A DNA stretch of 37,147 nucleotides. It comes from a marine bacterium B5-7. GTDB taxonomy: Bacteria > Pseudomonadota > Gammaproteobacteria > Arenicellales > CAJQKF01. This document shows positions 1-37,147 of this stretch, piece by piece. The stretch covers positions 1 to 37,147 of the forward strand of contig BQJD01000036.1 in the NCBI GenBank assembly GCA_021604525.1. Reading direction: 5' to 3'. Position 1 is the stretch's first letter; every line of letters begins with the position of its first letter. Position numbers and translations under genes: made by a program. A model generated the notes under the pieces. The model made no database searches. It saw only the letters and a list, made by a program, of their open reading frames with translations, and was not told the origin of the DNA.

Positions 1-1
1 G

Positions 2-220
2 GGAGGTTCGGGTGGCGGGACGCGTTCGCCGACGGATGAGGTGATAGAGAGTGCATTGCGCTATCGGGCGCAGGCACCGTTGATTGACGAGATGATGAAG
101 GAAATCGGCATTCCCAATTCCAATGTCTCAAAAATGGGCGACGTGTTTCGTATGTCCAAAGAAATTAAAAGCCTTTCACAAACCGACGATAAAACAGTGA
201 ACGACGAGAGTGAGGCATGA
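2..220 (+). CDS. C-terminal end of an unidentified protein (5' end outside window)
   Basis: An open frame runs in from the left edge and stops at TGA 218-220, giving about 72 residues. It begins in a Gly/Ser-rich stretch (GGSGGG) and then becomes a charged helical segment containing RYRAQAPLIDEMMKEIG, ending in a hydrophilic, acidic tail. The codon pattern looks like real coding sequence and no competing frame is better. The APLIDEMMKEIG-type segment after a glycine-rich linker is reminiscent of the C-terminus of some SPFH/flotillin-type proteins, but this is only an impression. The 82 bases to the next gene hold a GC palindrome (cccggccggg, 253-262) but no clear terminator. Confidence 0.6.
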   Translation, partial: GGSGGGTRSPTDEVIESALRYRAQAPLIDEMMKEIGIPNSNVSKMGDVFRMSKEIKSLSQTDDKTVNDESEA

Positions 221-302
221 CATATTTATGCCTTTCAATAGTTATGTGATCACCCGGCCGGGGCTATGTCCTGAGTCATGAGATCATGTTTAAAAGAGAT
301 TA

Positions 303-1184
303 ATGTCAGATATGAAATACGCTACGTTCGATTATAAAGGTGGTCGTTACGTCGGCCGAGTGAATGCGACCGAGGATAGTGTCGACCGATTCGATCTGTC
401 AGAAACAGACGTCATGCAAAACGGTGTGTGCGCAATTATCGGGATTGAACCGCCAGAAGTTGTTGACACAATTTCGTTATCGGATGTGACCCTGGTGGCA
501 CCCGTGCCAAGACCCCATCGCAATATATTTTGTGTCGGCAAGAATTATCATGGGCATGCCAAGGAGTTTGCATCGTCGGGATTCGATAGTTCTGCTGCCC
601 ATGGCACGGTGCCACAAGCGCCTATCGTTTTTTCCAAACTGCCCGAAACGGTTATCGCTCACGGTGACGCTATTCAAATAGATACAACTGCGAGTACAGC
701 GATCGACTATGAAGCCGAACTGGCTGTCATTATCGGTACGGAAGGTAAAAACATATCGACTGATAACGCACTCGGCCATGTGTGGGGCTATACCATAGTT
801 AATGACATGACAGCGCGGGATTTGCAAGGGATCCATAGCCAGTGGTTGATTGGTAAATCACAGGATACCTTTTGCCCGATGGGACCATACGCGGTTACTG
901 CCGATGAGATTGATCTGGCAGATACATTCGTGAAGTGCTGGGTTAATGACGAACTTCGTCAGGACTCAAATACTGGCTTGCTGATATTCGATGTGCCAAC
1001 GATTATTGCCGCGATCTCAAATGGTATAACCTTGATGCCTGGTGATGTCATTGCAACCGGAACCCCGGCAGGCGTCGGTATTGGTTTCAATCCGCCGAAG
1101 TACCTGGTCGATGGCGACCGGGTTCGGATCGAGATACAAGGCATCGGTAAGTTAGAGAATCCGATGGAGGAATTACCGTCGTGA
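303..1184 (+). CDS. Fumarylacetoacetate hydrolase (FAH) family protein
   Basis: 293 residues. Members of this family hydrolyse or decarboxylate acylpyruvate-type C-C bonds, or act as hydratases, in aromatic and amino-acid catabolism, using a divalent metal. The catalytic core starts near residue 74 (IFCVGKNYHGHAKE). By analogy with the family, the metal ligands are E137 and E139 (YEAEL) and D168 (NDMTARD). GKSQDTFCPMGP (184-195) and ATGTPAGVGIG (251-261) are typical FAH signatures, and the length is normal. The N-terminal ~70 residues form the small cap region. ATG 303 follows a purine-rich AAGAGA at close spacing; ATG 312 is an alternative start. The stop overlaps the GTG start of the next gene (GTGA, 1181-1184), implying translational coupling. 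The exact substrate cannot be read from the sequence. Confidence 0.9.
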   Translation: MSDMKYATFDYKGGRYVGRVNATEDSVDRFDLSETDVMQNGVCAIIGIEPPEVVDTISLSDVTLVAPVPRPHRNIFCVGKNYHGHAKEFASSGFDSSAAHGTVPQAPIVFSKLPETVIAHGDAIQIDTTASTAIDYEAELAVIIGTEGKNISTDNALGHVWGYTIVNDMTARDLQGIHSQWLIGKSQDTFCPMGPYAVTADEIDLADTFVKCWVNDELRQDSNTGLLIFDVPTIIAAISNGITLMPGDVIATGTPAGVGIGFNPPKYLVDGDRVRIEIQGIGKLENPMEELPS

Positions 1185-1960
1185 GTGATTTAAGAGTCGG
1201 AAGCATGGTTACAGAAGATAATGGGGAAGGCGCTGCGGTCGTCATGGTGCATGGATTGGGCGGTACCTCCAACAGCTTTCAATCATTGATGCCGGTGTTG
1301 TCTGGGTATCGCGTGTTGCGTCCTGATCTCCCCGGTGCAGGTCGGTCAGCTTATCGTCCGGGTATCGCGAGTATGGATGGTTTGGCGATATGCTTAACCG
1401 AATGTTTACAGGCAGCCGGCATTGGTAAAGCGCATTTCGTAGCCCATTCAATGGGTACACTGGTGTGTCAGTACCTCGCCGCCAGGTCGCCGGATATTGT
1501 AGCCAGTCTGGTTCTGTTCGGACCCATGCTGGAGCCGCCAGCGGCGGCGCGGACTGGTTTGAAGGACCGCGCAGAAGCGGCACGGCGTGACGGCATGGCG
1601 GGTATCGCTGACGCGGTTTCATCGGGCAGTGTGAGTGCTGCGTCGCGAACCGCGAATCCGGTAACCCAGACTTTTGTGCGTGAGAGTCTCATGCGACAGG
1701 ATCCGGCAGGTTATGCGTCACACTGTCAAATTTTAGGTGAAGCACTTGCAGCCGATCACTCGGCCATTCAATGTCCTACTCTGTTGGTTGCGGGTGAGAA
1801 TGACCCGGTAACACCGGTGGATATGGCAAGTGCGTTATCAAGTCGCATCACAGATTCACGCCTCGTTGTCATCCCGGCAATTGGTCACTGGATGATGATT
1901 GAAGCGGTCGATACATCGGCTGAGTTGTTGCGTGGTCATCTGGATGGGATTACGTCTTAA
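1181..1960 (+). CDS. Alpha/beta-fold hydrolase, enol-lactonase-like
   Basis: 259 residues, GTG start overlapping the preceding FAH gene by 4 bases. It has the standard alpha/beta-hydrolase layout: oxyanion-hole HGLGG (24-28), nucleophile elbow AHSMG with S90, acid D208 in GENDP, and catalytic H236 in GHWMM. The overall length and spacing resemble 3-oxoadipate enol-lactonase and carbon-carbon bond hydrolases such as MhpC, but the fold is too promiscuous for a substrate call. Its tight coupling to an FAH-family gene and an amidohydrolase suggests a shared catabolic or lactone-opening pathway. It is followed after 26 bases by an amidohydrolase with a strong ribosome-binding site. Confidence 0.88.
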   Translation: MSDLRVGSMVTEDNGEGAAVVMVHGLGGTSNSFQSLMPVLSGYRVLRPDLPGAGRSAYRPGIASMDGLAICLTECLQAAGIGKAHFVAHSMGTLVCQYLAARSPDIVASLVLFGPMLEPPAAARTGLKDRAEAARRDGMAGIADAVSSGSVSAASRTANPVTQTFVRESLMRQDPAGYASHCQILGEALAADHSAIQCPTLLVAGENDPVTPVDMASALSSRITDSRLVVIPAIGHWMMIEAVDTSAELLRGHLDGITS

Positions 1961-1986
1961 ATACGTTTTTACAGGAGGATTGAATC

Positions 1987-3372
1987 ATGGCGGATAATGG
2001 AAACGGTACATGGGGTGGCAATGGTCAGAACACCAATAGCTCGTCGGACATTACCTTCGGCAACGTCAATATTCTGGATGCAACCGGTGCAGCGCCATAC
2101 AGTGGTGAGGTAACTGTATCGGGCAACCGGATTAAGTCGATCACGCGCAGTGGCGGTGGCTATAGTTTTGGCCAGGGCAACGGGCAACGGATTGACTGTC
2201 ACGGCATGACTTTAATGCCGGGCCTTATCGATGCGCATTTACACTTAAGCTGGAACAATGCACCCGGAATCAACCCGATACAAATGATGCCCATTGAAGA
2301 GCACATTTTGAATTGTGTCGAGATGGCAAAAATTGTGCTCGATGCGGGATTCACCTCAGGTCGCGGAGCGGCAGCGGCGAAGATTCGTCTTGACGTGGTG
2401 ATTCGGGATGCAATCAATGCCGGCAGATTTCCAGGGCCTCGCTATACCGCAGCGGGACCGGAGATCACCACAGTGGGTGGTTTGGGTGATGCGACATTAC
2501 CGCACATCACTGATCCGGGATTAAACCTTGGTATACCGGTATCAGGACCTGAGGAAGTCAGGCGTACGGTTCGTGAATTAATCAAGTGGGGCGTGGATAC
2601 AATCAAACTCAACTTGTCCGGTGAGGAGATAACCGGCATGCCGGCGAAGGTTACCCAGTTTTCCGACGAAGAGGTCGCCATGGCGGTGAATGAGGCGAGG
2701 CGCAGAGGCAAGACATTGGCAGCACACGCACGCTCGAAGGAATCGATCATGCAATGCGTCAAATACGGTATTGAATTTATCTATCATGCCTCGTTCAGCG
2801 ATGAGGAATCGCTTGATGCGCTGGAGGCAGTCAAGGATCGTCATATCGTGGCGCCGGGTCTGGCGTGGTTATTAAATACAGCGCGCAATGCAGGCGATTA
2901 TGGTGTCAAACCGGGTTCAGCGATGGCAGAAGCTTATGAGCGGGAGCTTGAAGCGGCTATCGACTCCATGAAGAAAATGCATGCCCGTGGGATAAGGGTA
3001 TTGATAGGCGGTGACTACGGATTTGCCTGGACGCCCCATGGCACGAATGCAAAGGATATTGAGTATTTCGTTGATCTGCTCGGGATGTCTCCAATGGAAG
3101 CAATCCAGGCGGCAACGTTATACGGTGGTCAGATCATGGAAATGGGTGACGAACTCGGCACTATTCGCGAAGGTTGTCTGGCTGATCTGCTGTTGGTTGA
3201 CGGCGACCCGTTACGGGACGTTCGTATACTGCAGGATAGAAACCGTATAAAGGCAATCATGAAAGATGGCAAGTTCCACAAAGCACCGCAAGAAGTATCG
3301 CGACCGGGTGCATATGGATTGTCGTCTGACAGCACATACGGTGACTCCATGACCCGAAGATATTCAGCGTAA
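1987..3372 (+). CDS. Metal-dependent amidohydrolase
   Basis: 461 residues, start ATG 1987 preceded by a consensus AGGAGG at 1973-1978. The protein is an amidohydrolase-superfamily TIM barrel. It shows the first metal motif HLH (H84, H86, in LMPGLIDAHLHLSW), a likely carbamylated lysine K207 (DTIKLNLSG), H247 (AAHARS), H267 (YHASF) and the catalytic aspartate D343 (IGGDYGF). The C-terminal part (GCLADLLLVDGDP, about 396-408) closes the small beta-sandwich domain, as in imidazolonepropionase-related and prolidase-like amidohydrolases. The first ~20 residues are Gly/Asn-rich and probably disordered. No signal peptide is seen, so it is probably cytoplasmic. It is likely the third gene of an operon with the FAH and alpha/beta hydrolase genes. 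The substrate is unknown; cyclic amides, lactams or dipeptides are typical. Confidence 0.88.
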   Translation: MADNGNGTWGGNGQNTNSSSDITFGNVNILDATGAAPYSGEVTVSGNRIKSITRSGGGYSFGQGNGQRIDCHGMTLMPGLIDAHLHLSWNNAPGINPIQMMPIEEHILNCVEMAKIVLDAGFTSGRGAAAAKIRLDVVIRDAINAGRFPGPRYTAAGPEITTVGGLGDATLPHITDPGLNLGIPVSGPEEVRRTVRELIKWGVDTIKLNLSGEEITGMPAKVTQFSDEEVAMAVNEARRRGKTLAAHARSKESIMQCVKYGIEFIYHASFSDEESLDALEAVKDRHIVAPGLAWLLNTARNAGDYGVKPGSAMAEAYERELEAAIDSMKKMHARGIRVLIGGDYGFAWTPHGTNAKDIEYFVDLLGMSPMEAIQAATLYGGQIMEMGDELGTIREGCLADLLLVDGDPLRDVRILQDRNRIKAIMKDGKFHKAPQEVSRPGAYGLSSDSTYGDSMTRRYSA

Positions 3373-3688
3373 GACAAGCTGAGTTCAACCCATTCGCACC
3401 GCTCGCTGATCGTTTGTCTCGGATGGTCAACAGGCGGTGCGCATGTCGTTTCAGGAAAGTAAGGATCAAGTCCGCCAGCTAAATCGCTTCTGGTATTCAG
3501 GATAGACCAAGCGTGAAGTTTATTGTTGCCATTGCTGAACGCTTCGGGAATAAGCTTCCCGGAAAATTTTCAAATTGTACAAACTTCGATATGGAAACTA
3601 ATCTCCAACAGGTATTTGCCGGTACGTTGATATGCTGGATTAATGACTGTTTTGTAGCTCTGATCAATCAATTTAATAGGGAAGTAAA
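3373..3688 (+). other. Intergenic region with a short hairpin
   Basis: No credible gene in these 316 bases. A perfect 6-bp stem with a 5-base loop (cgggaa taagc ttcccg, 3545-3561) extends to about 8 bp with one wobble pair. It is followed by gaaaatttt rather than a clean T-tract, so it is at best a weak terminator for the amidohydrolase operon. Just before the next gene, TTGCCG (3616-3621) and ATTAAT (3639-3644), separated by 17 bases, form a weak promoter-like pair. Both are tentative. Confidence 0.35.
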
Positions 3689-4159
3689 ATGAAAGTCATA
3701 TCAAAATCCTCATCGGCCATGTTAATGCTGATTGTGCTGGCGTTATGGATGCCCCTCGCTAACGCCGCGAGTCAATGTAACAGCACACCCTGGAATTCAA
3801 GCAATGGAAAGACCTGCGTATCCATTGGTCTGGATTCAAACGCTGCAAAATGTCGTGCCAACGATATTTTTGCCATGAACTGTGACGACACTAAAACACA
3901 AATTAGAACCTGTGCGACAGAAACCCGCTGTGCGGCCTCATCAACTTCTAGCAGTGGTGGTGTTTGTCCGGAATCAATCCAGAGTGCAAAAAAAGGCGAG
4001 AGAAAGTGTAATTACTATTTGGACGGCTATTACTACGGTGGACGGGATGCGCGCAACGACCGCAGCCGCGACTACAAACGCCATGACGACAAGTACGATG
4101 ACGATTCGAGAAAATATTTTCATGAAGGTTATTCAGCCGGCTACAGTGATAGTGAGTAG
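3689..4159 (+). CDS. Small cysteine-rich secreted protein, unknown function
   Basis: 156 residues. A classical signal peptide covers residues 1 to about 26 (basic n-region, hydrophobic LMLIVLALW, cleavage after ANA). The mature part has eight cysteines within about 80 residues, suggesting four disulfides in the periplasm or outside the cell. The C-terminal ~50 residues are strongly charged and Tyr/Gly/Asp-rich: DGYYYGGRD, then a run of Arg, Lys and Asp, then EGYSAGYSD. These look like two copies of a GYxxG-type repeat flanking a charged linker. No family is recognised. A ribosome-binding site is suggested by gggaag shortly before the ATG. It stands alone between the amidohydrolase operon and the FAD oxidoreductase, and may be its own transcription unit. 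Confidence 0.75.
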   Translation: MKVISKSSSAMLMLIVLALWMPLANAASQCNSTPWNSSNGKTCVSIGLDSNAAKCRANDIFAMNCDDTKTQIRTCATETRCAASSTSSSGGVCPESIQSAKKGERKCNYYLDGYYYGGRDARNDRSRDYKRHDDKYDDDSRKYFHEGYSAGYSDSE

Positions 4160-4252
4160 AGCGGGAACGATATGATCGCTTCCTTAGTACTATTCACGGT
4201 CGTGTATTGCCTGAGACTTTCGTAACGGTAAATTTATGGTCAGGAGAAGTCA

Positions 4253-5614
4253 TTGACTGGTTGGCAGCAACAACATGTACTTGCATCGGATCATGGCCTG
4301 CCTGAAATTGGACAGGTCGATGTAGCTGTTGTCGGTGGTGGCGCAGCAGGCGTCGCTGCTGCAGAAACAGCAGCACGGGGTGGTGCAAGTGTTCTGCTTA
4401 TTGAACGTTATGGCTTTTGCGGAGGTAATGCTGTTGCCGGTTTGTCAGGAACGATCTGCGGCATGTATTACGCAAATGCCGTATCCCAACAACAACCGAC
4501 GCAAGCCGTATTCGGATTTTGCGAACGTTTTCGTTCGATCATGCAGGATACCGGTGGAATAACGAAGCCACAGCGTTACGGCAAGACATGGACGGTAACC
4601 CATGATCCACTGGTGTGGCGGGAAGTGGCTGACCGATTATTGCTTGATGCCGGGGTGCGTGTTCTGTTTCATACCCTGGTAGTGGGCGTGGTGATGGAGG
4701 ACGACACCATCACCGGACTCGCTATTGACGGCAAATCAGGCAGAGCCGTAGTCAGCGTACGCCATGTAATTGATGCCAGCGGCGATGCCGATGTAGCCTT
4801 TCGTGCCGGGCTTGGTTATAGCGTTGGCGACGAGGGTAAAACACAAAATCCGACCATGATATTCCGACTTGGGAATGTGGATGTCGAAGCATTTCTCGAT
4901 TACTGGGGACCGGACACGATTTGCTCGGCAGAGGTCAGCCAGATGATCATTAGTGCGCGAGAGTCGGGCAAGTTTGATTTGCCTCGATCCAAGATATGGC
5001 TATTTTCAACTCCTCGCCCAAATGAACTGCTGTGTAACGCCACACGTGTGGTTGGTCGCGATGGCCGCGATTTGTATTCCGCAGACACGGAAGACCTGAC
5101 TGAAGCGGAGTTTGCCGGACGTCTGCAGGTCCGTGAGTATGCTCGATTTTTGAGTGAGCACATCCCGGGGTGCACCCATTCCTTCGTAGTCGACACAGGC
5201 GTTCAGGCTGGTATCCGACAGAGTCGATCCATTCTTGGACGGGAGCAATTATCCAACGCTGACGTAATGGCAAAGCGTAAACGTTCTGACGGCATCGTAC
5301 GTTCACCCTGGCCTATTGAGTTGCATGCAGGAGAGAAACCTAAACTCGAATGGTTACTGGATGACTACTACGAGGTGCCCTATAACGCCCTGGTCCCGGA
5401 GCGGTGCAATAATTTGTTAATTGCCGGACGTTGTCTGAGCGCCGAACACGAGGCGCTGGCATCGGCTCGTGTTACCGCACAATGCTTCGGTTATGGACAT
5501 GCGGCCGGGACAGCAATCATTGCGGCGCAACGATCAGGAAGACGGCCAGCGGATATAACTGGCGAAGAAGTACGTTCGCTTTTAAACGCTGATGGTGCTC
5601 GTTTGGATGACTAG
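4253..5614 (+). CDS. FAD-dependent oxidoreductase
   Basis: 453 residues. A TTG start at 4253 is chosen because AGGAGA (4242-4247) lies at proper spacing and no ATG fits better. The N-terminal dinucleotide-binding motif is VAVVGGGAAGVAAAE (residues 24-38), followed by the beta2-end acid LLIERYGFCGGN (48-59). The GGN after it is typical of the FAD_oxidored / FAD-dependent dehydrogenase group related to fumarate-reductase flavoproteins. A second FAD contact, VIDASGDADVAFRAG, lies mid-protein, and the C-terminal LLIAGRCLSAEHEALAS segment closes the FAD site. The substrate is unknown. There is no signal peptide, so it is cytoplasmic. It runs convergently towards the cupin gene at 5887. Confidence 0.88.
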   Translation: MTGWQQQHVLASDHGLPEIGQVDVAVVGGGAAGVAAAETAARGGASVLLIERYGFCGGNAVAGLSGTICGMYYANAVSQQQPTQAVFGFCERFRSIMQDTGGITKPQRYGKTWTVTHDPLVWREVADRLLLDAGVRVLFHTLVVGVVMEDDTITGLAIDGKSGRAVVSVRHVIDASGDADVAFRAGLGYSVGDEGKTQNPTMIFRLGNVDVEAFLDYWGPDTICSAEVSQMIISARESGKFDLPRSKIWLFSTPRPNELLCNATRVVGRDGRDLYSADTEDLTEAEFAGRLQVREYARFLSEHIPGCTHSFVVDTGVQAGIRQSRSILGREQLSNADVMAKRKRSDGIVRSPWPIELHAGEKPKLEWLLDDYYEVPYNALVPERCNNLLIAGRCLSAEHEALASARVTAQCFGYGHAAGTAIIAAQRSGRRPADITGEEVRSLLNADGARLDD

Positions 5615-5886
5615 ATAGAACATAATATCAGTATTTAACTGTAGAAAATATTCGAACTGGCTTCAGTGCATGTCAATGAAATGACGATATCCCTCTCGAT
5701 TTGAGTTAAACAATTTCCAACGTCGTGGTATTGATGGATACAGTCTGCTGGTAATCCTCGAGGTGGAATTGCGAATCACCAGTTTGGTGGGCACATGTTT
5801 CATATGCACTATCGCGGCGGCATCTGTACAGATAATTACGAGGAAAACGTCAGTATCTACCGGAAATTCATTCGATATTTGAGCAT

Positions 5887-6384
5887 CTACTCTGATGGTA
5901 ACTTGACGCCGGCTGCGAGTGCAGCAGAAACCACCGATTCCGGCCAGTTGATACGGCCGGGATCCTTGCCGCTGGCAATGCCGATGAGATAAGCACCCTC
6001 ATCGCCAACATTGCGAAAGCCGCGCGATATACCTGGCGGTATGCTGATCGTATCCCACGCCTTGAGCTGCAGGCTGCGCTCGCCTTCGGGTCCCCAGAAA
6101 ACTTCCCACGTTCCTGTCAGCGGTATGAAAACCTCCTGGGTCAGGTGATTATGCAACGGTGCTGATTTGCCGGATTCACAACGCACCAGGTTGAGATGAA
6201 ATCCATCGCCTTCAAGTGGTGCATCCGGTGGTGCGCCAAGGATACGGAAGGTTGTACGTTCACAACCTGGAATACCCGCGTCGACGTAATCATCGGTCGA
6301 GCGCAATGTGTCGAATCGTGCGACATTATTTTCCATCTGATCAACAGTTGGGTTGGCATCGGTAATTGGAGCTATGGGCTGCAT
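5887..6384 (-). CDS. Cupin-domain protein
   Basis: 165 residues from ATG 6384-6382. The frame stays open upstream to 6588, but that extension overlaps the remains of a CocE-type gene and does not look like cupin, so it is left out. ATG 6336-6334 is an alternative start. Cupin motif 1 is present, with HNH and a following glutamate (APLHNHLTQEVF), then GTWEVFWGPEG. Motif 2 is PPGISRGFRN, where the usual metal-binding histidine after PxG is missing. The protein may therefore bind metal differently or not be an enzyme. It lies at the 3' end of the minus-strand desaturase-GH3-enolase operon, about 100 bases after the last traceable CocE-like codon. Its role could be as an isomerase, dioxygenase or sensor; none can be chosen. 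Confidence 0.75.
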   Translation of the reverse strand: MQPIAPITDANPTVDQMENNVARFDTLRSTDDYVDAGIPGCERTTFRILGAPPDAPLEGDGFHLNLVRCESGKSAPLHNHLTQEVFIPLTGTWEVFWGPEGERSLQLKAWDTISIPPGISRGFRNVGDEGAYLIGIASGKDPGRINWPESVVSAALAAGVKLPSE

Positions 6385-6487
6385 TTTTGTATCACTCGTA
6401 TCAATAGAATCAATACCAGATCGGCCTGGGTCGGCAATCCCGTAAGTCGTCACCACATGTCCGACAACAATAACGGATAACCATACC

Positions 6488-6918
6488 TCATTTTCGATCT
6501 TCTCGGCTGCGGATAGTCCAATACAAGGCCGATTCCAGTGAGAATGCATCACCCAGATGGAACATCTGCCGGAAGTTGGTACTGGCAATTTGAATAAACA
6601 TCCCCGTCAATGAAGGTTGATCCGCGATTGCACATTGAGAATGTCCGACCGAATCCGGTTTCCGACAGTATTGGTAAAAGGAATCCGAACCAGTATTGTA
6701 GGGGTCTTCATTAATCTCTTTGGTCGGTGTATATCCGCTATCAGTTCAATATCATCAGTAGTATGGAGAACCCTATCGCGCTCCGTTACTGCAATATATT
6801 CGGGTTCGCGTATATCCTCGGAGGGAAGAAAAAAACGATCAGCAAAGTAGTCAATATGGGTCATGCACCCCGACAGGAATACAACGACGATCAGAGTGAA
6901 GCCGAATTTAAGTCTCAT
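6488..6918 (-). pseudogene. CocE/NonD-type (S15 family) lipoprotein hydrolase, internally deleted remnant
   Basis: An N-terminal fragment (6918-6607, 103 codons plus stop) starts with a lipoprotein signal, LIVVVFLSGC with lipid-anchor Cys18. It then reads like the start of Xaa-Pro dipeptidyl-peptidase/CocE hydrolases: IELIADIHRP and TILVRIPF. The frame ends at TGA 6609-6607. In another frame the DNA just before and after that stop reads AIADQPSLTGMFIQIAS and then FHLGDAFSLESALYW, ending at TGA 6490-6488. This resembles the CocE segment that lies after the catalytic serine (hPsLkA, then the GGa..l...W region). The catalytic GGSYxG block expected between the two parts is absent. The simplest reading is an internal deletion with a frameshift. 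The ATG overlaps the enolase stop (ATGA, 6918-6915), so the intact gene belonged to the operon. Confidence 0.65.
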
Positions 6919-7979
6919 AATCGGTCCGAAGAGAGTATACCGCCGTGACCAAACATAATCGGTGGATCGACAACGTCGCGTTCGAGAAGATATGTTCCGA
7001 ATGCACCTTCCTGTGCAATGAGAATATCGCGATAAGCATTCGCTAAAGGTAAGGCGGCTCGTGTCAGGATACTGGTTTCGCCGACCTGTGCGCCGATGAC
7101 AATTCCTATCCCTAGTTCTTTGGCGCGTTGCGCGATTTCCAGCGAGCGTATCAATCCGCCCATTTTTGATATGCGTATGTTGATGATCCATCGCTCTGGA
7201 TCGTTACTGATAGAGTTAATATCGGCTAACTTGAGAAAACTTTCATCAAGTATGATTTGGGTATTCAGTGTTTCGCCAATGTATCGAAAGCCGTCGAAAT
7301 CACCAGGTGACAGTGGTTCTTCCAGGGCAAACGCAACAACATCAAGCAGCCGTAAAAATTCGACAGCGTCATTGGCAGATGCCCAGATGTTATTGGCATC
7401 AAAGCGCACTCTGACATCATTGCCGATAACATCCATGAATGCGACAAGGTTTGTTCGATCTGTTTGAAGATCACCAAACAGTTTGATTTTATAGTCCTTA
7501 AAACACAGCGCACTGTATTGCCGGAGTTGTTCGTTGAACTGTGTCGGCGAGCGCGCACCTAGAACAGCACTGTAGTGAAAGTCGCCGGCAAGGTCCGGGA
7601 CCGATAGAATGTTCTCGATCGATTGATGGGTGCTCAATGCGAATATATTCAGTAGTGCACTTTCCATAGCGCAATAGGCGGCAGGGTTACAGTCGATTTC
7701 CTCCCGGTGAAAGTTGGTCCAGGAAATGAGTTCCTCTACCTGATCGACTTTCAGGAGTTCGGGACGGTATCGATTGAAAAATTCATGTACAGATGTCAGC
7801 GTTTCGCCGGTCACATAATCTCGCGGGCAGCCTTCGCCCAATCCAGTAAGTCCGTCATGAGTCCTGGCTGTGACTAACACAGACTCGGTTACAACGCGTT
7901 TTGATGATGCGTGTTGAAATTCCTGTCGGAACGGGATCTCAAGGTTCTCTATTGTAAGGTCGCGTATTTCCATCATCAT
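6915..7979 (-). CDS. Enolase-superfamily enzyme (mandelate racemase/muconate lactonizing type)
   Basis: About 354 residues from the first of three consecutive ATGs (7979). The frame is open to 8039 (TTG), so the start is uncertain. Either way it overlaps the end of the GH3 gene by tens of bases, and no Shine-Dalgarno is obvious, which suggests coupled translation. The residues needed for enolate chemistry are present: KIK at K164/K166, metal ligands D194 (RFDANN), E220 or E221 (EEPL) and D245 (LDES), and the base K272 (SKMGG). The lysine pair on opposite faces fits the MLE/dipeptide-epimerase/OSBS branch (racemases, epimerases, cycloisomerases) rather than enolase itself. The C-terminal GAQVGETSILTRAAL is a clear barrel-end motif, but lacks the DxD pattern of classical Ala-Glu epimerases. 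The substrate is unknown; epimerisation of an amino-acid-derived amide made by the neighbouring GH3 enzyme is a reasonable guess. Confidence 0.85.
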   Translation of the reverse strand: MMMEIRDLTIENLEIPFRQEFQHASSKRVVTESVLVTARTHDGLTGLGEGCPRDYVTGETLTSVHEFFNRYRPELLKVDQVEELISWTNFHREEIDCNPAAYCAMESALLNIFALSTHQSIENILSVPDLAGDFHYSAVLGARSPTQFNEQLRQYSALCFKDYKIKLFGDLQTDRTNLVAFMDVIGNDVRVRFDANNIWASANDAVEFLRLLDVVAFALEEPLSPGDFDGFRYIGETLNTQIILDESFLKLADINSISNDPERWIINIRISKMGGLIRSLEIAQRAKELGIGIVIGAQVGETSILTRAALPLANAYRDILIAQEGAFGTYLLERDVVDPPIMFGHGGILSSDRL

Positions 7980-9561
7980 ATCTGTGTAGATAGTCTTCAA
8001 AATTGAAGGAACATTCATGCTGATACTGCACGTGGACAACCTTGTACTGTGCTTCCTTCTGACCTTTACTTAATTGATGCCGTTTAAATGCTTCGCCGGT
8101 TCCCTCACGAACAAATACGATATTTATAGGTTGAAGCCGACCGCTCTCTCTCTTCGCTTCAAACTCTATGTTCTGTTTGCACAAAAATAATTCGATATCC
8201 GACATATCAGTTGGCGGATGTTCGACATACAAATTATATTGAAGCCGTTGTTGACAGCCGATCATGATAAAAAAATTGAACTCTATATCGAGTTCCTGTT
8301 TGATCATGACAATTGCTTCAAGCAGATGATCTTCGTATAGCTTTTCACCTGTCAGATTAATGACTCCTTTACCTTTCTGGACAAACCTGATGGTTGGAGT
8401 GTTGTTGAAATATCCGGTCACTTCTACGATATCGTTAATGTCATAGCGATAAAGCCCGCATTGAGTTGTAGCGAACAGATAATATTGTTTGCCTGGCTCC
8501 AATTGTTCTACAGTCAGATATTCCGGTGAGTCACAATTACGCTGACTGCACTCAATGAATTCATAAAAGTTTTCATGAATGACGGGTATGGCCAGGTTAT
8601 TGATAGCATCAACAGTGATGCTGCCGCGAAATTCACTCGACAGATAGCCCATTTCCACCACATGGGTAGTTTTGGGAAGTAGTCGTGCAAGCGCAGGAAT
8701 GAGGGCGCGACAGCTACCCCCTGTCCAAACAACCACGGATTTCAGATTCGACCAGAGGTGTGAGAATTTGATGGTGCCATTTAATGAGTGTAGTTGACGT
8801 ATCTCCTCGCCCCTATCCGGAGTGATTATGTCTATCGCGTCAACAATCTCGTGTATTCGCTGATTGATCACCTGGTGCAGCTTCAACAGAGTTGAAGGAT
8901 TTGCGGTTGCAATCATGCTGATGTTTTGCTCCATCAATGCATGTACGGCAATGCGAAAATATTTTTCTTCATAATCTTTCAAGTCCAGTATCTCTACGGG
9001 TACCACGTACTTGGCACGAAGCGGCGCCGGCATGCTTTTGTAGATAAGTCCGGACATGGAGCCATAGGGTATGCCGCTATCTAAATATCCCTCCACAGCG
9101 GGACCGACGATACCGAGAATCTTGCCGGAATAAACACCGGGGATTGCAGCATAGTTCGCATAGGCAACAATGTGCTGGCTACGTCGATACTGTTTGATAT
9201 TACTTTTTAATACAGGTATGTATTTCGGTCGCCCGGTTGTGCCACTGGTCTGTGAATACATCTGTGGGTGTTGCGAGTTCAGACTATGTTCCCTGGTCTT
9301 GTCCTGCTGTTCGATATAAGGGCGTAAGGTTTCATAGTCTTGTATTGGAACGGCATTGCAAAAATCCGAATACGAATGAACCGCAGCGAATCCGTGACCC
9401 CTGCCGAAATCGGTATGTTGATTTCGCTTGAGAATATTTTTTAGCACGGCCATTTGGGCGGCTTGAGGATTGGTGGTAGCGCGTAATAATGGTTTCCAAT
9501 GCATCTGCCTGGTCCATAACATCTTCAGATGCGTCACAAAATTAACTGCTGCATTATTCAC
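7939..9561 (-). CDS. GH3-family acyl-adenylate-forming amide synthetase
   Basis: 540 residues, GTG start at 9561 overlapping the desaturase stop (GTGA, 9561-9558). It matches the GH3 auxin-responsive-promoter family of the adenylating superfamily, which in plants joins carboxylic acids such as indole-3-acetate or jasmonate to amino acids through an acyl-AMP. The ATP-binding signature SQTSGTTGRPKYIP is at 103-116. Further typical elements are a VVWTGGS segment, GYLSSEFRG, and the family's YRYDINDIVEVTGY followed by FVQKGKGVINLTGEKLYE. The length is close to that of plant GH3 proteins. Bacterial GH3 homologues are scattered and mostly uncharacterised; a few act as amide synthetases in natural-product pathways. 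Neighbours point to an amide or lipid product: a membrane hydroxylase before it and an enolase-superfamily enzyme after it. Family assignment is firm; substrates are not known. Confidence 0.9.
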   Translation of the reverse strand: MNNAAVNFVTHLKMLWTRQMHWKPLLRATTNPQAAQMAVLKNILKRNQHTDFGRGHGFAAVHSYSDFCNAVPIQDYETLRPYIEQQDKTREHSLNSQHPQMYSQTSGTTGRPKYIPVLKSNIKQYRRSQHIVAYANYAAIPGVYSGKILGIVGPAVEGYLDSGIPYGSMSGLIYKSMPAPLRAKYVVPVEILDLKDYEEKYFRIAVHALMEQNISMIATANPSTLLKLHQVINQRIHEIVDAIDIITPDRGEEIRQLHSLNGTIKFSHLWSNLKSVVVWTGGSCRALIPALARLLPKTTHVVEMGYLSSEFRGSITVDAINNLAIPVIHENFYEFIECSQRNCDSPEYLTVEQLEPGKQYYLFATTQCGLYRYDINDIVEVTGYFNNTPTIRFVQKGKGVINLTGEKLYEDHLLEAIVMIKQELDIEFNFFIMIGCQQRLQYNLYVEHPPTDMSDIELFLCKQNIEFEAKRESGRLQPINIVFVREGTGEAFKRHQLSKGQKEAQYKVVHVQYQHECSFNFEDYLHRYDDGNTRPYNREP

Positions 9562-10856
9562 TGAAATGAATCCAGTCCTCGCACAAATGGCGACTTTATT
9601 TGCTCCACAAAACGCATCGGATAATTACGATTCAGTAAACCTAAATCTCCAACCCGTTTCTCCCTGGGTAAAAACCAGGTACCGAATAGTAAATCCCACA
9701 CGATCAGATTGTTGCCGTAATTATGATTCGATTCTTTGGGAAACTTTGAATGGTGCCAGCGGTGGAGTTCGGGTCCGCTGATGATGTAATTCAGCCATCC
9801 CAACCGGACATCGATATTGCAATGCTGAAAAAACCCGTTGACCGCGTAAAACACGAAATACAAGGCTAGTACTTCCTGAGATACACCGAAAACAAGAAAG
9901 GGCATGGCATCGAACAAAAACTGTATGCCTTTTTCAAGTGGATGAAATCGACCGACATTCAACCAGTACAGTTTGTGTGGTGAATGATGAACCGCGTGCA
10001 ATCTCCATAATGGTGTCCAGTTGTGGGCGAGCCGATGAACCCAGTAGCGCATGAATTCAGCGCTCAAAAGCATTAGTAACATTTGTCCGTAGACAGGCCA
10101 GTGATGTGGCCAAAGATGAGTAGCAGGAGTGCTTTGTTGCGACATCGTCCCAAGAATCATAAATACGATAGAAAAGGACAATAACCGCGGTAACAGTATT
10201 TGCACGAGCAGCATATAGATCGTGTCCTGCGTGACATTATTCCGATCGGCATGCCAGGTTTTTCGATAGGGATATGTACGTTCAAGGAGGGTGATCGCCA
10301 GAGCGGCAGCAATGACAGGAATAAACGTGGCTAGCGACAGGTTTGCACCTCGATAAGCATAGACCATACAAATAATCTGTGCACTCAGCATAATACTGGG
10401 GTAGGCAATCCATCTAATCAGGTGTTGATCGATACGCCAATAATACAGTCCGACTGATATGATGAATGACGCAAGTACCAGATGAAAGATCGTTGGTATT
10501 AAAGCACCTAACCATGAATGTTCGACAGCAAAGCTGAGGCCAGCCGTTAGGCGAAACAGCATTACGAAAAGATAAATAAAGCCTGGAATCAGCCATACCA
10601 ATCCCGTTTTTCGATTGACTCGTAGGGTGTCGGTGCGAACTTTAATAATCATCCGCAGGCAAAGCGCTATTATCATGAGCTGGGCTAGCAGCAATAGCGG
10701 ATAGGGTAATGTCCCGCTTTGCCATGCATCGAAAGGGGGTAGAAAGGTGACGGGATGTACTGTTTGAAGTAGCTGCGCTGCAACCCGAAACACGAATAAG
10801 GTCAGTAAGAAAATTAACCAGGCGCTAAATGGGCGAGAGCTATAATTTACAGTCAT
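9558..10856 (-). CDS. Sterol desaturase / fatty acid hydroxylase family membrane protein
   Basis: 432 residues, ATG 10856 preceded by a purine-rich gagaga. The protein has several hydrophobic membrane segments (about 10-30, 50-72, 86-110, 118-140, 150-190, 213-236, 315-340). It carries the histidine clusters of di-iron membrane hydroxylases: HRLAH (274-278), HAVHH (287-291), H345 and HRWHH (365-369). It would place a hydroxyl or double bond on a lipid-like substrate at the cytoplasmic membrane. It is longer than minimal bacterial members because of an extra N-terminal set of membrane helices. It is the first gene of the operon: its TGA overlaps the GH3 start codon. An AraC-type regulator lies upstream in the same direction after a 238-base gap. 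Confidence 0.9.
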   Translation of the reverse strand: MTVNYSSRPFSAWLIFLLTLFVFRVAAQLLQTVHPVTFLPPFDAWQSGTLPYPLLLLAQLMIIALCLRMIIKVRTDTLRVNRKTGLVWLIPGFIYLFVMLFRLTAGLSFAVEHSWLGALIPTIFHLVLASFIISVGLYYWRIDQHLIRWIAYPSIMLSAQIICMVYAYRGANLSLATFIPVIAAALAITLLERTYPYRKTWHADRNNVTQDTIYMLLVQILLPRLLSFSIVFMILGTMSQQSTPATHLWPHHWPVYGQMLLMLLSAEFMRYWVHRLAHNWTPLWRLHAVHHSPHKLYWLNVGRFHPLEKGIQFLFDAMPFLVFGVSQEVLALYFVFYAVNGFFQHCNIDVRLGWLNYIISGPELHRWHHSKFPKESNHNYGNNLIVWDLLFGTWFLPREKRVGDLGLLNRNYPMRFVEQIKSPFVRGLDSFQ

Positions 10857-11094
10857 ACTGAATCTCTCATTTGTTCGTCATCGCTATTCGACCATTATTC
10901 TAAGGCAGATGTGTTCTGTACTGTTACGAAGACAGGAACACTGAATTACCCATTGTACTGACTATAAATGTGTGTGTTGTATGTGCCCGACGTTATCGAA
11001 TGATCGTGACAGCCGTCACCTTGCCGAGTCCATAGTGTTTATGGTTTTGCTGTCAGTATTGTGAATTGCGATATCTCATGGAAGCGGTTTGATG

Positions 11095-12129
11095 TCATGG
11101 ACATGAATCTAATATCTTGACTCCGATCACGCAAAATTTGCGACGATAAGCACTGGGTGTAATGCCGGTGATTCGTTTAAAAACCCTGCGGAAAAATGAC
11201 GGGTCCTGGTAGCCAACTTTCCAGGCGATTTCATCTATGGACAGGGATGTGGTTTCGAGATGGCTTTTTGCATCTTCGATACGCAGGTTCTGAACATAGC
11301 GAATGGTGGTATAACCGGTAGCATTTTGAAATCTGCGATTAAAACTCCGCTCACTGAGTTCTGATCGCTGCACGACGCTTTCAACAGGGTTTGTCTGATG
11401 ATGGTGTTGACGCAACCAGTTCTGTGCATCCAGAATGATCGTGTCCTGGTGTCGGGTGTTTTCTTGAAAAAGAATGTAGGGTGCCTGGCCATCCTCGTGC
11501 CATTGGAGCAAGAAAAATTTAGCGATGGTACGGGCGGCGGCTGGACCGGCATACCGGCATATCAAATAAAGAATAAGGTCGTGCCAGGCGGCAGATGCAC
11601 CGGACATGACAATACACTCGTCGTCGCCGGTTGTTACCAGCACTTTAGTGGTGTTGAGTTTAACCTTTGGAAAATTACGTCGGAAGGTAGATTCGAATGC
11701 CCAGTGTTGAGTCGCTTCCCGTCCATCGAGAAGACCGGTTTCCGCCAGCAGCAAGGCGCCAGTACATGAAGCGCATATCAATTTATCCCTGGCATATAGT
11801 TCCCGTATCCACTCGACCACCTGTGGATAACGGCCGACGTACCATTCGCCTTCAGCATCTGTAAATAATGATGGGATAATCACGCCGTCGGTGTGTTCCG
11901 CGTTACTCAATCCGTGCTGTACCAGCGTTGGTAATCCAAGCGAGTTAATCATATACCGGTTATCCGTTGATCCATGGTCGGAGAGTGAATCGGGCGCAAC
12001 AATCTCAGCCCTGAAATTAACCGAGCTCGGCACAACCGTGTTGAACAGATTCAACACGGTATACATTCCGGTCAACGAAGAGACATCCGCTTCCGGAATC
12101 GCAAGTAGACTGATATGCATTTCAGACAT
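11095..12129 (-). CDS. GlxA-type AraC-family transcriptional regulator with DJ-1/PfpI domain
   Basis: About 344 residues using the ATG at 12129-12127; ATG 12120 and ATG 12159 are alternatives. The 12129 start is preferred because an inverted repeat at 12152-12167 would otherwise lie at the start codon. The N-terminal ~200 residues form a DJ-1/PfpI-like domain, with CASCTGALLLAETGLLDG around the nucleophile-elbow position. The C-terminal ~100 residues are a double helix-turn-helix of the AraC family, with SERSFNRRFQNATGYT and IDEIAWKVGYQDPSFFRRVFK. Such GlxA-like proteins usually sense a small amide or quaternary-amine metabolite and activate neighbouring genes. It sits between the desaturase-GH3-enolase operon (downstream, same strand) and a divergent methyltransferase, so either could be its target. 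Confidence 0.9.
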   Translation of the reverse strand: MSEMHISLLAIPEADVSSLTGMYTVLNLFNTVVPSSVNFRAEIVAPDSLSDHGSTDNRYMINSLGLPTLVQHGLSNAEHTDGVIIPSLFTDAEGEWYVGRYPQVVEWIRELYARDKLICASCTGALLLAETGLLDGREATQHWAFESTFRRNFPKVKLNTTKVLVTTGDDECIVMSGASAAWHDLILYLICRYAGPAAARTIAKFFLLQWHEDGQAPYILFQENTRHQDTIILDAQNWLRQHHHQTNPVESVVQRSELSERSFNRRFQNATGYTTIRYVQNLRIEDAKSHLETTSLSIDEIAWKVGYQDPSFFRRVFKRITGITPSAYRRKFCVIGVKILDSCP

Positions 12130-12151
12130 GGCAAGGACTGGCGATTTGGCA

Positions 12152-12228
12152 GGAAACAACCGTTTCCGACTATTTTACCTCTTAACATTTCAACAAACTC
12201 ATTGCGATAGTGTGGTTTCACAAAACCA
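12152..12228. promoter_or_regulatory. Two inverted repeats in the divergent regulator/methyltransferase promoter region
   Basis: The 116 bases between the regulator start (12129) and the methyltransferase start (12246) contain two perfect inverted repeats. One is ggaaac-aacc-gtttcc (12152-12167), about 23 bases before the regulator ATG. The other is tggttt-caca-aaacca (12213-12228), about 18 bases before the methyltransferase ATG. Their centres are 61 bases apart, close to six helical turns. They share the arm layout (6-4-6) and partly the arm sequence (gttt/aaac), which fits operator sites for one dimeric regulator. This is inference; no promoter boxes are assigned. Confidence 0.45.
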
Positions 12229-12245
12229 TTAACAGGAACCATGCA

Positions 12246-13064
12246 ATGACATTAACGAAATCCATCGAAACCGGACAAGTGAATCGCAGTGCGGCTGATG
12301 TCTACGAGGAATTCTTCGTGCCCGCGCTCTTTCAACGTTGGACGGAGCCGGTAGCACAAGCAGCTCAGGTCAAACAGGGTGATGATGTATTGGACATAGC
12401 CTGTGGGACTGGCGTACTGGCACGCAGGCTTGCTGCTCGTGTGGGAAAGGCAGGCAAAGTAACCGGACTTGATATCAATGACGGTATGCTTGATATCGCC
12501 CGCAAACATTTGTCATCTATCTTTTGGAGACAGGGCGATGCGGAAGCTTTACCATTTGACGATAACCGGTTCGATGCAGTCGTATGCCAGTTCGGTTTGA
12601 TGTTTTTTCAAGATCGCAAACAGGCACTACGTGAGATGGTCAGGGTCTTGCGGCCAGGTCACAAACTCGCGGTCGCGGTATGGGACACACTGGACAATAC
12701 GCCGGGATACGCTGCCACATCCGGATTGTTGCATCGCTTGTTCGGTGCATCCGTCGCCGAGAGTTTACGTAGTCCGTATGTGTTAGGTGATACGAAAGTG
12801 TTAGTGGAATTGTTTAATCAGCCCGGCCTGAGCGAGGTTTTAATCGATACACGTGAAGGTTTGGCGGAATTCGATTCCATCGAAGACTGGATGCATACTG
12901 ATATTCGGGGTTGGACCCTGGCGGGCATCCTTGACGATGACCAGTATGCCCTGTTGCTAAAGGAAGCGAAGGCTGCGCTAAAGAAGTTCGTTGGGAGCGA
13001 TGGCAGAGTCGTATTCAAAGCACCGGCGCATATCGTAACTGGTACGAAATCGTTAGCCGTTTAA
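12246..13064 (+). CDS. Class I SAM-dependent methyltransferase
   Basis: 272 residues from ATG 12246, with aacagga a few bases upstream; the longer frame from 12210 would run through the second inverted repeat and is rejected. Motif I is LDIACGTG (49-56), then VTGLDINDGML with the acid that holds the ribose, and DAEALPFDDNRFDAVVCQFGLMFF covers motifs II and III. This is the Methyltransf_11/UbiE-like arrangement for small-molecule or lipid-like substrates. The C-terminal ~100 residues form the substrate lid and are not diagnostic. It is divergent from the AraC/GlxA-type regulator and shares its promoter region, so co-regulation is likely. Confidence 0.9.
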   Translation: MTLTKSIETGQVNRSAADVYEEFFVPALFQRWTEPVAQAAQVKQGDDVLDIACGTGVLARRLAARVGKAGKVTGLDINDGMLDIARKHLSSIFWRQGDAEALPFDDNRFDAVVCQFGLMFFQDRKQALREMVRVLRPGHKLAVAVWDTLDNTPGYAATSGLLHRLFGASVAESLRSPYVLGDTKVLVELFNQPGLSEVLIDTREGLAEFDSIEDWMHTDIRGWTLAGILDDDQYALLLKEAKAALKKFVGSDGRVVFKAPAHIVTGTKSLAV

Positions 13065-13236
13065 TGTATTAACGTTAGTTCAATCGGAAATGCGGGTTTT
13101 ACTTAGGCAAAGCTATCGTTCGGGAATTCGTAATCAGAATCCTTGAATGGGTTTAACGGCCGAATTCGATTTCCTATAGAACTCGCTCGGCGCTACAATC
13201 CGGCGCCATCTTTTAAACTTCATTCCGCTGTTGTGT

Positions 13237-13254
13237 TGTTGTCTTCTGACAACA
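13237..13254 (+). promoter_or_regulatory. Perfect hairpin upstream of the thioesterase gene
   Basis: tgttgtc-ttct-gacaaca forms a perfect 7-bp stem with a 4-base loop, 25 bases before the thioesterase ATG. It could be an operator or an RNA hairpin in the leader. No T-tract follows, so it is not a typical terminator. Confidence 0.35.
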
Positions 13255-13279
13255 TAACTGAGCCTGGTGGGAGCCAAGC

Positions 13280-13744
13280 ATGACCGATTCCAAAGACGCG
13301 CACCTTGAAGCTGAGCGGCTGGCGCGTGTGATTGCCGAGAAAATTCCGTTCAATCGGGAAATGGGCTTTGAATTTGATTTTGCCGATGAAGATCGACCGG
13401 TGCTCAAGTTCGAGATGAAGCCGGAGCTGGTAGGCAATTTCATGCGTGGCAATTTACACGGTGGCGTCATCTCGAGTTCTCTGGATGTCATTGGGGGTTT
13501 TGCGGCGTTTTGTGCACTCTTGAAGCGTATCGATCTTGATAAGGAAGATGTAGACAATGTATTCGCCAAGCTGGGCACAATAGACCTGCGTGTGGATTAC
13601 TTGAGGCCGGGGCTTGGTCGTTCGTTCCAGGCAGAAGCGTATATCTTGAGGGTTGGGCGCAAGGTGGCAGTGACCCGAATGGAGCTTCACAATGATTCTA
13701 ATGACCTTGTGGCGGCTGGAACCGGAGCCTATATTGTTGGATAG
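13280..13744 (+). CDS. Hotdog-fold thioesterase (YigI/PaaI-like)
   Basis: 154 residues, start ATG 13280 with ggtgggag upstream. The sequence has the hotdog thioesterase core: FMRGNLHGGVISSSLDVIGG carries the central-helix motif HGG and the catalytic-region acid, and RVDYLRPG plus the VAVTRMEL strand complete the fold. Length and motif order match the YigI-type branch of the 4HBT thioesterases, which hydrolyse acyl-CoA thioesters. It is probably cytoplasmic and oligomeric. It appears to be a single gene with about 215 bases of leader and 170 bases before the next gene. The acyl chain preference cannot be read. Confidence 0.88.
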   Translation: MTDSKDAHLEAERLARVIAEKIPFNREMGFEFDFADEDRPVLKFEMKPELVGNFMRGNLHGGVISSSLDVIGGFAAFCALLKRIDLDKEDVDNVFAKLGTIDLRVDYLRPGLGRSFQAEAYILRVGRKVAVTRMELHNDSNDLVAAGTGAYIVG

Positions 13745-13915
13745 CGCGGTTTCTCTCGTCCGGACTGATTTATTCCCTAAATAATGGTATTTGGGTATCG
13801 ATTACGCCACACAGCCGTGGTGCCAGCGTCAGTCATTTAACTTCAATTTTCAAGAAACCTTAAAAACTTCAATGGTTAACTTCGTATTTCTGCAGCAAAC
13901 TGCTAGAATGTTTTC

Positions 13916-14491
13916 ATGAATATTTCGCTCCACCAGTCGGATAGACCCATGATTGACGATTTGACGGCGGATGAACCCACGCTGACGTCAAAACACAGCC
14001 CCGGATTGGTGCTTTCCGAAGCCCGGCAGGAGCTTAAGTGGAGCATTGAGGACGTTGCGGCCAATCTGAATCTTCGGGTACGTGTCATCGAATCGCTGGA
14101 AAGCGATGATTATTCAGATCTCCCGGGCCCAACTTTCGTTCGCGGCTATCTTAAAGCCTATGCGCGGCTACTGGGTGTCGACGAATCAGAAGTGGTTGAT
14201 AACGAGACCATACTGTCTACCCAGTCGGGTAGCTTCTCCGGGCACGGTGGACCGGTGATGAGTCCTTCGGCATTTCGTCCCAGGCGTCCGCGTGGCAGCA
14301 AGGCCTGGTTGCTTTGGGTCGGGCTGATTGTGCTGATTGTCGTTGCCTGGAGCTTCAGCGGCTTGAAGATATGGGGTCCTGATGGCGTGCTCACTTCGCT
14401 TGGAATAGGTGATGGTGGTGATCGTAGCGACCCATCGGAGATCTCGTTGTCACTCGATCCGGAGTCCCGCACAGGAACCTCCAGCCAGTAA
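13916..14491 (+). CDS. RodZ-like helix-turn-helix membrane protein, short form
   Basis: 191 residues. Residues 29-95 form the RodZ-type HTH_25 domain: LSEARQELKWSIEDVAANLN, then IESLESDDYSDLPGPTFVRGYLKAYARLLG. A basic stretch (RPRRPRGSK, 121-129) is followed by one membrane helix (about 130-147) and a ~40-residue extracytoplasmic tail. Standard RodZ proteins are over 300 residues with a periplasmic beta-rich domain, which is absent here. RodZ links MreB to the membrane for cell-shape control; the short form could be a diverged paralogue. TGCTAGAAT (13901-13909) just upstream resembles an extended -10 box. If used, transcription would begin near the first ATG, so ATG 13949 is a possible alternative start. 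Confidence 0.8.
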   Translation: MNISLHQSDRPMIDDLTADEPTLTSKHSPGLVLSEARQELKWSIEDVAANLNLRVRVIESLESDDYSDLPGPTFVRGYLKAYARLLGVDESEVVDNETILSTQSGSFSGHGGPVMSPSAFRPRRPRGSKAWLLWVGLIVLIVVAWSFSGLKIWGPDGVLTSLGIGDGGDRSDPSEISLSLDPESRTGTSSQ

Positions 14492-14954
14492 ATTATCTTC
14501 GTGGTACTGGCTGGTGCGCACACACGAGTTCTAAATCTGTGTCTTTGCCTCACGCGAATGTCTCGCAGGATTTAGGGTGCATACAGGATATTTGATCAAA
14601 CCCCACTAAATTTTCGTATTCCATTCCGCACGAAGAGCGAGATGACATTTACGATTGTCCGTGAATGTGTTTCGGACTGTGGACGAAGCGGTTGATGTCA
14701 GAATCTTCAAATACGGTCATTGATACCCGAACGACAGCGGGGCATTAACCCGTTACAATTCGATCGTGCAGATTTTTGTAGCCTATTGGCGACACCAATC
14801 GTTTGAGGGTCCTAACGGTCAACGATCGTTGGACATTGATTCACAATAATAATCCTCACCATCTTTGATGATTCTATATTGGCCCTGGTTTGGCGGATAC
14901 CTGTATCAGCCGCTGCCTTCGTTTACATTCAACTTTTTGAGCGAGCCCGACGAT
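14492..14954 (+). other. Long intergenic region without a recognisable gene
   Basis: About 460 bases without a convincing coding frame. The only structure noticed is a perfect 12-base palindrome, caacgatcgttg (14820-14831), which could be an operator. The frame of the next gene is open from 14865, but those first 30 codons do not resemble the esterase family and are treated as leader. Confidence 0.4.
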
Positions 14955-15626
14955 ATGACACAAAACGGTCCAGATCGCGTGGAATTGGTTCACGGCGACA
15001 ACCCCAACTGGTCCATCATTTGGCTGCATGGCCTCGGTGCCGACGGCCACGACTTTGAGCCAGTAGCCGCAGCTCTCAATTTGCCTGATTCGGTGAGCGT
15101 GCGGTTTGTGTTCCCACACGCGCCTTATCGGTCTGTGACCATCAACGGTGGCATGCGAATGCGGGCCTGGTACGATATCCGCGCCATGGAACTGGACTCA
15201 CGCGCCGATGCTGCCGGGGTCGAGGAATCCACGCAACTGCTCAAAGGTTGGGTGGAAGAAGAAATCTCGCGTGGTATCGATCCGTCTCACATTATCCTCG
15301 CAGGGTTTTCCCAAGGAGGTGCGATAGCATTAAATATCGCCCTGAAGCTTGATCAAAAAGTCGCGGGTATCATTGCGCTATCCACTTATATACCGAGTCC
15401 GGTTGCCACCGGTACGGAAGTTGCCAACGCCGGCATCCCGTTATTCATGGGTCACGGCCAGTTCGACCCGGTGGTGTCACCTGCATTGGGTGAGGCAGCA
15501 AGACAAACGATGATTGAATCCGGTTTTGATGTGACCTGGCAGACCTATCCGATGCCGCATTCGGTTGCCCCGGAAGAGATACGCGATATACGAAACTGGC
15601 TCGGTCAGGTGCTTGGTTTCCAATAA
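14955..15626 (+). CDS. Carboxylesterase/phospholipase-family serine hydrolase
   Basis: 223 residues from ATG 14955, the start matching family members (about 220 residues); ATG 14865 would add a non-homologous 30-residue leader. The catalytic triad is S119 in GFSQGG, D171 in GQFDPVV and H202 in MPHSV. The oxyanion-hole region is WLHGLGADGHDF. This is the acyl-protein-thioesterase/carboxylesterase group (EstB or YpfH-like): a single-domain cytoplasmic esterase on short acyl esters or thioesters. It converges on pyrE with 33 bases between the stop codons. Confidence 0.92.
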   Translation: MTQNGPDRVELVHGDNPNWSIIWLHGLGADGHDFEPVAAALNLPDSVSVRFVFPHAPYRSVTINGGMRMRAWYDIRAMELDSRADAAGVEESTQLLKGWVEEEISRGIDPSHIILAGFSQGGAIALNIALKLDQKVAGIIALSTYIPSPVATGTEVANAGIPLFMGHGQFDPVVSPALGEAARQTMIESGFDVTWQTYPMPHSVAPEEIRDIRNWLGQVLGFQ

Positions 15627-15659
15627 CTCGGGACGATACGGTAAAACTGCGGATTCGCT

Positions 15660-16310
15660 TTACTTGACGCCGTAACGATTGCGATAAGTTTCAATACTTT
15701 CAAGCAAAGTAGAGTCGGTATTTTCCAGGCGCAGATACTCGACGAGGTTAGTCAATCTGGCGATGGAGTAGACCGGCAGGCCGTGATCATCAGCCACCAC
15801 CTGAACTGCTGATCGACCGCCCGCGCCTTCGACAATTTCTTCGCGATCGAGTGCAATCAACACCGCCGCCGGGCGTGCTCCAGCAGCCTTGATCAGTGTC
15901 ACCGACTCACCCACCGACGTGCCGGCAGTAATGACGTCGTCGACGATAACTACATCGCCCTTCAGCGGCGCGCCAACCAGGTTGCCGCCTTCGCCATGGT
16001 CCTTGGCTTCCTTACGATTGAAGGCAATAGGGATATCGTGATCGAACACACGGTCGAGGGCCATTGCCACAGCAGTCACCAGGGGTATGCCCTTGTAGGC
16101 TGGTCCGAACAGCATGTATTCACCGGGCAGGTGATGCTCAAGGGTCCTGGCATAATATTCTGACAGCCGGTTTAAACTGGCGCCGCTGTTGAACAGACCC
16201 GCGTTGAAAAAATATGGGCTGATGCGACCGGATTTCAGAGTGAATTCACCGAATCGAAGAACATTTTGTTGAATGCAGAATTGAAGAAATTCTTTTTGAT
16301 AATCTAGCAT
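15660..16310 (-). CDS. pyrE: Orotate phosphoribosyltransferase
   Basis: 216 residues. The enzyme transfers ribose-5-phosphate from PRPP to orotate to make OMP, the fifth step of pyrimidine synthesis. The PRPP-binding motif VVIVDDVITAGTS is at 120-132, the flexible-loop lysines and histidine are in FNRKEAKDHGEGG (97-109), and FTLKSGRISPYFFN (23-36) is the N-terminal orotate-side motif. Length matches the gammaproteobacterial enzyme (about 213). It is transcribed divergently from the AmpG-like permease, with about 190 bases between the starts. Confidence 0.97.
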   Translation of the reverse strand: MLDYQKEFLQFCIQQNVLRFGEFTLKSGRISPYFFNAGLFNSGASLNRLSEYYARTLEHHLPGEYMLFGPAYKGIPLVTAVAMALDRVFDHDIPIAFNRKEAKDHGEGGNLVGAPLKGDVVIVDDVITAGTSVGESVTLIKAAGARPAAVLIALDREEIVEGAGGRSAVQVVADDHGLPVYSIARLTNLVEYLRLENTDSTLLESIETYRNRYGVK

Positions 16311-16504
16311 TGTGGTGCAGGTTCCCGGGAATAATTCGTCATGAAGAACGTGTTAACGATCGATTGCGCATGGACCGCGAATGTTGTTTCAGGTACTGTC
16401 CTTGCGCTGAACTGTATCGCATAAAGCCGGACCGCACCACGATTTGGATCAGCCTCTTATCGGCCGGTTTAACAACCAGATAACCATACCATTTGACGTC
16501 ATCC

Positions 16505-18097
16505 ATGCCCGACATTAACGGCGATCTGAAATCACTGCCAGACACCCCACCAACAACATGGAGGGCATTTGCTCATCCACGTGTCATCACCATGTTATTT
16601 CTCGGTCTGTCGGCCGGGATGCCGTTATTGCTCATATTCTCATCGTTGTCTCTCTGGTTGCGTGAAGCCGGTGTAGAACGTTCGGCAGTGACGTTTTTTA
16701 GCTGGGCGGCACTGGGTTATTCATTCAAGTTTGTCTGGGCACCATTGATTGACCGATTGCCGGTGCCGTTTTTAACTCGCCTCCTCGGCCGTCGGCGGGC
16801 GTGGATGCTGGTAGCACAGGCGGCGATTATCTGCGCCATGCTATGGATGTCCGTGACTGATCCAGCGACCGGAGACGCGGCCTTGACTACCATGGCTCTG
16901 GCCGCGGTGATGCTTGGCTTCTCATCAGCGACCCAGGATATTGTCGTCGATGCCTACCGGATTGAATCGGCCAGTGTCGATTTACAGGCACTGATGTCGT
17001 CAACCTATATCGCCGGTTATCGCATCGGCATGCTGGTGTCGGGAGCTGGCGCACTGGTGATTGCGAGTCGCTTTGGTTCCGAGATGGGAAGTTACGATTA
17101 CACGGCCTGGAAAATTACCTATATGTCCATGGCCGCGGTGATGCTGGTGGGTGTGTTGACCACCCTGGTCATTCGCGAACCGGAATCAAATCGTGGTCTC
17201 GACAATGGTCGCCCGGTTCGTGACTACATGGGTTTTGTTGCACTTTTTGCCTGTGCGGTGGCGGGTTTCATACTTTCATTCGTGATCAGTGGCGATACGG
17301 CGGCATCCTTGCGGGGTTCGCTCACCACGGCATTCAACAATGCGGTGCTTGCCGGATTGCTGGTCGAAACCGGTCGTCTGGCGCTGGCGCTGGCGACAGC
17401 GTTCATAGTTGGTCGAATTGTTATGCGATTTGGTATCGTAGATCGCGATATGGTAGTGGCCACCTATCTGGATCCGCTGCGGGATTTCTTTGCACGCTAT
17501 GGTTTCGCCCTGTCGCTGCTGCTACTGGCGCTGGTTGGGCTCTATCGGATTTCGGATATCGTGCTTGGCGTGATATCCAATGTGTTCTACCAGGATCTCG
17601 GATTTTCCAAGGAACAAATTGCGGCAGTGGTCAAAACCTTCGGCCTGATCATGACTATTGTTGGGGGGTTTTTAGGTGGCTTTCTATCGCTGCGTTACGG
17701 AGTGATGAAAATTCTCTTCGTCGGTGCTGTTTTGACGGTGGTAACCAATCTGTTTTTTATCGCCCTGGCGCGTGTTGGTAACGATTTGACGCTACTGTAT
17801 TTTGTCATCTCGGCAGATAACCTGACCGCGGGCTTGGCCAGTGCCGCCTTTGTCGCCTTTTTGTCGAGCCTCACCAATATCCGGTTTACCGCAGTTCAGT
17901 ATGCAATTTTCAGCTCCTTGATGACGTTGTTGCCGAAGGTTATCGGCGGCTATAGCGGCACCATGGTGGATGCCGTCGGCTATGAAAACTTCTTTATTAT
18001 TGCGGCAATGCTGGGCGTACCGGTGTTGGCACTGGTGTGGTTATCCGGGCGCTATCTCGATATTCGCCAGCGCGCCAGCGGTGAGACGGCTCAGTGA
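16505..18097 (+). CDS. ampG: AmpG-family muropeptide permease (MFS)
   Basis: 530 residues from ATG 16505; a TTG at 16493 is possible but has no better ribosome-binding site. AmpG imports anhydromuropeptides (GlcNAc-anhMurNAc peptides) from the periplasm for cell-wall recycling and indirectly controls beta-lactamase induction. The N-terminal LGLSAGMPLLLIFSSLSLWL, WAALGYSFKFVWAPLIDR and the RRRAWM loop are characteristic, as is FSSATQDIVVDAYRIE around 143-158. About 12-14 membrane segments are apparent. An extended middle loop (about 240-320) carries two additional helices, as in longer proteobacterial AmpG proteins. It appears to be monocistronic. Confidence 0.92.
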   Translation: MPDINGDLKSLPDTPPTTWRAFAHPRVITMLFLGLSAGMPLLLIFSSLSLWLREAGVERSAVTFFSWAALGYSFKFVWAPLIDRLPVPFLTRLLGRRRAWMLVAQAAIICAMLWMSVTDPATGDAALTTMALAAVMLGFSSATQDIVVDAYRIESASVDLQALMSSTYIAGYRIGMLVSGAGALVIASRFGSEMGSYDYTAWKITYMSMAAVMLVGVLTTLVIREPESNRGLDNGRPVRDYMGFVALFACAVAGFILSFVISGDTAASLRGSLTTAFNNAVLAGLLVETGRLALALATAFIVGRIVMRFGIVDRDMVVATYLDPLRDFFARYGFALSLLLLALVGLYRISDIVLGVISNVFYQDLGFSKEQIAAVVKTFGLIMTIVGGFLGGFLSLRYGVMKILFVGAVLTVVTNLFFIALARVGNDLTLLYFVISADNLTAGLASAAFVAFLSSLTNIRFTAVQYAIFSSLMTLLPKVIGGYSGTMVDAVGYENFFIIAAMLGVPVLALVWLSGRYLDIRQRASGETAQ

Positions 18098-18222
18098 CGG
18101 TTAAAATTGACGCTTTTGGTGGATGTAATTTGTGCGACAGGGAAATTCGGGCCTTGAACCGGCGGGGTCCCACGGCGGCGGGGCATGGAGTATAATCGCG
18201 CGCCCTTGACGACACTGAACCT

Positions 18223-18240
18223 GTCAGGTTGAAACCTGAC
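18223..18240 (+). terminator. Perfect palindromic hairpin between ampG and the FmdB gene
   Basis: gtcaggtt-ga-aacctgac is an 18-base palindrome that would fold as a 7-bp stem with a TGAA tetraloop, about 125 bases after the ampG stop. No T-tract follows, so a Rho-independent terminator is doubtful; an operator or leader hairpin is equally possible. Confidence 0.35.
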
Positions 18241-18348
18241 GCTCAACTACCATATTTTTAGTGATACCCGGCGCGATCAAATGTTGCGTCACGGTTACCG
18301 AAATAACCCAAGAACACATTACAAGGTCACCAGCGGGAGGCCGATACT

Positions 18349-18717
18349 ATGCCCATATACGAGTATGTTTGCACCGAGTGTGGTCATGAACTTGAAGCGC
18401 TGCAGAAAATGTCTGACGAGCGGCTGGTATTTTGCCCATCGTGCGGCGAAGACAAACTGAAAAAGAAGATTTCCGCAGCCGCTTTTCGCCTCAAAGGCAG
18501 TGGCTGGTACGAGACGGATTTCAAGAACAACGGCAAGAAACCGGCACCGAGTAAGGAAGGTGGCGGCGGTACTGGTAATACCGACAGCAAGTCAGATAGC
18601 TCGGCCAAATCGGAGAGCAAGTCCGATTCGTCCAGCAGCAAGAGCGGTAGCGACAGCACTTCGTCAAGCGGCAAGAGTGACGGCGGCGGCAAGGGCGGTT
18701 CCAGCGCGGCAGCGTGA
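18349..18717 (+). CDS. FmdB-family zinc-ribbon protein
   Basis: 122 residues, preceded by gggagg. The N-terminal ~70 residues are an FmdB-type regulatory zinc ribbon, with C8/C11 (CTEC) and C29/C32 (CPSC) binding zinc, and AAFRLKGSGWYETDFK (about 45-60) as the typical following motif. The last ~50 residues are a low-complexity Ser/Lys/Asp/Gly tail, probably disordered and common in this family. Its function is poorly known. An FmdB-type gene directly before aspS is a recurrent arrangement in gammaproteobacteria. Confidence 0.9.
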   Translation: MPIYEYVCTECGHELEALQKMSDERLVFCPSCGEDKLKKKISAAAFRLKGSGWYETDFKNNGKKPAPSKEGGGGTGNTDSKSDSSAKSESKSDSSSSKSGSDSTSSSGKSDGGGKGGSSAAA

Positions 18718-18979
18718 TTGTTCGCTTGAAGAAAAAGTCATGTAAATCAGGGAAATATCTTAATAAACTGTCGTTGCAAGCTTCGCCGAATCGAGGCGAT
18801 CTTGAATCTGGATATTTCAGGTTGCCTCACATGGCGCAGGCTTATGATCCGTTTTTATAAAGTATAAAACCCTGGGTGCTTGGATTCACCGTCAACACGA
18901 TATCTACAGTTTCCTTTAACCATTTTTCAACAATCCTGCCCTGACGACGATTCGCAGCGGGGCTTAAGCGGAGTCACGA

Positions 18980-20794
18980 ATGCGAACTAATCTTTGCGGC
19001 GATCTCGACAGTAGCCGAATTGGATCTACGGTCATCCTGTGCGGCTGGGTCAATCGACGCCGTGACCATGGTGGCGTGATCTTCATCGATCTGCGTGATC
19101 GCAGCGGTATTGCTCAAGTGGTTGCCGATCCGGACTATCCAGAGCCGTTTGCGGCCGCCGACAGTGTTCGCAGCGAATTCGTGATCAAGGTTACCGGCGT
19201 GGTTCGTGAACGACCTGAAGGCACACAAAACCCGGATCTCGCCACCGGCATGGTTGAAGTACTGGCGTCTTCCATCGAAGTACTGAACGCCTCGCGCCCA
19301 TTGCCATTTCAGATTGATGAAGCCGATGTTGGTGAGGCAGTACGCCTGACCAACCGTTTCCTCGATTTGCGCGGAGAACGTCTACAGGCAAATTTACGCC
19401 TGCGACATCGAATCGTGCGCTTCATGCGTCACTTTCTCGAGGCGGAAGATTTTGTCGAGATAGAAACACCGATCCTGACGCGGTCCACCCCAGAAGGTGC
19501 GCGCGATTACCTGGTGCCGAGCCGAACCCATCCCGGCAGTTTTTTCGCTTTGCCGCAGTCACCGCAATTGTTCAAGCAACTGCTGATGGTCTCCGGATTC
19601 GAACGCTACTACCAGATTGCCAGGTGTTTTCGAGACGAGGACCTGCGTGCCGACCGGCAACCGGAATTCACCCAACTTGACGTGGAGATGTCATTCGTCG
19701 ACGAGGCCGCTGTCACCGGGTTGATGGAAGACATGGTTCGTGGACTGTTTCGCGAGGTGATGGACGTCGATTTGCCCGATCCCTTTTTACGCATGACCTA
19801 CGCCGAGGCGATGCGGCGTTATGGCAGCGATCGTCCGGATCTTCGTATTTCGCTGGAGTTGGTCGATCTCAAGGACTTGATGGCGGACGTCGAGTTCAAG
19901 GTGTTCTCAGGGCCCGCCAACAGCGACGACGGCCGTGTTGCCGCGCTGCGACTGCCCGGCGGCAATAGCCTGAGCCGTCAGCAGATCGACAGTTACACCG
20001 AGTTCGTCAAGCTATACGGTGCCAAGGGTCTGGCCTATATAAAGGTCAACCGGGTCGCTGACGGACGTGACGGATTACAGTCTCCGATCCTCAAATTCCT
20101 GCCCGATAACGTGATTGAAGGCATTATCGAGCGCACCGGCATCGTCGACGGCGATTTGTTGTTCTTCGGCGCTGACCGCGCAAAAGTGGTTAACGAGGCG
20201 CTTGGCGCGCTGCGGGTCAAGCTCGGTAAGGATCTCGACATGATTGAAGGTGACTACCGGTTTGTCTGGATCGAGGACTTTCCCCTGGTCGAATACGATG
20301 AGACAGAAAAGCGCTGGCAGGCGCTTCATCATCCGTTTACCGCACCGGCTCCGGATCAGGTCGAGCAACTTGAAAATAATCCCGGTGCAGTGCTGTCGCG
20401 AGCCTATGATCTGGTGATGAATGGTACTGAACTTGGCGGTGGCTCGATTCGTATTCATCACCCCGATCTGCAGCGCCGGGTACTGGATGTGCTTAATATC
20501 GACGCAGACGAAGCGGAGCGGAAGTTCGGGTTTCTGTTGCGCGCTCTCGATTACGGCGCGCCGCCACACGGCGGCATTGCATTCGGCATCGATCGAATGG
20601 TGGCGATGATGAGTGGTTCCGACTCCATCCGTGACGTCATAGCTTTCCCGAAAACGCAAAAAGCCTCGTGCCTGTTAACTGAGGCGCCGGGCGATGTGGA
20701 TGACCGTCAGCTTCGCGAATTGGGAATTCGATTGCGCCAGGGTGTCAAGGAAGCGGTTAAGAACAGCGCATCCAGTGAAAGTGGAGAAGATTGA
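18980..20794 (+). CDS. aspS: Aspartyl-tRNA synthetase
   Basis: 604 residues (bacterial norm about 590-600), ATG 18980 with gcggag upstream. It charges tRNA-Asp with aspartate. The N-terminal OB-fold anticodon-binding domain starts [23 protein letters not shown]. Class II motif 1 surrounds [15 protein letters not shown], motif 2 is [23 protein letters not shown] (split in place by the aspartate-binding loop), and motif 3 is GIAFGIDRM near the C-terminus. The inserted GAD domain of bacterial AspRS lies around 290-420. It starts the conserved gene block aspS-nudB-yebC-ruvCAB. Confidence 0.98.
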
Positions 20795-21284
20795 AACGTC
20801 GGCTGATCCAATACAAAAAGTACCTGGTGAGGGTCGGCGCCGGCCTGAGTCGGTGCTGGTCGTGGTCATTGACTCAGACAACCGGATTTTATTGCTGAAA
20901 AGGCAGGATCTTGGCTTTTGGCAATCAATCACCGGATCGCTCAAAGACCTTGAATATAGTGCTGTTGAGGCGGCGATCCGCGAAATGGCGGAGGAAACTG
21001 CCATTCGCATCGACTCAAGCCATCTGATTGACCATGGCGTGAGCTATTGCTTTCGCATACATTCTGCTCTCGCCTGGCGATTTGCCGACGGGGTCACACA
21101 CAACACGGAGCATTTGTTCGAAGTTCGGGTAAAACCCGGTCAGCCGATTGAGATAAATCCTGATGAACATGTCGACTGGCAATGGTGCGACGCAGCGCAG
21201 GCGCTTGAGCTGGCGTGGTCGTGGAGTAACCGAATGGCGATTCGTCATGTAACCCGAAACGCTTGCAGCTTGGCCACTACTTGA
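20775..21284 (+). CDS. nudB: Dihydroneopterin triphosphate diphosphatase (Nudix family)
   Basis: About 169 residues. No ATG fits; GTG 20775 (or GTG 20781) gives the expected N-terminus shortly before [12 protein letters not shown] and overlaps the end of aspS by 20 bases. The frame is open further upstream, but there it runs inside aspS. The Nudix box starts at GSLKDLE and ends with REMAEET, matching GX5EX7REUXEE. Further NudB-like features are [15 protein letters not shown] and a tryptophan-rich end (VDWQWC, AWSWSNR). The enzyme removes pyrophosphate from dihydroneopterin triphosphate in folate synthesis. Its position between aspS and yebC is typical. Confidence 0.9.
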
Positions 21285-21398
21285 GCCGATATTTGTTACC
21301 AATGCGTGCCTTGATGAAGGTTTTCAAAGCCAGCCTGATAGAATCGCGTCTCGATTGTTTTTATTTGTACGCTATAACTCGAATGTGCAGGAGTCATC

Positions 21399-22127
21399 AT
21401 GGCCGGTCATAGCAAATGGGCCAACATAAAATTTCGCAAGGCGGCACAGGACGCCAAGCGCGGCAAGCTGTTCACCAAGCTGATCCGTGAGATCACCGTG
21501 TCGGCGCGAACAGGTGGCGGCGATGCGGATGCCAATCCACGTCTTCGGACCGCCATCGACAAGGCGCTGGCGGCTAATATGACCCGGGATACCATCGATC
21601 GGGCAATACAACGCGGTGCCGGCGATCTGGATGGCGTCAATTACGAGGATGTGCGCTATGAGGGCTACGGGCCCGGCGGCATTGCCATTTTGGTGGACTG
21701 CGCCACCGACAATCGTAACCGTACGGTCAGTGAGGTACGTCACGCCTTCAACAAGTACGGCGGAAATCTGGGTACCGACGGATCAGTTGCCTATCTGTTT
21801 ACCAAAACGGGATTATTCGTATTCGCGCCGGATTGCGACGAAGACAAAATTATGGAAGAGGCGATAGCCGCAGGCGCTGAAGATGTCGAAGTCAACGACG
21901 ACGGCAGCGTCGAGGTGTTATCAACGCCGGAACAGTTCGAGTCGGTCAAGGGTGCATTCAAGGACGCTGGACTTATGGCCGATGTCGCCGAGATCGTTCA
22001 GCGACCCGCCACAGAAACAGAGCTTGCCGGCGAAGATGCGGATACCATTGAGAAGCTCATCGACATGCTCGAAGACCTCGACGATGTTCAGGAAGTCTAT
22101 ACCAATGCCGTCTTTAGCGACCGCTAG
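21399..22127 (+). CDS. yebC: YebC/PmpR (TACO1) family protein
   Basis: 242 residues, normal for the family. Starts [20 protein letters not shown], the highly conserved N-terminus, preceded by a caggag ribosome-binding site. Other signature stretches are [16 protein letters not shown] and [20 protein letters not shown]. Proteins of this family were annotated as DNA-binding regulators, and later work supports a role in translation of difficult proline-rich stretches. It lies 20 bases before ruvC and is probably co-transcribed with ruvCAB. Confidence 0.97.
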
Positions 22128-22147
22128 AAACGAATGAAGGCGCGCGC

Positions 22148-22648
22148 ATGAAGGTGTTGGGCGTCGATCCGGGCTCGCGCATTACAGGACTCGGCATCGT
22201 GGAGTCCGATGGCGATCGACTGGTAATGCATTACGCTGCCAGTATCCGTGCTGGGCAGGGGGAGATTGGCGGTCGATTGAAAATTATTTTCGATGCCGTT
22301 GGCGATGCGGTGGAACGTTTTCGGCCGGATGTGGTGGCGGTGGAACAGGTCTTCATGGCCAGGAATCCGCATTCAGCGCTGATTTTGGGTCACGCCCGCG
22401 GCGCCGCGATTGCTGCTGCAGTGTGTCGTGATATGCCGATTGCCGAATATTCTGCCAAGCAGATCAAGCTGGCGGTGGTCGGTCAAGGCGGTGCTGACAA
22501 AGGGCAGGTACAGCACATGGTCAGAGTACTGCTATCCTTATCGAGTAATCCAACGGTCGATGCCGCCGATGCGCTGGCATGCGCTATTTGCCACATCAAC
22601 ATGCGCGAGGTGAAATCCAGGTTGGCGCTAAACGGAGTGGTTCAATGA
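22148..22648 (+). CDS. ruvC: Crossover junction endodeoxyribonuclease RuvC
   Basis: 166 residues (E. coli 173). RuvC resolves Holliday junctions by paired nicks. The catalytic acids of the RNase-H-like fold are visible: D7 (LGVDPGS), E66 (VAVEQVF), D138 and D141 (DAADALACAICH). The stop overlaps the ruvA start (ATGA, 22645-22648), so the two are translationally coupled. There is a good purine-rich site before ATG 22148. Confidence 0.97.
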   Translation: MKVLGVDPGSRITGLGIVESDGDRLVMHYAASIRAGQGEIGGRLKIIFDAVGDAVERFRPDVVAVEQVFMARNPHSALILGHARGAAIAAAVCRDMPIAEYSAKQIKLAVVGQGGADKGQVQHMVRVLLSLSSNPTVDAADALACAICHINMREVKSRLALNGVVQ

Positions 22649-23238
22649 TCGGTTATATCGAGGGGTTGCTTATGATCAAGCAACCGCCGCATTTGCTGAT
22701 AAATGTAAATGGCATCGGCTACGAGATTGAGGCGCCGATGACGGTATTCTACGACCTCCCTGCCAGTGGCGATAATGTAAGCCTGCACACCCATTTGCAG
22801 GTTCGCGAGGACGCCCACAAACTGTACGGTTTTGTGAGCATTCGTCAACGCGACCTGTTTCGTGCACTCTTGAAAGTTAACGGCGTCGGTCCGCGGGTTG
22901 CCTTGGCTATCCTCTCGGGGCTGTCCGTGCAGGCATTCGAGAGTTGCATAGCCGAGGGAGATATCGGACAGCTCACACGTGTTCCGGGTATCGGCCGGAA
23001 AACTGCCGAGCGGCTGCTGGTGGAGATGCGGGATCGTCTCGATGATCTTGGCGAGCCAGATTCAAGTGATCCATCAAGTCGTGACCACAGTGAACAGGAC
23101 GCCATTGGTGCATTGATCGCACTGGGTTATAAACAACCCGAGGCCATGCGCGCGGTTCGCGGCATTCGTGCCGCCGGCATGAGCAGCGAGGCGCTCATCA
23201 AAGAGGCGCTGGCTGCTCTGGCCACCGTCAAGGCGTGA
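22645..23238 (+). CDS. ruvA: Holliday junction branch migration protein RuvA
   Basis: 197 residues from ATG 22645, chosen because MIGYIEG is the invariant N-terminus and the codon overlaps the ruvC stop. RuvA tetramers hold the four-way junction and load RuvB. The OB-fold domain covers 1 to about 65. The helix-hairpin-helix pair is [16 protein letters not shown] and [17 protein letters not shown] charged linker leads to the C-terminal RuvB-contacting domain (about 150-197). ruvB starts 10 bases later. Confidence 0.97.
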
Positions 23239-23248
23239 GGCGGGCTCG

Positions 23249-24301
23249 ATGACAACTGAATTCGTGAATCGCCAGGGAGAGCCGGAATCCATAGAGGAAA
23301 TTACGCTCGACCGCAGCCTGCGGCCACCATCCCTTGAGGAGTTCATAGGCCAGCCGAAGACGCGTGAGCAGCTTGAAGTATTCATCGATGCGGCCAGACG
23401 TCGTGTCGAGGCACTCGATCATGTGCTGATTTTCGGCCCGCCGGGACTCGGCAAAACGACCCTGGCGCATATTATCGCCAATGAAATGGGCGCCAGGCTT
23501 CGGCAGACTTCCGGCCCGGTTCTTGAAAAAGCCGGCGATCTGGCCGCCATACTGACCAACTTGCAGCCAAACGACGTGCTGTTTGTCGACGAAATTCATC
23601 GCCTCAATCCGGCTATCGAAGAAATTCTGTACCCGGCCATGGAAGATTTTCAGATCGACATCATCATCGGCGAGGGTCCGGGCGCGCGTTCGGTCAAGCT
23701 CAATCTGCCACCCTTCACCCTGGTCGGTGCGACTACCCGCGCGGGGCTTCTGACATCGCCGCTTCGCGATCGCTTCGGGATCGTCCAGCGGCTCGAGTTT
23801 TATCAGCCTGAAGATCTCGCCCGTATTGTTCAACGCTCAGCCGATATTCTTGGCCTATCGACGGAAGAATCAGGTGTGATGGCGGTGGCGAAGCGTTCAC
23901 GCGGTACACCACGTATTGCCAACCGGCTGCTCCGACGCGTTCGTGATTTCGCCGAGGTTCGCAGCAATGGCTGTATCACCGACGAGTGCGCCAATAATGC
24001 CCTGGAAATGCTCGAGGTCGATGTCTACGGTCTCGACCTGCTTGATCGCAAGTTGCTCATGGCCATCATGGAAAAATTTGACGGCGGCCCGGTAGGTGTC
24101 GATAACCTCGCTGCGGCTATCGGTGAGGAACGCGGCACCATCGAAGATGTCATCGAGCCTTATCTGATTCAGCAGGGGTTTTTAATGCGCACGTCCCGTG
24201 GTCGTATCGCTACACGTACGGCCTGGCGGCATTTTGGTCTCAACATTCCGGAAGGCGTACCAACAGGACAAGCAGGGCTGTTTAACGATCCGGCTTCGTG
24301 A
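23249..24301 (+). CDS. ruvB: Holliday junction branch migration helicase RuvB
   Basis: 350 residues, a typical length. AAA+ motor of the RuvAB complex. Walker A is GPPGLGKT (63-70), Walker B with DEIHR is at 114-118, sensor 1 is GATTRAGLL, and the C-terminal winged-helix domain contains [17 protein letters not shown]. The N-terminal [11 protein letters not shown] is the conserved RuvB start region. Last of the ruvCAB set; the tol-pal genes follow. Confidence 0.98.
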
Positions 24302-24349
24302 GTTCGAAAGTTAATCAGTTCCATTCAGGCTGCATTCAGACGACAGCGG

Positions 24350-24796
24350 TTGAAATCGTATTCTTGTAAGCACGTGTTAGATGAAACATACACATTTCGT
24401 TTTGCGGTACGCATCTATTACGAGGATACCGACGCGGCCGGCGTTGTATACTATGCCAACTATCTCAAGTTCACCGAGCGTGCTCGAAGCGAGTGGTTGC
24501 GTTCCATGGATATTGAGTTAGACGAACTGGCACGAAACGAAGGTGTATTGTTTCCGGTACGTTCCCTGACGGCGCGCTATGATCAACCGGCGCAACTGGG
24601 TGACCTGATCGATATCCACTGCCGACTCGACGCTATAGGTGTCGCCTCGATGACCCTGTCGCAGATGGTGACGCGGGGTGATGAGAGCCTGTTCCACGGC
24701 ACGGTAAAACTTGCCTGTGTGGACGCCCGAACTTTTCGACCCAAGCGACTTCCGTCCATCGTACTCAATAAATTAAATTCATGGAAAACGCAGTAG
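24350..24796 (+). CDS. ybgC: Tol-Pal-associated acyl-CoA thioesterase YbgC
   Basis: About 148 residues from TTG 24350; GTG 24374 is an alternative and neither has a strong ribosome-binding site. The hotdog core begins with RIYYEDTDAAGVVYYANYLK (21-40), with catalytic D28 in the DTDAAGVVYYANY signature, and FTERARSEWL follows. YbgC hydrolyses acyl-CoA or acyl-ACP thioesters and associates with phospholipid synthesis at the membrane. It is the usual first gene of the tol-pal operon and overlaps the tolQ start by 16 bases. Confidence 0.94.
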   Translation: MKSYSCKHVLDETYTFRFAVRIYYEDTDAAGVVYYANYLKFTERARSEWLRSMDIELDELARNEGVLFPVRSLTARYDQPAQLGDLIDIHCRLDAIGVASMTLSQMVTRGDESLFHGTVKLACVDARTFRPKRLPSIVLNKLNSWKTQ

Positions 24797-25500
24797 AAAT
24801 AAATGTCGGCAGCGATTCCCTGTCGATCATACACCTTGTATTGAACGCCAGTTTTCTGGTGCAGATCGTCATGCTGATCCTGTTGTTGGCATCGGTCGTC
24901 TCGTGGACGATGATATTCAACAAATGGAGCCTTTTTAAGACTCTAAGGAATGCGAGTGACGATTTTGAATCGGATTTCTGGTCCGGTGGCGAGCTGAGCC
25001 GGCTGTACCGGGAATGGTCGTCGGACGAGCGCCGAATGATCGGCATGGCCAACATATTTGTACCCGGTTATCGCGAATACAATCGGCTGTCGTCAAGCGT
25101 CGGTATTACCCGATCGGAACTGGTCGATGGCGTTCATCGGGCCATGCGTGTTGCGCTGACACGAGAAATCGAAATCCTTGAATCAAGTCTGTCTTTCCTT
25201 GCCACGGTGGGTTCAACGAGTCCCTATATCGGCCTGTTCGGCACTGTCTGGGGCATAATGAATTCATTCCGCTCCCTTGGCAGCATGCAGCATGTGACCA
25301 TCGCCACGGTGGCTCCCGGTATATCCGAGGCGCTTATTGCGACCGCCATGGGTTTGTTTGCGGCGATCCCGGCGGTTATCGCTTATAACCGTTTCAACAG
25401 TACATCGGAACAGCTCATCAGTCGCTACGAGGTATTTGTCGAAGAATTCCTGAGCATCGTTAACCGGCAGGCCGTGCCCAAGAACGGCGTGCGGGCATAA
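24781..25500 (+). CDS. tolQ: Tol-Pal system proton-channel subunit TolQ
   Basis: 239 residues (E. coli 230). Inner-membrane protein with three helices: about 20-43 (VQIVMLILLLASVVSW), and two near the C-terminal half around PYIGLFGTVWGIMNSF and the GLFAAIPAVIAYNRF region. TolQ with TolR forms the proton-driven motor that energises TolA. The conserved TVGSTSPYIGLFGTVWGIM block is diagnostic. The start lies inside the end of ybgC, indicating coupling. Confidence 0.97.
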   Translation: MENAVEINVGSDSLSIIHLVLNASFLVQIVMLILLLASVVSWTMIFNKWSLFKTLRNASDDFESDFWSGGELSRLYREWSSDERRMIGMANIFVPGYREYNRLSSSVGITRSELVDGVHRAMRVALTREIEILESSLSFLATVGSTSPYIGLFGTVWGIMNSFRSLGSMQHVTIATVAPGISEALIATAMGLFAAIPAVIAYNRFNSTSEQLISRYEVFVEEFLSIVNRQAVPKNGVRA

Positions 25501-25504
25501 AGAC

Positions 25505-25933
25505 ATGATCGTGGCATCGAGGCGGCGCGCAAAACGCCAGATGAGTGAAATAAACGTCGTGCCCTACATCGACGTGATGTTGGTATTGCTGATCATATTC
25601 ATGGTGACCGCACCGCTGCTCACTGAAGGCGTCAAGGTGGATTTACCCGTGGCGACATCCGAGCCGGTGGAAACCGAATCGGTCGAACCGTTCGTTCTGA
25701 CTGTAGACGCAAGTGGCCAGTATTTCATCAACGACGATGAAACGCCGGTGGAAAATCCGCGTGAAATCAGGATCAAGGCCGAGGCGGTGTTGCGCAATAA
25801 TGCCGATGTACCCTTTCTGGTGCGCGGCGATGGCGATGTTTCCTATCAGTCGGTCATCGAGGCCATCACATTATTACGCGATGCCGGGATTCCCAGCGTG
25901 GGTCTGGTCACCCGCGATCCGGGTACCAATTGA
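25505..25933 (+). CDS. tolR: Tol-Pal system protein TolR
   Basis: 142 residues, matching E. coli. One N-terminal membrane helix (about 20-42) contains the proton-carrying aspartate in VPYIDVMLVLLIIFMV (the D in YIDVML). The periplasmic domain follows, with FLVRGDGDVSYQSVI. It is the ExbD/TolR partner of TolQ. It starts a few bases after the tolQ stop. Confidence 0.97.
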   Translation: MIVASRRRAKRQMSEINVVPYIDVMLVLLIIFMVTAPLLTEGVKVDLPVATSEPVETESVEPFVLTVDASGQYFINDDETPVENPREIRIKAEAVLRNNADVPFLVRGDGDVSYQSVIEAITLLRDAGIPSVGLVTRDPGTN

Positions 25934-25939
25934 TCTGAC

Positions 25940-27013
25940 GTGCCTGGTAAACCAATCAAATGGCCTGTCAAAACACGCTCAGTGGTATTTGCCATCGTGG
26001 TGCATCTACTTGCGTTGTTAGCCATCGGCTTCAGTTTTAACATTCAGGAAAAAACCATCGCCAGCGGCGGGCCGCCAATCCCCGCGACCATTGTAACCGA
26101 AACGGAGCTTGCCCAGGAACTGGAACGAATTAATCAGCGTGAGGTCGAAAAACAGCAGGAGACCGAAAACCGCGAGGCTGAGCTTGAGAAAATTCGAGAA
26201 GAGGCGCGCCAACTCGAAGAACAGCGTATCGCTGAGCAGGAACGATTGAAGCAGGTCGAACAGGAACGAATCGCAGAAGAAAAGGCGAAAAAAGTCGCCG
26301 AACAAAAGCGTAAGGAAGAAGAACAAAAGACCCTGGAACTTGAGAAAAAGCGTAAGGCCGAACAAGAACGTCTGGATAAAATCGCACTCGAAAAGAAACG
26401 CCAGGAAGAAGAACTTCGTAAGGAAGAAGAACTGAAGCGTCAGCACGAAGAGGAAGAAGCGCGTAAACAGGCTGAAGCGGAACGCGAGAAACAGGAACAA
26501 GTCGAGAAACAGCGCAAGCAGGAAGAGGCGCGCAAAAAAGCGGAAGCAGAACAAAAGCGCAAGGAAGAAGAAGCACGTAAAAAGGCAGAAGAAGAACGCA
26601 AACGCAAGGCGGAGGAAGCCCGAATTGCCGCCGAGAAAGCGCGTAAGGCCGAGCAAGAACGTCTTCGCCTGGAAGAAGAGGAACGCATCCAGCAGGAAAT
26701 GGAGCGTGAACAGTTAAAGCGTGAGGCTGGAAATGCGCTCGGCAATATGGTTGGATTAATTCAGCAGAAAGTTATTCGCAACTGGATAAAACCGGAGAAT
26801 GTTCAACAAGGACTTTTTACAGTCATATCTGTTCGAGTGACTCGAAATGGAGCCGTGATTTCCGCCGACGTAGTGCGGTCCAGCGGCGATGAACGGTTCG
26901 ACAACTCGTCGATCCGAGCGATTCTTAAAGCATCGCCCTTGCCCATACCCACCGATCCGAAATATTATGAATTTATCAGTACGTTCAATTTCCGATTCCA
27001 TCCCGAAGGATAG
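25940..27013 (+). CDS. tolA: Tol-Pal system protein TolA
   Basis: 357 residues, GTG start 7 bases after tolR. An N-terminal membrane helix (about 13-34, VFAIVVHLLALLAIGF) includes the SVVFAIVVHLL element that contacts TolQR. A long charged Glu/Lys/Arg/Ala-rich helical domain covers about 50-265 and spans the periplasm. The C-terminal domain (about 270-357) holds the TonB-like fold that touches TolB and Pal (RVTRNGAVISADVVRSSGD). The whole is shorter than E. coli TolA (421), with the difference mainly in the helical domain. Confidence 0.95.
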   Translation: MPGKPIKWPVKTRSVVFAIVVHLLALLAIGFSFNIQEKTIASGGPPIPATIVTETELAQELERINQREVEKQQETENREAELEKIREEARQLEEQRIAEQERLKQVEQERIAEEKAKKVAEQKRKEEEQKTLELEKKRKAEQERLDKIALEKKRQEEELRKEEELKRQHEEEEARKQAEAEREKQEQVEKQRKQEEARKKAEAEQKRKEEEARKKAEEERKRKAEEARIAAEKARKAEQERLRLEEEERIQQEMEREQLKREAGNALGNMVGLIQQKVIRNWIKPENVQQGLFTVISVRVTRNGAVISADVVRSSGDERFDNSSIRAILKASPLPIPTDPKYYEFISTFNFRFHPEG

Positions 27014-27016
27014 TCA

Positions 27017-28330
27017 ATGACTCGCTTGCGACCCTTTCAGATATTTATTCTGGTTCTGCTACTGGCTTGCTCAGCCCGCCCGGCACTGGCGCAGTTGACG
27101 ATCGAGATTACCAAGGGCGTCGATGCCGGGCTGCCCATTGCCATTGTGCCGTTCGAGTGGACCGGTACAACCCCACCACCGCAAAACGTCGCCGAAGTTA
27201 TCGAGGCGGATCTGGTGCGAAGCGGCCGTTTCGATGCAACCTCGCATGACGATTTTCTTGAAGCCCCTCATGACAACACTGAGATCGGCTACAAGAACTG
27301 GCGTTTGTTGAAAACTGAAGCTCTGGTAGTCGGTAAGGTTCGTTCGGTCGCACCGGACCGCTATGAAGTTCGCTTCCAGTTAATGGATGTTTACAAGGAA
27401 AACCAGCTGGCCGGTTACCAGTTTGTGGTGGATGGCGCCAAGCTGCGTAAGGTAGCCCATCAGATCAGCGATATTATCTATGAAAAATTAATCGGCAAAC
27501 CCGGCGCATTCGATACCCGGATTGCCTATGTGACCGTGCAACATGAAGCTTCGAGCGGGGCACAATATTTTCTGATGGTGGCCGATTCCGACGGTTACGG
27601 TGCGCGTGAGATTCTCACTTCCAAGGACCCGATCATGTCACCTGCCTGGTCTCCCAACGGCGTGCGTCTAGCCTACGTATCGTTCGAAGGCGGTCGCTCG
27701 ATGGTATACGTTCAGGATGTGGTCAGCGGCAAACGACAACTTCTCGCCAAATTCCAGGGGCTCAACAGCGCGCCGGCCTGGTCGCCGGACGGAAAACGGC
27801 TGGCGATGACCCTGTCGCGAGATGGTAATCCTGAGGTTTATATCATGCAGGTGGCCGACGGTAGCCTCAAACGAATCACTAATCATCTCGCTATCGATAC
27901 CGAGCCGGCCTTCTCTCCGGATGGCCGTGATCTGGTGTTCACTTCCGATCGCTCCGGAAAGCCACAAATTTACAAGGTTTCCGCCAGCGGTGGCACACCT
28001 CAGCGGCTTACATTCGAAGGTAAGTACAACGCGCGAGCGTCGTTCAGTCCATCGGGCGATCGCCTGGTTTTAGTTACCAATCAGGGCAGTGGTTATCAGA
28101 TTGGTGTATTCTATCTTGCCAATAAGGCGCTGCAGGTGCTGACTGATTCCAACCTGGACGAGTCACCCACCTTTGCACCCAATGGCGAAATGATTCTCTA
28201 TGCAAGCCAGATCGGTGGCAGAGGAGTATTGGCGGCAGTATCCTCGGATGGCCGCGTCAAGCAAAGATTACGATTTTTAAATGGTGCGGTTAGAGAGCCG
28301 GCCTGGTCACCATCCAACCAAAAGCTCTAA
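27017..28330 (+). CDS. tolB: Tol-Pal system periplasmic protein TolB
   Basis: 437 residues (E. coli 430). A signal peptide covers 1 to about 25 (LVLLLACSARPALA). The N-terminal domain (about 26-165) is followed by a six-bladed beta-propeller made of WD40-like repeats, each with SPxG or SPDG, such as PAWSPDGKRLAMTLSRDG and FTSDRSGKPQIYK. TolB binds Pal and the TolA C-terminus. ATG 27017 is 3 bases after the tolA stop. Confidence 0.97.
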   Translation: MTRLRPFQIFILVLLLACSARPALAQLTIEITKGVDAGLPIAIVPFEWTGTTPPPQNVAEVIEADLVRSGRFDATSHDDFLEAPHDNTEIGYKNWRLLKTEALVVGKVRSVAPDRYEVRFQLMDVYKENQLAGYQFVVDGAKLRKVAHQISDIIYEKLIGKPGAFDTRIAYVTVQHEASSGAQYFLMVADSDGYGAREILTSKDPIMSPAWSPNGVRLAYVSFEGGRSMVYVQDVVSGKRQLLAKFQGLNSAPAWSPDGKRLAMTLSRDGNPEVYIMQVADGSLKRITNHLAIDTEPAFSPDGRDLVFTSDRSGKPQIYKVSASGGTPQRLTFEGKYNARASFSPSGDRLVLVTNQGSGYQIGVFYLANKALQVLTDSNLDESPTFAPNGEMILYASQIGGRGVLAAVSSDGRVKQRLRFLNGAVREPAWSPSNQKL

Positions 28331-28343
28331 AAAGGAGAGACAG

Positions 28344-28886
28344 ATGCGCAAATTCAATATTATTATCATCCTGCTGGCCGCTTCCCTGGCACTGGCAGCC
28401 TGTAAGCGTACTCCAGTTCAGGATGGGGTAGCAGTCGATGATGCAGGCACCAGCATTGGTGCGGGCGCAGACGGCGCCAATGCATCCGGTTTGGGCGCAG
28501 ATGGCAGTACAACCGGCTCTGGCCTCGGTGGTTCCGGTTTCGATGGCGACCCGCTGAGCAAGCGTGTTGTATATTTTGAATTCGACAGCTCTCTGATGAC
28601 GCCTGAAGCGCAGGTAATTGCTGAAGCCCACGCCAATTATCTGCTCTCAAATCCTGGTGTTAGTCTGGTCCTTGAAGGACATGCGGACGAGCGTGGAACC
28701 CGTGAGTATAACCTCGCTCTGGGTGAGGATCGTGCCAAGGCAGTCGCCCAGTTCATGCAAGCCATGGGCGTACAAACCAGCCGCCTGAGAACCGTTTCCT
28801 ACGGCGAGGAACGACCGGTGGCGCTAGGCCATGATGAGAGCGCCTGGGGTCTCAATCGGCGCGTTGAGATTCTCTACGGAAATTGA
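28344..28886 (+). CDS. pal: Peptidoglycan-associated lipoprotein Pal
   Basis: 180 residues from ATG 28344, with aaaggaga just upstream. Lipoprotein signal ending LALAAC, so the lipidated cysteine is at about residue 19. A Gly/Ala/Asp-rich linker (about 25-72) leads to the OmpA-like peptidoglycan-binding domain: YFEFDSS, GHADERGTREYNLALGEDRA and NRRVEILY. It anchors the outer membrane to the peptidoglycan and completes the Tol-Pal complex. It follows tolB by 13 bases. Confidence 0.97.
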   Translation: MRKFNIIIILLAASLALAACKRTPVQDGVAVDDAGTSIGAGADGANASGLGADGSTTGSGLGGSGFDGDPLSKRVVYFEFDSSLMTPEAQVIAEAHANYLLSNPGVSLVLEGHADERGTREYNLALGEDRAKAVAQFMQAMGVQTSRLRTVSYGEERPVALGHDESAWGLNRRVEILYGN

Positions 28887-28902
28887 TTCGTAAGATAATC
28901 CT

Positions 28903-28931
28903 GCTGCACGCGGTGAGTAACCGCGTGCAGC
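28903..28931 (+). terminator. Strong hairpin between pal and cpoB
   Basis: gctgcacgcgg and ccgcgtgcagc form a perfect 11-bp GC-rich stem around a 7-base loop (tgagtaa), 17 bases after the pal stop. There is no T-tract after it. It is therefore more likely an mRNA-stabilising or attenuating hairpin that sets Pal and CpoB levels apart than a full terminator. Confidence 0.6.
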
Positions 28932-28970
28932 CTTCAACCAAATGAACTTGACTTAACCCGAGGTCGACAC

Positions 28971-29936
28971 GTGAAAACCTATCGACTCGCGGCCGTCGTC
29001 GGTCTCAGCCTGGCTGCAACTGGCTGTGCCAATATGTATCCGCCGCGTCAGCCAATCACATCTTCTCCCCCCGTAACTGCTCCTGTCAGTAGCGCCACTA
29101 ATCCTGAAGTGTTGAATGCCTTGAACGATGTTCAGGCACTTCAGTCAGAAGTGCGTGAACTGCGCGATCTGGTGGAACGTCAGGAATTCGAACTGCAAAA
29201 GCTCACTACTCGTCAGAGCGATCTGTACGACGACCTCGACCGGCGTTTACGTACCCAGGAACGCTCCGAGATGGCTTCGGGTGCCGTTGCGCCTGCCGGT
29301 TCCAATTTAAGCTCGCCGAACTATTCCAATGTGCAGGGGGTGACAGTGCCACCGGGTGGGACTGGTTCGTCGTCGGGTACGTTAAGCCCGGTAACATCGA
29401 CTGCGACTCTTGGCGGCTCATCAGGTCAGGTGGTCGCACCATCGACAACCGTGCCCACGGTCGGTTCCCTACCGGCAACTACCGCCGGACAGCAAGGGAT
29501 CCAGAGTCAATCCACCGCCAGCTTGCCTCAGACCGGAGGAGCAGTCAGTGGTTCGGCCCAGGACGCCTATGACCAGGCATTTTCTTTACTTAAGCAAAGT
29601 CGCTATGCCGATGCAGTACAGGCTTTTGAACTGTTCATCCGCGATTACCCCAACAACGATTTAACTGATGATGCTTACTACTGGCTGGCGGAAGCACGCT
29701 ATGTTACGCGTGATTTCGAAGCGGCATTGAATGGGTTTCGTAACGTTACAACGCGTTTTCCAAACTCGCAACGCGTGCCTGCATCGTATCTCAAGATTGG
29801 TTATATCCAGTACGAAATCGGCGCTTATGTCGATGCCCGCGAGACCCTCACATATATTCTAAAAAACTTCCCGACCCATCGTGTCGCCGTTTCGGCTGAA
29901 ACGCGGCTAAAGAAAATGGATCGTGAAGGTCGCTGA
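28971..29936 (+). CDS. cpoB: Tol-Pal-associated cell division coordinator CpoB (YbgF)
   Basis: 321 residues, longer than E. coli CpoB (263). The signal ends TGCAN; the preceding residues, SLAATGC, could even serve as a lipobox (Cys at about 19). A coiled-coil segment (about 48-95, LNDVQALQSEVRELRDLVER) trimerises the protein. A long Gly/Ser/Thr linker (about 100-198) accounts for the extra length, and three TPR-like repeats follow (about 200-315, AYDQAFSLLKQSRYADAVQAF). CpoB couples peptidoglycan synthesis by PBP1B to Tol constriction. Confidence 0.93.
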   Translation: MKTYRLAAVVGLSLAATGCANMYPPRQPITSSPPVTAPVSSATNPEVLNALNDVQALQSEVRELRDLVERQEFELQKLTTRQSDLYDDLDRRLRTQERSEMASGAVAPAGSNLSSPNYSNVQGVTVPPGGTGSSSGTLSPVTSTATLGGSSGQVVAPSTTVPTVGSLPATTAGQQGIQSQSTASLPQTGGAVSGSAQDAYDQAFSLLKQSRYADAVQAFELFIRDYPNNDLTDDAYYWLAEARYVTRDFEAALNGFRNVTTRFPNSQRVPASYLKIGYIQYEIGAYVDARETLTYILKNFPTHRVAVSAETRLKKMDREGR

Positions 29937-29947
29937 ATCACACTTGC

Positions 29948-29980
29948 AACCGCCATTGTTTTTTAGCGGCAATGGAGGTT
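29948..29980. terminator. Possible terminator after cpoB
   Basis: An imperfect inverted repeat (aacc.ccattg with caatgg.ggtt, one mismatch, T-rich loop) lies shortly after the cpoB stop. It lacks a following T-run, so it is a weak candidate for ending the tol-pal transcript. Confidence 0.3.
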
Positions 29981-30106
29981 GATTTATTGGTTACGTGGGG
30001 CTGGAGATCTGGTGGCCATGCGATAGCAGTGCATGCTAAAACTGACCTCCACAGGCAGTCACCATCATAATCCGCTAATCCTCAGATTCGGTTTGAAGCA
30101 ATCGGT

Positions 30107-30814
30107 TTAAACTCCTTGTGATGCTACTGATATGGAAAGTACATGGTAGTGTCGTGGATCACCGGACGCAGAATCAGATTGGCCAATGAAGGCAACTTCA
30201 TAACCTTCGCATTCAGCCAGGTCAATCATCTCCAGGAGATCCGGGTAATTGGCTTTCACCATATAGATCCTGCCACCCGGTCGTAAGTGGTGTTTCGCTC
30301 CGGCAAACAACGCTTTATGTGCTTTAAATTCAGTGTCCCATTGCGCTGCAGATGCATCGTCATCGGCAGGTTTGTTTCTGCCGGGAAGATTCGCGATGAT
30401 GATGTCAAAGGATTCGGCAGGAGCGATACAAGAAAAAGTATTACCCGATCGAACTTCTACACGGTTTTCCATTTCAAGTCGTTCGACGTTCCGTTTGGCA
30501 TTGCCTACCGCAGCCTCGGCAATATCCACTGCAATAACGGACGCTGCATCGTTTTGTGCGGCCCATAGTGCCAGGGCGCCTGTACCGGTCCCGATATCGA
30601 GAACTCGTGATCCACTTTCAATACACACATATGCTGCCAATAAATTCGTGTCATCTTTTGGTGGAAATATTCCGGGTAGCACCAATAGTTCCATACCTTG
30701 AAAAGATTGAATGTGCCCTTGTTCGGGAAGTGCTTTCCATTGAATCTGCTGATGCTTCTGACGCAGATCGATTTGCGCCATTTCGTCATCAGTAAGTATC
30801 CTGATATCAGGCAT
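30107..30814 (-). CDS. Small-domain (MTS-type) SAM-dependent methyltransferase
   Basis: 235 residues. Motif I is DIGTGTGALALW (73-84), then VIAVDIAEAAVGNAKRN with the ribose-binding acid. Motif IV, where PrmC/RsmC-type enzymes carry NPPY, reads NLPG (142-145). The remaining layout resembles the MTS group that methylates proteins, rRNA or small molecules. The changed motif IV argues against ordinary amide-nitrogen chemistry as in PrmC. It lies on the opposite strand to cpoB, 61 bases downstream of the DUF3830 gene and in the same direction, so the two may be co-transcribed. Confidence 0.85.
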   Translation of the reverse strand: MPDIRILTDDEMAQIDLRQKHQQIQWKALPEQGHIQSFQGMELLVLPGIFPPKDDTNLLAAYVCIESGSRVLDIGTGTGALALWAAQNDAASVIAVDIAEAAVGNAKRNVERLEMENRVEVRSGNTFSCIAPAESFDIIIANLPGRNKPADDDASAAQWDTEFKAHKALFAGAKHHLRPGGRIYMVKANYPDLLEMIDLAECEGYEVAFIGQSDSASGDPRHYHVLSISVASQGV

Positions 30815-30875
30815 TGCCGTTGACCGTTTCTTGATATTTTAAGGCTTTAGTCTATTTGCGTATCAGAACCGACTA

Positions 30876-31289
30876 TCAGGCATCGTCGCGAAACTTAAAC
30901 ACAATGCTCTTCCTGCCTTCCCATAATGTCGAGACACCGATTTTCCTCAGTTTTTCAAGATCGGAAGTGATTGTAGCGAAATGATTACCGGCTAAAGTAC
31001 CCGCTTTTGAGGCGAACTGAACACACCCATACGCGATCAATATTTCAGTTTCGCTTTTACCTTTTGGGTACAACAGCACCTGACCGGGCGCCGGATAAGA
31101 TGTGGCATCCTCATACCCGACAGAAAATTCCTTGTCGCCAAGGGGAATCCACACAGCTTCACCACTCCAGCGAACATGAATAATTTCGCCTTCAAAGGGC
31201 ATCATTGTTCGAAAAAGCTCACAGGTCTGTGGTGATCTGGTTTCCTCAAAGGTGGTATTAAAATCATGTCCCTCAATTTGAATTATCAT
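30876..31289 (-). CDS. DUF3830 cyclophilin-like domain protein
   Basis: 137 residues. It matches the DUF3830 family (cyclophilin-like fold): EGEIIHVRWSGEAVWIPL, then GQVLLYPKGKSETEILIAYG, then FASKAGTLAGNHFATI. The protein is cytoplasmic and small, and no catalytic residue can be assigned. Relatives are often found beside amidohydrolases and other catabolic genes, so a role in binding or handling a small metabolite is possible. It is divergent from the YeeE/YedE transporter with a 160-base shared upstream region. Confidence 0.8.
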   Translation of the reverse strand: MIIQIEGHDFNTTFEETRSPQTCELFRTMMPFEGEIIHVRWSGEAVWIPLGDKEFSVGYEDATSYPAPGQVLLYPKGKSETEILIAYGCVQFASKAGTLAGNHFATITSDLEKLRKIGVSTLWEGRKSIVFKFRDDA

Positions 31290-31369
31290 ATTAAGAAATC
31301 TCCGGTTTGCATAAACGAAGTTGATAGCGGAGTCGATACACTGTCGTCACCTTATTGATTACTATGTCA

Positions 31370-31386
31370 TGCTCAAAGATTGAGCA
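31370..31386. promoter_or_regulatory. 17-base inverted repeat in the DUF3830/tsuA divergent region
   Basis: tgctcaa-aga-ttgagca is a perfect 7-bp inverted repeat with a 3-base centre, about 80 bases from each start codon. It is placed and sized like an operator for a dimeric helix-turn-helix regulator acting on one or both divergent genes. No candidate regulator gene lies next to it. Confidence 0.5.
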
Positions 31387-31450
31387 GGACGATCGATGTG
31401 TCCTGAAACGAACGTAGGCGTCTATACACAGAAATATACAGGAGGGTCTG

Positions 31451-32587
31451 ATGGAGCTTGAAACGGTCCATCTGGTAGCGCTGATTGGTTTTATCGCGGC
31501 GATGATATTCGGTGCCGTCGCCAACAAGACACATTTCTGCATCATGGGTTCCATCAGCGATTGGATTAACATGGGCTCGAAGGTCCGGCTGCGTGCCTGG
31601 ATGCTTGCGCTTGGTATCGCTGTCCTGGCAACCCAGACCATGTACATGGTGAGCTGGTTCGATATTCAAGAGTCGGTTTACCTGTCAGCCAATCTCAACT
31701 GGGTGGGTTACCTGCTGGGTGGATTCCTCTTTGGAATCGGTATGACATTGGGTGCCGGTTGTGGGCAGCGTACGCTCGTCCGTGTCGGTGGTGGCAATCT
31801 CAAATCGTTGATAGTCCTTATTGTGCTTGCTATCACTGCATACATGACACTGCGCGGTCTGCTGGCATTAGTCCGGATCAATGCCATTGATGCCTTCTCG
31901 ATCGACCTTACTGCGTCGGGCTTTGCTAATCAAGGCATGCCTCATATGCTATCCATATTGACTGGCATGAGTGAATCATCAATGCGTATTGTTCTCATCT
32001 CTGTCATATCCGGATGGACGTTCTGGTATTCATTCAAGGACAAAACTTTTCGTTCAAGCTTTGACAACATTCTTGTCGGCATCACGGTTGGCATCATTTG
32101 CGCATCGGCCTGGTACGTCACCGGCGTTATTGGTAACGATGATTTCGAGCCAGTGCCGCTGGAAGGTATCTCCTTCATCGCCCCGGTCGGCAATTCCCTC
32201 AACTACCTGATGACCTACACAGGTGCGACAATCAATTTCGGCATTGCGGTTGTCGGTGGAATGATTCTGGGATCGTTTGTATACGCAATTACGACCGGGA
32301 ATTTCAGAATCGAAACCTTTTCCCATCGGGGCGACATGATCAATCACATCTTCGCCGGCATACTCATGGGATTCGGTGGTGTTATCGCGCTCGGCTGCAC
32401 CATAGGGCAGGGTGTAACCGGGTTGTCGACGCTTGCACTTGGATCGCTGATGACGCTAATCAGCATAATTTTCGGATGTGCACTCACCCTCAAAATGCAG
32501 TACTACATGCTGGATGAGTCTTTCTTGAACTCCCTGCGACAGAGCCTCGCCGATCTGCGACTGATACCCGCCGCCAAGCAGACCTGA
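31451..32587 (+). CDS. YeeE/YedE (TsuA-type) thiosulfate/sulfur transporter
   Basis: 378 residues with a cagGAGG site before ATG 31451. A membrane protein with about 9-10 helices and the family's conserved cysteines: C30 (THFCIMG), C104 (GAGCGQR) and C316 (GCTIGQG). In TsuA these cysteines pass thiosulfate through the membrane by transient contact. Length is close to TsuA (about 350). There is no TusA-like or sulfurtransferase gene beside it in this window. The best-supported role is uptake of thiosulfate or a related sulfur compound. Confidence 0.92.
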   Translation: MELETVHLVALIGFIAAMIFGAVANKTHFCIMGSISDWINMGSKVRLRAWMLALGIAVLATQTMYMVSWFDIQESVYLSANLNWVGYLLGGFLFGIGMTLGAGCGQRTLVRVGGGNLKSLIVLIVLAITAYMTLRGLLALVRINAIDAFSIDLTASGFANQGMPHMLSILTGMSESSMRIVLISVISGWTFWYSFKDKTFRSSFDNILVGITVGIICASAWYVTGVIGNDDFEPVPLEGISFIAPVGNSLNYLMTYTGATINFGIAVVGGMILGSFVYAITTGNFRIETFSHRGDMINHIFAGILMGFGGVIALGCTIGQGVTGLSTLALGSLMTLISIIFGCALTLKMQYYMLDESFLNSLRQSLADLRLIPAAKQT

Positions 32588-32695
32588 ATCGAGGGGGTTA
32601 ACCGGGTTCAGGATCGTAACTGGCGCCATGATCACTGACATCAGTAATTTGATACGCATGGTATCGGCCGATTCTGGTCATCTCGGAGCACAAAA

Positions 32696-32724
32696 TTGAC
32701 AGGCGTCAGGTCGGTCTGGATAAT
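32696..32724 (+). promoter_or_regulatory. Sigma70 promoter of tRNA-Lys
   Basis: TTGACA (32696-32701) and GATAAT (32719-32724) are separated by 17 bases and followed by a GC-rich discriminator (acgccgc). This is a near-consensus promoter of the type used for stable RNA genes. Transcription would start about 45 bases before the tRNA. Confidence 0.75.
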
Positions 32725-32775
32725 ACGCCGCTCTCTTCAGGGGGCGGCTTCAATTCGTCCCCGATTTTTCTTCGG

Positions 32776-32851
32776 GGGCCGTTAGCTCAGTTGGTAGAGC
32801 ATCTGACTTTTAATCAGAGGGTCACAGGTTCGATCCCTGTACGGCTCACCA
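32776..32851 (+). tRNA. tRNA-Lys (anticodon UUU), CCA encoded
   Basis: A full cloverleaf can be drawn. The acceptor stem is gggccgt / acggctc with one G-U pair, and the D-loop contains the usual agctcagttggtagagc. The anticodon stem is tctga / tcaga around loop cttttaa (anticodon TTT at 32809-32811). The T-arm cacagg-ttcgatc-cctgt is standard, and discriminator A is followed by encoded CCA (32849-32851). A tRNA-Lys after cpoB is the conserved gammaproteobacterial arrangement. It lies exactly at the change to GC-rich DNA. Confidence 0.97.
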
Positions 32852-32930
32852 CCTTTCCTTTCCGCGTCCGCGTCCTTGCGGCCGGGGCGCGAAATCCGAG
32901 GCCACCCAACCGCCGCCGCCCGTCCCGTCC

Positions 32931-35459
32931 TCACTGCACAATCGCCTCAAACGACAGCGCCCAGACCGTCCCGGCACCCACCGTCACGGCGCCGTTCGCC
33001 ACCATCTCATTCCCCGCGTCGATGATCGCCCCGGTGATGCTGATGACGTCGCCATCGATCGCCTCCGTCAGGGGGCTCGTGGCTTCCACGTCGCTGAAGA
33101 TCGTGGCCTCCTCCGCCGGCGTGCAGTCCGCGAGCGCACAGGCCGACGTGCCGTTGTGGACCCGCAACGACGACGTGCCCGTGGCCGCCACGCCCTGGTA
33201 CAGGAAGCCGACATCCAGCACGTCGCGCACGCTGAGGTCGCTGATGGCCGAGCCGGGGTTGTTGAGGTAGATCAGGTACTTGATCCGCGTTCCCCGCGGC
33301 GCGGTGCTGCTGTCCGGAATGGGGGACCCGTCCGAAGCCAGGAAGGCCCGCTTGACGAGCTTGCCGCGATCGAACCACGCCACGTTGTTGCCGCCGTCGA
33401 CGGAGTTGGTGGGGAGGATGGGCAACAGGCCGGCATCGGAGGTGGAGGCGTCGGAGTCCGTCACATCCACGTGGTCCACCGCCTTGCTCGCGCCGGCGTC
33501 GAGCGTGAGGTTCCAGCGGGTGTTCGGGACCGCGGAGACCAGACTGAGCAGGTTGCCCGGCGCCCCGTCCAGCGTGAGCGTGCCGCCGGCGCCCACCGTG
33601 GTCACGGAGCTCGCGGCAAACGTGAGAACGTCGGCGCCCGTTACGGTCTTGTCCAGATTGTAGAAGGTGCTGTTGCCCTGGAGGCTCTGGCCGGCGCCGT
33701 TGAGCGCGACTGTGGACGTGCCCGCGTTGAACGTCCCGCTGTTCACCCAGTCGCCGGACACCTGGACCGTGTTCCCGTCCGCCGTCAGCGTTCCCAGGAT
33801 CTCGACATCGTGGCTGCTCACGTTGCCCGCACTGCCGCTGTGCGGACGGAACGTGTTGCCGGCTTTGATGTGGAGCTCCTCCTGGGTCAGCGCCCCGGTC
33901 ACGTCCACCGTGAGGTCGCCGCCGCCGTCCACGTCGTGGAAGACGTCCTCGCTGCCGGACACGGAGTTGTCGTACTGGGCGAGGTCGGCATTGGAGAGGG
34001 TCTGGTTGTCGTCGCTGCCGATGGTCAGGTGCTCTTCAAAAAGATCGACGCCGGTCATGGAGCCGGTGCCGTCGTACCTAGTCACGGTCACCGCTTCGTT
34101 GGCGTCGCCCACGCCCTGGAGGTAGACCGTGATCACGTCGCCCGCGGCCGGCGTGGTCATGCCCGAGATCTCCCAGTTGCCGCCCGACGTGGTGGTGGAC
34201 GCGGCCTCCAGACCGGAGTTGATCGCCACCCGAACGGTCCGGCCGTCCGCGCAGTTCGTCAGCTCATCGACCTGCCGGCAGGTCCCGGAGATCCGGAAGC
34301 CGAGCTCGAAGATCGTGTTGGCGGCCAGGTCGGAGAGGTACTGCACAAGGAGCGTGGTGCCCACCACGTCGGCGTTGTAGTCCACGCCCCGCGTCCTGGG
34401 GAGACCGTCCACCAGGATCCGGTCGGGTGCCACCGGGTTGTCCCAGCCGGTGATCTCGAAGGCGGGCTGGATTCGACTCAAACCGCCCACCGTCAGTTGG
34501 AACCGGACATGATCATCGGCATCGGCGTCGTCCAGCGTGTAGGCGCCCCGACCCTCGGCGAACCCGTCGCCCACCTGGGAGCCGTCCCCGTCCGAAATGC
34601 CGAAGTCCAGCGTGGCCGGGCTTCGGTAGTCGTCGGTGAATCCCGCGTGCCCGCCGATGACGCCGCCGCTGACCGTGATCCCGGTCGCCATGAACTCGAA
34701 CAGGTGCGAGGACACGTACGTGCCGCTGGGGACATCCAGGAGGTTGGTGCCGGAATCGTAGCCGGCCCTTCGATATCCGGTGCCCGAATCACTGATCTCG
34801 CCCAGATCGGGAAGCTCGGTGTTCCAGTCGGTGGTGGTGCCAACGTCGTAGGTGCTGTACCAGACCTGCAGGAGATCGGTGTTCGCTCCGTTGTCCACCA
34901 CGGCGGCGATGCGGTTGGTCTTGTCGCCCCGGCTGGCTCCGTATTGGGCCGGGTTCCCGCAGACCTTGTTCCAGAGGTCGCAGTAGGGGCGGACCGCGGT
35001 CAGCTCCTGCGTGTAGTAGAGCTTTCCGCTGGGGTACACGGAGTAGACGCGAGTCTCGACCATTCCGTTGTTGTACGTCACGTCGCTCTGAATCCGCACG
35101 CGCGTGCCCGTGTCCTCCAGCAGCGTCACGACCGTGCTGCTGTTCTGCTGGTCCTCGCTGGACGTGCCGCCGCCGCTGCATGCACCGCCGTCGGCGATGC
35201 TGCCTCCGCGGTGCAAGAGGTAGCGCTTGGAGCCGTCGGACGAAACGGAGGCCTTGTTGAAGGCGGGGTTCTCGAGCTTGTTGTAGAACTCCCGGATCTC
35301 GCCGGCGCCGTCGGTGGAACCGTCAAAGATCAGCTCGAACTCCGTGGTCTCGACCGTGGTGTCCGTGCCGAGTGTCGACGTGGTGAGCACGGCCGAGTGC
35401 GCGGCGGGCGGGAGCAGGGTCAGGAGACCCAGAACGCCCCACGCGCCGTTCTGCCTCAC
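32931..35459 (-). CDS. Large secreted beta-rich protein with DUF11-like C-terminal part
   Basis: 842 residues from GTG 35459-35457; the frame is open further upstream, but only inside the next gene's coding region. A signal peptide is clear (GVLGLLTLLPPAAHSA, cleavage near residue 22). The mature protein is acidic and rich in Gly, Thr, Ser and Asp. The middle (about 560-660) shows beta-helix-like repeats such as ILGTLTADGNTVQVSGDW and NSGTFNAGTSTVALNG. The last ~120 residues resemble a DUF11-type fold (GTRIKYLIYLNNPGSAISDL). No sorting motif was seen at the C-terminus. It probably works at the cell surface. The start overlaps the stop of the GNAT-nitrilase gene (GTGA). Confidence 0.85.
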   Translation of the reverse strand: MRQNGAWGVLGLLTLLPPAAHSAVLTTSTLGTDTTVETTEFELIFDGSTDGAGEIREFYNKLENPAFNKASVSSDGSKRYLLHRGGSIADGGACSGGGTSSEDQQNSSTVVTLLEDTGTRVRIQSDVTYNNGMVETRVYSVYPSGKLYYTQELTAVRPYCDLWNKVCGNPAQYGASRGDKTNRIAAVVDNGANTDLLQVWYSTYDVGTTTDWNTELPDLGEISDSGTGYRRAGYDSGTNLLDVPSGTYVSSHLFEFMATGITVSGGVIGGHAGFTDDYRSPATLDFGISDGDGSQVGDGFAEGRGAYTLDDADADDHVRFQLTVGGLSRIQPAFEITGWDNPVAPDRILVDGLPRTRGVDYNADVVGTTLLVQYLSDLAANTIFELGFRISGTCRQVDELTNCADGRTVRVAINSGLEAASTTTSGGNWEISGMTTPAAGDVITVYLQGVGDANEAVTVTRYDGTGSMTGVDLFEEHLTIGSDDNQTLSNADLAQYDNSVSGSEDVFHDVDGGGDLTVDVTGALTQEELHIKAGNTFRPHSGSAGNVSSHDVEILGTLTADGNTVQVSGDWVNSGTFNAGTSTVALNGAGQSLQGNSTFYNLDKTVTGADVLTFAASSVTTVGAGGTLTLDGAPGNLLSLVSAVPNTRWNLTLDAGASKAVDHVDVTDSDASTSDAGLLPILPTNSVDGGNNVAWFDRGKLVKRAFLASDGSPIPDSSTAPRGTRIKYLIYLNNPGSAISDLSVRDVLDVGFLYQGVAATGTSSLRVHNGTSACALADCTPAEEATIFSDVEATSPLTEAIDGDVISITGAIIDAGNEMVANGAVTVGAGTVWALSFEAIVQ

Positions 35460-37027
35460 TTTGCCCGGACCACGTGCACCGGCTCCGCCGGCTCGATGCG
35501 ATACAGATCGGTGCGACGGTCGCGCAGCGGTCGCACCGTGCCGACCTCGCGCGCCTGTTCCAGCGTGACCAGGTCCAGATCGCTGATGACCACGGTCTCC
35601 GAGTACGTGTCGGCGGTCCCGGCGACGCCTCCGGGAGGAAACGGAAAGTCGCTCGGCGTGCAGATCATCGCCTGCCCGTAGTTGATCAGGAAGTTCTCGA
35701 CCTGGGGCAGGTTGCCCACGTTGCCCGAAAGCGCCACGTACACCAGGTTCTCCACCGCCCGCGCCTGCGCGGTGTACTGGACGCGCAGAAAGGCGCGCCG
35801 CTCGTCGGTGCTGAACGGAACGAACAGGATCTCCGCCCCCGCCAGCGTCAGGAGTCGCGCGAGCTCCGGGAACTCGATGTCGTAGCACACCAGGATCGCC
35901 ATGCGTGCGTATCCCGTGTCGAACACGGTGAGTCCGCGGCCCGGTTGGATGCCGTACTCCTCGCGCTCGTTCGGCGTGATGTGGAGCTTGTCCTGCGTGT
36001 AGACGTGCCCCGTGGGCGTGACGAGATGCGCCACGTTGCGGATGCCGTCTTCGCCGCGCACGGGATGCGAGCCCGCGATGATGTGCAGACCGCTTCGCCG
36101 GGCGCGCGACACGAACAGTTCCAGGTAGCGATCCGTGTAGTCGGCGAGTCGGGAGATCGCTTCGCGGGGCTCCAGTTTCGGATCCATCAGGCAGAACAGC
36201 TGTACCGTGAACAGCTCGGGAAGGAGAAGGAAGTGGCAATGGTACTCCTCCGCCGTCGAGACGAAGAAGTCCACCTGGTGCTCGAACTCCTCCCAGCTCG
36301 CGATGCGCCGCATCTGGTACTGCGCGGCGCAGACCCGCACGGTGCGCACCGGCCGCTTGACCGGCGACGCCGAGATCCGGTGCCGCACCCGGCGAAAGTC
36401 CGGATTGTCGAACGAGAGGTGCGTGGCGAAGTCGAGGCTCTGTTCGTCGTGGAGGTAGCCCATGTGCACGCCCAGGACGTTGTACCCCGCCTTGAGGTGC
36501 GCCGACAGCGCGGGGTCCTTCAGCTCCCCGCGCATCACCCGGGCCACATACTCCTCGGCGGTCATCTTTCCGGAGTGGTCCCGGTATCCCGGGATCCGTC
36601 CGCCGGCCACCATGCGCCGGAGGTTGAACCGCTTGAGGATCCGGCGACGACCCTCGTAGAGGAGCCCGGCGATGCCCCGGCCGCGAAACTCAGGGTGCAC
36701 CGCGATGTCCGCGCCGTAGAGCGTGTCGCCGGCCGGATCGTGGGTGCTGAACGTGCCGTACCCGGTGATCTCGTTGTACGAGTACCAGGGAGAGTCGTCA
36801 TCCAGGGCGACGATGAGCGACGTGGCGTACCCAACGATGCGTTTGCCGGCCACGACCACGAGCTGCCCCTCCGGAAACGCCGTGATCTGCATGTCGAGCT
36901 GGCGCTCGTCACAGAGACCCTCCGGGGGGAACGCCGAGTAGGCGGCGCGCTCCACCGCATAGAGCTCGGCCACGTCGTTGGGCCGGGCGCGGCGCACCTT
37001 GATCGCGCCTTCGCGCGGCGGCGTCAT
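35456..37027 (-). CDS. GNAT acetyltransferase - carbon-nitrogen hydrolase (nitrilase) fusion
   Basis: 523 residues. An N-terminal GNAT domain (about 8-215) carries the acetyl-CoA loop FRGRGIAGLLYEGRRR (114-129). A C-terminal nitrilase-superfamily domain (about 228-523) has the Glu-Lys-Cys triad: E271 (LLPELF), K347 (TQDKLH) and C381 (VCYDIEFPE). This GNAT plus CN-hydrolase fusion is a known but functionally undefined architecture; an amidase with a linked N-acyl transfer function is plausible. ATG 37027 overlaps the stop of a tiny upstream frame (ATGA). The GC-rich codon usage matches its downstream partner and not the left 32 kb. Confidence 0.93.
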   Translation of the reverse strand: MTPPREGAIKVRRARPNDVAELYAVERAAYSAFPPEGLCDERQLDMQITAFPEGQLVVVAGKRIVGYATSLIVALDDDSPWYSYNEITGYGTFSTHDPAGDTLYGADIAVHPEFRGRGIAGLLYEGRRRILKRFNLRRMVAGGRIPGYRDHSGKMTAEEYVARVMRGELKDPALSAHLKAGYNVLGVHMGYLHDEQSLDFATHLSFDNPDFRRVRHRISASPVKRPVRTVRVCAAQYQMRRIASWEEFEHQVDFFVSTAEEYHCHFLLLPELFTVQLFCLMDPKLEPREAISRLADYTDRYLELFVSRARRSGLHIIAGSHPVRGEDGIRNVAHLVTPTGHVYTQDKLHITPNEREEYGIQPGRGLTVFDTGYARMAILVCYDIEFPELARLLTLAGAEILFVPFSTDERRAFLRVQYTAQARAVENLVYVALSGNVGNLPQVENFLINYGQAMICTPSDFPFPPGGVAGTADTYSETVVISDLDLVTLEQAREVGTVRPLRDRRTDLYRIEPAEPVHVVRAK

Positions 37028-37080
37028 CGGGGTCCGATCCGGGCGGGGCGTCCGAGGTCGGTCTCGTCCGGGTGCAGCAT
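37024..37080 (-). CDS. Possible 18-codon leader peptide before the GNAT-nitrilase gene
   Basis: ATG 37080-37078 lies 5 bases after a strong AGGAGGA site (37092-37086). It opens an 18-codon frame (begins MLHPDETDLG) whose TGA overlaps the GNAT-nitrilase ATG (ATGA, 37027-37024). The main gene has no good ribosome-binding site of its own, so ribosomes finishing the short frame could restart on it. The short peptide resembles nothing known. It could instead be an accident of frame next to a real ribosome-binding site. Confidence 0.4.
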   Translation of the reverse strand: MLHPDETDLGRPARIGPR

Positions 37081-37147
37081 GTCGTTCCTCCTGGTGGCCC
37101 CGGCGCGGGGCGGGTCCGGCCGCCTTCCCGTGGTGCGGGGTCGCGGG

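Follow-up and report, generated by a model that had tools for sequence, protein, structure and literature searches.

A conserved hydroxylase–GH3–enolase-superfamily operon in a marine gammaproteobacterium and its possible role in GH3-dependent lipid synthesis

Three overlapping genes on the minus strand of a contig of the marine gammaproteobacterium B5-7 raise the question of whether a membrane hydroxylase, a GH3-family enzyme and an enolase-superfamily protein act in one pathway, and what this pathway might make. The window, which is the whole stretch of 37,147 nucleotides analysed here, was described earlier in a first-pass annotation. Our analysis confirmed the open reading frames and their overlaps: the stop of the hydroxylase gene and the GTG start of the GH3 gene share a 4-nt GTGA overlap, and the GH3 and enolase genes overlap by 38 nt (Table 1). 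The family calls were also borne out by Pfam (FA_hydroxylase, 5e-31; GH3 N, middle and C domains, 2e-51, 2.5e-21 and 2e-9; MR_MLE_C, 9e-27). The three-gene operon is real, conserved and undescribed, and we take it to be a new variant of GH3-dependent lipid synthesis with a hypothetical chemistry. Literature searches for hydroxylase, GH3 and enolase together found nothing beyond the OlsH paper. The claim of an undescribed pathway has to be softened, however, as that paper had already described a GH3-dependent ornithine-lipid pathway of planctomycetes in 2025 (PMC12493201).

Table 1. Features of the operon and of the adjoining remnant in the window
Feature	Position	Strand	Size and basis
FA_hydroxylase gene, OlsE-like membrane di-iron hydroxylase	9558..10856	-	432 aa; Pfam, NCBIfam, His motifs
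N-terminal four-helix membrane domain of the hydroxylase, ~142 residues	10431..10856	-	tblastn to five relatives, alignment, model
GH3-family acyl-adenylating amide synthetase	7939..9561	-	540 aa, GTG start; Pfam, motifs, clade
Enolase-superfamily protein, MLE subgroup	6915..7976	-	353 aa; Pfam MR_MLE_C, model, alignments
CocE/NonD-family lipoprotein hydrolase remnant, first frame	6607..6918	-	46% identity to L041 protein
CocE/NonD remnant, second piece, other frame	6491..6742	-	48-49% identity to L041 protein

A gene for an AraC-type regulator with a DJ-1/PfpI domain (FtrA-like, 11095-12159) lies upstream of the operon on the same strand, and the genes upstream of the cluster in relatives look unlike it. 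In one of these relatives, G429, a PAS-GGDEF-EAL gene (L029:4516-7356) runs 4 nt into the cluster hydroxylase gene, its stop overlapping the hydroxylase start, a possible link to c-di-GMP. A promoter scan gave results at the chance level. At the far end of the window (32776-37147), the GC content climbs from about 0.52 to 0.67 directly after a tRNA-Lys gene (32776-32851), a shift that may reflect a genomic island or a contig whose end is chimeric.

The order hydroxylase–GH3–enolase is common to eight genomes from eight families, with 35-58% identity. Contig scans with GH3 as the query recovered the L015 contig only, from a relative in the same taxonomic order that has the same gene order and identities of 51% for the hydroxylase, 47% for the GH3 and 49% for the enolase. 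Whole-genome searches with an enolase profile worked better, giving strong matches in G429, G410, G501, G537, G542 and G572 that were well apart from all other enolases, and the gene order of the cluster was kept in all of them. The gene junctions in the eight genomes are gaps of 2-16 nt or overlaps of 4-38 nt, and at four loci (L030, L039, L040 and L041) the hydroxylase and the GH3 form a single open reading frame of about 840-880 codons. Because the same order is found in eight genomes, with fusions in four, the association is more than chance. In a GH3 tree of the eight cluster proteins and 18 other GH3s of the class, the cluster proteins fell on one side of a branch (99/99), apart from the other 18, which share 22-28% identity with the window GH3. 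The co-occurrence in the same order and the single clade of operon-linked GH3s, both named in the first-pass annotation as points to look at, were thus found, and on these grounds the suggested shared pathway of the three genes is well supported by sequence comparison. Among the loci of these 18 other GH3s, only L068 shows any similarity to the hydroxylase, about 7 kb away. Plasmids searched with the enolase gave no match, and the GH3s of Burkholderia and Vibrio plasmids had no cluster partners nearby.

The 4.4-Mb genome has no GH3 besides that of the window. The N, middle (GH3_M) and C (GH3_C) Pfam domains of the window GH3 scored 175, 76 and 38.5 bits, all above the gathering threshold of 23.6. 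The nucleotide-binding motifs, defined as SSGT..., Y.SSE and GLYRY..D (PMC12493201), were found as TSGTTGRPK, MGYLSSE and GLYRYDIND, and their core residues are invariant in the eight cluster GH3s. The best NCBIfam match was the OlsH model NF052613, at 97.3 bits and under its cut-off of 620. The same model was the best for every cluster GH3 (74-112 bits in the orthologs), and unrelated GH3s also match it at 51-60 bits. OlsH is reported to use ATP and Mg2+ in forming N-acyl ornithine from a free fatty acid, and the same authors expect other substrates for bacterial GH3 proteins (PMC12493201). The intact nucleotide motifs and the OlsH precedent support the earlier suggestion that this GH3 may couple an acyl chain to an amino acid.

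The hydroxylase matched PF04116 with 108 bits (5.3e-31), above the cut-off of 31. Its catalytic part spans residues ~145-426 and carries the motifs HRLAH, HAVHH and HRWHH, which are kept in four orthologs. Against the OlsE model NF052566 it reached 201 bits over positions 4-285 of 293, under the cut-off of 475, and OlsE was the best NCBIfam model of every cluster hydroxylase tested (148-209 bits). The possibility that any FA_hydroxylase would score in this way was rejected, as the three other copies in the genome gave 85 bits or no match. Since the OlsE and OlsH scores are far below their cut-offs, neither function can be transferred to the cluster proteins. OlsE, the nearest model, is known to hydroxylate the ornithine moiety of the ornithine lipid, that is, its amino-acid head group (PMC3972451). 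The earlier proposal that a lipid-like acid is hydroxylated first is a conjecture.

The tblastn searches indicated that the first ~142 residues of the window hydroxylase are a separate upstream gene of about 150 aa at five loci (L030, L038, L039, L040 and L041), a feature absent from the first-pass annotation. This domain has four long hydrophobic helices in a predicted model (pLDDT 81); Foldseek matched it to nothing in the PDB at E<=0.001, and no Pfam family scored above its cut-off: the matches to DUF1656, holin, 7TMR-DISM and Bax-inhibitor all lie under their gathering thresholds and were rejected. The four-helix gene was not found in L029, nor in L015, where the contig starts just upstream of the cluster. 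The four-helix membrane protein of ~150 aa is a further partner of the cluster and is fused to the hydroxylase in the window.

The AlphaFold2 model of the enolase (pLDDT 89.9) was closest to the N-succinyl-Arg/Lys racemase 2p88 (Z 38.4, rmsd 2.4, 343 residues aligned), followed by the dipeptide epimerase 3jva (Z 38.3, rmsd 2.5, 345 aligned), and several muconate cycloisomerases tie with these in the fold match. The MLE-subgroup fold, the strand-2 KxK and the three metal ligands are all present, and K163/K165, D193, E219 and D244 match K160/K162, D191, E219 and D244 of the B. subtilis Ala-Glu epimerase YkfB. The description of the catalytic residues as intact was correct for this set, but not for the second catalytic lysine. 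In an ungapped alignment to 3jva, 1jpm and 3rit, R268 of the window enolase stands where YkfB has K268, at the strand-6 end. Arginine occupies this position in all nine subfamily members found, each with the motif N[IL]R[IV]SKMGG. Strand 6 of the predicted model ends at residue 267, and the next lysine, K271, lies three residues past R268, outside the strand. Dipeptide epimerases typically have a DxD motif at the barrel's C-terminal end. The window enolase does not have it: the DLD of 3rit aligns with GAF, within a QEGAFG that is invariant in the cluster enolases, and the C-terminal QEGAFGTYLL aligns with ELFGPGLL of the chloromuconate cycloisomerase 4m0x.

These residues bear directly on the epimerisation that had been proposed for the product. 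With R268, a simple two-base epimerisation becomes less likely, and elimination or cyclisation may take its place; the proposal is thus weakened by the invariant Lys-to-Arg change. It may still be that the enolase is an ordinary two-base epimerase or racemase, in which a 1,1-proton transfer inverts the alpha-carbon and gives a D-configured head group. Its nearest sequences and folds are those of dipeptide epimerases and N-succinyl-Arg/Lys racemase, and those racemases act on N-acyl amino acids, the kind of compound expected from the GH3. However, the two-base mechanism of YkfB requires both K162 and K268 (PMC5808125), the second of which is arginine in all nine members, and the DxD is replaced by GAF, so that we consider this explanation unlikely, with a chance well short of even. 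A single-base enzyme, in which proton abstraction by K165 at the alpha-carbon leads to loss of a hydroxyl or to ring closure of the head group, with a dehydro or cyclic amino-acid lipid as the product, would agree with the retention of K165 beside the arginine in all members and with the alignment to 4m0x, and the operon hydroxylase could supply the leaving group. On the other hand, the beta-hydroxyl is hypothetical, and the known single-base muconate cycloisomerase and OSBS also retain the strand-6 lysine; we judge this explanation to be improbable to a similar extent.

One member of the enolase subfamily was found alone. G009 has a protein of 46% identity (L093:8293-9396) whose contig carries neither a GH3 nor a hydroxylase, and a GH3 search of this fragmented genome found none. 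R268 is kept in it, and the metal ligand D244 is changed to Asn, which fits decay or a changed function after loss of the partners, although this is one case in a fragmented genome.

The lipoprotein hydrolase that had been described next to the third gene did not hold up as an intact gene. The frame that begins at the ATGA, its start overlapping the enolase stop, ends at 6607 after 103 aa, and the hydrolase pieces lie in two frames with the rest missing. In L041, a 593-aa CocE/NonD hydrolase (TIGR00976 at 366 bits, meeting the curated cut-off) is encoded between the four-helix gene and the fused hydroxylase–GH3 gene. Window 6637-6852 matches residues 31-101 of this protein with 46% identity, and 6491-6691, in the other frame, matches residues 137-218, with 48-49% identity over residues 135-218; no match was found past residue 218, and the window copy lacks the full-length TIGR00976 domain. 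We rejected a working hydrolase here, the frame being broken, as well as an intact close CocE elsewhere in the genome, where there was only a 26% match, on C4. Judged from its sequence, the fourth gene is a pseudogene remnant of a CocE/NonD hydrolase. The other six clusters gave no match to the L041-type hydrolase, which, together with the remnant, suggests that this hydrolase is not needed for the core pathway.

Taken together, the data led us to propose, with a probability of about 0.5, that the operon makes a modified N-acyl-amino-acid lipid by a GH3-dependent pathway related to the OlsH ornithine-lipid pathway. This proposal takes the gene set, its order, the fusion, the clade and the motifs as observed; every substrate and reaction in it, and the sequence of the steps, we infer. 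By analogy with OlsH, the GH3 would adenylate a free fatty acid with ATP and join the activated acid to an amino acid at its alpha-amino group. The OlsE-like di-iron protein and its four-helix partner would hydroxylate the lipid in the membrane, most likely on the amino-acid head group, and the hydroxylase–GH3 fusion in four genomes suggests action on one membrane-held intermediate. The enolase would bind the head-group carboxylate through Mg2+, and K165 would take the alpha-proton to form an enolate. The enolate may be converted by epimerisation at the alpha-carbon, to which we give slightly less than even chances, or, with comparable chances, by a single-base reaction in which the hydroxylated head group undergoes elimination or cyclises, a course considered because the second lysine is arginine. 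The CocE-type hydrolase would be an optional extra, decayed in the window.

Several observations are in agreement with this N-acyl-amino-acid lipid pathway. The substrates of the closest enolase folds, N-succinyl-Arg/Lys racemase and the dipeptide epimerases, are N-acylated or peptidyl amino acids, and the partner-less enolase of G009 lacks the D244 ligand, as expected if the function depends on the partners. No OlsB-type acyltransferase (PF13444) was found in the window's genome, so ornithine lipids would not be produced through OlsBA in this organism. Against it, the G009 enolase persists without a GH3, though in a fragmented genome, and no OlsI-type O-acyltransferase was found in the cluster; R268 and the missing DxD stand against a standard epimerase.

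The acyl substrate may instead be another carboxylic acid, such as an aromatic or terpenoid one, and the product a soluble amide signal or an inactivated acid, in the manner of plant GH3s. The solved relatives, plant GH3s, act on jasmonate, auxins and benzoates. However, the nearest characterised pair, OlsE and OlsH, is lipid-specific, and the hydroxylase and its four-helix partner are integral membrane proteins, and we hold such a product to be rather improbable. A chance adjacency, or an operon that was loosely transferred and serves no common pathway, would suit the patchy distribution of the cluster (3/109 genomes of the order) and the lone enolase of G009, but is very improbable against the conserved order in eight families at such divergence, the four fusions and the single GH3 clade.

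Among known systems, the proposed lipid pathway resembles the OlsH/OlsI pathway of planctomycetes (PMC12493201) in a GH3 ligase that would join a free fatty acid to an amino acid to give the N-acyl form, in lipid-modifying partner genes in the operon and in an alpha/beta-hydrolase gene in one related locus. It differs in that the cluster GH3 is only distantly related to OlsH (97 bits against 620), that neither an OlsG methyltransferase nor OlsI was recognised in the cluster, and that an OlsE-like hydroxylase, a four-helix membrane protein and an enolase-superfamily enzyme are added. The cluster hydroxylases share with rhizobial OlsE (PMC3972451) the FA_hydroxylase fold over the full model, OlsE being the best model of each, but they score 148-209 bits against 475, some are fused to the GH3 or to the four-helix protein, and the window's genome has no OlsB. 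The enolase resembles dipeptide epimerases and N-succinyl-Arg/Lys racemase (3jva, 3rit, 1jpm, 2p88) in its fold (Z 36-38), strand-2 KxK and metal ligands, but with 21-26% identity, arginine for the strand-6 lysine, no DxD and, except at one locus, a GH3 and a hydroxylase as neighbours. The plant acyl-acid amido synthetases JAR1, GH3.12 and GH3.15 have the GH3 domains and the three nucleotide-binding motifs; the similarity is weak, and the cluster GH3 belongs to a bacterial operon. Compared with CocE/NonD hydrolases (TIGR00976), the L041 copy is intact and meets the cut-off, whereas the window has a broken N-terminal remnant.

Other neighbourhoods of GH3 genes were also noted. In G186 (L018:66-2981), a GH3 of a divergent clade is followed by an S33 alpha/beta-hydrolase and, at the contig edge, by an N-terminal enolase piece that shows 30% identity over 71 residues to the cluster subfamily and is interrupted by a stop and the contig end; it is a second, weaker GH3–enolase association. 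A second recurrent GH3 cluster (L066, L067, L016, L069, L019 and L022, some cut by contig ends) consists of a Rieske oxygenase, a small membrane protein, a ~250-aa protein without a Pfam match and the GH3, followed by a ~370-aa protein without a Pfam match and a ~900-aa RnfD/FG-GAP protein. In a third recurrent context (L017, L068 and L070), one or two B12-binding radical SAM proteins, closest to HpnJ-like ones, come after the GH3, and L017 and L070 also have a ~250-aa protein upstream. At L076:7751-9148, a GH3-like open reading frame adjoins apparent menE- and menC-type genes, as judged by eye from the sequence.

Bacterial GH3 proteins are widespread and nearly all are without an assigned function, and a conserved operon with fusions offers a testable handle on one clade of them. 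The invariant Lys-to-Arg change in a well-studied superfamily also poses the question of whether arginine acts as a base or the reaction has changed. We suggest, tentatively and at less than even odds, that the operon represents a new bacterial aminolipid class made by a GH3–hydroxylase machine, in which the head group is turned into a D-, dehydro- or cyclic form by the Lys-to-Arg enolase. To our knowledge, no enolase-superfamily enzyme is so far known to act on a membrane lipid, and this one would in that case be the first. A lipid product would mean a new membrane or signal lipid for Gammaproteobacteria.
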